Shown: positions 1 to 64,000 of the stretch, in pieces
How positions within the stretch are numbered: the first letter of the stretch is position 1
Layout of the letters: each line of letters starts with the position of its first letter
DNA from: Nakamurella flava
GTDB taxonomy: Bacteria; Actinomycetota; Actinomycetes; Mycobacteriales; Nakamurellaceae
DNA length: 64,000 nucleotides
Reading direction: 5' to 3'
Assembly: GCF_005298075.1 (NCBI RefSeq)
Contig: NZ_SZZH01000008.1
Location: 1 to 64,000 of the forward strand
Notes under the pieces: model-generated
Database searches by the model: none
What the model saw: only the letters and a program-made list of their open reading frames with translations
What the model was told of the DNA's origin: nothing
Position numbers and translations under genes: made by a program

Positions 1-1
1 A

Positions 2-1219
2 TCCCCCTTCGCCGGCACCGTCGCCCGCCTCGTCGCCCAACCCGGCGACACCATCGCCGTCGGCGCCCCCATCGCCTACCTGCTGTCGGAGTCGGACGAC
101 CTGATGGCCGGCCTCTTCGACGACCCGGCCCCCACCGGCCCGAACGGGTCGACCGCCGAACCGGCCGTCCCCGGCTCCGACGTCCCCCCCAACCTGGACG
201 CCGAACCCAGCACCAACGGCACCCCGAACCGGGGCCTGCTGGACGCAACCCCCGTCTCCCGCCGCGGACCCATCCCCACCGTCCCCCGCGCCCGCCGCCG
301 CGCGGCCGAACTGCGGGTCAAGCTCGAGAACGTCACCGCGACCCGCGCCGACGGGGTCATCACCGTGGAGGACGTCGAAAAAGCCGCCCAGGCAACCGCT
401 CCCACCCCGGTCGCTGCCCCGGCACCGGTCGCGGCGGCCCCGGTCGCCGCCCCGGCACCAGCTGCCGCTCCGGCCCGACCCGCCCCCGCACCAGCCCCGG
501 CCGCCGCGGCCCCCGCGCCGGCCGCTGCGGCCACCGGCGACGCCGACCCGGGCTTCGCCGACGCCCTGGCCGCCCGGCGTCGCTCCATCCGGTCGGCCGT
601 GGCCCGGACCATGACCTCCAGCGCCGCGGTCCCCCAGTTCACCGTGTTCGCCGAACTGGACCTCGATGCCGCCGCCCGTGCCCGCGGACGGATCGGCTGG
701 ACCACCCTGCTGCTGCGGGCGCTGTCGCGCGCGTTGCGCAACAACCCGCAGGTCAACGCCGGCTGGGACGAGCAGGCCGGCACCCCCGCCGCCCCGCACA
801 CCAACGTCGGCGTCGCCCTCGCCGTCGACTCCGCGGTCGGGCTGCTGGCCCCCGTCGTCCGCGACCCCGACCTGCTGCCGGTCGAGGAGCAGGACCAGCT
901 GGTCCGGGCCACCATCAACCGGGCCCGCACGGGAGCGCTCACCGGAGCGGACATCACCGGCGGCACCACCACCCTGTCCAACCTCGGCGGATTCGGGGTG
1001 CCGTACTTCACCAGCCTGCTCACCCCACCCCAAGCCACCGCCCTGTCGATCGGCGCCATCACCGAACGGCCGGTCGTCCACCGCGGCGGCCTGACCATCC
1101 GCCTCGGCGCCACCATCGGACTCACCCTCGACCACCGACCCGTCGACGGGGCCGACGGCGCCAAGGTCCTCGCCGAGATCGGTGAGCTGTTCCGCAACCC
1201 GGACCGGTTGCTCGACTGA
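2..1219 (+). CDS. Dihydrolipoamide acyltransferase (E2), 5'-truncated by the window edge
   Basis: This is the acyl-transferring core subunit of a pyruvate or branched-chain 2-oxoacid dehydrogenase complex. The reading frame is open from base 2 and begins inside a lipoyl domain (residues reading GTVARLVAQPGDTIAVGAP); the lipoyl lysine lies upstream, outside the window. A peripheral-subunit-binding domain follows at about bases 270-390, then a long Ala/Pro linker typical of E2 swinging arms, then the catalytic domain ending with the active-site motif DHRPVDG near base 1135. A downstream ATG at 104 is not the real start because the lipoyl half-domain precedes it in frame. The substrate (pyruvate or branched-chain) cannot be decided without the E1 neighbours. 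Confidence 0.9.
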   Translation, partial: SPFAGTVARLVAQPGDTIAVGAPIAYLLSESDDLMAGLFDDPAPTGPNGSTAEPAVPGSDVPPNLDAEPSTNGTPNRGLLDATPVSRRGPIPTVPRARRRAAELRVKLENVTATRADGVITVEDVEKAAQATAPTPVAAPAPVAAAPVAAPAPAAAPARPAPAPAPAAAAPAPAAAATGDADPGFADALAARRRSIRSAVARTMTSSAAVPQFTVFAELDLDAAARARGRIGWTTLLLRALSRALRNNPQVNAGWDEQAGTPAAPHTNVGVALAVDSAVGLLAPVVRDPDLLPVEEQDQLVRATINRARTGALTGADITGGTTTLSNLGGFGVPYFTSLLTPPQATALSIGAITERPVVHRGGLTIRLGATIGLTLDHRPVDGADGAKVLAEIGELFRNPDRLLD

Positions 1220-1228
1220 GACCGAACG

Positions 1229-1274
1229 CGAGTGGTGCAGGTGCGGTTGTCTTCGACTGCACCTGCACCACTCG
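1229..1274. terminator. Strong hairpin after the E2 gene
   Basis: A 16-bp perfect inverted repeat (1229-1244 with 1259-1274) encloses a 14-nt loop that can pair further through G-U and Watson-Crick pairs. It begins 10 bp after the E2 stop codon. No U-run follows, as is common for actinobacterial terminators. It separates the E2 gene from the IspD-like gene. Confidence 0.75.
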
Positions 1275-1361
1275 ACGGGGCCGACCGTCGACGTCGCGGC
1301 GGACGGCGGCGGCCCTCGCCGTATCCTGAGGACTCACCCTCCGAGCGACGGGAGCGACATC

Positions 1362-2120
1362 ATGTCCGGAGCCTCTTCCGGACCGTCGCCGACCGTTCGG
1401 GCCGCTGGCATCGTGCTCGGCGCCGGCAGTGGCACCCGGGTGGGCGCTTCCCTCAACAAGGTGTTCCTCCCTTTGGCCGGCCGCCGGGTCCTGGCCTGGA
1501 GCCTGCTGGCCTTCGCCCGCGTCCCGGCGATCCGCCGGCTGCTGCTGGTGGTCCGGGACGGAGACCAGGATCTGGCCGACGAGATGATCGACCGCGAGGT
1601 GGCCCCGGCGATCGGTTCGGGCCGCCGGGTGGAGGTGATCACCGGGGGCAGCACCCGTCACGAATCCGAGCTCTTCGCCCTCCGGCACCTGGCCGCCGAC
1701 ATCGCTGCCGACCGGGTCGACACCGTCCTCATCCACGACGGCGCCCGCCCCATCATCGGCCCGTCGCTGGTGCACCGACTCCTCGACGAGGTCGCCGTCA
1801 CCGGCGCCGTCTACCCCGGCCTGGAGGACGAGCAGATCTGCGCGACCGGCGAGGACGGCCACCTGGTCGTCGATCCGGCCGCCCGATACGTGAGAGCCCA
1901 AACCCCGCAGGTATTCTCCGCCGCCCCCCTGTTGCGGGCGTACGAGCAGGCCTTCCAGGACGGTTTCGACACCACCGACACCGTGTCCTGCTGGAACGCC
2001 TACCAGCCGACCCTGTCGTCGTGGATCCCCGGGGACGTCCGCAACATCAAGATCACCTACCCCGACGACCTGGTCGACGCCGAGCGAATGCTGCGGGCCA
2101 CCGGATTCCAGGTGCAGTGA
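1362..2120 (+). CDS. IspD/TarI-family cytidylyltransferase
   Basis: A 252-residue nucleotidyltransferase of the IspD family. The N-terminal CTP-binding loop reads GAGSGTR with a downstream Asn-Lys, the HDGARP motif lies near residue 125, and the C-terminal segment DVRNIKITYPDDL is the family's substrate and metal region. The ATG at 1362 is chosen because it directly precedes the nucleotide-binding fold and follows a GGGAG sequence 8 bases upstream; a longer open frame exists but lacks family similarity. No isoprenoid-pathway genes (ispF, carD) are adjacent, so it may be a ribitol- or other sugar-alcohol-phosphate cytidylyltransferase (TarI type) rather than the MEP-pathway IspD. The stop codon is one base from the start of the next gene. 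Confidence 0.7.
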   Translation: MSGASSGPSPTVRAAGIVLGAGSGTRVGASLNKVFLPLAGRRVLAWSLLAFARVPAIRRLLLVVRDGDQDLADEMIDREVAPAIGSGRRVEVITGGSTRHESELFALRHLAADIAADRVDTVLIHDGARPIIGPSLVHRLLDEVAVTGAVYPGLEDEQICATGEDGHLVVDPAARYVRAQTPQVFSAAPLLRAYEQAFQDGFDTTDTVSCWNAYQPTLSSWIPGDVRNIKITYPDDLVDAERMLRATGFQVQ

Positions 2121-2121
2121 G

Positions 2122-2478
2122 ATGGCCACCGACGAAACCGAACTCGCCGATCTGCTGTGCTCGTCCTGCGGACGGGTCACCGAACACGACGTCGTCTACG
2201 CCGGCCGGCTGCTGCTGCACACCGAATGCCACCGCTGTCACCACATCGTCCGCTACCCGCACGAGTCATTACCCGACGAGTACCTCGAAGACCTCAAGGA
2301 CCGGGTTCGCACCAAACCGCGGCGGCTGTTGCGGCGGGCCAACCGGCACCCCCGACGGTTCCTCGCCGGGCTGCCGGGTGCGGTCCTGCGACAGCCCCGC
2401 AAGATGATCGGTGAACTGCGCCGCGTGCGCCGGGAAAGCGCCGAGGAACGCCGCCGTCAGGATCCCGGTTCGACCTGA
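2122..2478 (+). CDS. Small zinc-ribbon protein, hypothetical
   Basis: A 118-residue protein whose first 41 residues hold two cysteine knuckles, C13-x2-C16 and C36-x2-C39 followed by two histidines, as in a zinc ribbon. The remainder is strongly basic (many Arg) and could bind nucleic acid or acidic lipids. The ATG begins one base after the stop of the cytidylyltransferase gene, so the two are almost certainly co-translated and may act together. I do not recognise a named family. The gene converges on ftsQ, with only 28 bp between the stops. Confidence 0.6.
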   Translation: MATDETELADLLCSSCGRVTEHDVVYAGRLLLHTECHRCHHIVRYPHESLPDEYLEDLKDRVRTKPRRLLRRANRHPRRFLAGLPGAVLRQPRKMIGELRRVRRESAEERRRQDPGST

Positions 2479-2506
2479 GAACGCGGCAACCCGACACGGA
2501 TTCAGT

Positions 2507-3394
2507 TCAGCGGACGCTGACCAGCGACGGGTCGGTGACGTCGTACTGCGACCCCTTCTGCTCCAGCAGCGTCGGCAGCACCTGCATCTTGCGAGCGGAC
2601 TGATCCGCTCCGCCCCAGACCACGGTGCGGCCGTCGGTCAGGGTCAGCTGCACGTCGTAGGCGGTCCGCGCGCTCACCGCGGCGACCTGGCCGCGGAAGG
2701 AGTCGGTGAACGACTCGATGACCGTCATCGCCGCCTCCGTGGCCGGATCCCCCGGTCCCGGAGTGGCCAGCTTCAGAGTCACCAGGCCGGCCGGGGCCGC
2801 GGCGACCGGGAGATAGGCGACACCCTGCCGATCCATCAACCACAGCTGACCGTTGGCCGACGTGACCGCCACCGGGACGCGCGGGGTGATGGTGACCGTC
2901 ACCGCGTTCGGCCAGGAGCGGCCGACACTCACCGCGTCGACCTGCGGAACGTCCCGCACCCGCTCGGCGATCCCGCCGAGATCGATACGGGCCAAGGGGG
3001 TTCCGTCGGGCACATCGACGACCGCACGCACCGCCGCGTCGAGCGAGGGGTCGAGTGTGCCGCCCGCCACCGCGGCGCCGTCGGCCCCGGTGATGGATCC
3101 CGCGGTGATGACGACGGACCGCAGACCGAGCAGCGGAGTGAAGAAGATGACGACCCCGGCCGCCACCAGCAGCGTCGCGGTCAGGGCGGCACCCAGGATC
3201 CAGGGCCACCGGCGCACCTGCTGCGGCGCCCGCCGCGGACGCACATCGGGCGCCGGTCGGTCGGCGGTCAGCACTCCCCCGGCCGGAGCGGCCTTCGTCG
3301 TCGCCTTCGCGCCGGACCGGCCGCCGGTCGACCGGGACCGACCCGATCCGCCGTCCTTGCGGGCTTCCCGCGACAACCGCGGCAGCCGCGTCAT
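2507..3394 (-). CDS. ftsQ: Cell division protein FtsQ (POTRA domain)
   Basis: A 295-residue bitopic membrane protein of the divisome. A 60-residue basic cytoplasmic tail precedes one transmembrane segment (about residues 64-86). A POTRA-type domain with the short strand pattern LGLRSVVITAGS follows, then the FtsQ beta domain. FtsQ bridges FtsL/FtsB to the rest of the divisome. Its start overlaps the murC stop by 4 bases. It is the last gene of this dcw cluster: in most actinobacteria ftsZ follows, but here a convergent zinc-ribbon gene ends 28 bp away. Confidence 0.92.
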   Translation of the reverse strand: MTRLPRLSREARKDGGSGRSRSTGGRSGAKATTKAAPAGGVLTADRPAPDVRPRRAPQQVRRWPWILGAALTATLLVAAGVVIFFTPLLGLRSVVITAGSITGADGAAVAGGTLDPSLDAAVRAVVDVPDGTPLARIDLGGIAERVRDVPQVDAVSVGRSWPNAVTVTITPRVPVAVTSANGQLWLMDRQGVAYLPVAAAPAGLVTLKLATPGPGDPATEAAMTVIESFTDSFRGQVAAVSARTAYDVQLTLTDGRTVVWGGADQSARKMQVLPTLLEQKGSQYDVTDPSLVSVR

Positions 3395-4860
3395 CGGGTT
3401 GCCTCCGCCGACAACCGCGCCAGCAGTTCGGGACCGATGGCCGTCACGTCACCGGCGCCCATGGTGATCACCACGTCGCCGTCCCGCAGCACCCGGGCCG
3501 CCGACACGGTGGCCGCGGCGCGGTCCGGCTCGTAGACCAGCGGCACCGCCGCGTCGACCGCCCGGGCGATCAACTCACCGGACACCCCCGGCCGCGGATC
3601 CTCCCGGGCCGCGAACACGTCGAGCAGCACGACCACGTCGGCCGCCGACAGGGCCCGCCCGAACTCGGTCGCGAACGTCTCGGTCCGCGAGTACAGGTGT
3701 GGCTGGAAGATCACCACCAGCCGACCGGTGGAGGGGACCACCGACCGGGCCGCGGCCAGCTGGGCGGCCACCTCGGTCGGGTGGTGGGCGTAGTCGTCGT
3801 AGACGGTGACGCCGGCCGCCGCGCCCTTGTGTTCGAAACGTCGGCGGACGCCGCCGTAAGTGGCGAGCCCCGCGGCCAGCGACGCCGGGTCGACGCCCAG
3901 CTCGGCGCCGGCGGCCACCGTCGCCGCGGCGTTCAGCATCATGTGGTCACCGGGGACCTGCAGGCGCAGCACCACCGGCGGCCCGCCGGGCAGGGTCAGC
4001 ACCGCGGTCTGCGGACCTCCGTCCACCGCCGGGGAACCGTCGCGCTCCAGCCGGACCTCCGCGTCGGCCGATCGACCGTAGGTGACGACGCGGCGCAGAC
4101 CCGAACGCCGGGCCGACGCCGCCAGCGCGGCCGAACCCGGATCGTCGGCGCAGGCGACGAGGAACCCACCCGGCTCGATGCGTTCGACGAACTGCTCGAA
4201 GACCGCCTCGTAGGCCTCGGCGGTGCCGTGATGGTCCAGGTGGTCCGGTTCGAGGTTGGTGACGATCGCACCGTGCGGGGCGAAGGCCAGGAACGATCCG
4301 TCGGACTCGTCGGCCTCGGCGACGAACACGTCACCCCGGCCGGCATGGGCGGCCAACCCGGAATCAGTCAGTTCGCCGCCGATCATGAACGACGGGTCCA
4401 GGTCGGCGGCCCGTAACGCCACCGTGAGCATCGAGGTGGTCGAGGTCTTGCCGTGGGTGCCGGCCACACAGACGGCCCGCTGCCCCGTCATCAACGCGGC
4501 CAACGCCACCGCCCGCCGGACCACCGGGATGCCCCGTTCCCGGGCGGCGACCAGCTCGGGATTGTCCGGCCGGACCGCCGTCGACACCACCACGGCCGTC
4601 GGCCCCCCGGCCAGCAGGTCCAGCCGATCGGCGCCGTGACCGACCGCGACCTGCACCCCGCGCTCGATCAGCGCGGACACGGTGGCCGACTGCTTGGCGT
4701 CCGACCCGGAGACCGGCAGCCCGCGGTCCACCAGGATGCGGGCGATGCCGCTCATCCCGGCGCCGCCCACGCCGACCAGGTGGGTACGGGCCAACGACAC
4801 CCCTTCGGCGGTCACCGGGACCTCGGCGGCCGGGACGCTGCCGGAGTGGTCCGCGCTCAT
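3391..4860 (-). CDS. murC: UDP-N-acetylmuramate--L-alanine ligase
   Basis: A 489-residue Mur ligase that adds L-Ala to UDP-MurNAc, the first peptide step of peptidoglycan precursor synthesis in the cytoplasm. The N-terminal Rossmann motif [11 protein letters not shown] lies near residue 30, the ATP-binding loop GTHGKT at residues 134-139, and the C-terminal ligase domain contains [10 protein letters not shown], typical of MurC. The ATG at 4860 overlaps the murG stop as ATGA, and the murC stop overlaps ftsQ in the same way, so murG-murC-ftsQ are translationally coupled. Confidence 0.96.
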
Positions 4861-5963
4861 CGGGCGTTCCCGCCGGATCGGGCCGCGGCCGCGACGTCGA
4901 GCACCATCCGGGCCAACACCTCGTCCACCGGGTGGGCGGCCATGCCGGCCGCCGCGGCGGTCATGCCATCGCGGACGATGCCGTCGATCACCAACGGCAC
5001 GACCTTCTCCACCACGACCGTCGGGGTGAGGTCGGCGTCGTCGATGACGACGGCCGAACCGGCCGCGACCTGCCCGGAGGCGTTCAGCCGCTGCTCGCCG
5101 TTGCCGTGCGGCAACGGCACATAGACCGCGGGCAGCCCGACCGCCCCGATCTCGGCGACGGTCATCGCGCCGGACCGGGCCAGCACCAGGTCGGCGGCCG
5201 CGTAGGCGAGGTCCATCCGGTCCAGGTACGGGACGGCGACGTACCGGGGCGACAGTCCACCGGGCACGGTCACCTCGTTCTTGCGGCCGTAGGCGTGCAG
5301 GACGCCGATCCCGTGGGCGGCCAGCTCGTTAGCCGCCCCCGACACCGCGTCGTTGATGCGCTGCGCGCCCTGCGAGCCGCCGAAGACCAGCAGCGTCGGG
5401 GCATCCGGGTCGAGCCCGAAGAACTCCCGGGCCTGCGCCCGCAGCGCCGCCCGATCCAGCTGGGACAGCGAGCGGCGCACCGGATTGCCGACGACGCGGG
5501 CTCCGGACAGGCCCGAGCCCTCGACGGCCGCCGCCACCGCGGCGGCGAACCGGGCACCCACCTTGTTGGCCAGACCGGCCCGGGCGTTGGCCTCGTGCAC
5601 GACGATCGGCACCCGACCGCGGGCGGCCAGATACGCGGGCAGGGCCACGTACCCGCCGAAGCCCACGACGACATCGACATCACGTTCGTCCATGACGGCC
5701 CGCGTCGCCTTGATCGCCGACCGCATCCGGCCCGGCAGGGTCAACAGGTCACCGGACGGTTTGCGGGGCAGCGGCACCGGCGGCACCAGCCGCAGCTCGT
5801 AGCCGCGTTCCGGCACCAGGCGCGTCTCCAATCCCCGCTCGGTGCCCAGTGCGGTGATCACCACGTCGTCCCCGGCCAGCGCGACCAGCGCGTCGGCAAC
5901 GGCCAGGGCCGGTTCGATGTGCCCCGCCGTACCGCCTCCGGCGAGCAGGACACTCGTCGTCAC
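4857..5963 (-). CDS. murG: Undecaprenyl-PP-MurNAc-pentapeptide GlcNAc transferase
   Basis: A 368-residue GT28 glycosyltransferase that converts lipid I to lipid II on the inner membrane face. The start is the GTG at 5963, which overlaps the ftsW stop as GTGA. The protein then begins [21 protein letters not shown], the canonical MurG N-terminus with the GGTGGH-like loop (here GGTAGH). The UDP-GlcNAc pocket includes the [11 protein letters not shown] segment. The frame stays open far upstream inside ftsW, but that extension is an antiparallel-frame artefact. The C-terminus overlaps murC by 4 bases. Confidence 0.95.
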
Positions 5964-7585
5964 CACTGCGGGGAACCTCCTGAGGACGGGTTGCGGCGGG
6001 GATTCGCCGACGGGGTGGATCGGGCGGGTCGGGCACCGGCTGCGCCCCGCCGCCCGTCGGGCTGCCGGGGGATGGCTCCCGGTCGCTGTGTCCCGGTGGT
6101 CGGTCGGGGCGCGGCACCCCGGCTGCGGGGCTCCGCGCGGACCGCGTCCGGAGTACGCCGGGTCGGGCTCGCGGGCTTCCGCGCCGGGGCGGGCTTGGCG
6201 GCCGCGGCCCGCTTGGCCGATTTCGCGGCCCGCCGTTCGGCCTTGGCGGTCCGCTTGGCCGCCCGTTTGGCCCCGGCGCCCGGCTTGGGATTGACCCCGA
6301 GGAAGCGGGCCAGGCGGTTGCCGCCGTTGGCCTGCAGGACGGCGGCCGCCTCCGGCTCGCTCCGGGCGAAGTTGGCCAGCAGACCGAAGACGACCATGGT
6401 GATGATCAGCGAGGTGCCACCGGCGGAGATCATCGGCAGCGGGATGCCGGTGACCGGCAGCAGACCCACGACGTAGCAGATGTTGATGCCGGCCTGGCCG
6501 ACCAGCCACACCGTGCCCGCCGAGGCGACGATCTTGACGAACGGGTCGACGTTGCGGCGGGCGATCCGCAGGCCCGTGTAGGCCAGCAGACCGAACAGCA
6601 GGAGCAGCAACGCGGCCCCGATGAAGCCGAGTTCCTCGCCGACGATCGCGAAGATGAAGTCCGAATCGGCGTTCGGCAGATAGCTCCACTTGGCCCGGGA
6701 CTGCCCGAGACCGACCCCGAAGATGCCGCCGTTGCCCATCCCGTACAGGCTCTGCGCGAGCTGCCACCCGGAGGCACTCGTGGGATCCGGGTTGAGGAAG
6801 GACAGCACCCGGGCCAGCCGGTAGGTGGCGGACAGGGCCAGCGCGGTGACCCCGAGCACCGCCAGGCCGGCCAGGGTGGCGAACATCCACCACGGAGCGC
6901 CGGCGAAGAACAGGCACGCCATGAAGACGATGAGCAGGGCGGTGGTGGTGCCGAGGTCGGGCTGCATCATGATCAACCCGGCGATGAGGATGAACACCGG
7001 TAGCACCGGGATCAGCAACGAACGCGGCGAGGCCAGCGTCGACCGCCGGGCGGCCAGCACGTGCCCCATCCACAGCAGCAGCGCCAGCTTGGCCACCTCG
7101 CTGGGTTGGAACTGGAAACCGCCGATCGCGATCCAGCTCCGGGCCCCGTTGACGAGCTTGCCGACCCCCGGGATGAGCACGGCGACCAGCAGCAGGATCG
7201 AGAACATCACCGCCGCGGTCGACAGCGAACGCATCAGCCGGACCGGCAGGTACTGGGTCGCCCCGAACAGGACCAGACCGACGAGCGCGAAGGTGGCCTG
7301 GTTGGCGAACACCCCGAACGAGGAGCCTCCGGTGCGGAACGCCGTCACCGAGGACGAGGACAGCACCATCAGCAGACCGAAGCCCAGCAGCAGGGCGAAG
7401 ATCGCCTGGATCAGGTGTAGCGAGGCCATCGGACGATCGAGCCAGTCCGAGGCGTAGCGGACACCGGCCCGCAGCCGCGTGCGCACCGGCCCCACGGCCC
7501 GGTCAGCCGGACCGCGAGCAGGGCGTCGTCGGTCGTCGCGCTGCTCCGACCCACCACCGGCCGGTCGGGGCGAGGTGACGGTCAC
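5960..7585 (-). CDS. ftsW: Septal lipid II polymerase FtsW
   Basis: A 541-residue SEDS-family glycosyltransferase with about ten transmembrane segments (residues 55-405) that polymerises lipid II together with FtsI. Conserved SEDS features include the GARSWI and QPSE segments near the middle and the [11 protein letters not shown] loop before the last helices. The GTG start at 7585 overlaps the murD stop (GTGA). Oddly, the last 135 residues form a Lys/Arg/Ala- then Pro/Arg-rich cytoplasmic tail much longer than in E. coli FtsW; such tails mediate partner contacts in some actinobacteria. Confidence 0.94.
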
Positions 7586-9159
7586 GCCGGACCCTCCGAG
7601 CCGGTCAGTTCGCCGACAGCCTGAGCGAACGCCTGACCCCGCGCCGCGTAGGACCGGAACATGTCCAGCGAGGCCGCGGCCGGGGCCAGCAGGACGACGT
7701 CACCGGGTCCGGCCATGTCGGCGGCCGTTCGCACCACTGTTCGCATCACGTCATCGTCCCGGCCCTGCACGACCACCCTGGGCACATCGGGGGCGTGTCG
7801 GGAAAGAGCAGCCGCGACGAGTGGCGCGTCGACCCCGAGCAGCACGACCCCGACCAACCGGTCACGGACGGCGACCACCAGGTCATCGACGGTCGCCCCC
7901 TTGAGCTGGCCGCCGGCCACCCACACCACCCGGTCGTAGGCGGTTAGGGAGGCCAGCGCCGCATGCGGGTTGGTGGCCTTGGAGTCGTCGACGAACCGCA
8001 CCATTCCCGCACCGTCGGTCCCGGCCCCTCGTCGCGCCGGCCGGGCGCCGACCAGGACGTTGCGGTGCGCGCCGGGGGCGTAGGCCCGCAGGCCCGCGGC
8101 CACCTGCTCGGCCGTGACGTCGCCGGACAGGGCCAGGGCCGCCGCGGCGAGCGCGTTGGTGACGTTGTGCGCCCCGGGCGGTCGGACGTCGGCGGCCGGC
8201 AGCAGCTCGCCGGCGCGGAAGGCGGCGTCGACCAGGGCGCCACCCCGGACGCCGAGCATGCCCGTCCGCGGGTCCCCGGCCGTGACGCCGACGCGGGTCC
8301 CCGCCCGGTCCGCCGCTTTCAGCAGGGCCAACGCCCCCGGGTCGTCGACCACGGCGACCGCGATCTCCCCGGTCAGGGCCCGCGCCTTGGCGCCCGCGTA
8401 GGCGGCCATCGATCCGTGCCAGTCCAGGTGGTCCTCGGCGACGTTGAGGACGACACCCGCCCGGGGCCACACGCTGGGTGCCCAGTGCAGCTGGAAGCTG
8501 GACAGCTCGACGGCGATGACGTCCTGCCGGGGCTCCGCGAGCACCGCCTCGAGCACCGGCCAGCCGATGTTCCCGCATGCGGTCACCTGGCGGCCGGCGG
8601 CCCGCAGGATCGACTCGAGCATCCCGGTGGTCGTCGTCTTGCCGTTGGTGCCGGTGACCACCAACCAGTCGCGCGGCTCGGCCGCCGGGTCGGTCAGCGG
8701 CCAGGGGGCCGCCCCGGCCAGCTCGTCGGGGTCGCCCTGGTGATCCAACCGCCAGGCCAGTTCCACCTCCCCGATCACTTCGAGTCCGTGGGCCTGCGCA
8801 GCCGTCAGCAGTGGGTGGTGCGGCGGCAGGCCGGCGGAGGTGACGACCGCGCTGAGCGCCCGCTCCCCCATCTCGGTGTCGACCAACTCCGGCGGCTCGA
8901 CCGGGTCGCCGACGAACCGGATGTCGCCGGGGATGTCGGCGAGTTCGGCCGGCGGCGTCCGGTTCGACGTCACCAGCACGGTCGCCCCGGTGGCCGCCAG
9001 GTAGCGGACGACCGGCAGACCGGTGACCCCCACCCCGGCGGCCAGGACGACGACCCCGGGGCCGGGACGCCAGCGCGCGCGGTGACGAGCCAGGCCGGCC
9101 TCGGTGCTGGTGCTGCGGTCGGTGCCGGGCTCGTCGGGTGCGCCCATCGGCTCAGCCAC
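7582..9159 (-). CDS. murD: UDP-MurNAc-L-Ala--D-Glu ligase
   Basis: A 525-residue Mur ligase, somewhat longer than the usual 450-490. The N-terminal Rossmann-like domain carries [10 protein letters not shown] near residue 41, and the ATP loop GTNGKT lies at residues 170-175. The C-terminal domain includes [11 protein letters not shown], the characteristic MurD motif. The GTG at 9159 overlaps mraY by 8 bases; an ATG at 9147 would give a start four bases after the mraY stop and is a reasonable alternative. The GTGA junction with ftsW shows coupling. Confidence 0.94.
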
Positions 9160-10243
9160 CGGTCAGCGAGAGCCACTCGGCGTAGAACAGGCCGAGGCCC
9201 AGCGCCGCCGACATGGCCGCCAGCAGCCAGAACCGGACCATGACGGTCGTCTCGGCCCAGCCGGACAGCTCGAAATGGTGGTGGAACGGGGCCATCTTGA
9301 AGATACGGGTGCCGCGGGTCCGGAAGACGGCGATCTGGATGATCACCGACAGCATCTCGATGACGAACAGGCCGGCGATGACCACCAGCAGCAGCTCGGT
9401 GCGGGTCATGATCGACAACCCGGCGATGAGACCGCCCAAAGCCAGCGAACCGGTGTCGCCCATCATGATCCGGGCCGGGTGGGCGTTCCACCACAGGAAC
9501 CCGATGCAGCCGCCCAACGCCGCTGCCGCGACCACGGCCAGGTCCAGCGGGTCCCGGACCTCGTAACAGCCGGCCGCGGCCGCGTCGCTCAACGGCTGCC
9601 AGCAGGCGTTGCGGAACTGGAAGAACCCGATCGCCACGTAGGTGAAGAGCACCATCACCGACGACCCGGCGGCCAGGCCGTCCAGCCCGTCGGTGAAGTT
9701 GACCGCATTGGACCAGGCCGACACCAGCAACCAGGCCAGGGCCACGAACCCCACGGTGCCGACCGACAGCAGCGCGATGTCCCGCGTGTAGGAGATGTAG
9801 ACCGACGCCGGCGCGAAGCCGGACGAGCTGCGGAACTGCAGGGCCAGCACCCCGAACGACAGGGCGATGAACGTCTGGCCGAGGAACTTCATCCGCTTGT
9901 TCAGACCCAGGTTGCGCTGCTTGCGGATCTTGATGAAGTCGTCGAGGAAGCCGACCAGACCCATCCCGGTCGTCAGGTAAAGCAGCAGCCAGGCCGAGGC
10001 CGTGGGGCCACCTTCGCCGGTGATCATCTGCACGATCACCGCGGCCAGGTAGCCGGCCCACATCGCGACGATGATCGCGGTACCACCCATCGTGGGGGTG
10101 CCGCGCTTCTTCTTGTGGTGCTGCGGGCCGTCCTCGCGGATCTCCTGGCCGAACCCCTGCCGGGAGAACACCTTGATGAGGTACGGGGTCAGCATGATCG
10201 ACACCGCGAGGGCGACGATCGCGGCGATGAGGATGGACTTCAC
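9152..10243 (-). CDS. mraY: Phospho-MurNAc-pentapeptide translocase
   Basis: A 363-residue polytopic membrane enzyme that makes lipid I from UDP-MurNAc-pentapeptide and undecaprenyl phosphate. Family motifs are present: the DDFIK aspartates in the second cytoplasmic loop, [10 protein letters not shown], and the C-terminal HHHFE histidine cluster. The GTG start overlaps the murF stop as GTGA. Length and topology (about ten helices) are normal. Confidence 0.96.
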
Positions 10244-11751
10244 GCCCCGGCCTCCCCGGTGCGGTCAGCAGTTCCGATGCGGTCGATCAACGCCGTTGCC
10301 ACCCGTTCCAGACCGACGGACCGCGATGCCTTGACCAGCACCACGTCACCGTCGGCGAGTTCCTCGATCAGGACGGCGACCGCTTCGTCGACGTCGGACA
10401 CGGGCAGCGACTCGCCACCCCACGAACCTTCCAGATGCGCTCCGAGATGCAGCGCGCGGGCCAGTGAGCTGCGACCCGCTCCCTCGGCGCCGACCACGAT
10501 CAGCTGGTCGATGCCCAGGCGGACCACCAGCCGGCCGACCTCGTCGTGCGCCTCGATGGCACTGTCCCCGAGCTCGGCCATCTCCCCGAGCACCGCCCAG
10601 GCCCGCCCCGGACGGGACCGCTTCATCTTCGCCAGGGAGCGCAGCGCGGCCTTCGTCGAATGCGGGTTGGCGTTGTAGGCGTCATTGACGAGCAGCACGC
10701 CACCGGCCAGTTCGGTGACGTCCATCCGCCACTTGGATGCGGGACCGGCGGCGCTGAGCGCGTCGGCCACCTGCTCCACCGGCATCCCGACCGCGCGACC
10801 GACCGCGGCCGCGCTCAGGGCGTTGCCGATCTGGTGCGCGCCCACCACGGACAACCGGACCGGGGCCGAGCCCTCCGGGGTGACCAGGGTGAAGACGGCG
10901 CGGTCGGCGTCGTCGGCGGTGACGTCCTCCGCCCGGACCGTCGCGGCCGGGTCCTGACCGACGAGCACGACCTCGGCGTCCGTGCGGTCGGCCATCGCGG
11001 CCACCCGCTCGTCGTCGGCATTGAGGATGGCGACTCCGCCCCGGCCGGGCAGGACGGATCCCGACGGCAGGGCCTGCACCAGCTCGGACTTGGCCTCGGC
11101 AATGCCCTCGACCGACCCGAACTCACCCAGGTGGGCCGACCCGACGTTCAGCACGGCGCCGATGCGGGGCGGGGCGATCCGGGCCAGTTCGGCGATGTGG
11201 CCCTTGCCGCGGGCCGACAGTTCCAGCACCAGGTACCGGGTCTGCGGGGTGGCCCGCAACGCGGTGTACGGATGGCCGAGCTCGTTGTTGAACGACTCCG
11301 GCGGGGCGACGACCGGATCACCGGAGGCCGACAGCACGGCCGCGATGAGGTCCTTGGTCGACGTCTTGCCGGACGAGCCGGTCACCCCGACCACCTGCAG
11401 ATCGTGTCCGACGACGAGCGCCTTCACCGATGCCTGGGCCAGTCGGGCCAACGCGGCGAGCACCCCGGCGTTCGGATCCCCGCCGTCGCCGTCCGGGACC
11501 CGGAGCAGCGGCAGACCGGCATCGGCCGGCAGGTCGCGCGAGCCCAGCACCGCGACCGCACCCGCGCCCCGCGCGGCGGCGGCGAAGTCGTGGCCGTCGG
11601 CGTGGTCGCCGACCAGGGCGACGAACAGGGCGCCCGGCTGCACGCGCCGGGTGTCGAACTCCGCGGACGTCACCAGCAGTTCGCCGGGGGCGTCGGCGGG
11701 CAGGGCCGCGCCGGTCGCCTCGGCGACCTGGGCGAGGGTCATCTCGATCAC
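10240..11751 (-). CDS. murF: UDP-MurNAc-tripeptide--D-Ala-D-Ala ligase
   Basis: A 503-residue Mur ligase that completes the pentapeptide by adding D-Ala-D-Ala. The N-terminal substrate domain contains [18 protein letters not shown], the MurF/MurE-type uridine-binding segment. The ATP loop GSSGKT is at residues 125-130, and [10 protein letters not shown] marks the ligase domain. The GTG at 11751 overlaps the murE stop as GTGA; the in-frame ATG three codons later (11742) could also serve. Confidence 0.95.
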
Positions 11752-13451
11752 GCCGGGCCGCCCGTCCCGCCGGCGTCCGCCGGCGTCACCCGTGCGTCCA
11801 GCGCCTGGAGCGCCTGCTCCAGCTCCTGCCGATCGGAGAACGGCAACAGCTCGTCACCCACCTTTTGTCCCGTCTCGTGTCCCTTGCCGGCGATGACGAT
11901 CGCGTCACCCGGCCCGGCCGCGGCCACGGCCGCGCGGATGGCCTCCCGCCGGTCGCCGATCTCCCGGAGTTCGACCGCCCGGTCCCCGACCCCCTCGGCC
12001 ACCACGGCCCGGGCCCCGGCCAGCACGGCCGCGCGGATCCCGCCCGGGTCCTCGGACCGCGGGTTGTCGTCGGTGACGATCACCAGGTCCGCCCGGCGGG
12101 CCGCTTCGGCGCCCATCATCGGCCGCTTGCCGTGGTCGCGGTCGCCGCCGGCGCCGATGACCAGGATCAGCCGGCCGACCAGCCCGTGGCGGACGGCGTC
12201 GAGCACGGCGGCCAGCGCGCCCGGCTTGTGCGCGTAATCGACGACGGCCAGAAAATCCTGACCGGCCAGGACGCGCTCCATCCGACCGGGGACCACCACG
12301 TCGTCGAGCGCGGCGGCCGCCTCGTGCGGATCGCGGCCGAGCGCGTTCACGCAGGCCACAGCCAGCCCGGCGTTCGCGACGTTGAACGGCCCGGGCAGTG
12401 CCAGGTTGAACCCGATCGCGGCATCGTCCGGGCCGAGCAGGGACACCTGCTGGCGCCCGGCCGGCAACGGCACCGCGCCACACACCCGCCAGTCCGCCGG
12501 TCGACCCGGATGCGTGGAGACCGTCACCGCCTCGGGATGATCGGCCGCGAGCCGCTGACCCCACTCGTCGTCGACCATCACGACCGGACGACGGGCCCGA
12601 CCGTCGAACAGCTGCGCCTTGGCCTGGAAGTAGTCCTCCATGTCGCGGTGGAAATCCAGGTGATCCTGCGACAGGTTGGTGAACGCCCCCACCTCGAAGT
12701 GGGTCCCGTCGACCCGGCCCAGGGACAACGCGTGCGAGGAGACCTCCATCGCCACCGCGTCGACGCCCTGCTCGACCATGACCGCGAACAGCGCCTGCAG
12801 GTCGGGGGCCTCGGGGGTGGTCAGGCTGCTGGGCAGCACGGTGACGCCGCCGTCGGGATCGCCCCAGCGGGTCTGCACGGTGCCGATCAGTCCGGTGCGG
12901 GACCCGTCGGCGGCCAACGCCCGCTCGAGCAGGTACCCGGTGGTCGTCTTGCCCGCGGTGCCGGTCACCCCGACGACCTGCAGGCGCCGGCTGGGGTCGC
13001 CGTAGACCTGCGCGGCGACCGCGCCGAGCACGCGGCGCGGCTCGTCCACGATCAGCCGGGGCAGGTCCGCGGTCACCGGGTCGGTGTCCAGCCGGGCCGC
13101 CCCGGCCGGGTCGGTCAGCACCGCCACGGCCCCGGCGTTCACCGCGGCGGCGGCGAACTCGGCCCCGTGCACCCGGGTACCGGGCAGGGCCGCGAACAGG
13201 TCGCCCGGCCGGGCCTCCTGGGCCCGATGGGTGATCCCCGTGATGAGGAGGTCGTCGAGACCGGCCCCGGACGAGGGACCGCCGGTCGGGGCGCAAGCAC
13301 CGGCGGAACTCGCGTTCCGAACGCCGGCGGCGGTGGCCGGTCGCCCGGTCGGGCGAGTGCCGGCCGTCCGGGCGAGGTCGACGAGCCTGGCCCCGACCGG
13401 TCGCTGCGGGCGCAACGAGGTCGGAGCGACAGGGGAAGTCACGGCGCGCAC
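11748..13451 (-). CDS. murE: UDP-MurNAc-tripeptide synthetase, meso-DAP adding
   Basis: A 567-residue Mur ligase that adds the third stem residue. The ATP loop GTAGKTT is at residues 164-170. The motif DDNPRSEDP in the C-terminal domain is the signature for meso-diaminopimelate selection, so the cell wall is of the A1-gamma/meso-DAP class, consistent with dapF in this window. About 60 N-terminal residues are Ala/Arg/Thr-rich and not conserved; the GTG at 13451 is the first candidate after the ftsI stop, 8 bp away, but a later start is possible. Confidence 0.95.
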   Translation of the reverse strand: MRAVTSPVAPTSLRPQRPVGARLVDLARTAGTRPTGRPATAAGVRNASSAGACAPTGGPSSGAGLDDLLITGITHRAQEARPGDLFAALPGTRVHGAEFAAAAVNAGAVAVLTDPAGAARLDTDPVTADLPRLIVDEPRRVLGAVAAQVYGDPSRRLQVVGVTGTAGKTTTGYLLERALAADGSRTGLIGTVQTRWGDPDGGVTVLPSSLTTPEAPDLQALFAVMVEQGVDAVAMEVSSHALSLGRVDGTHFEVGAFTNLSQDHLDFHRDMEDYFQAKAQLFDGRARRPVVMVDDEWGQRLAADHPEAVTVSTHPGRPADWRVCGAVPLPAGRQQVSLLGPDDAAIGFNLALPGPFNVANAGLAVACVNALGRDPHEAAAALDDVVVPGRMERVLAGQDFLAVVDYAHKPGALAAVLDAVRHGLVGRLILVIGAGGDRDHGKRPMMGAEAARRADLVIVTDDNPRSEDPGGIRAAVLAGARAVVAEGVGDRAVELREIGDRREAIRAAVAAAGPGDAIVIAGKGHETGQKVGDELLPFSDRQELEQALQALDARVTPADAGGTGGPA

Positions 13452-13459
13452 GTTACCCG

Positions 13460-15541
13460 CTACGGCAGATACAGGTCGTAGACCGGAGCCGGCGTCGCCG
13501 ACGGCGGCACGTCCCCGGCCCGCAGCACGTACGAGGCCACGTCATGGAACAGCGGAGCGCAGCTTGTCGTCCCGACGGACGAATCCCCGCGCGGGTTGTC
13601 CAGCATGATCGAGATGGCGTACTGCGGGTTGTCGGCCGGGACGATCCCACCGAAGGTGGACGTGATCAGGCTCTGCGAGTACTCACCGGTGTCCTCGTCG
13701 ACCTGCTGCGCGGTACCCGTCTTGCCGGCCACCTGGTAGCCGGTGATCTGCGCCTGCGGGGCGGTGCCGCGGTGTGCCGTGTCGCCGCTCTGGATGGTGC
13801 CGCGCAGCATCTGCAGCAGAGTGGCCGCCGACTCGGGCTTCATCACCTGGGTGGTGGTGCCGGTCGGGAACGGGGTGGTCACGCCATCGCTGGTGGTGGA
13901 CGCCACCAGCGTCGGCTGGATGCGGACGCCGCCGTTGGCGATCGTCTGATACATGCTGGCCAGCTCGACCAGGTTGTACGAGACGCCCTGGCCGATGGGC
14001 AGGTTCGCGAACGTCGCCGCCGACCAGGTGGACATGGCGGGCAGGTTGCCGCTGGTCTCCGCGGGCAGCTGCACGCCCGTGCGGGCCCCCTGGCCGAAGC
14101 GCTTGGCCATGGCCATGAAGTCGTCCTGACCGACCTGCTGGGCGATCATCAGGGTGCCGACGTTGGAGGACTTGGCCAGGATGCCGGTCGCCGTCATCTT
14201 CGTCGGGCCGTGGGCCCACGCGTCCTTGACGGTGATGCCGCCCATCTCGATGCTGCCGTCCACCGTGAACGGGGTGGTCGGCGTGATGAGGCCCTTGTCG
14301 AGGGCGGCGGCCATGGTGACGACCTTGTTGACCGAGCCCATCTCGAACGCCGCGGTGGCCGCGAGGTTGCCGGTCTGCCGGGTGGTCTGACCCGGCTGGT
14401 AGCAGGCCATCACCGGAATGTGGGCGTCCTTGACGGCCATGACGACGATGCAGCCCTTCTTGGCCTGCGAAGCGTCGACGTACTTCTGCAGCTGCTGCAT
14501 CACCGCGTACTGCAGGTCGCTGTCGATGGTCAGCTGCACGTCCATGCCGTCGACCGCGGGGACCTGGTCGCGAGTCGAGTTCGGGATGACGAGGTGGGTG
14601 GCGTCGACGTCGACCGTGCGGGTGCCGTCCTTGCCGGCGAGCCGGGTGTCCCACTTGGACTCGATACCGGACAGGCCGTTGCCGTCGTAGTCGGTGTTGC
14701 CGACGATCGCGGCCATGGCGCTGTTGTCCGGGTACTCGCGCATGTCCTGCCGCTCGGTGGCCACCGCGTTGATGTGCGCCTGGTCGAACAGCGGCGAGAT
14801 CTCCTTCATCATCGCGGCGGCCTGCTCGGGCAGCAGGTTGCGGGCCAGGTAGACGTAGGTGCGGCTGGACTGCAGCTTCTCCAGGATGTCGGCCTCGGTG
14901 ACCGGCGCCCCCGTGGAGGCGACGTCCGGGGCGCCGCCCTGGGCCAGCCCCGCGACGATGATGCGGGCGACCGCCTGCCGCTGGGCGTCGTCGGTGAACA
15001 GCTTGGGCCGGGCGGCGATGGCCCGACCCTCCACCGTGAAGGCCACGTTGTTGCCGTTCACGTCGGTGATGGTGCCGCGCTGGGCGATCAGCGGGATCTC
15101 GCGGGTGCGCTGCTGGGCACTCTGGGCCGCGTAGTTGCCGATGTCGAAGACCTGGATGGTCGTCAGCTTGACGAGCGCCGCCACCAGGACCAGGACCAGC
15201 GCGAACAGCGCCAGCCGACCCCGGCGGGCCGGGCTGAACGAGGACTGACGGGCGCGCTTGGCGCGGCGGCCGCGGACCGACGCGGACGGGTGGCCCGTAC
15301 GCAGTGGCCGCCCGGCGAAACCCGCGCCGCGCGCCGGCCGGGCGGTCGCGGTCGGTGCCGGACGGTCGACCGGACGGACGCCGTCGGTCCGGATGCGCCG
15401 GGGACGGGCGCTCTGCGGGGCGCTCGACCCGGAGACCGGCCCGGGGCGGGTGGGCCGGGCCCGGCGAGGATCCACCGGTCCACCGGACCCGACGCGACCA
15501 GTGTCGCGGGCGGGACGGCCGCCGCCGATTCCCGTCGTCAT
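13460..15541 (-). CDS. ftsI: Septal transpeptidase FtsI (class B PBP)
   Basis: A 693-residue class B penicillin-binding protein that crosslinks septal peptidoglycan. A basic Pro/Arg-rich cytoplasmic tail of about 105 residues precedes one transmembrane helix (about 108-128) and the PBP dimerisation domain. The transpeptidase domain has catalytic S403-x-x-K406, SSN at 457-459 and KTG at 606-608. The ATG overlaps the ftsL stop (ATGA). The tail is longer than in E. coli FtsI, as often seen in actinobacteria. Confidence 0.95.
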   Translation of the reverse strand: MTTGIGGGRPARDTGRVGSGGPVDPRRARPTRPGPVSGSSAPQSARPRRIRTDGVRPVDRPAPTATARPARGAGFAGRPLRTGHPSASVRGRRAKRARQSSFSPARRGRLALFALVLVLVAALVKLTTIQVFDIGNYAAQSAQQRTREIPLIAQRGTITDVNGNNVAFTVEGRAIAARPKLFTDDAQRQAVARIIVAGLAQGGAPDVASTGAPVTEADILEKLQSSRTYVYLARNLLPEQAAAMMKEISPLFDQAHINAVATERQDMREYPDNSAMAAIVGNTDYDGNGLSGIESKWDTRLAGKDGTRTVDVDATHLVIPNSTRDQVPAVDGMDVQLTIDSDLQYAVMQQLQKYVDASQAKKGCIVVMAVKDAHIPVMACYQPGQTTRQTGNLAATAAFEMGSVNKVVTMAAALDKGLITPTTPFTVDGSIEMGGITVKDAWAHGPTKMTATGILAKSSNVGTLMIAQQVGQDDFMAMAKRFGQGARTGVQLPAETSGNLPAMSTWSAATFANLPIGQGVSYNLVELASMYQTIANGGVRIQPTLVASTTSDGVTTPFPTGTTTQVMKPESAATLLQMLRGTIQSGDTAHRGTAPQAQITGYQVAGKTGTAQQVDEDTGEYSQSLITSTFGGIVPADNPQYAISIMLDNPRGDSSVGTTSCAPLFHDVASYVLRAGDVPPSATPAPVYDLYLP

Positions 15542-16242
15542 CCGACGGTTCCCGTCGCGGTGACGGCGGACGGGGCGGCGGTCACCGGGGCCGGAGCCGC
15601 CGGGGCGGCCGCCTCGGGTGCTGCGGCTTCGGGGGCGGCAGTCGTCGGAGCGGCGGTCGTCGGAGCGGCCTCGGCCGCCGGGGCGGGAGCCGGGGTGGTG
15701 GCCGGGGTGGCCGCCGCTCCGGCGGCCGCCGGATCGGTGGTCGGTGCGGCCGCGGCCGGCGCCGGCGTGGGCACGGCCGACGGCGTTCCGACGACGGTGC
15801 CGTGGCCGGCGCCGTCGATCTCGAGCATGGCGGAATCGCCGGCGATGGTCAGGCCGAGCTGGGCGGCGACCTGGGCGATGCGCGGAGTCGAGTCCAGGCC
15901 GGCGACCTCCCGCTGCAGGGCCTCGATGTCCAGGCGGAGGCTCGCGCTGTCCGTCCGCGCCTTCGCCGCCTTCATTCCGGCCTCGTCGGTCAGGGTGTTG
16001 AGGTAGAGCACCCCGGCCACGCCGGCGGTCAGCAGGACGATGACCGCGATGACGAACGGAGCCCGGTCGAGGGCGGCCGCCACCGGACGGCCGGGCGAGC
16101 CGAGCCGGGTCTCCCCCGACTTCTGCAGGCGCCGCTGCCGACGTTCATACGCCCGCCGCGACGACTCCGTCGACGACCGACCCGACCGGGCCCGCCGTCC
16201 GGTGTCCGGTCCTGCCGTCCGTACCTCGTCCTGGATCGTCAC
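15538..16242 (-). CDS. ftsL: Divisome protein FtsL-like (bitopic, Ala/Pro/Thr tail)
   Basis: A 234-residue bitopic protein in the usual ftsL position. A basic N-terminal tail is followed by one transmembrane segment (about residues 61-80) and a short coiled-coil stretch (about 84-118) of the FtsL/DivIC kind. The last 85 residues are a low-complexity Ala/Pro/Thr/Glu extension outside the membrane, which E. coli FtsL lacks. Assignment rests on topology and gene order, since FtsL sequences are poorly conserved. The GTG at 16242 overlaps the stop of the upstream 34-aa ORF. Confidence 0.85.
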   Translation of the reverse strand: MTIQDEVRTAGPDTGRRARSGRSSTESSRRAYERRQRRLQKSGETRLGSPGRPVAAALDRAPFVIAVIVLLTAGVAGVLYLNTLTDEAGMKAAKARTDSASLRLDIEALQREVAGLDSTPRIAQVAAQLGLTIAGDSAMLEIDGAGHGTVVGTPSAVPTPAPAAAAPTTDPAAAGAAATPATTPAPAPAAEAAPTTAAPTTAAPEAAAPEAAAPAAPAPVTAAPSAVTATGTVG

Positions 16243-16343
16243 GCCGCAGCCTTCCTGTACCGGACCATCTGCCCCACCCCGTTCGTGCCACTGATCGCCG
16301 TCCGGCGTCCCGCCGATTCGTTCGTCGCCGGTTCGTTGGTCAT
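16239..16343 (-). CDS. 34-aa ORF coupled on both sides between rsmH and ftsL
   Basis: A 34-residue open frame starts with an ATG at 16343 that overlaps the rsmH stop (ATGA). It ends with a TGA that overlaps the GTG start of ftsL (GTGA). The product is hydrophilic, has no membrane segment, ends in a basic stretch (VRYRKAAA) and matches no family I know. About 85% of third codon positions are G or C, in line with real genes here. At minimum it would carry ribosomes from rsmH to ftsL; it may be a real small protein. Without it, rsmH and ftsL would be separated by an untranslated gap of 97 bp, unusual in this cluster. Confidence 0.5.
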
Positions 16344-17335
16344 CGCCGGCCCCCGCCGGTCGTCAACCGCTCGGCCGCCCGCATCCGCGCCGACGCGGCC
16401 CGCGGGTTCGCCTGCACCTCGTCGTCGGTCGGCAACTCGGCCCCACGGGTCAGCCACCGGAACTCCGGCTCGGTGCCGGGGAGCTCGACGGGTAGGCCGG
16501 GGGGTGAGGTCGAGAGCGTCGACGGCTGGATCGCCCGCTTGACGATGCGGTCCTCGAGCGACTGGTAGGACAGCAGCACGATCCGGCCGCCCACGGCGAT
16601 CCGCTCGAGCACGGCGGGCAACGCGCGGCGGAGCGCCCCCAGCTCGTCGTTGACCTCGATGCGCAGGGCCTGGAAGGTGCGCTTGGCCGGGTTGCCCCCG
16701 GTCCGGCGGGTGGCCGCCGGGATGTTGCTGCGGACCAGGTCGACCAGCCGGGCGCTGGTGGTGAACGGCTCCCGGGCCCGCTCGGCGACGATCGCGGCGG
16801 CGATCCGCCCGGCGAACCGTTCCTCTCCGTACTCCCGCAGGATCCGGGCGAGCTCACCGGTGGCGTAGGTGTTGAGGACGTCGGCCGCGGACGGCCCCGT
16901 GGTCGGGTCCATCCGCATGTCCAGTGGGCCGTCCTGGGCGTAGGCGAAGCCCCGGTCCGCCCGGTCCAGCTGCACGGACGACACCCCGAGGTCGAACAGC
17001 ACACCCTGGACGCGGGCCCCTGGGACGTGCTCGTCGATGGCGTCACCGATGCGGTCGTACACGGCGTGGACCAGGACGGCCCGGTCGATCACGCCCGCCT
17101 CGGTCAGCCGCCGCTCGGCGATCTCCAGGGCCTGCGGGTCGCGGTCGATACCGACGATCCGCAGGTGCGGGTGGGCCTGCAACAGGGCCAGCGTGTGGCC
17201 GCCCATGCCGAGAGTGGCGTCCACACACCAGCTCTGATCCGGCGCGCCATCCAGAGCCGGGGTCAGCAGCTCGTCGACCCGGCCGAGCAGGACGGGGACG
17301 TGTCCCGCCGGCACCGGCTGCGACCGCTGCCCCAT
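16340..17335 (-). CDS. rsmH: 16S rRNA (cytosine-1402-N4) methyltransferase
   Basis: A 331-residue SAM-dependent methyltransferase (formerly MraW) that N4-methylates C1402 in the ribosomal decoding centre. The N-terminus reads [20 protein letters not shown], followed by the SAM-binding motif [11 protein letters not shown]; a later segment contains [12 protein letters not shown] and the C-terminus contains [11 protein letters not shown], all typical. The ATG at 17335 is chosen because the family begins at this HVPVLL segment; the frame is open further upstream but reads through repeats and low-complexity sequence there. Confidence 0.95.
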
Positions 17336-17670
17336 CGGCGTCCCCTCCGGTGTCTGACGTGGTGATCGGGTTCTGCTGGCACGTGCCGGGTGGCGCGCAC
17401 GGGAAAGAACCGGAGCACGGCCGTGACGGCCGGTCCGGTGGGTGCTGGTCGGGTGCGGGTGGAGCGGGGCCGGGCGGTGCTGGTGGGAGACGGGTGTCGG
17501 AGCGGGATCCGGTGGACCGGGGTGTTCCTGCTTCCTGGTCCCCATCCGCGTCGGGCCCTGGCACGGGGGAAGTCGTGTCAGCGCCGGTCGGTCCTGGCAC
17601 GGGGGAAGTCGTGTCAGGGCTGGAGCGGATGCGGGCCGGGCGGCAGGTCCATCGCCGTCGGTCCGGTGGA
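17336..17670. other. 335-bp mraZ-rsmH spacer
   Basis: This spacer is unusually long for a dcw cluster. It is G-rich on the plus strand and contains two perfect 25-bp direct repeats (separate entry). A weak TGGGT-N5-TCGGG element lies at 17439-17453. I see no convincing coding frame. It may hold a second promoter or a processing site for rsmH. Confidence 0.5.
17557..17617. repeat. Two perfect 25-bp direct repeats in the mraZ-rsmH spacer
   Basis: The 25-bp sequence beginning CCTGGCACGGGGGAAGTCGT occurs at 17557-17581 and again, identical, at 17593-17617, with 11 bp between copies and a 36-bp period. Within each copy, GGCACG and CGTGTC form a partial inverted repeat (GACACG/CGTGCC), so each unit resembles a regulator half-site pair. 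The repeats lie in the mraZ-rsmH leader. Confidence 0.8.
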
Positions 17671-18105
17671 TCAACTGGTGAGCAACCCCCGTTCCGGCGC
17701 GGCGTATGCGGCCTCCTGGCGGGCCTCGTACTCCTGCCACTCGGTGGCGTCCCAGATCTCCATCCGCAGGCCGACACCGGTGATGACGATGTCCTTGGTG
17801 AGGCCGGCGTACTCCCGCATGCGGGCGGGGATGGAGATGCGGCCCTGGCCGTCCGGACGCTGCTCGTCGGTGTTGGCCAGCATGTAGCGCTGGTAACCGC
17901 GGGCGCGTTCGTCGGTGATCGGGGCATTGATGGCGGCGTCGGCGAAGGTGTTGAAACCGTCAGGGGTGAAGACGTAAAGGCAGTGATCCTGTCCCCGCAC
18001 CACCATCACCCCCGCCGCGAACTGGTCCCGGTATCTCGCGGGCAACGTGACCCGCCCCTTGTCGTCCATCCGCGGCGTGTAAGTGCCGAAGAAACCGGAA
18101 GGCAT
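17671..18105 (-). CDS. mraZ: Transcriptional regulator MraZ
   Basis: A 144-residue protein with two AbrB/SpoVT-like swapped-hairpin domains, each with the MraZ signature: [13 protein letters not shown] near residue 15 and [18 protein letters not shown] near residue 85. MraZ forms ring oligomers that bind TGGGN repeats and usually represses its own dcw promoter. The ATG at 18105 has a GGGGGAGG Shine-Dalgarno sequence about 10 bases upstream. It heads the dcw transcript and is separated from rsmH by an unusually long 335-bp spacer. Confidence 0.95.
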
Positions 18106-18138
18106 CCCCGAACACCTCCCCCGGATCCAAGTTGCACC

Positions 18139-18173
18139 ACCTTAACCCACTTTCTGCCACCCACCTCCACCCA
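18139..18173 (-). promoter_or_regulatory. MraZ operator and likely mraZ promoter
   Basis: On the mraZ sense strand three TGGGT pentamers lie at 18169-18173, 18159-18163 and 18145-18149 (start-to-start 10 and 14 bp). They are followed directly by TAAGGT (18144-18139), a plausible -10 hexamer about 35 bp before the mraZ ATG. TGGGN units on a 10-bp period upstream of mraZ are the known MraZ binding signature, so autoregulation of the dcw cluster is likely. No clear -35 hexamer is visible. Confidence 0.75.
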
Positions 18174-18220
18174 ACACCCCCGATCGCGGTACGGCGGAGC
18201 ATCACTGCAGGTCGTGGCGG

Positions 18221-18235
18221 TGGGGCGGAGTGGGG
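18221..18235 (+). promoter_or_regulatory. Upstream TGGGG pair, 10-bp period
   Basis: TGGGGCGGAGTGGGG: two TGGGG units exactly 10 bp apart on the plus strand, opposite in orientation to the proximal MraZ boxes and about 115 bp upstream of the mraZ ATG. The geometry (TGGGN-N5-TGGGN) equals that of a MraZ site. Confidence 0.5.
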
Positions 18236-18420
18236 AGGCCGGCGGGGTCCACCCGTCCGGGGTGTGTCGCGGTGGCCGCGCGACCCGGGACCAGGCTTTC
18301 TCGGCGGTCCGGGGCGACCGCTCGCTGCCGGGACGCATGCACATCACCCCAGGTCAGCGCATCCGTCCGCGACCTACCGACGTCCCGGCGACGGCGGACA
18401 CCCGGCCGGCACCGCCCGGG

Positions 18421-18489
18421 TGGGGCGCGGTGGGGGGAACCAGTGGGGCGCGGTGGGGGGATCCGGTGGGGCGCGGTGGCAGGCGGTGT
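18421..18489 (+). repeat. 23-bp tandem repeat of TGGGG-N5-TGGGG units
   Basis: Two near-identical 23-bp units (18421-18443, 18444-18466) and a diverged third (18467-18489) each contain TGGGGCGCGG followed by TGGGG (TGGCA in the third). TGGGG units start at 18421, 18431, 18444, 18454 and 18467; TGGCA starts at 18477. A related TGGGGCCCGGTGGCA lies at 18511. The 10-bp spacing matches MraZ operator geometry. The G-runs could also form quadruplexes. Confidence 0.7.
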
Positions 18490-18534
18490 GGGGACCGTGG
18501 CCAGAACCGGTGGGGCCCGGTGGCAGAAGGGGTG

Positions 18535-19095
18535 TCAGGTCGCAGCGACGGCGGGCGCGGCCGTGCCGGTGAAGACGAACCTCTTGTAGGCCCAGAACCG
18601 GAACGTGGTGCCGAGCAGCAACCCGACCACGTTGGCCGCGATGTTGTCGGCCAACGGCGAGGTGAACCCGAGGAGGTAGTGCGAGACCCACAGGCAGGAC
18701 AGGGCGATGCCGAGGCCGATCGTGCACATCACGAAGTAGAGGACGGCCTCGCGGCCGGCGTCGGCCCGGCGGGTGTGCCGGAACGTCCAGTACCGATTAC
18801 CGAGCCAGGCCACCAGCGTCGCGGCGGCGGTCGAGATCACCTTGGCCACCAGGGGCTGACCATCGAGCAGCGGATCGGAGCCGACATAGCTCAACAGATT
18901 GAACAGCCCGATGTCGACGGTGAGCGCGACGATGCCGACCATCCCGAACTTGGCCAGCTGCCGGACCAATCCCTGCCCGGCGGTCCAGAGGCGGCGCACC
19001 AGGGTGGGTGGCGTCGGCGACGGCCCGCCCGGGGCGTCGGGGGCCGCGGGCGCGGGGGCGGCCCGACCGGACGGGGAACTGGACATCGACGCCAT
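18535..19095 (-). CDS. GtrA-family membrane protein
   Basis: A 186-residue protein with a Pro/Ala-rich N-terminal tail and four predicted transmembrane helices. The GtrA signature appears as KFGMVGIVALTVDIGLFNLL near residue 48, with NRYWTF and RFWAYKRFVF later. GtrA-type proteins are thought to help move or present polyprenyl-linked sugars across the membrane for cell-envelope glycosylation. The ATG at 19095 is used; an ATG three codons later (19086) is equally plausible. It lies upstream of mraZ on the same strand and might read into the dcw cluster, although 429 bp separate them. Confidence 0.85.
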   Translation of the reverse strand: MASMSSSPSGRAAPAPAAPDAPGGPSPTPPTLVRRLWTAGQGLVRQLAKFGMVGIVALTVDIGLFNLLSYVGSDPLLDGQPLVAKVISTAAATLVAWLGNRYWTFRHTRRADAGREAVLYFVMCTIGLGIALSCLWVSHYLLGFTSPLADNIAANVVGLLLGTTFRFWAYKRFVFTGTAAPAVAAT

Positions 19096-19341
19096 GCTAC
19101 GGCGACCGCTCCCCCGTACCGGGACATCCGGCGCCCGATCCCCCGGCCGACGGAACCCCCGACCGATCCACGCAGCTGCGTGGAACGGCTGCCCGCGGCA
19201 GCGTGCTGGCAGACTGGCCGCCAGGGGTTCGACCGGTTCGTGGGGACCGACCGTGCAGGGACGTCCAGCTCGATCGACCGGGATGTCCCACCGGTGGGTG
19301 CCGTCGGTCCGCATCGGGCAGCGATCGCTGGGAGGACACGC

Positions 19342-20355
19342 GTGACTTCGAACGTCGAGCTGGACCGGGCCGCGGCCCCGCAGGACGGCACCGCCGTGCC
19401 CGACCGGGTCGCCATCGCCGACGTGGCCGCGCTGGGCGGACGTATCGCCGCCGCGGTCTCCCAGGTGGTGCTCGGCAAGCCCGACGTGATCCGGCTGGCG
19501 CTCATCACCCTGCTGTCCGAAGGGCACCTCCTGCTGGAGGACGTCCCCGGGACCGGGAAGACCGTGCTGGCCAAGTCCCTGGCCCGCTCCGTCGACGGGA
19601 CGGTCAGCCGGGTGCAGTTCACCCCCGACCTCATGCCCGGCGACGTCACGGGCGTCAGCGTCTACGACCGCTCGACGTCGCAGTTCGAGTTCCGGCCCGG
19701 CCCGGTGTTCGCCAACATCGTCGTGGCCGACGAGATCAACCGGGCCTCCCCCAAGACGCAGTCCGCCCTCCTGGAGTGCATGGAGGAGCACCAGGTCACG
19801 GTCGACGGCACCAGCTACCGGCTGGGACGCCCGTTCCTCGTCGTCGCCACCCAGAACCCGGTCGAGATGGAAGGCACCTACCCGCTGCCGGAGGCGCAGC
19901 GCGACCGGTTCTTCGCGCGGGTGAGCATCGGCTACCCGGACCGCTCGGCCGAGGTCGCCATGCTGGCCGATCGCGACCGGGGGGATCCGCTCGCGGCCAT
20001 CAGCCCGGTGGCGGACGCCGCCACGATCGCCGCGCTCATCGACACCGTCGGCACCGTCCACCTGGCCCCGGCCCTGCGGCAGTACCTGGTCGACATCGTC
20101 GGCACCACCCGCACCATCCCCGAGATCCGCCTGGGCGCCTCACCCCGGTCGGTGCTGCACCTGGCCCGCGCGGCCAAGGCGGCCGCCGCCCTGGACGGTC
20201 GGAACTTCGTCGTCCCCGACGACATCCAGCGGCTCGCCGTCCCGGTACTCGCGCACCGGCTGCTGTTGACGGTCGAGGCCCACGCCGCCCGGCGGTCGGC
20301 CGAGGACATCGTCGCCGGGCTGGTCGGGCGTCTGCGGGTACCGCGCGGTGGCTGA
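19342..20355 (+). CDS. MoxR-family AAA+ ATPase
   Basis: A 337-residue AAA+ chaperone-like ATPase. The Walker A motif GTGKT is at residues 70-74, Walker B ending ADE at 129-131, and sensor/arginine-finger segments (VATQNP, LPEAQRDRF) follow. The start is the GTG at 19342, preceded by GGAGG at 19331-19335. MoxR ATPases typically work with DUF58/VWA-like and transglutaminase-like partners encoded next to them, as here, probably in assembling or modifying an envelope protein. The stop overlaps the DUF58 gene by 8 bases. Confidence 0.93.
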   Translation: MTSNVELDRAAAPQDGTAVPDRVAIADVAALGGRIAAAVSQVVLGKPDVIRLALITLLSEGHLLLEDVPGTGKTVLAKSLARSVDGTVSRVQFTPDLMPGDVTGVSVYDRSTSQFEFRPGPVFANIVVADEINRASPKTQSALLECMEEHQVTVDGTSYRLGRPFLVVATQNPVEMEGTYPLPEAQRDRFFARVSIGYPDRSAEVAMLADRDRGDPLAAISPVADAATIAALIDTVGTVHLAPALRQYLVDIVGTTRTIPEIRLGASPRSVLHLARAAKAAAALDGRNFVVPDDIQRLAVPVLAHRLLLTVEAHAARRSAEDIVAGLVGRLRVPRGG

Positions 20356-21694
20356 TCCGGCCGGTTCCGACCCCCGGGCCGTCGCCCGGGGCCTGACCAC
20401 CCGGGGCCGTTGCCTGCTGGCCGGCGGTGTCGCCGCGGGGGCGTGCGCCTTCGTGCTGGACGAACGGGATCTGTTGCGGGCGGGTGTCTTCGCCGTGGGG
20501 CTGGCGCTGCTGGCCGTGGTGGTGGGCCTGACCCGCCGGGTGCGGCTGGCCGCCGACCACCGCGTCACCCCCGCCCGGCTCGAGCCGGGGACGCAGGGCC
20601 TCGTGCGCATCACCGTGACGAACACCGGGACCGGGCGGACGTCGCCCCTGGAACTGACCGAGCCGGCCACCGACGGACTGACCGCGGGCTTGTGCTGCCT
20701 GCTGCCCCCGTTGCGGCGCGGCCGGTCCGCGCAGACCGACTTCCCGCTGCGGGCCGAGCGGCGGGGCCGCTTCGAGCTGGGCCCGCCGCTGGTGCGCATC
20801 GGCGACCCGTTCGGACTCTGGCAGGAACACCGGGTGCTGCCCGCCCGCACGCAGGTGCTCGTCGTCCCGAGCGTCGTACCCCTGGCCGGTATGCCCAGCA
20901 GCCGCGGCACGCGGTCGGCGGCCAGTGACCGGGCCCGGTCCGGTTCGGTCGGCGGGGACCCGGACGTCGGCGTCCGGCCCTACCAGCACGGCGACGACAT
21001 CCGCACGGTGCACTGGCGCGCCTCGGCCCGGACCGAGGACCTGATGGTGCGGCTGGCCGAGCCGGTGTCCCACGGCGGCGCCACCGTCGTCCTGGACCAC
21101 CGCGCAGCCGGTGTCCGCGGCCCCGGGGCCGCGAGCAGCCTGGAGACCGCGGTCAGCCTGGTGGCGTCGGTCTGTCTGCACCTGCTGCAGGCCGAACATC
21201 AGATCAGGCTGACCACGCACAGCGGACACGACCTGGCCAGCGGACGGGACATCACCGACGACGTCCTCGCCGCCCTGGCCGTCGTCGAACCCGACCCCGC
21301 CGGAATCCTGCACCCGTCCGCCCTGGCCCGGACCGGGCTGACGATCGCCGTCCTCGGCGGCCTCGACTCCGCCTCCGCCCACCTGCTGGTCGCCGGCCGG
21401 ACCCCGGGCACGAACGCCGTGGCCCTGCTGCTGGACGTGTCCGACTGGGACGGGACGGACCGCGCGGTTCAGGCGGCGCAGCGGGCGGCGGCCGAGATCC
21501 TGCGCTCCGGCGGCTGGCGGGTCGTCCGGGTACGGCGGGGCGAGCCGTTGGCCGCCGCCTGGGAACGGGCCTGCAGCGGGCGTCCCGCCCTCTGGTCGAC
21601 GGGCCCAGGTGATCCGGGCGCGGTCGGTGAACCGTCGCGGCCCCCGCACGCCGGGCCGACCGTAGCGACGACGAGCGTGGGAGTCCGGCGATGA
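20348..21694 (+). CDS. DUF58 domain protein
   Basis: A 448-residue membrane-anchored protein. Two transmembrane segments lie in the first 60 residues, followed by a beta-rich region and the DUF58 signature VRPYQHGDDIRTVHWRASART near residue 215. A VWA-like C-terminal half ends the protein. DUF58 proteins are the usual partners of MoxR ATPases; their biochemical role is not established. The GTG at 20348 overlaps the MoxR stop, and the stop overlaps the transglutaminase gene as ATGA, so the three form one coupled operon. Confidence 0.9.
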   Translation: MADPAGSDPRAVARGLTTRGRCLLAGGVAAGACAFVLDERDLLRAGVFAVGLALLAVVVGLTRRVRLAADHRVTPARLEPGTQGLVRITVTNTGTGRTSPLELTEPATDGLTAGLCCLLPPLRRGRSAQTDFPLRAERRGRFELGPPLVRIGDPFGLWQEHRVLPARTQVLVVPSVVPLAGMPSSRGTRSAASDRARSGSVGGDPDVGVRPYQHGDDIRTVHWRASARTEDLMVRLAEPVSHGGATVVLDHRAAGVRGPGAASSLETAVSLVASVCLHLLQAEHQIRLTTHSGHDLASGRDITDDVLAALAVVEPDPAGILHPSALARTGLTIAVLGGLDSASAHLLVAGRTPGTNAVALLLDVSDWDGTDRAVQAAQRAAAEILRSGGWRVVRVRRGEPLAAAWERACSGRPALWSTGPGDPGAVGEPSRPPHAGPTVATTSVGVRR

Positions 21695-24051
21695 GCACTG
21701 CCCGCACCGACCGGAACCGGGCCGACGGCCGGGTCGCGTCCCCGGCCGTCGCGGCGCCCGCCGATCCCCCCGACCGGCCGGTCGGCGTGATCGGGTCGCT
21801 GGTCGGGGCGATCGCCGTCCTCGCGTCCTGCCTGTCGATCCCGCCCCTGGTGGAAGGGTCGGCCTGGGTGTGGCCGACGGTCGAGGTCGTCGCGGTCGTC
21901 TGGCTGGTCGGGGTCGGATGCCGGTTGTCCCGGCTGCCCCTGTGGGGCACGGTGCCGGTGCAGCTCGCCGCACTGGCGATCGCGTTGACCGCGCTGTTCA
22001 CCACCGGCGGATACGGCGGGGTGATCCCCAACGCCCGGGTGGTCGCCGAGGCCGGGCAGCTTCTGGACGGCGCGTTCGGTCAGATCCGCACCTCGGTGGC
22101 GACCGCCGAGTCGTCGACCGCCATCGCCTTCCTCATCGCGGCCGCCGTCGGCCTGGTCGCCGTCGCCGTCGACGTCCTCATCGCCGCCAGGGCGCCGGCG
22201 ATGACGGCGTTGCCGCTGCTGTGCATGTTCTCGGTGCCCGCCGCCGTCGACGTCGACCTGTTGCCGTGGCCGGCCTTCGTCGCTCCCGCCGTGCTGTATG
22301 CCGTCCTGCTGGCGGTGACCGGCATGGACGGCCGCCGACGCGGTGCGGGCGCCGCCGGGGCGGTCGTCGCCGGCGGCCTCGCGCTGGGGTCCGTCGCGGT
22401 CGTGGCGGCTCTCCTGACGTCCTCGACGGTGACCACCGTGGGCACGGCCGGACGGCTGGAACGGACGGGGAACTCCGCCGACACCGGCATCGGGTTGTCG
22501 CCGTTCACGTCCTTGCAGGGTGACCTGCAGCAGAGCGATCCGGTCCCCGTGCTGCGGGTGGAGGGTCTGACCGGGCCGGACTACCTGCGCACCGTCGGTT
22601 TGCAGCGCTGGACCCCGGGAGTGGGGTGGTCGCCCTCCGAGCTGGCCGCGGGTTCACTGCCGTCCACCGTCGACGCCTCGGCGACCACCGTGCAGGTGAC
22701 GTCCCTGGCCTACCGGGCCCCCTTCCTGCCCATCTTCGACGGGACGGACGGCATCCGTGGCGTCGACGGTGACTGGTCCTACGACGCGGCCGTCGAATCG
22801 GTGCACCGCGACAACCCGACCAACCCGGGGACGTACCAGCTGCAGGTGGCCAAGGTGCAGGCGTCGGCGGCGGACCTGCGCACCGACGACGTGACCCCTG
22901 GGGGTCTGCTCACCGAGACCGGCGATCTGCGCCCGGAGGTCACCGCCCTGGCCGTGCAGGCCACCGCCGGCGCGACCACCGCTTTCGACAAGGCCGACGC
23001 GTTGCGCCAGTGGTTCACCGACCCGGCCAACGGCTTCGTGTATTCGCTGCAGGTCCCGGCGGGCAACAGCGGGGACGCGCTCGTCGACTTCCTCACCAAT
23101 CGACGCGGCTACTGCGAGCAGTACGCCTCGGCGATGGCCGTCATGCTGCGCGCCATCGGCATCCCCGCCCGGGTCGCCGTCGGCTTCACCCAGGGTGAGC
23201 AGAACGCCGACGGCAGCTGGACGATCAGCAGCAACGACGCCCACGCGTGGGTCGAGGTGCCGTTCAACCGGGCCGGCTGGGTGCGCTTCGATCCCACCCC
23301 GCTGGGCGGCGGCCGGGGCGGCCAGCAGGGTTTCACCGAGAACAGCGATCCCGCCCAGACCACCGCGTCGACCAGCGCCGCCCCCACGTCGGCCGGCGCA
23401 GAACCCACCAGCCCGACCGCGGCGACCGAGCCCGGCGGGGCGGCGACCCCCACGGCGCCGACCGCCGGTCAGCAGGCCGGGGCGGGGACGTCCGGTGGAT
23501 CCTCGATCTCGCCGACGGTGCTGTTCACGCTGGCGGCCCTACTGCTCCTGGCAGCCGCGGCGGCGACCCCGACCGTCGTGCGGGAACGACGACGTCGGCG
23601 GCGGGCCGCGACGGTGACGGCGGGCGGCCCGGGGGCGGCCCTGGCGGCCTGGGCCGAACTCGAGGACCTGCTGGTCGATCACGGGGTGGGCGGCGACCCG
23701 TCGGAGTCCGCCCGGGTGCGGGCGAACCGGCTGGCCCGGACGGCCCACCTCGGCGAGCCACACCGCGAGGTCCTGCGGGACATCGTCGGAGCCGCCGAGA
23801 AATCCTGGTACGCCCCGTCCCCGGACGGCAGCCGCGGCGCGTCCCGCCCGACCGCCCCGCCCGGTGCGGGAGCCGATGCGTCCGGCGGGGTGGCGACCCT
23901 GGCCGTGGAACCGGTGGGGGATCCCGCCCGCGGCGCCGCGTTGTGGTCCGGCGTGCAGGGCATCGCGCGGGACCTGGATCACGCGGCTCCGCGCTCGTTC
24001 CTGGACCGGTGGGTGCCGCTGTCCGTCCGACCCGCGTCCTGGCGGGATTGA
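21691..24051 (+). CDS. Membrane transglutaminase-like protein (TgpA/DUF3488 type)
   Basis: A 786-residue protein with about six N-terminal transmembrane segments, then an extracytoplasmic transglutaminase-like domain with an intact triad, Cys475 (GYCEQYAS), His518 (DAHAWVEV) and Asp534 (FDPTP). A Thr/Ala/Pro linker, another transmembrane helix (about 605-625) and a DUF4129-like cytoplasmic C-terminus follow. It is the third gene of the MoxR/DUF58 module. The substrate is unknown; the domain could be a protease or amide-exchange enzyme acting on envelope proteins. Confidence 0.9.
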   Translation: MSTARTDRNRADGRVASPAVAAPADPPDRPVGVIGSLVGAIAVLASCLSIPPLVEGSAWVWPTVEVVAVVWLVGVGCRLSRLPLWGTVPVQLAALAIALTALFTTGGYGGVIPNARVVAEAGQLLDGAFGQIRTSVATAESSTAIAFLIAAAVGLVAVAVDVLIAARAPAMTALPLLCMFSVPAAVDVDLLPWPAFVAPAVLYAVLLAVTGMDGRRRGAGAAGAVVAGGLALGSVAVVAALLTSSTVTTVGTAGRLERTGNSADTGIGLSPFTSLQGDLQQSDPVPVLRVEGLTGPDYLRTVGLQRWTPGVGWSPSELAAGSLPSTVDASATTVQVTSLAYRAPFLPIFDGTDGIRGVDGDWSYDAAVESVHRDNPTNPGTYQLQVAKVQASAADLRTDDVTPGGLLTETGDLRPEVTALAVQATAGATTAFDKADALRQWFTDPANGFVYSLQVPAGNSGDALVDFLTNRRGYCEQYASAMAVMLRAIGIPARVAVGFTQGEQNADGSWTISSNDAHAWVEVPFNRAGWVRFDPTPLGGGRGGQQGFTENSDPAQTTASTSAAPTSAGAEPTSPTAATEPGGAATPTAPTAGQQAGAGTSGGSSISPTVLFTLAALLLLAAAAATPTVVRERRRRRRAATVTAGGPGAALAAWAELEDLLVDHGVGGDPSESARVRANRLARTAHLGEPHREVLRDIVGAAEKSWYAPSPDGSRGASRPTAPPGAGADASGGVATLAVEPVGDPARGAALWSGVQGIARDLDHAAPRSFLDRWVPLSVRPASWRD

Positions 24052-24211
24052 GCGGAAGCGCGGAGAAGGAGGTCCCCGGGCGGTCTGTTCGAGGGTCGGT
24101 CCGGGGGGACGACGACGGGTCGGCTGAGCCCTCGTGGGCCGGCGGAACGGCTCGTCCGGCTGAGTCGGACGAACGGTCCGGCGCGGCGGCCGGTCACCGA
24201 CCCCCCAACGG

Positions 24212-24245
24212 CAGCAGGGCCGGTCCGCGAGGACCGGCCCTGCTG
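24212..24245. terminator. Bidirectional hairpin with GCGA tetraloop
   Basis: A perfect 15-bp stem (24212-24226 with 24231-24245) is closed by GCGA, a stable GNRA tetraloop. It sits between the convergent transglutaminase and DUF3040 genes and can serve both strands. Confidence 0.9.
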
Positions 24246-24275
24246 ACGTCACGCCCGACGGGGCGGGACGGGGAG

Positions 24276-24653
24276 CTACTGGTTGGGCTCGTCGAAACGC
24301 CGACGGAAGCGTTCTTCCATCCGGTTGCCGAGCGAGGAGTTGGGGCGCGGGGCGCGTTCGGCGTTCCGCGCGGCGCGGGCGCCGGGTTGACCGAAGACGA
24401 ACAGTCCCACCGCGGTCACCATCGTCAGGAAACCGATCACGCTGACCACTACGCCCAGGGCGAGCAGACTTTGCGTGGCGATCACACCGACGACGAGTGC
24501 GACAAGACCGGCAACGAACAGTCCACCTGCGACGATCGGGCGACGACGACGGATGCGACTGACGTTGACACTGGTCGCAAACTTCGGGTCGTCCTCATAC
24601 AAGGCGCGCTCGATCTCGTCGAGCATCCGCTGTTCGTGCTCGGAGAGCGGCAT
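24276..24653 (-). CDS. DUF3040 membrane protein
   Basis: A 125-residue protein starting MPLSEHEQRMLDEIERALYEDDPKFA, the standard DUF3040 N-terminus, followed by two transmembrane segments (about residues 43-90) and a basic tail. The ATG at 24653 is chosen for this family start and a GGAGGAGGGG Shine-Dalgarno just upstream; a longer frame is not conserved. DUF3040 genes are actinobacterial and often lie near the dcw cluster, but no function is known. Confidence 0.92.
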   Translation of the reverse strand: MPLSEHEQRMLDEIERALYEDDPKFATSVNVSRIRRRRPIVAGGLFVAGLVALVVGVIATQSLLALGVVVSVIGFLTMVTAVGLFVFGQPGARAARNAERAPRPNSSLGNRMEERFRRRFDEPNQ

Positions 24654-24691
24654 GGTCCCCTCCTCCGGCACCTCACCCCATGGCGGGGTCC

Positions 24692-24697
24692 ATCTTA
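24692..24697 (-). promoter_or_regulatory. -10 element for the DUF3040 gene
   Basis: TAAGAT on the minus strand lies about 39 bp before the DUF3040 start codon. It is preceded upstream by a 7-bp-stem inverted repeat (24699-24716) where a repressor could bind. No good -35 is evident. Confidence 0.4.
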
Positions 24698-24761
24698 CGA
24701 CCGCCGACCGGCGGTCTGTTACCACAATACGAGCCGATCGCGCGCGACGCCTACCTGTGTC

Positions 24762-24781
24762 GAGATTCTCGCGAGAATCTC
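24762..24781. promoter_or_regulatory. Perfect 20-bp palindrome
   Basis: GAGATTCTCGCGAGAATCTC is a perfect 20-bp palindrome in a locally A/T-richer stretch. It lies about 65 bp upstream of the DUF3040 -10 element and 91 bp beyond the methyltransferase stop. A homodimeric regulator operator is the simplest reading. No U-run follows, so it is less likely to be a terminator. Confidence 0.6.
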
Positions 24782-24872
24782 CACTCGGTCGGTGATCTTG
24801 AACGACGGGCTTCGCTCAGCGACAGGGCGCTGCTCTCCGGTTTACCCGATCGACGGTGCTCTGACGCCGTTT

Positions 24873-25679
24873 TCAGGCTGGGACTTCGCTGTGGCGACGG
24901 GCCACCAGATGCATGTCGGGGGCGATGTCCCGCAGCACGGGCGAGGCCGCGACGGCCGCCACCAATGCCGGTTGCGCGGCCTCGTCGGCCGCCGACAGCT
25001 GACGGGCGGAACCCACGGTCAACCCGGCGACCCCACCCACCCCGGAGAACGACTCGACCGCCAGACCGGCCGTCTCCAGCAGCCCGTAGAGCTGTCCGGG
25101 TTCGAAGCGACGCAGGAGCGGGTCGGTCGGCCCGAACCGACCCTCCGGGTCGTGGATGAGGGCCAGGGCCGCGGCCGAGCGACCGGCGAGGATGAGGCGG
25201 ACCACCATGCCCCAGCGGGACGGAGCCAGCAGCGACAGCCGGCCACCGGGCCGCAGGGCGGCGGCCACCGCGGCCAGCACGGCCGCCGGGTCGTCCACCG
25301 ACTCGAGCAGGTGGTGGCAGATCACCAGGTCGACGGAACCGGCCGGGACCACTGCCGTCGGCTGTTCGGCGTCGGCCTGGACAGCGGTCACCCGGTCGGC
25401 GACGCCGGCGTCCACCGCCCGGCGGCGCAGGATGGCCAGGGCGTCGACGGACGTGTCGGCCACGGTCACCTGGCAGCCGAGGGCGGCCAGGGGGACCGCA
25501 CGCGTCCCGCTGCCACCTCCGAGGTCGAGCACGCGGGGACTCTCACCCGGAGGACCGATCGTGGCGACCAGCTCGGCCAGCACGGCATCGACCGGATCGG
25601 TCGGCTCGCCCGGCCCGCCCGGAGCCGCTGGCCGATCGTTCCTCCGGTTCGACTCGATCACCCGTTGCCGCTCGTCCAC
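24873..25679 (-). CDS. Class I SAM-dependent methyltransferase
   Basis: A 268-residue protein with motif I VLDLGGGSGTRAVPLA, an acidic motif II (VADTSVDAL), the motif around ICHHLLESVDD and a post-motif RPGGRLSLLAPSRWG. The C-terminal part resembles the SmtA/CmoM-like group, but the substrate cannot be read from sequence. The GTG at 25679 follows a GGAGGAG Shine-Dalgarno sequence. It is divergent from the ParA-like gene and points toward DUF3040. Confidence 0.85.
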   Translation of the reverse strand: MDERQRVIESNRRNDRPAAPGGPGEPTDPVDAVLAELVATIGPPGESPRVLDLGGGSGTRAVPLAALGCQVTVADTSVDALAILRRRAVDAGVADRVTAVQADAEQPTAVVPAGSVDLVICHHLLESVDDPAAVLAAVAAALRPGGRLSLLAPSRWGMVVRLILAGRSAAALALIHDPEGRFGPTDPLLRRFEPGQLYGLLETAGLAVESFSGVGGVAGLTVGSARQLSAADEAAQPALVAAVAASPVLRDIAPDMHLVARRHSEVPA

Positions 25680-25906
25680 CGCGACTCCTCCACGTTCGAC
25701 TGCGATCGCACAGTTCTGACGCCTTCACTGTCCCTGCTCGGCGTCCGGCCGGCGCGCCGATCCTCGACCCGATCCGTGCCATCCACGACGCCGCTGGTCG
25801 AATCGTCCCGTCGTCGGTCGTCAGCGTCCCCGCCGGAGGCCATCGTCACCGGTCAGAGCCTATCGACGGGAACGGAGGCCCTCCGAAGGCGGCACCGGGC
25901 GACCTA

Positions 25907-25919
25907 TAGGGTTTGGCCC
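25907..25919 (+). promoter_or_regulatory. Leaderless -10 element for the ParA-like gene
   Basis: TAGGGT at 25907-25912 (within CTATAGGGT) is followed by exactly seven bases and then the ATG at 25920. No Shine-Dalgarno sequence is present. This is the geometry of actinobacterial leaderless transcripts in which the mRNA begins at the start codon. Confidence 0.55.
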
Positions 25920-26825
25920 ATGCTGGTGGCGAGTGTTCTGAGCCTCAAGGGTGGGGTCGGCAAGACGACGGTGACCCTCGGTCTGGCGTCGGCGGCGGTG
26001 GCCCGGGGTATCGACACCGTCCTGGTCGACCTCGATCCGCAGTTGAACGCGACGGCTACGGTCGCGGCGGACTGGGTGGCGGGCCAGTCCGACCGGGCGG
26101 CCGACGGGTCGGCGACCGAGGGGCGGAACGGCAAGAAGGGCAAGGCCGCCCGGGACAAGAAGGCCTCCCCCGCCGCGCTCACGGTGGCCGACGTCCTGGA
26201 TGCGGACGGGGACAAGGCGATCGCCAAGGCCGTCAACCGGGCCGTGCGTGCGGCCGAGTGGGAACCACTGCGGCTCCTGCCGGGCAGCGAGGCCGCCGAG
26301 GCCCACAACCATCCCGATCCGAGCAGTAAGCGACTGCGCCGGCTGGCCACCGCTCTCGCGGCCATCGACCCGGCACCTGCTCTGGTGCTCATCGACTGCC
26401 CGCCGTCCCTCGGACAGCTGACCCGCAGCGCCCTGGTCGCCTCCCAACGGGCCGTCCTGGTGACCGAGCCCTCCCTGTTCGCCGTGACCGGCGTCCAGCG
26501 GGCGCTGGAAGCGGTCCAGACCGAGCGCGCCACCCACCACCCTGCGCTGCAGCCGCTGGGTGTCGTGATCAACCGGTTCCGCCCGCGGGTGAGCGAACAC
26601 GAGTTCCGCCTGGCCGAACTGCGGGACCTTTTCGGCCCGCTGGTCCTCAGCCCGGTGCTGCCCGACCGGTCGGCCGTCCAGCAGGCCCAGGGAGCGGCCG
26701 TGCCCATCCATCAGTGGCCCACCAACGGTGCCCGCGAGATCGCCCAGAGCTTCGACGCCCTGCTCGACCGACTGCTGCGAGCCAACCGCGCCCGCCCCCG
26801 ACCAGCCGCGCTCGCCGGCGCCTGA
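25920..26825 (+). CDS. Orphan ParA/MinD-family ATPase
   Basis: A 301-residue deviant Walker A ATPase. KGGVGKTT is at residues 10-17, the switch I-like VDLDPQLNAT at 36-45, and Walker B LIDCPPSLGQL near residue 160. Such proteins position cargo (plasmid, chromosome, envelope complex) on the nucleoid or membrane. There is no adjacent ParB, so the cargo is unknown. An unusual basic Lys/Arg/Ala/Gly-rich insert (about residues 56-84) lies between the Walker A and the next core segment and could bind DNA. Downstream the gene ends 9 bp from the convergent HEPN gene. Confidence 0.88.
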   Translation: MLVASVLSLKGGVGKTTVTLGLASAAVARGIDTVLVDLDPQLNATATVAADWVAGQSDRAADGSATEGRNGKKGKAARDKKASPAALTVADVLDADGDKAIAKAVNRAVRAAEWEPLRLLPGSEAAEAHNHPDPSSKRLRRLATALAAIDPAPALVLIDCPPSLGQLTRSALVASQRAVLVTEPSLFAVTGVQRALEAVQTERATHHPALQPLGVVINRFRPRVSEHEFRLAELRDLFGPLVLSPVLPDRSAVQQAQGAAVPIHQWPTNGAREIAQSFDALLDRLLRANRARPRPAALAGA

Positions 26826-26834
26826 CCGACCGCA

Positions 26835-27428
26835 TCAGCCGGCGTCGAGGCCCTCGGCGTCCTGGACCAAGGTGGTCTCGACCAGATCGAGGAACGCTGC
26901 GGCCTGACGCACGATGTCGTCGGCCTCCCGGGGCGTGATGAGGCGGCTGATCCCCGCCTGCGCCGCTTGCCGTTTGGCCGAGCCGGCCGCGAAATAGGCC
27001 GCCCACTCCCCGAACTCAGGGGCGACAGCCGGCAGCAGCTGCCACACACTGCCCCGCCGACCCCGGGTCGGCCGGGCGCGGGCGGCGATGAGCGCGGCGG
27101 CGGCCCGCAGCGCCGACAGGTGAGCGGCGGCGTACCGATCGGCCACGTCTGTCGCACGGACGGCGGAACCCAACCCGCGACCGGCGTCGGCCAGCAGATC
27201 ACGGACGGCCGGGGACAACGGAGCCGACAGACCGGGCAGGCCGACCGGGCTCGGCGTGACCCGACGGGGCCGTGCCCGCCCGCCCGCACGACCGGCGCCG
27301 GCTCCGGGACGACCGCGGCCACGCCCGGACGGCGAGCCGTCCCGGACGCCCCGTCCGCACCCGACCGGGCCGTCGATCCGCTCACCGGCCACCACCAGGC
27401 CGTGGTCGTCGATCATTGCAATGGTCAC
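26835..27428 (-). CDS. SAV_6107-family HEPN-like protein, apparently SOS-controlled
   Basis: A 197-residue protein whose C-terminal 130 residues form a mostly helical HEPN-like domain; the segment VWQLLPAVAPEFGEWAAYFAAGSAKR matches the actinobacterial SAV_6107 family as I remember it. The middle third is Gly/Arg/Pro-rich. The start is the GTG at 27428, preceded by GGAGAGGGGAG. HEPN domains are often RNases or nucleotide-binding toxin components, but the RNase motif (R-x4-6-H) is not clear here, so activity is uncertain. A good promoter with an overlapping perfect LexA box lies 75-118 bp upstream. Confidence 0.75.
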   Translation of the reverse strand: MTIAMIDDHGLVVAGERIDGPVGCGRGVRDGSPSGRGRGRPGAGAGRAGGRARPRRVTPSPVGLPGLSAPLSPAVRDLLADAGRGLGSAVRATDVADRYAAAHLSALRAAAALIAARARPTRGRRGSVWQLLPAVAPEFGEWAAYFAAGSAKRQAAQAGISRLITPREADDIVRQAAAFLDLVETTLVQDAEGLDAG

Positions 27429-27502
27429 CGCCGACTCCCCTCTCCGGTCCCGTCCGGTCGACGCGGCGCCTCCGGACCCGGCGTTCGAGCGATCACGCGG
27501 TC

Positions 27503-27518
27503 TCGAACGCTGGTTCGA
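27503..27518. promoter_or_regulatory. Perfect LexA (SOS) box
   Basis: TCGAACGCTGGTTCGA matches the actinobacterial LexA consensus TCGAAC-N4-GTTCGA at all 12 fixed positions. It overlaps the last -10 base and the expected transcription start of the promoter for the HEPN-like gene. Confidence 0.85.
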
Positions 27519-27546
27519 GCGTACGCCCGTTCGACATGGTCCACAA
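27518..27546 (-). promoter_or_regulatory. Sigma-70-type promoter of the HEPN-like gene
   Basis: On the minus strand TTGTGG (27546-27541) is separated by exactly 17 bp from TACGCT (27523-27518). Transcription would begin near 27511, inside the LexA box, leaving an 83-nt leader before the GTG at 27428. Confidence 0.65.
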
Positions 27547-27650
27547 GGGTGCACTGTTCGACGGTGTTCGAATCCCGTCCGTCGCTCGCGGACCAGCGGA
27601 TCAGACGACCCCCGACCGCGACCGGCGGTCCTTCGGCCGGGCGTGATCTG

Positions 27651-28241
27651 ATGGTCGCCATGGCACCCACCGCCGGTCCCGACCCCGCCCGGTCGATCGC
27701 CACCCTCGGACCGGACGGATTCCGCCGGGACATCCATTCCCTGGTCGCGATCTACCTCGCCGCCATGGACTACCCCCGGGAGATCGCCCCCCAACGCACC
27801 GCCCTGTGGGTGGAACACAGCCGCCGGGTGGGCTTCGACGCGCGGGTGGCGCGGGACGCGGACGGCGATCCCATCGGGCTGGCCTACGGCTACCGGGGCG
27901 CGCCGGGACAGTGGTGGTTCTCCGAGATCGCCCGCGGCCTGGGCTCGACGACGGCGCCCGTGCTGCACGACTTCTTCGAGCTCACCGAGCTGCACATCCG
28001 CCCCGACCACCAGGGCCACGGGCTCGGCGAATCACTGCTGCGGTCGCTGGCCGCTCCCCGCCCCGAACGCCGGATGCTGCTGTCGACACCCGAGGGTGAG
28101 AACCGCGCCTGGCGCCTCTACCGCCGCCTGGGTTTCACCGACGTCCTGCGGCACTACCGGTTCACCGGCGACGCCCGGCCGTTCGGCATCCTGGGCCGCG
28201 AACTGCCGTTGGCCGTGGCCGATGGGGCCGCTGGGCACTGA
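27651..28241 (+). CDS. GNAT-family N-acetyltransferase
   Basis: A 196-residue acyl-CoA-dependent acetyltransferase. The acetyl-CoA loop appears in LTELHIRPDHQGHGLGESLLRSL (R/Q-x-x-G-x-G/A type), followed by ENRAWRLYRRLGF, the typical C-terminal GNAT helix. The ATG at 27651 or that at 27660 could be the start; neither has a strong Shine-Dalgarno sequence. It is divergent from the HEPN-like gene and shares the region with the LexA box. GNAT and HEPN-like genes side by side near dcw recur in Actinobacteria as I recall, but the substrate is unknown. Confidence 0.85.
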   Translation: MVAMAPTAGPDPARSIATLGPDGFRRDIHSLVAIYLAAMDYPREIAPQRTALWVEHSRRVGFDARVARDADGDPIGLAYGYRGAPGQWWFSEIARGLGSTTAPVLHDFFELTELHIRPDHQGHGLGESLLRSLAAPRPERRMLLSTPEGENRAWRLYRRLGFTDVLRHYRFTGDARPFGILGRELPLAVADGAAGH

Positions 28242-28271
28242 CCGTCGCGGCCGCGCCGACCACCAGCGACG

Positions 28272-29078
28272 TCATGGGGCGAGCGGACGGGAGCCGTTCG
28301 TCTCGGGCGTGGACCCGGTGCGACCGGCCAGTTCGGACCGCAGCGCGGCGACCTCCGCCGCCAGCGCCTCCAACCGGGCGGTCATCCGCTCGTCGGCGGC
28401 CCGCTCCCGGCGGGACTCCTCCGCCTCCCGGGTGTCCGCCTCGTCCTGGACCGCCTCCCGGGTCTCCACCCCGACCCGCTCCACCAGCCAGGACGCCAGC
28501 GCCGCGGTCACCGTGCCGAGCAGTGCCACGCCACCGATCATCAGGACGACGGCGATGAGCCGCCCCTCGAAGGTGACCGGGGTGATGTCCCCGTAGCCGA
28601 CCGTGGTGATCGTGGCGAAGGCCCACCAGATGGCCTCGCCGAACGAGTGGATCTTCGAGGCCGGGTCGTGGCGTTCGACCTCGAGCATGGCCAGGGAGCA
28701 CAGGTACACCAGCCCGACGGTCGAGCCGACGACGTAGACCAGCACCCGGCCGCGCATGGTCCGCCCGGCCAGGCGCTGGAAGGCGGCGAGCAGGATGATC
28801 AGCCGGAGCAGTCGCAGCGGCCGCAGCATCGGCAGGGCCACCAGCGCGAGATCGGGCAGATGCCGAACGAACCACCGTCCGCGCTGCTCGGCGAGCACCA
28901 GCCGGACCACGTAGTCGACGGCGAACGCCGCCCAGCAGAGCCACAGCAGGACATTCGCGCGGAAAGCCTCCTCGCCCCGCACGTCCCCGATGACGGCCCA
29001 GGAGAAGACAACGAGGAAGACCACGGCGACGCCGATCAGCGGCCACTCCGTCACAGCCCGCCAGCGCTCAGAGGTCAC
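28272..29078 (-). CDS. Voltage-gated-like K+ channel
   Basis: A 268-residue six-helix potassium channel. An S4-like helix with spaced arginines (RPLRLLRLI, about residues 86-94) precedes the pore, whose selectivity filter TTVGYGD lies at 158-164. A C-terminal coiled coil (about 195-260) likely tetramerises the channel. I chose the GTG at 29078 because the first helix follows directly; a GTG at 29168 would add 30 non-conserved residues. It follows the Mrp antiporter and DUF885 genes on the same strand, suggesting a joint role in cation balance. Confidence 0.85.
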   Translation of the reverse strand: MTSERWRAVTEWPLIGVAVVFLVVFSWAVIGDVRGEEAFRANVLLWLCWAAFAVDYVVRLVLAEQRGRWFVRHLPDLALVALPMLRPLRLLRLIILLAAFQRLAGRTMRGRVLVYVVGSTVGLVYLCSLAMLEVERHDPASKIHSFGEAIWWAFATITTVGYGDITPVTFEGRLIAVVLMIGGVALLGTVTAALASWLVERVGVETREAVQDEADTREAEESRRERAADERMTARLEALAAEVAALRSELAGRTGSTPETNGSRPLAP

Positions 29079-29174
29079 GCGCGCAGCATCGCACACAGTG
29101 ATCGAAGAGCACTCCGAGTAAGCGCCAGCCCGCCCCCTCCGCGTGAGCCGCGCGGTGGTGGGCGACACCGGCGC

Positions 29175-30941
29175 TCAGAGCGCGGCGAGCCGCCCGGCCA
29201 GTGGATCGAGGCCCATCCCGCCGAGCCGAAGGGCCCGGTCGTGGAACGAGCGGAGATCGAAGGCGGCGCCGTGCCGGGCCCGGGCGGCCTCCCGGCCGGC
29301 CAGCCAGATGCGCTCCCCCACCTTGTAGGCCGGGGCCTGCCCCGCCCATCCGAGGTACCGGTCGATCTCGTCGCGGCAGTGGGCGGGATCGCTGATCGTG
29401 CGGGTGAGCAGGAACTCGAGCCCGAGTTCGCCGTTCCACCGCTCCCCTTCGTGGAACCCGGTACCGGCGGGGATGGGCAACTCGAGGTGCATGCCGATAT
29501 CGACGACGACCCGCGCGGCCCGGAACAGCTGGGAATCCAGGAAGCCCAGCAGGGTCCCGGGGGTGTCGAAGTAGCCCAGCTCGCGCATCAGTCGTTCGGC
29601 GTACAGGGCCCAGCCTTCGACGTAGCCGGAGCAGTCGGCGGCCAGACGCTGGAAGTCGTTGAGCGACTCCCGCTGGCAGACGGCGGTACCGATCTGCAGG
29701 TGATGCCCGGGGACACCCTCGTGGTACACGACGGTCGCCTCCCGCCAGGTGCTGAAGACCTCCCGGCCCTGCTCCACCGACCACCACATGGCTCCGGGCC
29801 GGGACAGGTCGTCGCTCGGACCGGTGTAGTAGGCGCCGACCGGCCCGCCGGGCGGGGCGATCCGGCAGCGCAGGTCCCGTAACGGCGGCGCGACGGTGAC
29901 GTGGTGGGCGCCGACGTCGGCGAGCACCCGGTCGGACAGATCCTGCATCCAGGCCTGCAGGCCGTCCTGGCCGCGCACCTGATAGGTCGGGTCCTCGTCC
30001 AGGATCGCGGCCGCACCGGCCGGTCCCTGGCCCGGGGCGATCTCCTCGGCCACCGCCCGCAGTTCTCGTTCCAGTTCCAGGAATTCGTGCCACCCCCAGG
30101 CGTAGGTCTCCTCGAGATCGATCGTGGCGCCGAGGAACTCGCGGGAGGCCAGCGCATACCGCTCCCGGCCGACGGCGTCGGCCCGAGGTGCCCGGGGGGC
30201 CAGTTCGGCCCGCAGGAAGTCGCCGAGCTCGCCGTAGGCGGCATCGGCGGCATCGGCAGCCCGCTGCAGATCGGCCGACAGGGCCGACCCGCGGTCCTGA
30301 TCCGCGCCGAGGGACCGCGCCAACCCGCGGAAGAAGCCGTCCGGCGCGGTCCGCCCGCTGTAGGTGTCGCACTGTTCGGCGCAGCGGTCGATCTGCCGCA
30401 GCGCCACCACCCGGCCGGAGTCGGCGGCGGCCAGCAGCGAGGTCCGGTAGTCCCGTAGGGCCCGCGGGACGGCGGCCATCCGCCGGGCGATGGTGGCGAC
30501 GTCCTCGTCCGACTCGTGGGGCATCAGGTCGAAGACCATGCGGACGTTCTGCACCGGCGAGTCGATGACGTTCAACGAGGCCTGTGCCCACCCCGACTCG
30601 TACAGGTCGCGGGCCACGCCGAGCCGCTCGGTGAGCACCTCGTAGGCGATCCCGGCCGGGCTGTCCGGGGAGGCGGGCGCCGGAACGGCGTGCAAGGTGC
30701 GGGTCACGAGCGCGTGCTTCTCGGCCAGCCCGTCCGGGGTGAAGTCGTCCAACCGGTCGTCGTGCCCGGCGACCCCCAGGTACGACGCCATGATCGGCGA
30801 CAGCCGGGCGTACTCGGCCAGGTACTCGTCGGACAGCCGGTCGATCAGCGCCCGGTCGGCGTCACCCGCCGGGGCGCCGGCGGACACGGGAGGCCGTGAG
30901 GTGTCGCTGCGGTCGTCGGGGGTCGAAGGATGCGCGGGCAT
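29175..30941 (-). CDS. DUF885 family putative metallopeptidase
   Basis: A 588-residue protein covering the full DUF885 length. The conserved motif VYHEGVPGHHLQ near residue 410 resembles a zinc-binding HE-x-x-x-H arrangement, and EGWALYAERLM follows, as in other DUF885 proteins. No signal peptide is visible, so it is probably cytoplasmic. The ATG at 30941 begins 9 bp after the mnhG stop, so the gene is probably the last or next-to-last of the antiporter transcript, although no functional link is known. Confidence 0.85.
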   Translation of the reverse strand: MPAHPSTPDDRSDTSRPPVSAGAPAGDADRALIDRLSDEYLAEYARLSPIMASYLGVAGHDDRLDDFTPDGLAEKHALVTRTLHAVPAPASPDSPAGIAYEVLTERLGVARDLYESGWAQASLNVIDSPVQNVRMVFDLMPHESDEDVATIARRMAAVPRALRDYRTSLLAAADSGRVVALRQIDRCAEQCDTYSGRTAPDGFFRGLARSLGADQDRGSALSADLQRAADAADAAYGELGDFLRAELAPRAPRADAVGRERYALASREFLGATIDLEETYAWGWHEFLELERELRAVAEEIAPGQGPAGAAAILDEDPTYQVRGQDGLQAWMQDLSDRVLADVGAHHVTVAPPLRDLRCRIAPPGGPVGAYYTGPSDDLSRPGAMWWSVEQGREVFSTWREATVVYHEGVPGHHLQIGTAVCQRESLNDFQRLAADCSGYVEGWALYAERLMRELGYFDTPGTLLGFLDSQLFRAARVVVDIGMHLELPIPAGTGFHEGERWNGELGLEFLLTRTISDPAHCRDEIDRYLGWAGQAPAYKVGERIWLAGREAARARHGAAFDLRSFHDRALRLGGMGLDPLAGRLAAL

Positions 30942-30950
30942 CCCCGCACG

Positions 30951-31370
30951 TTAACCCCGTCCGGCCGGCCGATCGGATTCGTCGGCCGTCGCCTGCCCCA
31001 TCTGTTGCGGGCCGTCGTCCGACGCCGGCAGCCGTTCGTCCAGGTGGGCGCGGTCCTCCGGTGTCACGGACTGGTCCTCGTCGTCCTGCTCGGCGTTGCG
31101 GTAGGCCACCCGCACCGTCAGGTGGGCCGAGACGGGGGCGGTGACGAACTGCAGGATGACGATGAGCAGCAGCAGGCCGATGACCCCGGGGGTCTGCAGA
31201 CGCAGCCCGACCCCGAGCATCAGCAGCATGATGCCGAGCACCTGCGGTTTGGTGGCCGCGTGGATGCGGGCCATCGTGTCCGGGAACCGCAGGACGGCCA
31301 ACCCGGCGAACAGGGACAGCGAGGCCCCGAGGATCAGCGCGGCCGACGCGATCCAGTCGACGACAGTCAT
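30951..31370 (-). CDS. mnhG: Mrp antiporter subunit G
   Basis: A 139-residue protein with three transmembrane helices in the first 95 residues and the MnhG segment FPDTMARIHAATKPQVLG. A charged C-terminal tail follows. It is a small accessory subunit of the multisubunit Na+/H+ antiporter. The ATG at 31370 is 49 bp after the mnhF stop, the longest gap in this otherwise overlapping operon. Confidence 0.92.
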   Translation of the reverse strand: MTVVDWIASAALILGASLSLFAGLAVLRFPDTMARIHAATKPQVLGIMLLMLGVGLRLQTPGVIGLLLLIVILQFVTAPVSAHLTVRVAYRNAEQDDEDQSVTPEDRAHLDERLPASDDGPQQMGQATADESDRPAGRG

Positions 31371-31419
31371 GGCTGCTCCCTCCGGTGGCGACGGGTGGTC
31401 CGGTGGTGGCAGGCCCCGG

Positions 31420-31680
31420 TCATTGGCGGTCCCGGGGCAGCAGCTTGGCGAGTCCGGCCGACCCCATGAAGCCGAGCAGGGACACGACGACGGCGACGAC
31501 CAAGGTGGAATCGGACTCCGTGTAGGCGGCCAGCAGGACGATGACGCCGACCACGATGGCCAGCAGGACGTCGAGCGCCACCGCCCGGTCGATCTGGGTC
31601 GGCCCCTTGACCAGCCGGATGACGGCCAGCAGACCGCCCACGGTGAAGAGCGTCCCGGCGATGAGGATGGTGGCGGTCAC
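31420..31680 (-). CDS. mnhF: Mrp antiporter subunit F
   Basis: An 86-residue protein with three transmembrane helices and the MnhF pattern RLVKGPTQIDRAVALDVLLA. It is a small membrane subunit of the Mrp antiporter. The GTG at 31680 overlaps the mnhE stop by 4 bases. Confidence 0.92.
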   Translation of the reverse strand: MTATILIAGTLFTVGGLLAVIRLVKGPTQIDRAVALDVLLAIVVGVIVLLAAYTESDSTLVVAVVVSLLGFMGSAGLAKLLPRDRQ

Positions 31681-32306
31681 CGGCGGCTCCCCTTCTCGGT
31701 CCCGGAACGTCCGGTGGCGGCGGGCCGGGGCTCGGGGGCCCGGTCCGTGGTCTCGTCACGGCCGAGCGCGGCGCGGATCCGTCGTTCCTGGTCGCGGACC
31801 TGCTCGTGGAACTCGGCCATCGTCTTCTGGTCGGCGTCCAGCACGTGGATCATCAGCGTGCGCCGACGGGGGTCGATCTCGATGATGAGGCTGCCCGGAA
31901 CGAGGGAGACCGCCAGCGCGGTCAGCGCCTGCAGCAGATCCGAGTCGGACTCGAGCTGTACGACGGTGGTCTCCGAATGCGGGGGGCGCGGCCGGACCGC
32001 CAGCCAGGCCACATGCACGCTGGCCACGACGACGTCGCCCAGGAAACGTCCGATCAGCACCAGGGTGCGCCACGGGTGCAGACCGAACGAGAAGTACATC
32101 TGCGGCAGCGGGAAGAGCAACAGCACCACCGCGCCGACCAGCACTCCGAGCAGGATGACGATGAGCGAGGCGGAACCCCACAGCGCCATCCAGACCAGGA
32201 CGAGGAAACCCAACGTCAACAGGTAGGGCCGCCAGCGGCTGGATCCGGGCGCCGGCTCGCCGCGGATCGCTTCGGCGCGTTGCCGCAGGCGCCGGACGCC
32301 GGTCAT
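31677..32306 (-). CDS. mnhE: Mrp antiporter subunit E
   Basis: A 209-residue protein with two to three N-terminal transmembrane helices and the MnhE signature SLVPGSLIIEIDPRRRTLMIHVLDAD. A charged tail of 45 residues is longer than in Bacillus MrpE. The start overlaps the mnhD stop by 4 bases and the stop overlaps mnhF. Confidence 0.92.
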   Translation of the reverse strand: MTGVRRLRQRAEAIRGEPAPGSSRWRPYLLTLGFLVLVWMALWGSASLIVILLGVLVGAVVLLLFPLPQMYFSFGLHPWRTLVLIGRFLGDVVVASVHVAWLAVRPRPPHSETTVVQLESDSDLLQALTALAVSLVPGSLIIEIDPRRRTLMIHVLDADQKTMAEFHEQVRDQERRIRAALGRDETTDRAPEPRPAATGRSGTEKGSRR

Positions 32307-34000
32307 CGGCCACCTCCGGCTTGTCCGTTCGCCGCGGCCGGCGAACCCGGGTCGAGACCGGGTAGTGGTTCGCCGCTGGAGAAGACGGCCTGCACGTACT
32401 GGTTGCGGTCCGACAGTGCCTCCGCAGCGTCCTGGGCGACCTGGTAGATCGGGCCGGCAGCCACCGTCAGCAGCAGGCCCACGGCGACCATGGCCGTGGT
32501 CGCGCCCACCATGCCGAGCGGCAGGCGCGCGGCCTTCTCGCCGGCCTCTCGGCGCTTGGCCTGCCGCAGGGCCTCACGCTGGGCGGCCCGGCGGGTGGCC
32601 AGCGACCGCCCCGACTCGGTCTGCAGCGCGTCGTCCGGCTCCTCCAGCGCCGTCACCTCGGGCGCGGGTCGCCAGAACGTGCGGCCCCAGACCCGGACGA
32701 TGGCGTACAGGGTGAGCAGGCTCGTCAGGGTGCCGCCGATGACCAGGATCAGCGAGAGGACCCGACCGTCCTGCACGCCGGCCTCGAACAGGCCGACCTT
32801 GCCCAGGAACCCGGAGAACGGGGGCATCCCCGCCAGGTTCATGGCCGGCAGGAAGAACAGCGCGGCCAGCAGCGGGGAGGCCGACGCGAGCCCGCCCAGC
32901 CGGGCCAGCACGGTGGACCCGGCCACCCGCTCGATGAGGCCCACCCCGAGGAACAGCGCGGTCTGGACGAGGATGTGGTGTGCGACGTAGTAGATCGCGG
33001 CCGCGGTGCCGGCGGTCGACCCGAGAGCGACGCCGAACAGCATGTAGCCGATGTGCGAGACCAGCGTGAACGACAGCATCCGCTTGATGCCGGACTGGGC
33101 CACCGCGCCGAGGATGCCGATCACCATCGTCAACAGGGCCGCGATCATCAGCAGGGTGCCGAACGAGCCCGTCGGGAACAGCAGGTTCTGCACGCGGATG
33201 ATCGCGTAGATGCCGACCTTGGTCAGCAGCCCGGCGAACACCGCGGTCACCGGCGCGGGCGCCGACGGGTACGAATCCGGCAGCCAGGCATACATCGGGA
33301 AGACCGCCGCCTTCACCCCGAACGCGACCAGCAGCATCGCCTGCAGGGTCGCGACGATGTCCGGGTCGACCGCCGGCAGTTTCACCGAGAGGTCGGCCAG
33401 GTTGATGGTCCCGGTGGCCGCGTAGGTCAGGGCGATCGCGGACAGGAAGATCAGGGACGACAGCAGGGAGACGACGATGTACGGCGCTCCGGCCCGTAGC
33501 CGTTCCTTCGTCCCGCCCAGGGTGATGAGCACGAAGCTGGCGGTCAGCAGGATCTCGAAGCTGACGAAGAGGTTGAACAGGTCACCGGCGACGAAGGCGT
33601 TGGAGACGCCGGTGGCCAGGATCAGGAACGTCGGGTGGAAGATCGAGACCGGGGTCTCCGGGGTCTCCGACTCGTCGGCCATGCCCTGCGAGATCGCGTA
33701 GACGAGAACGGCCAGCGCCACCGTCGTCGACACGACCAGCATGAACGCGGCCAGTTCGTCGGCCACCAGGGTGATGCCGAAGGGCGCCGTCCAGCCGCCG
33801 ACGTTCACGACGATGGTGCCGTTCTGCACCACCCGGGCCAGCATCAGGATCTCCACCGCCAGCTGGACCGCCAGGGTGCCGACCGAGATGAACCGCTGGA
33901 CGCGGGGGCGCCGGCTGACCACCAGGGTGGTGGCGGCGCCGGCCATCGGCAGGACGATGGCCAGTGGGAGCAGGAAGTCCAGTGCGCTGCCGTTCATCAC
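32303..34000 (-). CDS. mnhD: Mrp antiporter subunit D
   Basis: A 565-residue polytopic protein related to NuoM/NuoN of complex I. The proton-antiporter core around AAVFPMYAWLPDSYPSAPAPVTA carries the conserved lysine and charged residues, with about fourteen helices. A hydrophilic loop (about residues 440-480) interrupts the C-terminal part. GTG at 34000 and ATG at 33997 are adjacent alternatives; both overlap the mnhC stop. Confidence 0.94.
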   Translation of the reverse strand: MMNGSALDFLLPLAIVLPMAGAATTLVVSRRPRVQRFISVGTLAVQLAVEILMLARVVQNGTIVVNVGGWTAPFGITLVADELAAFMLVVSTTVALAVLVYAISQGMADESETPETPVSIFHPTFLILATGVSNAFVAGDLFNLFVSFEILLTASFVLITLGGTKERLRAGAPYIVVSLLSSLIFLSAIALTYAATGTINLADLSVKLPAVDPDIVATLQAMLLVAFGVKAAVFPMYAWLPDSYPSAPAPVTAVFAGLLTKVGIYAIIRVQNLLFPTGSFGTLLMIAALLTMVIGILGAVAQSGIKRMLSFTLVSHIGYMLFGVALGSTAGTAAAIYYVAHHILVQTALFLGVGLIERVAGSTVLARLGGLASASPLLAALFFLPAMNLAGMPPFSGFLGKVGLFEAGVQDGRVLSLILVIGGTLTSLLTLYAIVRVWGRTFWRPAPEVTALEEPDDALQTESGRSLATRRAAQREALRQAKRREAGEKAARLPLGMVGATTAMVAVGLLLTVAAGPIYQVAQDAAEALSDRNQYVQAVFSSGEPLPGLDPGSPAAANGQAGGGR

Positions 34001-34368
34001 TCGTCCCCCGCTCCGGGACTCGCGTCCTCCAGTTCGACGTCCTCGGTGTCGTCGCCGATCTCCGGCTCCTCGGTGACCTTGTAATTGCGGTACGCCATGG
34101 CGAGCAGGAACGTCGTCACGGCCAGGCTGATGACGATGGCCGTGAGGATCAGCGCCTGCGGCACCGGATCGGCCATCGGCTCACCGTTGGACGGTTCGCC
34201 GACGATGGGCGCGGCGCCGTCGCTGTTGGACAGCAGCAGCAGGTTGACGGCGTGCCCGGCGAGCAGGAAGCCCAGCAGCACCCGGATCAGGTTCCGCGAC
34301 AACATCAGGTAGATGCCGCACGCGAACAGAGCGCCGACGGTGACGGCCAGCACGACACTGGTGGTCAT
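33997..34368 (-). CDS. mnhC: Mrp antiporter subunit C
   Basis: A 123-residue NuoK-like subunit with three transmembrane helices and the motif LRVLLGFLLAGHAVNLLLLS-like (here starting NLIRVLLGFLLAGHAVN). The last 20 residues are acidic. ATG at 34368 overlaps the mnhA stop as ATGA. Confidence 0.93.
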   Translation of the reverse strand: MTTSVVLAVTVGALFACGIYLMLSRNLIRVLLGFLLAGHAVNLLLLSNSDGAAPIVGEPSNGEPMADPVPQALILTAIVISLAVTTFLLAMAYRNYKVTEEPEIGDDTEDVELEDASPGAGDE

Positions 34369-37235
34369 CGGGACCGCCCTCCCGTCGGGGTCTGTTCTTC
34401 GCGGGCCCGCCGCTCCAGCACGCCCTGCCGGTCCAGTTCGGCGCCCAGCGACCGCAGCACGTCGAGCACCAGGCCGACGACGATGAAGTAGACGCCGATG
34501 TCGAACACGGACGAGGTGACGAACTTGAGGTCACCGAGCACCGGGACGGTGGCCCGCAGGATGGTGGACTGCAGCGCGTCGCCGCCGGCGACCAGGCCGT
34601 AGGCGGCCGTCGCCGCGGAGATCAGCAGCCCGACCCCCATCAACTTGCCCGGGTCCACGGGCGCGGCCTCACCGAGCTCGAACGCCCCGCCGGCGATGTA
34701 GCGCAGCGTCAGGGCGAGCCCGCCGATCAGGCCGGCGGCGAAACCGCCGCCCGGTTCGTCGTGGCCGACGAACAGCACGTAGATCGAGAACACGATGATC
34801 GTGTGGAAGATGAGCCGGGTGACCACCTCGAGCAGCAGCGACCGGCGGGGCATCCAGTTGGTGACGAGCCACGGTGACGGCTTCGCGGGGGCCTTGGCCG
34901 AGGGCAGGCTGGTGGGTTTGCGCGGGGTCCGCCCGGTGCGGCCGACCAGGAAGATCAGCGAGGCGACGCCGGTGGCCGCGGCGATCAGCACGGTCAGCTC
35001 GCCGAAGGTGTCCCAGGCGCGGACGTCGACCAGGATGATGTTGACGATGTTGTAGCCGCCGCCGTACTCGACGGCCGGGCCGGCGAGGTCGGCCGACACC
35101 GGGGTGGCGACCCGGCTCCCCGGGATGATCAGGGCCAGGGCCGTCATCAGCGCCCCGGCGGCCAGGGCCAGCACGACGCGGAAGCCGTTGCCCCGGTGTG
35201 AGGCGAACAACGCCCGGTCCGGGAGCCGGGTGAGCACGAGCAGCCCGGCGATCAGGGTGATCGTCTCGACCAGGATCTGCGTGAGCGCGAGGTCGGGGGC
35301 GCCGCGCAGGATGAACAGGATGGCGATCGCGTAGCCGACGCCGCCCACCATGATGATGGCGGTGAGACCCCGCTTGATCTGGGTGGTGGCCACGGCCAGC
35401 CCGATGACGACGACGGCCACCATGATCTCGCCGGGGTCGCTCCAGAGCGCCAGGTCGGCGGTCGACGTGCCGGCGCGGATCAGCATCGTGCCCGGGAAGG
35501 CGATGAGGACCAGGAGGATCGCGCCGAGGGACACCGGCAGCGAACCGCGCTGGGTGGTGGCGGTGACGCCGACGGCGATGGCATCCAGGCCCCGGGTCGT
35601 CGCCCGGTAGGCCGCCCCCGGCGGCCCGCCGGGTCGGGCCAGTTCGGTCCGGCGTTCCCGGGTCCGCTGGGCCAGGAAGACGGCGGCACCCCCGAGCCAC
35701 CCGACCACCGACAGCAGCAGGGCCAGGCTAAACCCGTGCCAGAGGGCGAGGGCGCCGTCGTGGGTCGATCCGGCGAGCTGCGCGTAGGACTGGACGAGGG
35801 GTTCGGCCAGGAACGGGGCGATCCCCAGCACGAGACCGATGACCACGAGCAGCACGGTCGGACCGCTGCACCACGCCGAGACGGGGGCGACCGGCAACTG
35901 CCGACTGCCGGCGGCGGGGACCCCCGGCTTGTCGGCGAAGGCGCCCCACAGGAACCGGATCGAGTAGGCGGTGGTCAGGATCGAACCGACCAGCATGATC
36001 ACCACGGCGACGGCGCCCCAGGTGCCGCCGTCGAGCAGGCCCGCGTACCCGGACTCCTTCGCGGCGAACCCGAACATCGGCGGGACACCGGCCATGCTGA
36101 TCGCCGCGAGGGCGGCCAGCGCGGCGACCAGGGGCATCCGCCGGCGCAGTCCGGACAGCTTGGTCAGGTCGCGGGTTCCCGTGCTGGTGTCGATGATGCC
36201 GACCACGAAGAACAGCGGAGCCTTGAACAGGGCGTGGCCGAGCAGCATGGCCAACCCGCCGAGCAGCGCGTCCGGGTTGCCCGATCCGAACAGCAGGGTC
36301 ATCAGACCCAGTTGGGAGACGGTGCCGTAGGCGAGCAGCAACTTCAGGTCGCGCTGTCGCAGGGCGGTGGCGGCGCCGTAGAGCATGGTGCCGCCGCCGA
36401 GCAGGATGAGCAGCGGCTGCCAGAACGACAGATCGGCGAAGCCGGGGGCGAGCCGGGCGAACAGGTAGATGCCGGCCTTGACCATCGTCGCGGCGTGCAG
36501 GTAGGCGCTGGCCGGGGTGGGCGCGGCCATCGCCCCGGGCAGCCAGAACTGGAACGGGATGATGGCCGATTTGCTGATCCCGCCGATCAGCAGCAGGACG
36601 ATGGCGGCGGTCACCAGTGGGCTCGACGGCGGGTCGGCCAGGATCGCCGACAGCTGGAACGTGCCAGCCTGCACACCGAGGATCACCGCGCCGATCAGCA
36701 TGACCAGGCCGCCGGCGGTGGTGACCAGCAACGCCTGGGAAGCCGCCTGGCGTGAGGACCGCTTGCCCTGCCGGTGGGCGATGAGCAGGTAGGACAGCAG
36801 GCCGGTGAGCTCCCAGAACACCACGAGCAGGATGAGGTTGTCGGCCCAGACCAGACCGAGCATCGCCCCGGCGAAGACCAGCAGCGACCCGGCGTACTTG
36901 CCGACCCCGTCGTCGTCGCGGGGGAAGTACCGCGCGGAGTAGATCATCACCAGCGTGCCGATACCGGCGATGACCAGCGTCAGGGCCAGCGACAACGCGT
37001 CCAGCCGGAGGTCGATGGTGAGCCCGATCTGCGGCAACCAGGGCACCGAGACGTTCCGGCTGCCGCCGTCCAGAACGGCCGGCAACTGCAGGGCGGCCCA
37101 GACCGTGGTGGCGCCGGGCAGCGCCGCCAGCACGATGAGCGCGTCGCGGTCCATCGCCCGGCACAGCGGCAGGGCGAGCAGTCCGATGACGAGATAGGCC
37201 AGCAGGAACCAGGGCGCGGCGGCGAAGGCGGTCAT
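34365..37235 (-). CDS. mnhA: Mrp antiporter subunit A fused to B
   Basis: A 956-residue fusion. The N-terminal 500 residues are a NuoL-like antiporter domain (IIPFQFWLPGAMAAPTPASA with the conserved Pro/His region). Next come the MrpA-specific C-terminal helices (about 560-790). The last 150 residues are an MnhB domain (FHTIIVFSIYVLFVGHDEPGGGF). The ATG at 37235 directly precedes the first helix; the frame extends upstream without similarity. A/B fusions are common in actinobacteria. It is the first gene of the six-subunit operon that exports Na+ for H+ and supports pH and salt tolerance. Confidence 0.93.
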   Translation of the reverse strand: MTAFAAAPWFLLAYLVIGLLALPLCRAMDRDALIVLAALPGATTVWAALQLPAVLDGGSRNVSVPWLPQIGLTIDLRLDALSLALTLVIAGIGTLVMIYSARYFPRDDDGVGKYAGSLLVFAGAMLGLVWADNLILLVVFWELTGLLSYLLIAHRQGKRSSRQAASQALLVTTAGGLVMLIGAVILGVQAGTFQLSAILADPPSSPLVTAAIVLLLIGGISKSAIIPFQFWLPGAMAAPTPASAYLHAATMVKAGIYLFARLAPGFADLSFWQPLLILLGGGTMLYGAATALRQRDLKLLLAYGTVSQLGLMTLLFGSGNPDALLGGLAMLLGHALFKAPLFFVVGIIDTSTGTRDLTKLSGLRRRMPLVAALAALAAISMAGVPPMFGFAAKESGYAGLLDGGTWGAVAVVIMLVGSILTTAYSIRFLWGAFADKPGVPAAGSRQLPVAPVSAWCSGPTVLLVVIGLVLGIAPFLAEPLVQSYAQLAGSTHDGALALWHGFSLALLLSVVGWLGGAAVFLAQRTRERRTELARPGGPPGAAYRATTRGLDAIAVGVTATTQRGSLPVSLGAILLVLIAFPGTMLIRAGTSTADLALWSDPGEIMVAVVVIGLAVATTQIKRGLTAIIMVGGVGYAIAILFILRGAPDLALTQILVETITLIAGLLVLTRLPDRALFASHRGNGFRVVLALAAGALMTALALIIPGSRVATPVSADLAGPAVEYGGGYNIVNIILVDVRAWDTFGELTVLIAAATGVASLIFLVGRTGRTPRKPTSLPSAKAPAKPSPWLVTNWMPRRSLLLEVVTRLIFHTIIVFSIYVLFVGHDEPGGGFAAGLIGGLALTLRYIAGGAFELGEAAPVDPGKLMGVGLLISAATAAYGLVAGGDALQSTILRATVPVLGDLKFVTSSVFDIGVYFIVVGLVLDVLRSLGAELDRQGVLERRAREEQTPTGGRSR

Positions 37236-37378
37236 CGGCGGACCCGCCCGGATCGCAGGGCGCTGACCCGGACCCCGACGCAGCGCCCCACCCCGGGGGC
37301 GGGCCACGTGGACGCGGCGGCGGAGCGGTCGGTGCGCACTGGACTCCCTCGTTCTCCGATACCGGTCGGACCGGATCG

Positions 37379-37930
37379 CTACGTATACAGGTCGGGCTGC
37401 AGTTCGTTGATCTTGACGAGCACGCCGTCAGGTGTCCGGACCTGCAGTTGCCGTCCGAACGCCTCATCGCTGGTCGGGGCCACGACGTCGGCGCCGGCCG
37501 AGCGCAGCCGGTCCTCTACCTCCGTCAGCGGGCCGAGGCAGGAACAGTTCAGCTCGACCTGGCCCTCCCCCTGCTCCGGGTTGGCCGGGTGGGCCAACAG
37601 ACTGAATTCGGCGCCACCCATCTCGAGCAGCGCCCAGTCGCCGTCCCGGCTGCCCTCCCGGACCTCCGCGCCCAACAGTTCCCAGAAAGCGACCGCCGCG
37701 GCCATGTCGGTCACGTGCACCATCGGCTGCAACCGGGGGCCCGGCTCCGTGGCCGGCCCGGCCGATGCCGCGGGATCCCGCGGGGTGGCCGCGAAGTGCT
37801 CCTCGAGCACGGTGGCCAGTAGATCGGACAGCGACAGCTGGCGGTCGATCGCCTCATGCTTGACGCGGCGGATCAGGTCGGGCGGCAGCGCGACGTTGAA
37901 CTGCTGCTTGGACGACGCCATGGAGCCCAT
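37379..37930 (-). CDS. Ribbon-helix-helix/VOC fusion protein
   Basis: A 183-residue fusion of two small domains. Residues 9-48 ([38 protein letters not shown]) have the strand-helix-helix pattern of CopG/Arc DNA-binding proteins. Residues 69-178 form a VOC/glyoxalase-like domain with the closing strand [12 protein letters not shown] ligand-sensing repressor is the natural reading: VOC binds the ligand and RHH binds DNA. Two 6-bp palindromes lie just upstream of the start codon. The ATG at 37930 lacks a Shine-Dalgarno sequence; a second ATG at 37921 is possible. Confidence 0.8.
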
Positions 37931-37960
37931 TCTAGCAACGTAGTTACCTAGGCCCCTAGG
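37931..37960 (-). promoter_or_regulatory. Leaderless promoter and putative RHH operator
   Basis: On the minus strand CCTAGG occurs twice (37960-37955 and 37952-37947) with 2 bp between, giving an 8-bp period like tandem RHH half-sites. TACGTT (37942-37937) follows and ends six bases before the ATG at 37930, a leaderless -10 geometry. A repressor bound at CCTAGG would block this promoter. Confidence 0.55.
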
Positions 37961-38045
37961 CCGTTCGGGTGGTCATGATCAAACAGGAAGTGCCGGACGT
38001 CCCACCGGGGTGGGCGCGCCGCCGTTCGTCGGCGGCGCCGTCCGT

Positions 38046-38132
38046 TCAGGGACGGCGCCCCTCGTTCTTGTCGACTCTCCGCTTGGCCAACGCGGACACG
38101 ATCCGATCGACCAGTCTCATGATCGTGCCCAT
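38046..38132 (-). CDS. Possible 28-aa basic amphipathic peptide
   Basis: An ATG at 38132 follows a textbook GGAGG with a five-base spacer. The 28-residue frame begins MGTIMRLVDRIVSALAKR, a likely amphipathic helix, and ends in a charged tail. It lies alone between the RHH/VOC and gamma-lyase genes. I know no family for it. The Shine-Dalgarno sequence is the main argument for translation; chance is not excluded. Confidence 0.4.
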   Translation of the reverse strand: MGTIMRLVDRIVSALAKRRVDKNEGRRP

Positions 38133-38347
38133 GTCGTCCTCCGGTTCCGGGTGGTGCCGGGCCCCGGGAGTGGGCCCCGGCATCCATGTTTCGATGACGA
38201 GGGTGATGGACGTGCTCGGGCCGCTGGACATCCGGGGACCGAGGCCACGTGCCACCCCCAGGGTGCCAGCTCCGGGTCCCGCCGGCGGAACGCGCGGCGG
38301 GCGATTCCGGGTCGAGGACAGAACGCGACGAGAGAGCGAGGCGAGGG

Positions 38348-39514
38348 ATGGCCGATCAGGTGCGGTCGCAGGATGCGGAACGGTCGGACGGGTGGCGTCC
38401 CGACACGGTGGCGGTGGCGGCCGGTCGGCCGGCGCCGGAGCCCGGCGCCCCCTTGAACCAGCCGCTGGTGCTGGCGTCGAACTTCCGGTCGGCCCCGCCC
38501 GGCGAGACGGTCGGTGAGTACAGCCGCAACAACGGCACCCCCGGGTGGGCGGCACTGGAATCGGCGGTCGGCGCCCTGGAGGGCGGCCGGGCAGTGGCGT
38601 TCGGCTCGGGGATGGCCGCCGTCGCCGCCGTCACCGACGACCTGACGGTCGGCGCCCGCGTGGTCGTCCCGGTCGACAGCTACCAGGTGGTCCGGGGCTT
38701 GCTGCAGGACGGCACGGAACAGGGCCGCTGGCACGTCGACGCGGTCGACATCACCGACACCGCGGCGGTGGTGGCCGCCGTGGACGGGGCCGATCTGTTG
38801 TGGCTGGAGTCGCCGTCGAATCCGTTGATGGAGGTGGCCGATCTGCCCGCGCTGTGTGCGGCCGGCCGGGCGGCGGGGGCGCGGGTGGCCGTCGACAACA
38901 CCTTCGCCACTCCCCTGCTGCAGCGCCCGCTGGACCTCGGTGCGGACGTGGTGGTGCACAGTGCGACGAAGTTCCTGGGTGGCCACTCCGATCTGCTGCT
39001 CGGCGTGGCCGTCGCCCGGGACGACGCCGAGTACGCCCGGCTGTACCGGCGGCGGGTGCTCAGCGGTGGGACACCCGGCGCGTTGGAGGCATTCCTGACG
39101 CTGCGCGGGATCCGGACGCTCGCCGTGCGGGTGGAGCGGGCACAGGAGTCGGCGGGAGTGCTGGCGGCACGGCTGGCCGCGCATCCCGCGGTCGAGCGGG
39201 TGCGGTACCCGGGACTGCCCGGGGACCCGGGACATCAGCGGGCGGCCGCGCAGATGACCGGGTTCGGCGCCATGTTGTCGTTCGAGGTCGCCGGGGGCGC
39301 CGCGGCCGGGGACGCGGTCGTCGCCGCGGTGCGGCTGATCACGGCGGCCACCAGTCTGGGTGGCGTGGAGTCGACCATCGAGCGGCGGGCGAAGCTGGCC
39401 GGCCAGGAACACATCCCGCCGGGCCTGCTGCGGCTCAGTGTGGGGATCGAGCACGTCGAGGATCTGTGGGCGGATCTGCTGGCGGGGCTCGACGCCGCTG
39501 CCGCAGCCCGGTGA
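38348..39514 (+). CDS. PLP-dependent Cys/Met metabolism enzyme (gamma-lyase type)
   Basis: A 388-residue fold-type I enzyme of the cystathionine gamma-synthase/lyase family. It has the YSRNNGTPGWAALE substrate loop, the GSGMAA phosphate-binding segment at 86-91, VDNTFATPL, and the PLP lysine K208 in HSATKFLGGHSD. It probably cleaves or forms a C-gamma-sulfur bond in transsulfuration; the exact reaction cannot be decided from sequence. The ATG at 38348 follows GCGAGG a few bases upstream. Confidence 0.88.
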   Translation: MADQVRSQDAERSDGWRPDTVAVAAGRPAPEPGAPLNQPLVLASNFRSAPPGETVGEYSRNNGTPGWAALESAVGALEGGRAVAFGSGMAAVAAVTDDLTVGARVVVPVDSYQVVRGLLQDGTEQGRWHVDAVDITDTAAVVAAVDGADLLWLESPSNPLMEVADLPALCAAGRAAGARVAVDNTFATPLLQRPLDLGADVVVHSATKFLGGHSDLLLGVAVARDDAEYARLYRRRVLSGGTPGALEAFLTLRGIRTLAVRVERAQESAGVLAARLAAHPAVERVRYPGLPGDPGHQRAAAQMTGFGAMLSFEVAGGAAAGDAVVAAVRLITAATSLGGVESTIERRAKLAGQEHIPPGLLRLSVGIEHVEDLWADLLAGLDAAAAAR

Positions 39515-39563
39515 CGACCGACGCGGCGGCGGCTGGTCGGTCGGTCGATGTCAGGATGGGTCC

Positions 39564-40382
39564 ATGCCCCCGATCCTGACGCTCAACGACGGTCATCCGC
39601 TGCCGGCCATCGGCTTCGGCCTGTACAAGGTCGACCCGGCCGAGACGGAGGCGGTGGTGACGGCCGGTATCGACGCCGGCTATCCGCTCATCGACGGCGG
39701 CGCGTTCTATGACAACGAGCGGCAGCTGGGCGCGGCGGTGCGGGCCAGCGGACGCCGGGACGAGTTGCTGGTGGCCTCCAAGGTGTGGGGCGACCCGGTG
39801 CAGAGCTACGACCAGACGCTGGCCGACTTCGACCGCAGCGCCGCCGATCTCGACATCGGCGTGGTCGACATCTACATGATCCACTGGCCGCGGCCGGCCC
39901 GGAACGCCTACGTCGACGTGTGGCGGGCGATGATCCGGCTGCGCGAGGAGGGCCGGGTCCGCACCATCGGCGTCTGCAATTTCAACGCGCAGGAGCTGCA
40001 ACGGCTGGAGGACGAGACCGGCGTCGTCGCGCCGATCAACCAGGTCGAGTCGCATCCGTGGATGCCGCAGCACGATCTGCGGGAATACCACCGCGAGCAC
40101 GGCATCGTCACGCAGGCGTGGAGCCCGCTGGGTCGGGGCCGGCTGTTGGAGGATCCGACGCTGATCGAGATGGCGGAGCGGCTCGGGGTCTCGGTCGCCC
40201 AGGTGGTGCTGCGCTGGCATGTGCAGCTCGGTGGGGCGGCCGTGCCGAAGTCCCGCAACGCCGACCGGCTGCGCGCGAATCTCGACCTCGACGGGTTCGA
40301 GTTGTCCGAGCAGGACATGGCCCGGATCGCGGGCCTGGAGAACGGCACCCGCACCGGCAGTGATCCGAAGGACCGTCAGTAG
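39564..40382 (+). CDS. Aldo-keto reductase
   Basis: A 272-residue NADPH-dependent TIM-barrel oxidoreductase. The catalytic tetrad D44, Y49, K73 and H107 is intact, with VDIYMIHWPRP around the histidine. The cofactor-binding VPKSRNADRLRANL lies near residue 228. Family members reduce aldehydes and ketones, including 2,5-diketogluconate. The start at 39564 is the ATG directly before the barrel. It lies 49 bp after the gamma-lyase gene and is followed by two hairpins. Confidence 0.92.
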   Translation: MPPILTLNDGHPLPAIGFGLYKVDPAETEAVVTAGIDAGYPLIDGGAFYDNERQLGAAVRASGRRDELLVASKVWGDPVQSYDQTLADFDRSAADLDIGVVDIYMIHWPRPARNAYVDVWRAMIRLREEGRVRTIGVCNFNAQELQRLEDETGVVAPINQVESHPWMPQHDLREYHREHGIVTQAWSPLGRGRLLEDPTLIEMAERLGVSVAQVVLRWHVQLGGAAVPKSRNADRLRANLDLDGFELSEQDMARIAGLENGTRTGSDPKDRQ

Positions 40383-40416
40383 CCACTGCGGCAAGCATCT
40401 GCCCCGTCGAACAAGG

Positions 40417-40460
40417 ACGGCCCCTGGCCGCTGACCGTGAGGTCGGCGACCAGGGGCCGT
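40417..40460. terminator. Hairpin between the AKR and nrdJ genes
   Basis: ACGGCCCCTGG (40417-40427) pairs with CCAGGGGCCGT (40450-40460) around an interior that partly pairs (TGACC/GGTC). It lies between convergent genes and can end both transcripts. Confidence 0.8.
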
Positions 40461-40464
40461 TGGT

Positions 40465-40493
40465 CTGTCCGGGGTTCTTGGGGGTCCGGACAG
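40465..40493. terminator. Second hairpin after the AKR gene
   Basis: CTGTCCGG (40465-40472) pairs with CCGGACAG (40486-40493) across a 13-nt loop containing GGTTCTTGGGGG. It is a weaker second element next to the main hairpin. Confidence 0.55.
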
Positions 40494-40598
40494 ATTCCGG
40501 CCGCCGCGGAGAGGGAGGGGGTACCGCGGCGACCGGAAGCATCGGGGTGACCGGACGCCGGTCGTCAGGGGGGCGACGACCGGCGGCCGGACGGGGGG

Positions 40599-43500
40599 TC
40601 AGCTGCAGCCGGAGGTGGAGCCGCAGCCCTCGCACAGGTAGCAGGCACCGGACGGGCGCATCTTCGTGCCGCAGGTGAAGCACAGCGGGGCGTCGGCGGA
40701 CTTGCCGATGACCAGCTCGAGCAGCTCCGTGGAGCTCCCGGCCGCACGGACCGGGGCGTTGGCCGCGACCGGGGTCGGGGCCTCGACGGGCTGCCCCTCG
40801 GCACCGGCCTGGGTGCTGGCGGCGTTGCCCGGCGCGGTGACTCCGCTCTCCACCGCGGGACGGACCACCGGGGTGGCGTCGACGCTGGTCTGCAGGTCCT
40901 CGACCAGACCCGACGGGTCCGAGCCGTAGCTGGTGGCCACCTGTGCCCGGCGCTCCTCGGCGGAGAAGATGCCGAGCTCGGCCCGCTGGTCCACCGAGAG
41001 GTAGTCCAGCGCGATGCGGCGGAACAGGTAGTCCATCACCGAGGTGGCGATGCGGACGTCCGGGTCGTCGGTCATACCGGCCGGCTCGAAGCGCAGGTTG
41101 GTGAACTTGGCGACGTAGGACTCGAGCGGGATGCCGTACTGCAGGCCCACCGACACGGCGATCGAGAAGGCGTCCATCACGCCGGCCAGGGTGGAGCCCT
41201 GCTTGCCCAGCTTGATGAAGACCTCGCCGAGCCCGTCGTCCGGGTAGGACCCGGTGGTCAGGTAGCCCTCGGCCCCACCGACGGTGAACGACACCGTCTG
41301 CGACGGGCGCTTCTTCGGCAGGCGGCGACGGACCGGACCGGTGGCGACGGGAGCGGCAGCAACCGCCGGAGCGACCTGCGCCTCGACCTTGTCCGTTGAC
41401 TTCTTGGCTGCCGACAGCGGCTGGCCGACCTTGCAGTTGTCGCGGTAGATGGCCAGCGCCTTCAGGCCCATCTTCCAGCCCTGCAGGTAGATCTCGGCGA
41501 CATCGGCGACGGTCGCCTCTTCCGGCATGTTCACCGTCTTGGAGATGGCGCCGGAGATGAACGGCTGCACCGCGGCCATCATCCGGACGTGACCCATAGG
41601 GGCGATGGACCGCTCGCCCATGGCGCAGTCGAACACCTCGTAGTGCTCGGTCCGCAGACCCGGGGCGTCGACGACGTGACCGTGCCCGGCGATGTGCTCG
41701 ACGATCGCCTCGACCTGCTCCTCCTGGTAGCCCAGGGCGCGCAGTGCGCGCGGCACGGTCTGGTTGACGATCTGCATGGAGCCGCCGCCGACCAGCTTCT
41801 TGAACTTGACCAGCGCGAGATCCGGCTCGATGCCGGTGGTGTCACAGTCCATCATCAGACCGATGGTGCCGGTCGGGGCGAGCACGGAGGCCTGCGCGTT
41901 GCGGTACCCGTGCTGTTCGCCGGTGGCGATGGTGCGGGCCCACTCGGTGGTGGCCTGCTTGAGCACGGCGGTGTCGTTGCCGCCGAGCGCGCGGATGTAG
42001 TCGTTGGCCGCGGCGTGCTTGCGGACGACGCGCTTGTGCGCGTCGGCGTTGCGGGCGTACCCGGCGTACGGGCCGACGACCCCGGCCAGCTCGGCCGACC
42101 GTCGGTAGGCCACGGCCTGCATCAGCGAGGTGATGGCCGCGGCCAGCGACCGACCGCCGTGCGAGTCGTAGGCGTGGCCGGTGGCCATCAGCAGGGCGCC
42201 GAGGTTGGCGTAGCCGATGCCCAGCTGCCGGAAGTCGCGGGTGGTCTGCGCGATCGGCTCGGTCGGGAAATCGGCGAAGCAGATGGAGATGTCCATCGCG
42301 GTGATGACGAACTCGACCGCCTTGGCGAAGGAGACCGCATCGAAGCTGCCGTCCTTGCCCAGGAACTTCATCAGGTTCAGCGACGCGAGGTTGCAGGACG
42401 AGTTGTCCAGGTGCATGTACTCGCTGCACGGGTTCGAGGCGGTGATGCGGCCCGACTCCGGGGTGGTGTGCCAGTCGTTGATGGTGTCGTCGTACTGGAT
42501 GCCCGGGTCGGCGCACTCCCACGCGGCGTGCGTGACCTTGCCGAAAAGCTCACGGGCGTCGATGGTCTCGATGACCTCGCCGGTCTGGCGACCGCGCAGC
42601 CCGAACTGGGCGCCGGAGTCGGACGTCGCCTCGACCGCGCGCATGAACTCGTCGGAGACCCGCACCGAGTTGTTGGCGTTCTGGTACTGCACGGAGATGA
42701 TGTCGTCCCCGCCGAGGTCCATGTCGAAACCGGCGTCGCGGAGCGCGCGGATCTTGTGCTCCTCCCGGGCCTTGGTCTCGACGAACTCGGCGATGTCGGG
42801 GTGGTCGATGTCCAGGACGACCATCTTGGCCGCCCGGCGGGTGGCGCCACCGGACTTGATGGTGCCGGCGGAGGCGTCGGCGCCGCGCATGAAGGACACC
42901 GGACCGGAGGCGGTGCCACCGGAAGACAGCAGCTCCTTGGAGGAACGGATCCGGGAGAGGTTCAGCCCGGCACCGGAGCCGCCCTTGAAGATCAGGCCCT
43001 CCTCGCGGTACCAGTTCAGGATCGAGTCCATGGTGTCGTCCACCGACAGGATGAAGCAGGCCGAGACCTGCTGCGGGGACTGGGTTCCCACGTTGAACCA
43101 GACCGGCGAGTTGAACGCGAACACCTGATGCAGCAGCATCCAGGTCAGCTCGTGCTCGAAGACCTCGACGTCCTCCGCGGTGGCGAAGTAGCCGTTCTCC
43201 TCACCGGAGCGGGTGTAGGTGCTCACCACCCGGTCGATGATCTGACGCAGGCTGCTCTCCCGCTGCGGGGTGCCGACGGCACCGCGGAAGTACTTGCTGG
43301 TGACGATGTTGGTCGCGTTGACCGACCAGAAGTCGGGGAACTCGACGCCGCGCTGCTCGAAGTTGATCGAGCCGTCGCGCCAGTTGGTCATGACGACGTC
43401 ACGACGCTCCCAGGTGACCTCGTCGTACGGGTGCACGCCGGCGGTGGTGAACAACCGCTCCAGCCGCAGACCCCGGCCCGAGGTCGACGCTTCGGCCCCG

Positions 43501-43607
43501 GCCGTCTCCGCCCGACCCTTACGCCCCCGCGTGGCCGAGTTGGTGCCATTGGTCGACGCGGTGGACCGCGACGAACCGTTGCGATCGGCTCCGACGGACT
43601 CCGTCAT
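40599..43607 (-). CDS. nrdJ: Adenosylcobalamin-dependent (class II) ribonucleotide reductase
   Basis: A 1002-residue enzyme that reduces ribonucleotides to deoxyribonucleotides with coenzyme B12. Features include the N-terminal RNR lid, ASNPCSEYMHLDNSSCNLASLNL in the barrel, and QPFISGAISKTVNMPEEAT. A long linker leads to a C-terminal zinc-ribbon (CFTCG-x-CYLCEGCGSTSGCS) that re-reduces the active site. The ATG at 43607 with AAGGAAG upstream is preferred; a GTG at 43634 would add nine residues. No intein interrupts it. It follows nrdR on the same strand. Confidence 0.95.
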   Translation of the reverse strand: MTESVGADRNGSSRSTASTNGTNSATRGRKGRAETAGAEASTSGRGLRLERLFTTAGVHPYDEVTWERRDVVMTNWRDGSINFEQRGVEFPDFWSVNATNIVTSKYFRGAVGTPQRESSLRQIIDRVVSTYTRSGEENGYFATAEDVEVFEHELTWMLLHQVFAFNSPVWFNVGTQSPQQVSACFILSVDDTMDSILNWYREEGLIFKGGSGAGLNLSRIRSSKELLSSGGTASGPVSFMRGADASAGTIKSGGATRRAAKMVVLDIDHPDIAEFVETKAREEHKIRALRDAGFDMDLGGDDIISVQYQNANNSVRVSDEFMRAVEATSDSGAQFGLRGRQTGEVIETIDARELFGKVTHAAWECADPGIQYDDTINDWHTTPESGRITASNPCSEYMHLDNSSCNLASLNLMKFLGKDGSFDAVSFAKAVEFVITAMDISICFADFPTEPIAQTTRDFRQLGIGYANLGALLMATGHAYDSHGGRSLAAAITSLMQAVAYRRSAELAGVVGPYAGYARNADAHKRVVRKHAAANDYIRALGGNDTAVLKQATTEWARTIATGEQHGYRNAQASVLAPTGTIGLMMDCDTTGIEPDLALVKFKKLVGGGSMQIVNQTVPRALRALGYQEEQVEAIVEHIAGHGHVVDAPGLRTEHYEVFDCAMGERSIAPMGHVRMMAAVQPFISGAISKTVNMPEEATVADVAEIYLQGWKMGLKALAIYRDNCKVGQPLSAAKKSTDKVEAQVAPAVAAAPVATGPVRRRLPKKRPSQTVSFTVGGAEGYLTTGSYPDDGLGEVFIKLGKQGSTLAGVMDAFSIAVSVGLQYGIPLESYVAKFTNLRFEPAGMTDDPDVRIATSVMDYLFRRIALDYLSVDQRAELGIFSAEERRAQVATSYGSDPSGLVEDLQTSVDATPVVRPAVESGVTAPGNAASTQAGAEGQPVEAPTPVAANAPVRAAGSSTELLELVIGKSADAPLCFTCGTKMRPSGACYLCEGCGSTSGCS

Positions 43608-43728
43608 TCCGACTTCCTTCCCCTGGGTGTTCACTGGGCCGTCCTCGACGGTCAGCGGATGAGTTCTTGCTGCGGCACCGAACGGCAGAGCACGGCCGAC
43701 GGTGCCGGTGGTCGTGCGGGAGGGTGGG

Positions 43729-44223
43729 CTAGTTGATGGACGCCGACGAGCCGGGCGGCCCGGCTGCGGTCGTCAGGTGGTCGTCGCCCCGCAGGCGGCG
43801 GATCTCGACGGCGAAATCCTCGGCGGACGTGAACGAGCGGTACACGCTGGCGAAGCGCAGGTACGCGACTTCGTCGAGCTGACGCAGCGGCTCCAGGATG
43901 GCCAGACCGACCTCCTGGCTGGGCACCTCGGCGTACCCGGCCGCGCGCACTGCCTCTTCGACCTTCTGGGCGAGCAGGGCCAGAGCGTCCTCGTCGACCG
44001 GCCGGCCCTGGCAGGCCCGTCGGACACCGGCGACCACCTTGGCTCGACTGAACGGCTCGGTCACGCCGCTCCGCTTGACGACGACGAGCACGGACTCCTC
44101 GACGGTGGTGAAACGCCGCCCGCACTGCGGACAGGACCGCCGACGCCGGATGGCCTGGCCCTCGTCCACCTCGCGCGAGTCGATGACCCGGGAATCGGGG
44201 TGACGACAGAACGGACAGTGCAT
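43729..44223 (-). CDS. nrdR: Transcriptional repressor NrdR
   Basis: A 164-residue regulator of ribonucleotide reductase genes. The N-terminal zinc ribbon reads [18 protein letters not shown] with the second pair CPQCGRRF; the ATP-cone (about residues 47-135) senses ATP/dATP. The ATG at 44223 is the family start; the frame is open upstream without similarity. It precedes nrdJ by about 120 bp on the same strand and so probably regulates its own operon. Confidence 0.95.
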
Positions 44224-44259
44224 GCCGAGCCCCCTTCCCGAACCACCGGATCGACCGGA

Positions 44260-44341
44260 TGTGGATGGATCTGTGGATCGCCGGTGGGCAACCCGCCGAA
44301 TCTGTGGACAACCACCACGCGGTGGTGGCACAACCTGTGGA
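44260..44341 (-). promoter_or_regulatory. Cluster of DnaA-box-like sites in the nrdR leader
   Basis: TCCACA on the minus strand (TGTGGA on plus) occurs at 44260-44265, 44272-44277, 44303-44308 and 44336-44341. The third lies in TTGTCCACA (44311-44303), the actinobacterial DnaA-box consensus. The sites lie between the nrdR start codon and a likely promoter. Confidence 0.55.
44312..44328. promoter_or_regulatory. 17-bp inverted repeat upstream of nrdR
   Basis: CCACCAC (44312-44318) and GTGGTGG (44322-44328) form a perfect 7-bp inverted repeat with a 3-bp centre. The centre lies about 32 bp from that of the palindrome at 44344-44361, near the three-turn spacing at which NrdR sites usually pair. 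Confidence 0.45.
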
Positions 44342-44343
44342 CT

Positions 44344-44361
44344 ACTTACACCAGTGTAAGT
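44344..44361. promoter_or_regulatory. 18-bp palindrome upstream of nrdR
   Basis: ACTTACACCAGTGTAAGT has perfect 8-bp arms around CA. On the minus strand it includes TACACT, a plausible -10. It shares ACAC/GTGT arms with NrdR boxes but with a shorter centre than the canonical 16-bp box. Confidence 0.5.
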
Positions 44362-44433
44362 CCCACATGTTGGGGTTGACGGTAGATCGAGACCTACGCC
44401 GGCCGCAAGTCAGCACAAGGGGGACGACTGGGG

Positions 44434-45123
44434 TCAGCCGACCGTCACAGAGGGCGAACCCGGGGACGTCGCGGCCTCCTGAACAGGTGACGAGCTCGGC
44501 ACCTGGATGACGAGCCCGACCGGGAGGACACCGTCCGGCAGATCGTTGACGACGACGATCTCCTCCACCACGGCGCGCGGGTCGCGCTCCGGCGAGTACT
44601 CCTGCGCAAGTGCCCACAGGGTGTCGCCGGGCTGGACGATGACCTGCACCAGCTCGGTGGGCGGGGCCGGCGTGAGGGCGGCATGGACCCCGAGCCCGAG
44701 CAGGGCGACGACGGTCAGAGTCACGCTCAACCGGGCCCACCTCTCCCATGGGCGCTGGAGGGATTCGCCGCGCGGGCAGTCCACCGGCGGCGCCAGGAGC
44801 CGGCGGCCGGAGCCGGTGAGGTGACCGGATCGCGGACGTCGACGGTCGCCGAGCCGCCGCCGACGGATCCGCCCGGGCGCACCCGGCCCGCCGACCCGCG
44901 CCGCCGCGCCCGCGTTCGAGCGGCCGTTCGACACCTCGCCGATCGGCGCCAGGGCGCACTCCGGGCGCCGTCGCGCGGGCACCACCACGGCCGCGGGCAC
45001 CTCCTCCCCGGATCGCCGGCCGTCACGTCGACCGGCGGTGACCGGCCGACAGCGCACCGTCGACAAGGGCCCCGTCAAGGACGGGACGAACGTGCCGGTC
45101 CGCACCGAAACCTGTGTTCCCAT
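44434..45123 (-). CDS. LysM membrane protein divergent from lexA (SOS division-inhibitor candidate)
   Basis: A 229-residue protein with a long basic N-terminal tail, one transmembrane helix (about residues 131-149) and an extracytoplasmic LysM domain (about 158-208: VIVQPGDTLWALAQEYSPERD through VGLVIQVPS). LysM binds peptidoglycan. The position, divergent from lexA and upstream of nrdR, matches mycobacterial Rv2719c (ChiZ) and the DivS/YneA class, which block division during the SOS response. No hydrolase domain is visible. The ATG at 45123 gives a tail of 130 residues that is poorly conserved, so the start is uncertain. Confidence 0.82.
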   Translation of the reverse strand: MGTQVSVRTGTFVPSLTGPLSTVRCRPVTAGRRDGRRSGEEVPAAVVVPARRRPECALAPIGEVSNGRSNAGAAARVGGPGAPGRIRRRRLGDRRRPRSGHLTGSGRRLLAPPVDCPRGESLQRPWERWARLSVTLTVVALLGLGVHAALTPAPPTELVQVIVQPGDTLWALAQEYSPERDPRAVVEEIVVVNDLPDGVLPVGLVIQVPSSSPVQEAATSPGSPSVTVG

Positions 45124-45223
45124 CAGTCACCTCGGTCGCTCAGCCGGTCGGACCGGCATCCGTCGGGGCTCGACGGCGGCCCCGGAGGCACCGCCTGGAC
45201 GGCGGTATCGAACGGGCTGTACG

Positions 45224-45239
45224 TCGAACGGTCGTTCTA
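45224..45239. promoter_or_regulatory. LexA box A (LysM gene side)
   Basis: TCGAACGGTCGTTCTA matches 11 of 12 fixed positions of TCGAAC-N4-GTTCGA. It lies 101 bp upstream of the LysM protein start codon and probably controls that gene. Confidence 0.8.
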
Positions 45240-45303
45240 ACCGACCGCACGTCGAGTTCTACACGACGGGTCCGACAGTGGGTAGATGTGACCGGCGTGT
45301 CGG

Positions 45304-45319
45304 TCGAACGCGTGTTTGA
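45304..45319. promoter_or_regulatory. LexA box B (lexA side)
   Basis: TCGAACGCGTGTTTGA matches 11 of 12 fixed consensus positions. It overlaps the -35 hexamer of the lexA promoter, giving direct autorepression. Confidence 0.82.
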
Positions 45320-45344
45320 AATGTCGTGTCACGACGCCTAGGCT
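45316..45344 (+). promoter_or_regulatory. lexA promoter
   Basis: TTGAAA (45316-45321) and TAGGCT (45339-45344) are separated by exactly 17 bp. The first four bases of the -35 lie in LexA box B. Transcription would begin near 45351. Confidence 0.7.
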
Positions 45345-45507
45345 GATCACCGTCGCCGATGACCAGTCACCACCGGACGGCGCCCGGCCGGACGGTTGAT
45401 CGACACGGCGAGCAGCAGCGGTCCGGCCGAGGTCGCGCGGCCGAGCGGGCGGACACCAGCGGCGAGCGGCACCACCGACAGCGGCATCGAACAGGGAGGT
45501 CATCAGC

Positions 45508-46257
45508 GTGGCAACCAAGGACGCCCGGGGCCCGGGAGCGGGATCCCGGAAGCAGTCGGCCGACGTCGACGTGGACGGCGAGGGCGAAGTCCTCACGTTC
45601 CCCGACGCCGAGACCGACCCCGACGGCGGCGGCCGCGACTGGGTCATGACCATGCGTCAGCACAAGATCCTGCAGGTCATCCGCGATTCTGTGGAGCGCC
45701 GTGGCTATCCGCCGAGCGTGCGGGAGATCGGACAAGCCGCCGGGCTGAAGTCGCCGTCCTCGGTCGCCCACCAGTTGAAGGTGCTGGAGAAGCGGGGCTT
45801 GATCCGCCGCGACCCCAACCGCCCGCGCGCCGTGGATATCCGACCCCGGGAGGAAGTCCCCGAGGAGACCAGCGAGCAGCCGGCGCCCGTGTACGTGCCG
45901 GTGGTCGGACGGATCGCCGCCGGCGGCCCCATCCTGGCCGAGCAGGCCGTGGAGGAGATCTTCCCGCTCCCCCGCGAGGTGGTCGGTGAGGGCACGCTGT
46001 TCCTGTTGCGGGTGGTCGGCGACTCGATGATCGACGCGGCCATCACCGACGGCGACTGGGTCGTCGTGCGGCAGCAGCCGATGGCCGACAGCGGCGAGAT
46101 CATCGCCGCCATGATCGACGGGGAGGCGACCGTCAAGACGTTCAAACGGTCGGACAACCGCGTGTGGCTGATGCCGCAGAACCCGGCCTACCAGCCCATC
46201 CCGGCCGAGGACGCCGTCATCCTGGGGCGGGTCGTCTCCGTCATCCGCAAGGTCTGA
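45508..46257 (+). CDS. lexA: SOS repressor LexA
   Basis: A 249-residue S24 repressor/protease. The winged-helix DNA-binding domain (about residues 47-112) has [20 protein letters not shown] as helix-turn-helix. The autocleavage site is A138-G139, and the Ser-Lys dyad is S173 (GDSM) and K210 (ATVKTF). The GTG at 45508 follows AGGGAGGT. A 45-residue acidic N-terminal extension precedes the DNA-binding domain, as in several actinobacteria. RecA, the coprotease, is at the right edge of the window. Confidence 0.96.
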
Positions 46258-46302
46258 GGGCGGGCGGTCCGGCCATCGGGGCCCGACGCCGAACATGACG
46301 AA

Positions 46303-46333
46303 GACCCCGGTCCGCATGTGGCGGGCCGGGGTC
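46303..46333. terminator. Terminator between lexA and tatA
   Basis: GACCCCGGTCCGC (46303-46315) pairs with GCGGGCCGGGGTC (46321-46333), with one G-U pair and a 5-nt loop. It lies between convergent genes and can serve both strands. Confidence 0.88.
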
Positions 46334-46372
46334 CTCGGACATCTGGAGGCCGGGAGAACCCGACGGATCACG

Positions 46373-46699
46373 TCAGTAGGCGCGGTCCTGCGTCGTCGGC
46401 TGGACGTACGGCGCCGGCTGGTGCACGTCCGCCGGCGGGGCCACCGGAGGCGGCGGAGACACCGGAGCGATCGGCGCCGGAGTGATCTGCTGAGTCGGCG
46501 TGGCGTAGCGGGCCGAGGCGTCGGTCTCCGCCGGGCGCTTGGCCTTCTCCTCGTCGTCATGCATCGCCGAGACCTCGGATTTGAGGATGCGCAACGACCG
46601 GCCGACACCGCGAGCGGCGTCGGGCAGCTTCTTCGCCCCGAACAGCAGGATGAACACGGCCAGGATGATCAGCCAGTGCCACCAGGACAAGCCACCCAT
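46373..46699 (-). CDS. tatA: Twin-arginine translocase subunit TatA
   Basis: A 108-residue protein beginning [20 protein letters not shown], one N-terminal transmembrane helix, then the [18 protein letters not shown] amphipathic helix that is the TatA hallmark. The long C-terminal tail is Pro/Gln/Ala-rich. The ATG at 46699 has GGAGG seven bases upstream. TatA forms the pore for folded proteins; tatB and tatC are not nearby. Confidence 0.94.
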
Positions 46700-47025
46700 T
46701 GCAACCTCCTCGACCAGCGGTTGGTCGCCACACCGGTGCCGGGGCCAGGGACACCCCGCGGGGGTGACCTCCGACGGCCGGAGGAGCCCGGACCATGCAG
46801 CTGGCCCCCAGGGTACTCGGCGCCGGCCATCACCCACTGCGGAATGAACCGGCAGTCCCCCGGCGTTCACCATGATGTCGCCTGCAGAACCGCTCGCCCG
46901 GGCGGACCGCCGGGTTCGTCATCCCCGGCGACCGCCCCGACATCCATCCCGCGGACCCCCGGAAGTTCGATCCGCGCTGCGCCCGCCGCGAAAACCGGTC
47001 GACCGCGTGGCAGGGTGAAGGCACG
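46700..47025. other. 326-bp divergent tatA/hflX region
   Basis: High-GC spacer between divergent genes. I see the tatA Shine-Dalgarno sequence but no clear promoter hexamers, repeats or credible small frame. Confidence 0.5.
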
Positions 47026-48570
47026 ATGACGGCCGACTACGACGCGTCCCGCCCCGAGCGGGCACGCCCCACCGACAGCAGTGAGGTCCTCTTCGTGCGC
47101 ACAGCCGCCACATGGAACCCCGGGACGGCCAGCACCGGCCCGGCCGCCGACATCGATGCGTTCGACCTGCCGGCCGACGACACCGTCGGCACCGTCGGCA
47201 CCCAGGGCGACCGCGACCTGGCCGATCGCGCCGCGCTGCGGCGCGTCGTCGGTCTGTCCACCGAACTGACCGACATCACCGAGGTCGAATACCGCAAGCT
47301 GCAGCTGGAGCGGGTCGTCCTGGTCGGGGTCTGGGCCGGCGGCGTCGCCGCCGCCGAGGCCGAGGCGTCGATGGCCGAACTCGCCCGCCTGGCCGAGACC
47401 GCCGGGTCGGTCGTCCTGGACGCCGTCGTCCAGCGACGCAGTCATCCGGACGCCGGCACCTTCATCGGCTCCGGCAAGGTCACCGAACTCAAGGAGATCG
47501 TCGAGGTGACCGGCGCCGACACCGTCATCGCCGACGGCGAGCTCTCCCCCGGACAGCTGCGCAATCTCGAGGAGAAGCTGCGGGTCAAGGTCGTCGACCG
47601 GACGGCGCTGATCCTCGACATCTTCGCCCAGCACGCGCGCTCGCGGGAGGGCAAGGCCCAGGTCGAGTTGGCCCAGCTGAACTACCTGGTCCCCCGCCTG
47701 CGCGGGTGGGGTGTCGCCCTGTCCCGGCAGCGGGGCGGCCGGGTCGCCGGCGGCGCCGGCATCGGCTCCCGCGGACCCGGCGAGACCAAGCTCGAGATCG
47801 ACCGGCGCCGGATCTACAAGCGGATCGCCCAGCTGCGGTCGGACCTGTCGGCCATGCGTCGCGTTCGGGACACCAAGCGTTCGCAGCGACGGGCCCGCGC
47901 CATCCCCGCCGTCTCGATCGCCGGATACACCAACGCCGGGAAGTCCTCCCTGCTCAACCGGCTGACCGACGCCGGGGTCCTCGTCGAGGACGCGTTGTTC
48001 GCCACCCTCGACCCGACCACGCGGCGGTCGCGCACGGCCGACGGGCGGATCTACACCCTGACCGACACCGTCGGATTCGTCCGGCATCTGCCCCACCAGC
48101 TGGTGGAGTCGTTCCGGTCGACGCTGGAGGAGATCGGCGACTCCGATCTGCTGCTGCACGTCGTCGACGCCTCCGACGAGCATCCCGAGGACCAGGTCAC
48201 CGCGGTGCGGACCGTGCTCGCCGAGATCGAGGCCGCCGAGGTCGTCGAGATCGTCGTCATCAACAAGGCCGACACCGCTCAGGCGGACGAGCTGACCCGG
48301 CTGCGGCATCTGTTCCCGGACGCAGTGGTGGTCTCGGCGCGCACCGGCGAGGGCATCGACGAGCTGCGCCGCCGGATCGCCGACGCGCTGCCCGACCCCT
48401 CCATCACCGTGGACGTGCTGCTGCCCTTCACCGAGGGCGCCCTGCTGTCCCGCATCCACGAGGAGGGCGAGGTGCTGCTCGAGGAGCACACCGGCGACGG
48501 CACCCGGGTCCGTGGTCGCGTGTACCCCGACCTCGCCGGGCTGCTGGCGCCGTTCGTCGCCGTCAACTGA
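47026..48570 (+). CDS. hflX: Ribosome-associated GTPase HflX
   Basis: A 514-residue GTPase that splits or rescues stalled ribosomes. The N-terminal HflX domain includes GSGKVTELKE and RTALILDIFAQHARSREGKAQVELAQL. The G domain has G1 GYTNAGKSSLLN, G3 DTVGFV and G4 NKAD. The first 70 residues are a variable acidic extension. It lies between tatA and dapF; hflX-dapF-miaA neighbours are conserved in Actinobacteria. Confidence 0.95.
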   Translation: MTADYDASRPERARPTDSSEVLFVRTAATWNPGTASTGPAADIDAFDLPADDTVGTVGTQGDRDLADRAALRRVVGLSTELTDITEVEYRKLQLERVVLVGVWAGGVAAAEAEASMAELARLAETAGSVVLDAVVQRRSHPDAGTFIGSGKVTELKEIVEVTGADTVIADGELSPGQLRNLEEKLRVKVVDRTALILDIFAQHARSREGKAQVELAQLNYLVPRLRGWGVALSRQRGGRVAGGAGIGSRGPGETKLEIDRRRIYKRIAQLRSDLSAMRRVRDTKRSQRRARAIPAVSIAGYTNAGKSSLLNRLTDAGVLVEDALFATLDPTTRRSRTADGRIYTLTDTVGFVRHLPHQLVESFRSTLEEIGDSDLLLHVVDASDEHPEDQVTAVRTVLAEIEAAEVVEIVVINKADTAQADELTRLRHLFPDAVVVSARTGEGIDELRRRIADALPDPSITVDVLLPFTEGALLSRIHEEGEVLLEEHTGDGTRVRGRVYPDLAGLLAPFVAVN

Positions 48571-48612
48571 CGGCGGTCGGCGGCGAAGGACCGGCCCGTC
48601 CGCCCGGTTCCG

Positions 48613-49464
48613 TCAGCCCCAGAGTGCCGGATCGAGCCGGCCGGACGCGACGATGATGGCCGGTCCGGTCAGCGTCGCCTGTCCGTCGGCGATCCGCACG
48701 ACGACCTGACCGCCGGGTACCCCGACCGTCACCTCACCGTCCCGGCGTCCGGACAGGTCCAGGTAGGCCGCGGCTGCGGCCACCGTCCCCGTCCCGCACG
48801 ACCGGGTCTCCCCCGACCCCCGCTCGTGCACCCGCAGACGGATCTGATCGCGCCCGGCCCCGGCGTCCAGCCCCTCGATGAACTCGACGTTCACCCCGGC
48901 CGGGAAGACGGTGGTGTCGTACTCCGGAGCCCGGGTCAGGTCCAGTCCGTCGATGTCGTGGTCGGTCACACAGGCCAGGTGCGGGTTTCCGACGTCGACG
49001 GCCACCCCGTCCATCGCCAGACCGGACACCCGGGTCGACGACCGCACGCCCAACCGCACCGGGCCCATCCCGATGGTGACGTCCCCGTCGGCTGCCACCC
49101 GGGCCGTCCGCAGCCCACCCCGGGTCGCGAAGTCGAACTCCCCGGGCTCGACCCAACCGGCGGCCACCAGGTACCGGGCGAACACCCGGGCTCCGTTCCC
49201 GCACATCTCTGCCAATGACCCGTCGGCGTTGCGGTAGTCCATGAAGAACCCCGCGCCGCCGTCGGCGTCGGGGACGATGCGGATGACCCCGTCCGCCCCC
49301 AGGCCGGCCCGGCGATCGCACAGCCGTCGCACCCGCTCGGGGGTCAGGTCGAGCTGACTGTCGGGGTCGGGCAGCAGGATGAAGTCGTTCTCGGTGCCAT
49401 GACCCTTCAGGAACGGGACCCCGTTCGGGCCTGGCACCACCACTGCACCCCCGGCACTCGTCAT
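48613..49464 (-). CDS. dapF: Diaminopimelate epimerase
   Basis: A 283-residue enzyme that converts LL- to meso-diaminopimelate for lysine and peptidoglycan. Both catalytic cysteines are present, in MCGNGAR and in SCGTGT, and the N-terminus has KGHGTENDFILLPD. The ATG at 49464 precedes this conserved start by about 15 residues; the longer frame is not conserved. Its product feeds murE, earlier in this window. Confidence 0.96.
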   Translation of the reverse strand: MTSAGGAVVVPGPNGVPFLKGHGTENDFILLPDPDSQLDLTPERVRRLCDRRAGLGADGVIRIVPDADGGAGFFMDYRNADGSLAEMCGNGARVFARYLVAAGWVEPGEFDFATRGGLRTARVAADGDVTIGMGPVRLGVRSSTRVSGLAMDGVAVDVGNPHLACVTDHDIDGLDLTRAPEYDTTVFPAGVNVEFIEGLDAGAGRDQIRLRVHERGSGETRSCGTGTVAAAAAYLDLSGRRDGEVTVGVPGGQVVVRIADGQATLTGPAIIVASGRLDPALWG

Positions 49465-49525
49465 GCGCTCAGGGTAGGTCCTGACCGACGACGAGTTCCC
49501 CGATGACGAGTGACCTGGAGACGCC

Positions 49526-49879
49526 ATGGCCCTGCACCTGCACATGATCAACCTGGACTGCGCGGACGTGGCCGGTCAGGCCGCGTTCTGGGCGGGTGCC
49601 CTCGGACTCACGGTGAACGACCACGACGGCAATGCCTTCATGCGCACCATCGGCGGAGGCGGCCCGGCCGGGCCCCGGATGATGTTCCTGGCCGTGCCCG
49701 AGGGCAAGACGGTGAAGAACCGGATGCACCTCGACCTGCACGCCGACGACCGGGCCGCCGAAGTGGACCGGCTGGTGGGCCTGGGGGCGGCGGTGGTCGC
49801 CGACGTGGAGGAATGGGGCGGCCGGTGGACCGTACTGACCGACCCGGAGGGCAACGAGTTCTGCGTCGCCCAGGACTAG
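49526..49879 (+). CDS. VOC-family (glyoxalase-like) protein
   Basis: A 117-residue single VOC domain (MINLDCADVAGQAAFWAGALGL to LTDPEGNEFCVAQD) with the alternating beta-alpha-beta units of this superfamily. The metal-site residues are not all certain, so enzyme versus binding protein is open. It is divergent from dapF and followed by a strong terminator. Confidence 0.85.
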   Translation: MALHLHMINLDCADVAGQAAFWAGALGLTVNDHDGNAFMRTIGGGGPAGPRMMFLAVPEGKTVKNRMHLDLHADDRAAEVDRLVGLGAAVVADVEEWGGRWTVLTDPEGNEFCVAQD

Positions 49880-49915
49880 TCGCCCGAGCTTGCGAGGGCG
49901 CCAGAAAGCACACAG

Positions 49916-49952
49916 GAGAGCGTGTCTCGCCCCATGTGCGAGACACGCTCTC
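49916..49952. terminator. Bidirectional terminator between VOC gene and miaA
   Basis: GAGAGCGTGTCTCGC (49916-49930) pairs perfectly with GCGAGACACGCTCTC (49938-49952), giving a 15-bp stem and a 7-nt loop. It sits between two convergent genes, 8 bp from the miaA stop. Confidence 0.92.
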
Positions 49953-49959
49953 GTCGGCG

Positions 49960-50952
49960 TCAGACCTCGTCGACGAGTGCGAGCACCCGGTCGACGGCGT
50001 CGGCCGCGGTGGGGTCGACGTCGATCAGCCGGTGGTCGCGGTTGAACCAGGAGCGTTGGCGGCGGACGAAGCGCCGGGTGGCGGCGGCCGTCGCGATGAT
50101 GGCCGACTCGACGTCGCTGGTCCCGTCGAGGACGGCCAGCATCTGCGGGTACCCCAGGGCCCGCCGGGCGGTCACGCCGTCGCGCAGGCCGCGACGTTCC
50201 AGGTCCCGCACCTCGTCCAGGAAGCCCTCGGCCACCATCGCGCGCACGCGCCGCTCGATCCGCTCGTCCAGCTCGGCACTGGGGCGGTCGACCCGGACGA
50301 GCCGGGCGTCGAACCGTGGTCGGCCGGGCCGCGGCAGGGTGGCGCTGAACGGCTGCCCCGTCAATTCGATGACCTCCAGGGCCCGGACGATGCGGCGTTC
50401 GTTGCGCGGGTCGATGATGCCCGCGGCGACCGGATCGGAGTCCGTCAGGCGCGCGAACATGGCCGGCGCTCCCACCACGGCCATCTCGTCCTCGAGGCGG
50501 GCACGGACCGCCGGATCGGTGGGTGGGAAGGCGATGTCGTCGACGACGGACTGGATGTAGAGGCCCGACCCACCGACCAGTAGTGGGATGCGGCCGCGGG
50601 CCAGCACCCGGTCGACGAGGTCGCGGGTGACCGTCTGGTAGGCCGCGACGCTCGCGGTCTCGGTGATGTCGAGGACGTCGAACTGGTGGTGCGGGATTCC
50701 GCGCCGTTGGTCCGGCGGTGTCTTGGCGGTGCCGATGTCCATGCCCCGGTAGAGCTGCATGGAGTCGGCATTGATGATCTCAGCGCCGGTGATCTCGGTG
50801 CCGGTGTCGGTGCCGGTGCCGGTGCCGGTGCCGTGAGTACCGATGCGGATCCCCCGCTCGGCGATCCGTTCGGCGAGGTCAAGTGCGAGATCGGTCTTGC
50901 CGGTCGCGGTGGGACCGGCGATGACGATGAGGCGACCGGGTCGGGCGGTCAT
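49960..50952 (-). CDS. miaA: tRNA dimethylallyltransferase with Thr-Gly repeat
   Basis: A 330-residue enzyme that prenylates A37 of tRNAs reading codons that start with U. The P-loop GPTATGKT is at residues 13-20, followed by INADSMQLYRGMDIGTAK and LVGGSGLYI. Oddly, a Gly-Thr repeat (about residues 40-53) is inserted before INADSMQ, encoded by hexanucleotide repeats. The ATG at 50952 overlaps the stop of the upstream gene (ATGA). MiaB, encoded nearby, acts on the same base. Confidence 0.95.
   Translation of the reverse strand: MTARPGRLIVIAGPTATGKTDLALDLAERIAERGIRIGTHGTGTGTGTDTGTEITGAEIINADSMQLYRGMDIGTAKTPPDQRRGIPHHQFDVLDITETASVAAYQTVTRDLVDRVLARGRIPLLVGGSGLYIQSVVDDIAFPPTDPAVRARLEDEMAVVGAPAMFARLTDSDPVAAGIIDPRNERRIVRALEVIELTGQPFSATLPRPGRPRFDARLVRVDRPSAELDERIERRVRAMVAEGFLDEVRDLERRGLRDGVTARRALGYPQMLAVLDGTSDVESAIIATAAATRRFVRRQRSWFNRDHRLIDVDPTAADAVDRVLALVDEV
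50795..50830. repeat. Hexanucleotide tandem repeat inside miaA
   Basis: Six consecutive hexamers of the form (C/T)CGGTG run from 50795 to 50830; four are CCGGTG. On the coding strand they encode alternating Thr/Gly-type residues with one Asp. Changes in copy number would keep the frame. Confidence 0.85.
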
Positions 50953-51728
50953 CGGCTCGTCCCCGCTCCATCGTCCGGGCGGGCGGCGGCGTCGTCCCAG
51001 TCCCACCGGGCGACGACGTACCCGACGCCGAACGGGGCGGACTGGGCCAGCACGGCGGCGCGGGCGGGCGGGCGGCCCCGGGTCCAGGCGGCGAGGACCC
51101 GCAGGCCCGCCACCCGGGCCAGCAGATCCGTCGGCGCCGGGTCGGCGTCGACCGCGGTGGCCGCGGCCAGCGCCGCGGGGTCGCCACCGGCCAGGGCCGC
51201 GGCCAGTGCGCGGTCCCAGCCGGCCGACCGCGGGTCCTCCCGGCCCGGGGCAGCCGGGCCGTGGGCGGCGGCCCCGTCCGCGAGCACCAGCACGCCGGTC
51301 CGGACGTTCGGATCGTCCAGGGACGGAGGACGTGCCGGGTGGTCGTCGCTGGACCGTGCGGCGTCGTCCACCTCGACGACCGTGACGGGCCCGGCGGTTC
51401 CGGCCGCGGTCAGCAGGTGGGCGACCACCGCGGCTCCGATGTCCTGGACGGGGCCGCGACCCCGGTCGCTGCGGGTGACCGTCAGCCGGTGAGCGGTGGG
51501 ATCCGGTCCCGGGCCGGCCGCGGTGACGTCGCGGGCCGGCCGCCCGGCCGCCGCATCCACCGACCACCGTCGGGCCGGGACGAGGGCGACGATCCGGTCA
51601 GCGCCGCGCAGCCCGCGGATCGCCGCCTGGCAGGCGGTACCGATGGTCGACGCGCGCGCGGCCAACTGCGGGGCCACCCCCGGCAGCAACCACGGGGCGC
51701 CCGGGCACACCGCGGCGGCAATGATCAC
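50949..51728 (-). CDS. Rv2728c-like protein (LigB/extradiol-dioxygenase-like fold)
   Basis: A 259-residue protein starting MIIAAAVCPGAPWLLPGVAP, the start pattern of the actinobacterial Rv2728c family located next to miaA. The family resembles the class III extradiol dioxygenase/MEMO fold, but clear metal ligands are not evident, so function is unknown. The GTG at 51728 is used. The stop overlaps miaA by 4 bases, so the two are co-translated. Confidence 0.75.
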   Translation of the reverse strand: MIIAAAVCPGAPWLLPGVAPQLAARASTIGTACQAAIRGLRGADRIVALVPARRWSVDAAAGRPARDVTAAGPGPDPTAHRLTVTRSDRGRGPVQDIGAAVVAHLLTAAGTAGPVTVVEVDDAARSSDDHPARPPSLDDPNVRTGVLVLADGAAAHGPAAPGREDPRSAGWDRALAAALAGGDPAALAAATAVDADPAPTDLLARVAGLRVLAAWTRGRPPARAAVLAQSAPFGVGYVVARWDWDDAAARPDDGAGTSR

Positions 51729-52031
51729 CCCGACAGGCTAGAACGCAGCCGGGCGGTGATCGGCCGCCGGCGGGTCGGGACCGGGGCGAGGCCCGCGGCG
51801 GACCGGTGCCGGGGAGTGGCCGGCAGTACTCGACGGGACCGGCGGCACCGCCGCGGCCCACGCCGCCCTTGCCCACCCGCCCATTCGGTCCCCCGGTATC
51901 GCCGCCGGGCGTGCCGACCTGCACACTGGTCGGTGACGTCGGCCACGCCGACCGCGCAGCCCAGGGGTGTCGACCGGCACCCGGGGACCCGCCCGTGGGT
52001 CCCTTCGAGCAGTAGAAAGGTCCGGACCCCG
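51729..52031. other. 303-bp divergent region
   Basis: Spacer between the Rv2728c-like gene and the DUF349 gene, very GC-rich with CCGCC/GGCGG runs. GAAAGG lies about 13 bases before the DUF349 start. No firm promoter or small gene is seen. Confidence 0.45.
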
Positions 52032-53930
52032 ATGGCCTCACCGACCGACCCCCGCGACCCCGCCGCTTCACCCTCTGACGGCGTGGACGCATCGACGGCC
52101 CACGACGGGGCCCGCACGTCGTCCGAACCCGACACCGCAGCCGACCGCACGGCCGGCGAGAACCCGGTCGGCACCATCGACCCGGCCGAGTACTCGCCGA
52201 CCAAGGCGGCCATGGCCGCGGTCGCGGCCGTCGAGGCCCCGGCGGCGCCCATCGGCACCGGCGGCCAGCCGCAGGATGCGCCGTCCCCCGGGGCCGACGA
52301 CGGGAACGGGGATCAGTCGTCCACCGCGGTCGAGATGCCCGTGGTCCCGGCCACCACCGACCCCATCGCCCCGCCGACGATCGTCCCGCCGGCCGAGCCG
52401 GTGCCGATGCCCGCTGCCGCTCCGTCGCCGACCGAGCCTTCTGCTCCGACGGACGCTCCGGCCACCGGCGAGGAGCCCGTCGAACCCACTGCCGCCCCCA
52501 CCGAGCCGACCTCGACCGAGTCCGGAACGACCGATGCCGGCCGGGGTCCCGGGGGTCCGGGTGGACGCGGTCACCGCGGTGGTCCCGGCCGACCGGCCGG
52601 CCCCCGCGGGCGCGGTCCCGGTCGCCCGGGTGGTCGCCCCGGCCGTCCCGGCGGGCCCGGAGCCGGCGCGGCTCCGATCGGTCCCGGGCCGGGCACCGTC
52701 ATCGAACCGATCGTCGAACCGGTGGACCCGCACCTGTGGGGCCGGATCGACGAGGCCGGCGTGGTCTACGTCATCACCGCCGCCGGCGAGCGGGCGATCG
52801 GCAACTGGCAGGCCGGTGACGCCGAGGCCGGGCTGGCCCACTTCGGGCGTCGCTACGACGACTTCTCCACCGAGATCGCGCTGCTGGAAGCACGTCTAGC
52901 CTCCGGCAGCGGAGATCCCAAGGCGACCAAGCAGCAGGCGGTCGCGCTGCGCGAGTCGGTCGACACCCTGCCGGCCATCGGCGATCTCGACGGGGCCGCC
53001 GCGCGCCTGGAGAACGTCATCGGCGCCGCCGACCTGGCCATCTCCGGGGCGTCGATCGCCCGGACGCAGGCGCGGGCGAACGCCATCAAGGCCAAGGAGG
53101 CGCTCTGCGAGGAGGCCGAGGCGCTGGCCGACTCCACCCAGTGGAAGACCGCCGGCGACCGGTTGAAGTCGATCGTCGACGAGTGGCGCGCCATCCGCGG
53201 GATCGACCGGAAGACGGACGACGCGCTGTGGAAGCGGTTCGCCAAGGCCCGGGACACCTTCACCCGGCGGCGTGGCTCGCACTTCGCCGAACTCGACAAG
53301 CAGCGGGTGGCCGCCAAGGACGCCAAGGAGGCGCTCATCGCCCGGGCGGAGGCGCTGTCCGGCGGCACCGACTGGGGCCAGACGGCCGCCGCGTACCGGA
53401 CGCTGATGAACGAGTGGAAGGCGGTTGGCCGGGCGCCGCGGGACGTCGAGGACGCCCTGTGGGCGCGCTTCCGCGCCGCCCAGGAACAGTTCTTCTCCCG
53501 TCGGAACGAGACGTTCTCGGCGCGGGACGCCGAGTTCGGAGCGAACGCCGAAGCCAAGGAGAAGCTGCTCGTCGAGGCCGAGACCATCGACCCGGCCAAG
53601 GGTCTGGACCAGGCCAAGGCGGCGCTGCGGTCCATCCAGGAACGCTGGGAGGCCGCCGGCAAGGTGCCGCGCGAGCGCATCCGCGAGCTCGACGGCCGGT
53701 TGCGCGCCGTGGAGGACAAGGTCCGGCAGGCCGAGGAGCGGCACTGGCGACGCACCGACCCGGAGACCGAGGCCCGGGTGGCCCAGTTCCGGTCCCGGGC
53801 CGAGGGTTTCCGTGCCCAGGCCGCGAAGGCCCGGGCGGCCGGCGACGAGCGCAAGGCCAAGGATGCCGAGCGCCAGGCCGAGCAGTGGGAGGAATGGCTG
53901 CGCGCCGCTGAGCGGGCCGTCGACCGCTGA
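52032..53930 (+). CDS. DUF349 coiled-coil protein with Gly/Arg-rich region
   Basis: A 632-residue protein of the Rv2731 type. Residues 1-165 are Ala/Pro/Thr-rich and likely disordered. Residues 169-213 form a Gly/Arg/Pro-rich, RGG-like stretch (RGPGGPGGRGHRGG...). From residue 230 on come repeated DUF349 helical units (for example DALWKRFAKARDTFTRRRGSHF) predicted to be long coiled coils. DUF349 repeats occur in YccE-like and nucleic-acid-associated proteins; the function is unknown. The last codons are duplicated just downstream of the stop. Confidence 0.85.
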   Translation: MASPTDPRDPAASPSDGVDASTAHDGARTSSEPDTAADRTAGENPVGTIDPAEYSPTKAAMAAVAAVEAPAAPIGTGGQPQDAPSPGADDGNGDQSSTAVEMPVVPATTDPIAPPTIVPPAEPVPMPAAAPSPTEPSAPTDAPATGEEPVEPTAAPTEPTSTESGTTDAGRGPGGPGGRGHRGGPGRPAGPRGRGPGRPGGRPGRPGGPGAGAAPIGPGPGTVIEPIVEPVDPHLWGRIDEAGVVYVITAAGERAIGNWQAGDAEAGLAHFGRRYDDFSTEIALLEARLASGSGDPKATKQQAVALRESVDTLPAIGDLDGAAARLENVIGAADLAISGASIARTQARANAIKAKEALCEEAEALADSTQWKTAGDRLKSIVDEWRAIRGIDRKTDDALWKRFAKARDTFTRRRGSHFAELDKQRVAAKDAKEALIARAEALSGGTDWGQTAAAYRTLMNEWKAVGRAPRDVEDALWARFRAAQEQFFSRRNETFSARDAEFGANAEAKEKLLVEAETIDPAKGLDQAKAALRSIQERWEAAGKVPRERIRELDGRLRAVEDKVRQAEERHWRRTDPETEARVAQFRSRAEGFRAQAAKARAAGDERKAKDAERQAEQWEEWLRAAERAVDR

Positions 53931-54034
53931 TCACCGGGTGACACCCGGCCGGCCCCACGGCGGGGTCGGTCGGGCCGTCGACCGCTGATCCACCGGGTGA
54001 CCCTCGGTCGGCCCCACGCAGGGGTCGGCCGGGG
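53913..54034. repeat. 58-bp tandem duplication of gene end plus terminator
   Basis: Unit 1 (53913-53970) contains the last DUF349 codons and stop. Unit 2 (53971-54028) repeats it with about 85% identity, including CGGGCCGTCGACCGCTGATC. Each unit carries a hairpin: 53945-53973 (12 pairs, 5-nt loop) and 54002-54034 (14 pairs, 5-nt loop). The duplication gives two tandem terminators between the DUF349 gene and the convergent miaB. Confidence 0.85.
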
Positions 54035-54058
54035 TGTCACCGGGGTGGACTGCGGCGG

Positions 54059-55609
54059 TCAGCCGACGCTGCAGCCGCCGACCGGTTCGGCCGGCCGGGC
54101 GGGGCGCCCGACGGACGGCAGGCCCAGGCCCACTCCCGGAGTGCGGACCGACAGGCCCGCCTCCGAGCGGTCACCGGCGCGCGTCCGCCGATGGGACAGC
54201 AGCGGACTGTCGGCCATCAGGTGGTGCGGCGCACCGTAGGTGACCGTGGTGGTGACGACGTCTCCCGGCCGCACGGCCCGGTCCACCGCCGGGCCGGTCG
54301 GCTGGAAGTGCACCAGGCGGCCGTCCCGGGCCCGGCCGCTCATCCGGCCGGACGCGGCGTCCTTGCGGCCCTCGCCGGCCGCGACCAGCACCTCGACGGT
54401 GCGACCCACCTGGGCCTGGTTGCCGCGCAGCGCGCTGGCGTCGACCACGGCGGTCAGGCGGGCGAAGCGCTCCTTGACCACGGCGGCCGGGACCTGGTCG
54501 GGCAGCGTTGCGGCCGGCGTTCCCGGCCGCGGGGAGTACTGGAACGTGAACGCCCCCATGAAGTCGGCGGCCGCGGCGACATCCAGGGTGGCCTGGAAGT
54601 CCTCTTCGGTCTCGCCGGGGAAGCCCACGATGATGTCCGTGGTGATGGCCGCGTCCGGCATGGCCATGCGTACCTCGTCCAGGATCTCCAGGTAGCGGCG
54701 GCTGCGGTAGGACCGCCGCATCGCCTTGAGGACGCGGTCGGACCCGGACTGCAGAGGCATGTGCAGCTGGTGGCAGACGTTCGGCGTCTGCGCCATCGCG
54801 GCGATGACGTCGGGCGTGAAGTCCTTCGGGTGCGGCGAGGTGAACCGCACCCGCTCCAGACCCTCGATGTCGCCGCAGGCCCGCAGCAGCTTGCCGAAGG
54901 CCAGCCGGTCGCCGAACTGCACGCCGTAGGAGTTGACGTTCTGCCCGAGCAGGGTCACCTCGAGCACGCCGTCGTCGACCAGCATCTGCACCTCGGACAG
55001 CACGTCGCCCGGTCGCCGATCGGCTTCCTTGCCCCGCAGGGACGGCACGATGCAGAACGTGCAGGTGTTGTTGCACCCGACCGAGATGGACACCCAGCCG
55101 GAGTACGCCGAGTCCCGCTTGGCCGGTAGCGACGACGGGAAGACCTCGAGCGCGTCGAGGATCTCGATCTCCGCGGACTGGTTGTGGCGGGCCCGGGCCA
55201 GCAGCGTCGGCAGGGATCCGACGTTGTGGGTGCCGAAGACCACGTCCACCCACGGGGCCCGGCGCAGGATCTCGCCCCGGTCCTTCTGGGCAAGGCAGCC
55301 ACCGACGGCGATCTGCATGTCCGGTCGCTCGGTCTTGGCCGGAGCGAGGTGCCCGAGGTTGCCGTACAGCTTGTTGTCGGCGTTCTCGCGGACGGCGCAG
55401 GTGTTGAAGACGACGACGTCCGCCGCGGTCGGATCGGGGGCCGCCACGTAGCCGGCGTCCTCGAGGAGGCCGGCCAGCCGTTCCGAGTCGTGGACGTTCA
55501 TCTGGCAGCCGTGTGTGCGGATCGCGTAACTGCGGCCCGCCCCGCTGGTGTCCGGACCGTCGGACCCGACCTGCACGTCCGCTTCAGGACCCAGAACCGC
55601 ATTCTTCAC
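54059..55609 (-). CDS. miaB: tRNA-2-methylthio-N6-dimethylallyladenosine synthase
   Basis: A 516-residue radical-SAM methylthiotransferase that acts on i6A37 tRNA, the product of MiaA. The N-terminal cluster cysteines are in HGCQMN, NTCAVR and GGCLAQ. The radical-SAM site is CNNTCTFC, and a TRAM RNA-binding domain is near the C-terminus (about residues 395-465). A variable tail of about 50 residues follows. The GTG at 55609 is chosen just before the variable N-terminus; no strong Shine-Dalgarno sequence is present and a later start is possible. Confidence 0.94.
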
Positions 55610-55927
55610 GCAGGACAGCGTACGTCTGTCCGGCCGCGCCCCGGTCCGGGTCGGGCGCCCGCCGGGCGCACGAGACCGACGGTGGATCTTGCCGTCCGGA
55701 CCAGCGGGACGGCACATCCTTGCGGCCGTCCGGGCCGCCGGCCCCGATCGTTGTTGTCTCGGTGACGTAAAGGTTCGGTGACGACGGCCGTGACCAAAGG
55801 GCGGTCGCGCTCATCGTGTGACAGTGTCGGTCGAACGGGGTGGGCCTGGTCGCCCTCCGCGATCGTCGCCCCGCCCCCGAACCCGACCGTCGGCGGATCC
55901 CCGCGATCCGCATGGAATGGAGGCTTG
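55610..55927. other. 318-bp divergent miaB/glutamate-transporter region
   Basis: It contains a direct repeat TCGGTGACG (55759-55767 and 55775-55783) in a patch with CGTAAAGG, a possible regulator site for the transporter operon. No well-spaced promoter hexamers are evident. Confidence 0.4.
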
Positions 55928-56683
55928 GTGAGCGGAGCGACCGCATCCCCCTCGATGATCAGCATGCGATCCGTGGACAAGCATTTCGGAGCGCTGCACG
56001 TCCTCAAGGACATCAATCTGGAAGTACCGGCCGGCCAGGTCGTCATCGTGATCGGGCCGTCCGGGTCGGGGAAGTCGACGCTCTGCCGCACCATCAACCG
56101 CCTGGAGTCCATCGACTCCGGCGACATCGCCATCGACGGAACGCCCCTGCCCCTGGAGGGCAAGGGACTCGCGATGCTGCGGGCCGACGTCGGGATGGTC
56201 TTCCAGTCGTTCAACCTGTTCGCCCACAAGACGATCCTCGAGAACGTCACCCTCGGGCCGATCAAGGTCCGCAAGATGAACAAGAAGGCCGCCGAGGAAC
56301 TGGCCCTGTCCCTGCTGGACCGGGTCGGCATCGCCGCCCAGAAGGACAAGCTGCCGGCCCAGCTGTCGGGCGGTCAGCAACAGCGGGTGGCGATCGCCCG
56401 GGCCCTGGCCATGAAACCCAAGGTCATGCTGTTCGACGAACCGACCAGCGCCCTGGACCCCGAGATGGTCAACGAGGTGCTGGACGTCATGACGTCCCTG
56501 GCCCGCGAGGGCATGACCATGCTCGTCGTCACCCACGAGATGGGGTTCGCCCGCAAGGCCGGCGACCGGGTCCTGTTCATGGCCGACGGCGAGATCGTCG
56601 AGGACGCCCCGCCGGAGCAGTTCTTCACCCAGGCGCAAAGCGCCCGGGCCCGCGACTTCCTCGGCAAGATCCTCACCCACTGA
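55928..56683 (+). CDS. gluA: Glutamate-type ABC transporter ATP-binding protein
   Basis: A 251-residue ABC ATPase for polar amino-acid import. Walker [11 protein letters not shown]-loop [12 protein letters not shown], signature LSGGQQQR and Walker [14 protein letters not shown] are intact, followed by the H-loop VTHEMGF. The GTG at 55928 has TGGAGG five bases upstream; ATG 55958 is a later alternative. It is the first gene of a four-gene transporter operon. Substrate assignment as glutamate rests on the gene order ATPase-binding protein-two permeases. Confidence 0.92.
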
Positions 56684-56817
56684 GTGCCCGTGGAGCCCTC
56701 GGTGCCCACCGCGAACCCGGCAGCGCCGGGCCGGTGCGGCCGGCGCCCACCCCTGACCCGAGCGACACCACACCCGTGCGGGATGAACCCGTGTACGTCA
56801 CCAGAGAGGGACGATCG

Positions 56818-57768
56818 ATGAGATTACGGATGATCACCACCGCCATTGCCGGCGCCGCAGCCGCCGCCCTGGCCCTGACCGCCTGCGGCGGGGGCGGCAG
56901 CACCGCCGCGCCGGGCACCACCTCGGCCACCACCGCCGCGCAGTCCAGCACCTCGGCCGCGGCCAGCGGAAGCGACGGCGCAACGTCGTCGGCCGGCGAT
57001 ACGGGCGGCAGCGCGGCCGCCGGCGATTCGAAGGTGCTCAGCGACGCCGCCTCCGGCAAGCTCGTCGTCGGCATCAAGTTCGACCAGCCGGGCCTGGGCC
57101 TGAAGAACCCGGACGGCTCGTTCTCCGGTTTCGACGTCGAGGTGGCCAAGTACGTCGGGCAGAAGCTCGGCGTGGACCCGGCCAACATCGAGTTCAAGGA
57201 ATCGAAGTCGGCTGAGCGCGAGGGGCTCATCGAGCGGGGCGAGGTCGACTACATCGTCGCCACCTACTCGATCACCGACACCCGCAAGGAGAAGGTCAAC
57301 TTCGCGGGCCCGTACTTCGTGGCCGCCCAGGACCTGCTGGTCCAGGACAGCAACACCGACATCACCGGCCCGGACTCGCTCAACGGCAAGATCCTGTGCT
57401 CGGTGACCGGGTCCACCCCGGCGCAGAAGGTCAAGGACCAGTACTCGGCCGACGCGGCCCTGCAGGAGTTCGGCACCTACACCGAGTGCGTGGAGGCGCT
57501 GCGCAACGGCGCGGTCGACGCGGTGACCACCGACAACGTGATCCTCGCCGGCTACGCCGCCCAGTCCCCCGGCCTGAAGGTCGTCGGGCAGGGCTTCTCG
57601 ACCGAGAACTACGGCATCGGCCTGCAGAAGGGCGACACCGCGGGGACCGAGGCCATCAACGCCGCGCTGAACGCGATGATCGCCGACGGCTCGTGGGAGA
57701 AGGCCCTGCAGGACACCGTCGGTGCGTCCGGCTTCACCCTGCCGGCGCCCCCGACCCCGGGCGCCTGA
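56818..57768 (+). CDS. gluB: Amino-acid ABC transporter substrate-binding lipoprotein
   Basis: A 316-residue family 3 solute-binding lipoprotein. The signal peptide ends in the lipobox LTAC with acylated C23, followed by a Ser/Thr/Ala-rich linker (to about residue 65) and the binding fold (GKLVVGIKFDQPGLGLKNPDG, VDYIVATYSIT, VDAVTTDNVILAGYA). It captures the amino acid outside the membrane. The gene is separated from gluC by 171 bp with a stable hairpin. Confidence 0.93.
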   Translation: MRLRMITTAIAGAAAAALALTACGGGGSTAAPGTTSATTAAQSSTSAAASGSDGATSSAGDTGGSAAAGDSKVLSDAASGKLVVGIKFDQPGLGLKNPDGSFSGFDVEVAKYVGQKLGVDPANIEFKESKSAEREGLIERGEVDYIVATYSITDTRKEKVNFAGPYFVAAQDLLVQDSNTDITGPDSLNGKILCSVTGSTPAQKVKDQYSADAALQEFGTYTECVEALRNGAVDAVTTDNVILAGYAAQSPGLKVVGQGFSTENYGIGLQKGDTAGTEAINAALNAMIADGSWEKALQDTVGASGFTLPAPPTPGA

Positions 57769-57846
57769 TCCCCGTCCCACCCGTCGGTCGTCGACCCGCA
57801 TTCGTGATCACCACGATCGGCTGACCGTCAGTCCCACCGGCAGTGC

Positions 57847-57876
57847 CCGCCGCCCCGGCTCCGGCCGGGGCGGCGG
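57847..57876 (+). promoter_or_regulatory. Intra-operon UNCG hairpin between gluB and gluC
   Basis: A perfect 13-bp GC stem (57847-57859 with 57864-57876) is closed by C(TCCG)G, an exceptionally stable UNCG-type tetraloop. It sits in the gluB-gluC gap. It probably stabilises the gluB mRNA end or terminates part of the transcripts, giving more binding protein than permease. Confidence 0.75.
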
Positions 57877-57939
57877 TCCGGTGTTCCCCCGATCCCGACC
57901 GCCGGCCCGGGTCGGGTTCCGTGAAAGGAGCGTGCGGGC

Positions 57940-58641
57940 GTGGACTTCAGCTTCCTGTCCGACCCCCGGTACAACCTGCTCGGGGCCTTCTGGATGACCG
58001 TGCAGCTGACCTTCTGGTCGGCCATCGGCTCGTTCGTGCTGGGCGTGCTGCTCGCCGCCATGCGGGTGAGCCCAGTCCCGCTGCTCCGCGGCTTCGCCGG
58101 GACATGGGTCAACGTCATCCGCAACATCCCACTGACGCTCATCATCATCGTGATGGCGCAGGTCATCGCCAACCAGCTCGGGGTCCGGCTGGCCCAGCGG
58201 GAGGCCGGCGTCAACCCCCAGGTGTTCCTGGACAACCAGAACTTCCGGCTCGCCGTCGTCGGGTTCATCATCTACACCTCGACGTTCGTCTGCGAGGCCG
58301 TCCGCGCCGGTATCAACACCGTTCCGCCGGGCCAGGCCGAGGCGGCCCGGGCCATCGGCCTGAAGTTCACCCAGGTACTCGGCATCGTCGTGCTGCCACA
58401 GGCCGTGCGGGCGGTCATCGCCCCGCTGGGGTCCGTGCTCATCGCCCTGACCAAGAACACCACCGTCGCCTCGGCGATCGGGGTGGCCGAGGTCGCCCTG
58501 CTCATGAACACCCTGATCGAGAACGAGGCCGACAAGCTCACCGCGGTGTTCATCGTGGTCGCCGCCGGCTTCATCGTCCTGACCCTGCCGACCGGTCTGT
58601 TCTTCGGCTGGCTGGCCAAGCGGAAGGCGGTGCGTCGATGA
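57940..58641 (+). CDS. gluC: Glutamate-type ABC transporter permease 1
   Basis: A 233-residue HisM-type permease with about five helices and the coupling-helix motif EAARAIGLKFTQVLGIVVLPQA. The GTG at 57940 follows GAAAGGAG. The stop overlaps the gluD ATG (ATGA). It forms the channel with the second permease. Confidence 0.93.
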   Translation: MDFSFLSDPRYNLLGAFWMTVQLTFWSAIGSFVLGVLLAAMRVSPVPLLRGFAGTWVNVIRNIPLTLIIIVMAQVIANQLGVRLAQREAGVNPQVFLDNQNFRLAVVGFIIYTSTFVCEAVRAGINTVPPGQAEAARAIGLKFTQVLGIVVLPQAVRAVIAPLGSVLIALTKNTTVASAIGVAEVALLMNTLIENEADKLTAVFIVVAAGFIVLTLPTGLFFGWLAKRKAVRR

Positions 58642-59612
58642 CCCAGCTCGCTCCGGACGCGGCTCCGAAGGCCCGCGCGGCCAAGCCGGCAAAGGACCGG
58701 GCGTCGGTGCTCTACGACATCCCCGGTCCGCGGGCCCGACGCGTCAACCTCATCGTCAGCGTGGTGTTCGGGCTGCTGCTCGTGCTGCTGGCCTGGTACG
58801 TCCTGACGACGCTGGCGGGCAAGAACCAACTGGTCGCCGAGAAGTGGACCCCACTGGTCGACCCGCAGAACTGGACCACCTACCTGCTGCCGGGACTGTG
58901 GGCGACCATGGAGGCGGCGCTGCTCAGCGTCGTCATCGCGTTGCCGATCGGCGCCCTGCTGGGCATCGCCCGGCTGTCCGACCACGCGTGGGTGCGCTGG
59001 CCGGCCGCCGTCATCGTGGAGTTCTTCCGGGCCATCCCGGTCATCATCCTCATGCTCTTCGCCTTCGAGTTCTGGTTCCTCTCCTTCGGCACGGCCAGCC
59101 CGTTCGCCGGGGTCGTCATCGGCCTGGTGCTCTACAACGGCTCGGTGCTGGCCGAGGTGTTCCGGGCCGGCATCCTCGCCGTGCCCAAGGGGCAGACCGA
59201 GGCGGCGGAGGCCATCGGCCTGCGCAAGGGCCAGATCATGACCGGCATCCTGCTGCCGCAGGCCATCACCTCGATGCTGCCGGCCGTGGTCAGCCAGCTC
59301 GTCGTCATCGTCAAGGACACCGCGCTCGGCGGCATCCTCGTCGGGTACGTGGAGCTCCGGCGGGCGGCCAACACGTCGGCGTCGAACTACGGCAATCTGT
59401 TGCAGACCTATGTGCTGATCGCGGTCGTCTACATCGTCATCAACCTGCTGCTGACCTCGCTGGCCGGCTATCTGGAGAAGCGACTCCGGACCCGCCGGGG
59501 CGGTCGCACCCGGGTAGCGGTCACGCCGGTCGACGGGCAGACCGACCTGCTGGGCCGGCAGGACGTCACCGTGGTCGACGTCCCCGGGGTCGACGAGTTC
59601 AAGAAGAAGTGA
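58638..59612 (+). CDS. gluD: Glutamate-type ABC transporter permease 2
   Basis: A 324-residue HisM-type permease. A 45-residue N-terminal tail precedes the first helix; the coupling-helix motif EAAEAIGLRKGQIMTGILLPQA lies near residue 195. The C-terminal 40 residues are charged and cytoplasmic. Its stop overlaps the following methyltransferase gene as GTGA, so that gene is co-translated. Confidence 0.93.
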   Translation: MTQLAPDAAPKARAAKPAKDRASVLYDIPGPRARRVNLIVSVVFGLLLVLLAWYVLTTLAGKNQLVAEKWTPLVDPQNWTTYLLPGLWATMEAALLSVVIALPIGALLGIARLSDHAWVRWPAAVIVEFFRAIPVIILMLFAFEFWFLSFGTASPFAGVVIGLVLYNGSVLAEVFRAGILAVPKGQTEAAEAIGLRKGQIMTGILLPQAITSMLPAVVSQLVVIVKDTALGGILVGYVELRRAANTSASNYGNLLQTYVLIAVVYIVINLLLTSLAGYLEKRLRTRRGGRTRVAVTPVDGQTDLLGRQDVTVVDVPGVDEFKKK

Positions 59613-60265
59613 GCCATCCGATCGGCTGGCGGACCCTGCCGACGCGGGCCCGGCTGGCCGCGGCCCGCCGGCTGCGCGGCGTGTCCATCGACCTCGACGC
59701 CCTGGCCGCCACCGTCGCCAGTCTGACCCCCGGGCCCCGGATCCTCGAGATCGGGTGCGGGAAGGGGAGCCTCGCTCTGGCGCTGCTGCGCGCCCTGCCG
59801 CCCGGGTTCGAGTACCTCGGCGTCGACCCCGGGGAAAGTCCCGGTCGCCGGTTCGCGACAGCGCGCCGTCTCGGCGATCTCCCCGACGGTGCGGTCACCT
59901 TCCGTCGGCTCCGCTCCGCCGAGCTGCTGCCCGCCGAGGCGGGTCGCTTCGATCTCGTGCTGCTGGTCGACGTGCTGCACCATGCTCCCGACGACGAACG
60001 GCGACCGGTGCTGCGGGACGCGGCCCGGCTGGTCGCCCCGGGCGGGTTGGTCGTGGTGGTCGACTGGGCCCGCGGTCGCTCGTGGGCCGATCCGTGGTGC
60101 CTGCTGACCTGCCGGTGGATCCCGCGGGACGAGCACGCCCGCTTCCTGGACCGCGCCGAGTTCGACGACATGCTGGGAGCCGAGCTGGGCGAGCTGAAAC
60201 CGGTCATCACGACCGGAGTGCCGCCGCGGCGCAACAATGTGTTGTCCGTCCGCCGCCGGAACTGA
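59609..60265 (+). CDS. Class I methyltransferase coupled to the glu operon
   Basis: A 218-residue SAM-dependent methyltransferase. Motif I is ILEIGCGKGSLALALL near residue 45, the acidic residue follows in LGVDPGE, and LVLLVDVLHHAPDDERRPVL and APGGLVVVVDW are later motifs. The GTG at 59609 overlaps the gluD stop. Small molecules are the likely substrates. Why it is coupled to an amino-acid importer is unclear. It converges on rny with 7 bp between stops. Confidence 0.82.
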   Translation: MSHPIGWRTLPTRARLAAARRLRGVSIDLDALAATVASLTPGPRILEIGCGKGSLALALLRALPPGFEYLGVDPGESPGRRFATARRLGDLPDGAVTFRRLRSAELLPAEAGRFDLVLLVDVLHHAPDDERRPVLRDAARLVAPGGLVVVVDWARGRSWADPWCLLTCRWIPRDEHARFLDRAEFDDMLGAELGELKPVITTGVPPRRNNVLSVRRRN

Positions 60266-60272
60266 CCAGAGG

Positions 60273-62192
60273 TCAGCGGGCGATCTCGGTGGCCCGGGAC
60301 TCGCGGATCACCGTCACCCGCACCTGACCGGGATAGGTCAGCTCCTCCTCGATCTGCTTGGCCACCTCGCGGGCCAGGACATGGGCGGCCAGATCGTCGA
60401 CGACGTCCGGCTTGACCATGACACGCAACTCGCGACCGGCCTGCATGGCGAAGACCTTGTCCACGCCCCGCTTGGACGCGGCGATGGCCTCGATCTGTTC
60501 GAGCCGCTGCACGTAGGACTCCAGCGACTCACGGCGCGCGCCGGGTCGACCACCGGAGCACGAGTCCGCGGCCTGGGTGAGGACCGCCTCGACGGTCGAG
60601 GGCGCCACTTCGTCGTGGTGCGCCTCGATGCAGTGCGCGACCGCCTCGCTCTCGCCGAAGCGCCGGGCGAGTTCGGCCCCGACGATGGCGTGCGAGCCCT
60701 GGGCCTCGTGGGTGAGGGCCTTGCCGATGTCGTGGAGGAACGCCCCCCGGTTGACCACGGTGGGATCGATCCCGAGTTCGGCGGCCATGCCGCGGGCGAT
60801 GTGCGCGGTCTCGACCAGGTGGCCGAGGACGTTCTGACCGTAGGACGTGCGGTACTTGAGCCGGCCGACCAGGCTGACCAGCTCCGGGTGCAGATCGGTG
60901 ATGCGGACGGCCAGCAGCGCGTCCTCGGCGGCCCGCTGGCACAGCACCTCGACCTCGTCGCGAGCCCGCTCGTACGCCTCCTCGATGCGGTGCGGGTGGA
61001 TACGCCCGTCGTCGATGAGGGTCTGCAGGGTGATGCGGCCGATCTCGCGGCGCACCGGGTCGAAGCAGGACAGCAGCACCGCTTCCGGGGTGTCGTCGAT
61101 GATGACGTTGACGCCGGTGATGGTCTCGAAGGCCCGGATGTTGCGGCCCTCACGGCCGATGATGCGGCCCTTCACGTCGTCGGCCGGCAGGTGCAGGACG
61201 GCGACGACGGTCTGCGCGGTCTGGTCGGAGGCCACGCGCTGAATGGCGTCGGCCACGATCGCGCGGGCACGCTGCTTGGCGGTCCGTTGGGCGTCGGCCT
61301 CGACGCGACGGATCATCAGCGCGGAGTCCCGGCGGACGACCTCCTCCTGGCTGCTCAGCAGTTCGGCGCGGGCGTCCTCGGCGGTCAGTCCGGCGATGCG
61401 GCTCAGTTCCTGCTGCTGGGCAGCGATGGCGGCGTCGACCTCGGCGGCGCGGCGGGCGAGCTCCTCCGCACGGTGGGCCAGCTCGGCGGCCTGGGCGTCG
61501 AGCGCCGCGCGCTCCTGTTCGACGTCGTCGACCCGACGCTGGAGGTCGGTGCGGGTCGACTCGAGGCTCTGGTGGTCGTCCCCGAGGCGGCGGCGCTCGG
61601 CGGCGAGGGCCTGCTGTTCCTGGGTGAGCGCGTCGCCGGCCGCGCGGACCTTGCGTTCCAGGTCCTGGACTTCACGGCGGTCGGCAGCCACGGAGGCGAC
61701 CGCTTCCTGGGTGGCCTTCACCCGGCCCAGCTCGACCTGCTCCTGCGCCTGGGCGGCCAGCTCCGCGGCCCGCTGGCGGGCCGCCGCCAGCGTCCGTTCG
61801 GCGTCCGCGCGGGCGTCGGCCCGGATCTGTTCGGCGTCCTGCCGGGTCTGGCGCCGGAGTTCCTCGGCGGCCTCCGTGGCGGCGCGACGAACGGCGTCGG
61901 CGGCCTCGGATGCCGCGGTGGCCTCGGTGCTGAGCAAGCCGTAGGCCCGGCCCACGGAGTTCTGCTCCTCCGGGTCGGCCGACGCGGCCGGGACGGCCGG
62001 GAGCGGGGTGGACGCCGATGACTGGCGGTGCGCACCGCCGGCGGGCCGGTCGACGGTCGTCTCTCGCAGGAGTCGACGCAGGGTGGCCTCATCGAGGACG
62101 GGGCCATCGGGACGGCGGCGGACGGCGATGACGGCGGCGACCACGGCCACCAGAACGAGCACGACCAGAACGACCAGGAGCACTTCGGACAC
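60273..62192 (-). CDS. rny: Ribonuclease Y
   Basis: A 639-residue membrane-anchored endoribonuclease that starts mRNA decay. One N-terminal transmembrane helix (about residues 3-23) is followed by a long coiled coil (to about 325), a KH domain (KGRIIGREGRNIRAFE) and an HD domain (GAFLHDIGKALTHE) with metal ligands. The GTG at 62192 follows GGAGGG with a six-base gap; GTG 62198 is two codons earlier. An insert before the HD domain end (CSGGRPGARRESLE) is typical. A well-spaced promoter lies 237 bp upstream. Confidence 0.95.
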   Translation of the reverse strand: MSEVLLVVLVVLVLVAVVAAVIAVRRRPDGPVLDEATLRRLLRETTVDRPAGGAHRQSSASTPLPAVPAASADPEEQNSVGRAYGLLSTEATAASEAADAVRRAATEAAEELRRQTRQDAEQIRADARADAERTLAAARQRAAELAAQAQEQVELGRVKATQEAVASVAADRREVQDLERKVRAAGDALTQEQQALAAERRRLGDDHQSLESTRTDLQRRVDDVEQERAALDAQAAELAHRAEELARRAAEVDAAIAAQQQELSRIAGLTAEDARAELLSSQEEVVRRDSALMIRRVEADAQRTAKQRARAIVADAIQRVASDQTAQTVVAVLHLPADDVKGRIIGREGRNIRAFETITGVNVIIDDTPEAVLLSCFDPVRREIGRITLQTLIDDGRIHPHRIEEAYERARDEVEVLCQRAAEDALLAVRITDLHPELVSLVGRLKYRTSYGQNVLGHLVETAHIARGMAAELGIDPTVVNRGAFLHDIGKALTHEAQGSHAIVGAELARRFGESEAVAHCIEAHHDEVAPSTVEAVLTQAADSCSGGRPGARRESLESYVQRLEQIEAIAASKRGVDKVFAMQAGRELRVMVKPDVVDDLAAHVLAREVAKQIEEELTYPGQVRVTVIRESRATEIAR

Positions 62193-62605
62193 AGCCACCC
62201 TCCCCTCGTCGATGCCGCCGCGGTCGACATCGGCGATGTCGTCCCGAGCCCGGCTCACAGGAAGGCAGAAGGCACGCCACGAAGGACGACGCGGCGCCGC
62301 GGGCCGGTGCCCGCCATCACGCCGCCCACCATGACCCGGTCGGAACCGGGCCGGTGCGGTGGAACCCATGCCGCTATCGGTATGCGCCGCCTGTCGGTGC
62401 GCGTTTCGTCACTCTCCTGAGATCTCCGAGGTTAGGTAGCCGCCCTCCGAGGGTCAAGCCGACCGTCGCCGTCGACGACCCGGCCGGACACCTAGGCGGT
62501 GGCGGCATCCGTTCGGCAGGTTGCCTCGTTCGCTCCGCGAGCTCCCCGCCCCAGAGTGAGTGTCACGGCCCTCGGCCTGATCGGGCCGGCCGGCGTCCCC
62601 GACGG
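62193..62605. other. 413-bp recX-rny region
   Basis: It holds a clear promoter for rny (separate entry), giving a 230-nt leader, and several GC-rich inverted repeats, such as CCCTC/GAGGG around 62443-62453. No credible small frame is seen. Confidence 0.6.
62429..62457 (-). promoter_or_regulatory. rny promoter
   Basis: On the minus strand TTGACC (62457-62452) is separated by exactly 17 bp from TAACCT (62434-62429). It is the closest sigma-70-like match I found in the window. Transcription would start near 62422, leaving a long 5' leader before the rny GTG. Confidence 0.75.
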
Positions 62606-63550
62606 TCAGGACGATCGCAGACTGCGGCGCGGCCAGCGACGACGGCCCGGGGGGCCGTCCGCGTCGTCCGGCGCCGCGCTCGGCTCGTCCTCGTACCCTC
62701 CCGTCGCTGCGCCGTCGGCCTCCTGCGCGTCCTCGCTCGCGGCGTTAGTGGAGTCTTTGGAATCGGGAAACTCCGTGAGGTAGGCGGCGACCGCGTCCGA
62801 CACGACGGCGTAGGCCAGTCCGGACGGGTACCCGCGCCGAGCCAGCAGACCGACGAGGCGCCGGCGGGCGGCGACCGAGCCGCGCTGCATGGCAGCGTCG
62901 ATCCGCCGGGCCACCAGATCGGCGGCCCGCACCCGCTCGTCCGCGTCGTCGATGTCGGCGACCGCCGCGGCGACGATCTCGTCGTCGAGGCCCTTCCGGC
63001 GGAGTTCAACGCGCAACGCACCGGCGCCTAACGACCGGTCCCGCTGTTTGGTGCTGACGTACGCCGCGGCATACGCCTCGTCGTCGATCAGGCCCACTTC
63101 GGTGAAGCGGTCCAGGACCGAGTCGGCGACGTCGTCGGGGATACCTCGACGACGCAGCACGTCGGCCAGGGCGGCGCGGGGCTTGGCGGCAGCGGTGAGC
63201 TGACGCAGGCAGATCTGTTTGGCGACGGTCTCCGGGTCCCCGGGCGCGTCCTCCGGGTGGCCACCGTCGGCTCGCCGGCCGCGACTCGATCGTCGGCCGT
63301 CACCGTCACCGGCACCGACCGGACTCGCCGACCCCGGCGATCGGGGCATTGATCGCCGGTCGGAGACGGGGGTACCAGCACCCTTCAAGTCTGCACAGGA
63401 GCCGATCGAGCGGGCGGATCGATCGGGAGCGGGCCGCGCCGGTACCGCCGCCAGCTGCTCGGCAAGATGGGCGATCAAGGCGGCCCGATGCTCCGCTGAC
63501 AACCCGGCGGTCCGGCCGGCCGGACTGTCAGAGCGATCCGGGGTGCTCAC
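62606..63550 (-). CDS. recX: Recombination regulator RecX, extended
   Basis: A 314-residue RecX, about twice the usual 150-180. The first 105 residues are Ala/Arg/Asp/Ser-rich and probably disordered. The RecX three-helix repeats start near residue 108 (AKQICLRQLTAAAKPRAALADVLRRRG, then DDEAYAAAYVSTKQRDRSLG). An acidic tail of about 50 residues follows. RecX limits RecA filaments. The GTG at 63550 has GAGGAG upstream. It lies 63 bp after recA. Confidence 0.92.
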   Translation of the reverse strand: MSTPDRSDSPAGRTAGLSAEHRAALIAHLAEQLAAVPARPAPDRSARSIGSCADLKGAGTPVSDRRSMPRSPGSASPVGAGDGDGRRSSRGRRADGGHPEDAPGDPETVAKQICLRQLTAAAKPRAALADVLRRRGIPDDVADSVLDRFTEVGLIDDEAYAAAYVSTKQRDRSLGAGALRVELRRKGLDDEIVAAAVADIDDADERVRAADLVARRIDAAMQRGSVAARRRLVGLLARRGYPSGLAYAVVSDAVAAYLTEFPDSKDSTNAASEDAQEADGAATGGYEDEPSAAPDDADGPPGRRRWPRRSLRSS

Positions 63551-63613
63551 ACGGTCTCCTCAGGGCGTGCTGCGGTGCGGGTCGGCGGGAGGGCCGACCC
63601 GCACCGCCCGGCG

Positions 63614-64000
63614 TCAGAAGTCGACCGGTGCCGGGGCGACATCGTCGGCGTCGAGCCGGGCACCCACGCCCAGCTTCTCCTTGATGCGCTTGTCGAGCTC
63701 GTTGGCGATGTCCGGGTTGTCCCGCAGGAAGTTGCGGACGTTCTCTTTGCCCTGACCCAGCTGCTCGCCCTCGTACGTGTACCAGGCCCCCGCCTTGCGG
63801 ACGAAGCCCTGCTCCACGCCGACGTCGATGAGCGAACCCTCGCGGGAGATGCCTTGCCCGTAGACGATGTCGAACTCGGCCTGCTTGAACGGCGGCGCGA
63901 CCTTGTTCTTCACGACCTTGACCCGGGTCCGGTTACCGATGACGTCGGTGCCGTCCTTGAGCGCCTCGATGCGGCGGATGTCCATACGCACGGAGGCGTA
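63614..64000 (-). CDS. recA: Recombinase RecA, C-terminal part
   Basis: The last 128 residues of RecA; the start is beyond the window. The segment begins [16 protein letters not shown], covers loop-adjacent core strands ([19 protein letters not shown]) and the C-terminal domain ([23 protein letters not shown]). The tail is short and acidic. RecA strand exchange also triggers LexA cleavage. No intein is seen in this part. Confidence 0.96.

Follow-up and report, generated by a model that had tools for sequence, protein, structure and literature searches.

The HEPN gene and its promoter region

The window, a stretch of 64,000 nt of the Nakamurella flava genome that was analysed as a whole, contains a gene for a HEPN-domain protein on its minus strand with a LexA-type box upstream, and also the lexA gene itself. 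The relevant features are given below by coordinates, strand and description.

24276..24656, minus strand: DUF3040 protein, end of a conserved gene order (Pfam)
24873..25679, minus strand: SAM-dependent methyltransferase that belongs to the ancestral gene order (Pfam)
25920..26825, plus strand: ParA-like ATPase, on the opposite strand between the HEPN and methyltransferase genes (reading frame, P-loop recognized by eye)
26835..27428, minus strand: HEPN_SAV_6107 (PF18726) protein of 197 aa, start GTG 27428 (Pfam, E 4e-33)
27503..27518, no strand: LexA-type box TCGAACGCTGGTTCGA with perfect palindromic half-sites (pattern match; kept upstream of homologues)
27518..27523, minus strand: candidate -10 hexamer TACGCT, its last base common to the box (read from the letters)
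27519..27534, no strand: second LexA-like site with two mismatches, abutting the main box (pattern match)
27541..27546, minus strand: candidate -35 hexamer TTGTGG, a weak consensus match 17 bases ahead of TACGCT (read from the letters)
27660..28241, plus strand: GNAT acetyltransferase, divergent from HEPN and often found beside it in relatives (Pfam)
45224..45319, no strand: pair of LexA boxes ahead of lexA (45224-45239 and 45304-45319), each with one mismatch
45508..46257, plus strand: lexA (Pfam)

The match of the HEPN protein to PF18726 reached 114.3 bits against a curated cut-off of 27.2, confirming its assignment to the SAV_6107 family in an earlier note on this DNA. Several relatives begin with MT- at the place of the GTG codon at 27428. 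Given this start, the box is located 74 nt upstream of the HEPN gene, and the ATG of the divergent GNAT gene (27660) lies 141 nt from the box on the opposite side.

All 12 specified bases are matched by the box, as the earlier note had claimed, and it was the single perfect match to TCGAACNNNNGTTCGA in the 4.84 Mb genome. One-mismatch matches were found at 36 other places, compared to 7 matches of a reversed control pattern in the same genome. The claim that this box is better than the two beside lexA was also correct, as each of those has one mismatch. Divergent from lexA, a LysM protein is encoded at 44434-45123 on the minus strand, and its ORF contains a further one-mismatch LexA-like site (44916-44931). 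In the intergenic region of the HEPN gene (27483-27571), lone GTTCGA half-sites are present besides the box at 27483, 27529, 27556 and 27566.

Regarding the promoter, the TTGTGG-N17-TACGCT element proposed earlier stood in part: both hexamers and the 17-base gap are there as letters, but a strict sigma-70 and terminator scan of positions 26600-28000 detected neither a promoter nor a terminator. Among the 16 upstream regions of the genus that were compared, most show a TAnnnT ending on the first T of the box. As this overlap recurs, a -10 element adjoining the LexA-type operator is likely, which also agrees with the earlier proposal that the operator covers the expected start site of this promoter.

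Conservation of the box among relatives

A homologue search with an alignment as query gave at least 535 relatives among the 590 stretches listed, 80 of which were kept, and the homologue scan with the window protein as sole query found no relative. At the genome level, PF18726 had one match per genome in 17 of 17 members of the family of the window and was present in 120 of 150 genomes of the order, and the gene was missing in all seven presumed Mycobacterium genomes (g7).

The box was scored when it had at most one mismatch, and for the first 47 loci it was searched in up to about 1.5 kb ahead of the domain. In the genus of the window it was detected in 16 of 17 genomes, the remaining HEPN match (L020) being located at a contig end. 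The absence of the box upstream of homologues in close relatives, which the earlier note had named as a refutation, was thus not observed. Within the order, 45 of 47 loci had the box, with L020 and L032 (668 nt of upstream sequence) as the exceptions, and in total 36 perfect and 11 one-mismatch boxes were present in 67.4 kb of upstream sequence, compared to none in 70.5 kb downstream. Among the named loci, 71 of 80 had the box, as did 34 of 36 picked at about one per lineage, a selection in which Dactylosporangium appears twice and from which loci with short upstream sequence and the box-less L084, L095 and L115 were left out.

In the whole main set, a box with at most one mismatch was found upstream in 123 of 146 homologous loci. 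The 23 loci without it are L020, L032, L059, L061, L063, L076, L083, L084, L095, L102, L115, L162-L170, L173, L174 and L175, six of which have less than 700 nt of upstream sequence; L178 and L182-L190, with short or weak matches, were excluded from the 146. A second set, family f7, with positions relative to an assumed domain start, had the box in 24 of 28 loci, and of 20 wider loci 11 had it. Among Corynebacterium-like loci, a box with at most one mismatch was detected in three of seven, with two-mismatch sites nearby in the other four.

The 146 loci are not independent, since at least two genomes apparently occur twice (L022/L071 and L045/L064) and Micromonosporaceae are over-represented, although the conservation of the box does not hang on full independence. 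Over the 146 loci, the half-sites TCGAAC and GTTCGA were found 74 times at a spacing of 4, compared to a single occurrence for all remaining spacings between 0 and 11, and five Markov resamplings gave no perfect box and one or two one-mismatch boxes each. A lone perfect box in a TCGA-rich genome of 72% GC would be unconvincing by itself, and the 36 one-mismatch places in the genome fit the idea of a palindrome produced by chance. Nevertheless, the conserved upstream position and the fixed N4 spacing in effect refute that idea, whose probability we consider negligible; on sequence grounds, conservation settles the matter. By its match to TCGAAC-N4-GTTCGA at the promoter and its conservation in relatives, the box thus qualifies as a predicted operator of the LexA regulon. 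SOS regulation of the HEPN gene is near certain, with LexA predicted to bind here and the gene predicted to be induced in this organism.

The box does not accompany the gene everywhere. In a phylum-wide sample it was detected in 7 of 19 loci, being absent in two f7 loci and in ten Streptomyces-type loci; these ten and Kitasatospora hold the gene without the box. Therefore, the PF18726 family is not always under SOS control. In line with this, the word HEPN does not appear in what was available to us of the main text of a study of LexA in S. venezuelae (PMC9380542).

A PafBC-type motif beside the box

The consensus of the RecA-independent (PafBC) promoters, or RecA-NDp motif, is given as tTGTCRgtg-8 nt-TannnT (PMC5656591, consulted in part), and recA and some other genes are placed under both pathways in the portion of PMC8223512 that we used. 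When its core, TGTCRG-N10-TAnnnT as in the published consensus, was searched with spacings 5-16 as a control, 46 of the 146 loci gave a total of 47 upstream occurrences in the direction of the HEPN gene. None was found at spacings 5-9 and 11-16, one was antisense and three were downstream. Of the 123 loci with a box, 40 had the motif adjacent to it, including 9 of the 16 in the genus of the window. There, the gap from the PafBC -10 element to the following box is -1 to 5 nt, and in the other families of the main set it is 8-10 nt. The f7 set had the motif in 27 of 28 loci, among them at least three whose LexA box has two mismatches.

These promoters resemble the recA-type dual PafBC/LexA promoters of mycobacteria, in which a RecA-NDp motif occurs together with an SOS box (PMC5656591 and PMC8223512, from the parts seen). 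The HEPN relatives differ in joining both elements in one compact promoter, and the window in having the LexA part only, as no PafBC (RecA-NDp) motif was detected upstream of its HEPN gene. The window genome and G009, the sole members of the genus that lack DinB at the HEPN locus, both have an abutting second LexA-like site and no PafBC motif; within the genus, such a site at exactly 16 bp is common to these two only (L015 in G009). The double site and the missing motif are possibly a shared regulatory change in one sub-lineage.

The orientation of these elements bears on whether the box could serve the divergent GNAT gene, or both genes, with the HEPN gene as a by-stander. A divergent GNAT gene is indeed common, as it was detected in 16 of 17 genus loci, 38 of 80 named loci and 13 of 20 other loci. 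Nevertheless, where GNAT is several genes off, as in Micromonosporaceae, the box remains ahead of HEPN or DUF6504-HEPN, the PafBC motif is directed to HEPN (47 sense vs. 1 antisense) and TAnnnT adjoins the box on the HEPN strand, all of which makes a by-stander position of the HEPN gene very improbable.

Gene order in the genus of the window

The gene order in the genus is GNAT (divergent), box, HEPN, [ParA-like, opposite strand], [methyltransferase], DinB and DUF3040. DinB was found at the locus in 15 of 17 members, and in one of them (L207) its match starts about 100 bp past the HEPN match; the two that lack it are the window genome and G009. The ParA-like gene was present in 13 of 17 genus loci and in none of L204-L207, as if it had been inserted into an older operon.

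Membership in an operon with an error-prone polymerase, found in many relatives, was not observed for the HEPN gene of the window. ImuB and DnaE2 are kept elsewhere in this genome, along with a frame that by reading is ImuA'-like. The LexA-like sites found in that region have two mismatches; one of them, TCGAACGCGTGTACGG, is located near its start (L260:3257-3272; G000:C1:439756).

Translesion-synthesis genes beside HEPN in other families

In relatives of other families, HEPN is accompanied by different polymerase genes. The named Micromonosporaceae loci have the order HEPN-ImuA'-ImuB-DnaE2, with HEPN at the head, whereas those of Geodermatophilaceae, Frankiales-type genomes and Kineosporia have DUF6504-HEPN-DnaE, at times followed by a methyltransferase. 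These products were assigned with family models for ImuA' (NF058630, E 9.4e-50), IMS for ImuB, error-prone DnaE2 (above cut-off) and DUF6504. A more complete order, box-DUF6504-HEPN-DnaE-methyltransferase-DinB, was found in L248 and L249; L250 has this order except for DinB, and L251 except for the methyltransferase. Of the named loci, 76 have 3.5 kb or more of downstream sequence, and a polymerase follows HEPN on the same strand in 64 of them, in 15 of 17 genus loci and in 5 of 20 other loci; there was none beside HEPN in the window, in G009 or in the remaining 15 other loci, which include all seven Corynebacterium-like ones.

DUF6504 was found upstream of HEPN in 20 of 80 named and 4 of 20 other loci and is absent from the genus of the window (0 of 17, at the locus and in the genomes). 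By genome, it was present in 34 of 150 of the order and lay directly upstream of HEPN on the same strand in all 31 that hold both (hand count); G077, G104 and G113 hold DUF6504 without a HEPN match, and G136 has a second copy elsewhere. By context, DUF6504 appears ImuB-C-like, a proposal based on mutasome variants with such a protein (PMC6511836) and on gene order in Deinococcus, where plasmid searches gave lexA-hypothetical-DUF6504-dnaE and little else. Homology of DUF6504 to the tail of actinobacterial ImuB found no support, as a profile comparison of 7 vs. 7 sequences gave a probability of 1.8; the Pfam DUF6504 model had no match in the one ImuB of Micromonosporaceae type that was scanned. 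The C-family polymerase behind DUF6504-HEPN (L090:5423-9163 and similar loci) scored below the curated cut-offs of both DnaE1 and error-prone DnaE, and may represent a separate DnaE group.

These arrangements resemble the ImuA'-ImuB-DnaE2 mutasome, in which an error-prone C-family polymerase and its accessories form an operon controlled by LexA and the Micromonosporaceae version of which is headed by HEPN; the window genome differs in that HEPN lies apart from the cassette. They also resemble the mutasome variants with a standalone ImuB-C (PMC6511836, section 17, consulted in part), where a single damage operon combines DnaE2 with a small protein of the beta type and a member of the Y family; here, HEPN is added between DUF6504 and the polymerase, and the homology of DUF6504 to the ImuB tail is unsupported. 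The word HEPN does not occur in the parts of PMC10421592 and PMC6511836 that we consulted, nor is HEPN among the mutasome components named there.

The same neighbourhoods can be read in another way, with HEPN as a co-regulated passenger or as a protein of general function, for instance on RNA or with the methyltransferase, that is useful after damage but outside translesion synthesis. This would fit with the Streptomyces-type loci, where HEPN has stayed close to the methyltransferase and DUF3040 while neither box nor polymerase is present, with f7 and Corynebacterium-like loci, in which HEPN and the box or a trace of it are kept without a polymerase, and also with the loss of the gene in presumed mycobacteria. 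However, different polymerase sets adjoin HEPN in different families, and the damage promoter is kept even where the polymerase is gone. We regard such a passenger or general role as unlikely, though it is the strongest of the competing explanations.

The HEPN protein

The predicted model of the protein has the helical-bundle fold of the HEPN superfamily, and its best structural match was 2hsb, which was also the only hit of a PDB sequence search (E 0.24); Foldseek by itself gave no match at E 0.001. The canonical Rx4-6H motif of HEPN RNase toxins is missing, as the last helix (model residues 102-133) contains no His, and this motif is listed as "No" for the SAV_6107 family in the table of PMC3710099, as far as we consulted that paper. 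Other residues are conserved: helix 2 carries a nearly invariant R34-x4-H39 (39/39 and 38/39), and R110 in the last helix is invariant. No nucleotidyltransferase was found among the scanned neighbours in the window (GNAT, DUF3040, methyltransferase and ion channel), and PADLOC returned one weak match (E 0.0046).

The earlier note had suggested a damage-induced RNase or toxin-like effector. Such a protein would cleave or block RNA and slow growth during the SOS response, perhaps through an alternative active site. Many HEPN RNases are known, the fold and the conserved Arg and His residues of helix 2 and the last helix are compatible with such an activity, and an alternative active site is discussed for the family of 2hsb, the best structural match, in the part of PMC3710099 that we used. 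Against it, the last-helix His is missing, the scanned neighbours include no nucleotidyltransferase, the defence-system match is weak and the recurring partners are polymerases. In addition, PF18726 is a conserved single-copy gene, unlike a mobile toxin; the same features, with its vertical conservation, separate it from the MNT-HEPN (HepT-MntA) toxin-antitoxin systems. This suggestion thus found little support and we consider an RNase effector improbable; the product is probably a HEPN-fold protein that is not a canonical HEPN RNase.

A proposed role in translesion synthesis

The conserved box marks the HEPN gene as a true SOS gene, and the gene contexts suggest that its product is probably a damage-induced accessory of actinobacterial translesion synthesis. 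According to this proposal, LexA bound at 27503-27518 would cover the -10 and start region and keep the HEPN promoter off until RecA-driven cleavage of LexA frees it. In many relatives, a PafBC element on the same promoter would make two damage sensors converge, as known for recA. The HEPN-fold protein may then act as an adaptor or a nucleic-acid-binding accessory, with partners that would depend on the lineage: ImuA'-ImuB-DnaE2, DUF6504 plus a DnaE-type polymerase, or a nearby DinB in the genus of the window. The window genome itself has no DinB beside the HEPN gene, which would have stayed under its operator. Protein partners, mechanism and binding of LexA and PafBC are thus predicted from promoter geometry, neighbourhoods and fold, as is induction.

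The proposal is weakened by Streptomyces-type loci that have no box, by loci in which no polymerase accompanies the gene and by presumed mycobacteria, which lack the gene. As mycobacteria have a working mutasome (PMC10421592, in the part consulted) and the presumed Mycobacterium genomes do not have the gene, HEPN is not needed there.

A bolder version, to which we give somewhat less than an even chance, is that the SAV_6107 HEPN protein may be a new subunit of the actinobacterial mutasome, in which RNA cleavage was turned to aiding error-prone C- and Y-family polymerases at lesions. It would be under joint LexA/PafBC control in much of the order and would have been lost in presumed Mycobacterium, and hence missed in model species.

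DnaE2-type polymerases contribute to resistance mutations in actinobacteria through damage-induced mutagenesis, and work to define the parts of this machinery continues. The HEPN gene, conserved as a single copy and lying in or heading such operons, with damage switches of the recA type, is a specific candidate for one of these parts. If true, the protein would belong to DNA lesion bypass and not to toxin-antitoxin or defence systems, and two poorly understood domains, SAV_6107 HEPN and DUF6504, would gain a working context.

A probable orthologue in Corynebacterium glutamicum

The earlier note knew of no description of this family as part of the SOS regulon. This agrees with the literature searched under the family name, in which no paper on DUF6504 was found and no account that links the SAV_6107 family to SOS or to polymerases, but a probable orthologue, cg2381, is a listed LexA target. 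This gene of C. glutamicum is given as a conserved hypothetical member of the LexA regulon (Jochmann et al. 2009, as cited in PMC5055667), and its induction by ciprofloxacin (M 3.86) equals the value for recA, according to the part of PMC5055667 available to us, in which mraZ is cg2378.

In all seven Corynebacterium-like loci (g288), HEPN is flanked by a divergent GNAT and by DUF3040, and a MraZ motif lies at a distance of 1.3-1.8 kb from the start of the domain; four of the seven also have a MetF match upstream. C. glutamicum has the PF18726 family, as seen in a control row. Because of the HEPN/DUF3040/MraZ order in these loci, the position of mraZ as cg2378 and the presence of the family, cg2381 is probably the PF18726 orthologue.

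It would thus be the same gene as the HEPN gene of the window, LexA-controlled and damage-induced, whereas its source makes no link to HEPN, PafBC or a polymerase in the part consulted (PMC5055667). The proposed role in lesion bypass may explain an unannotated SOS gene of C. glutamicum.
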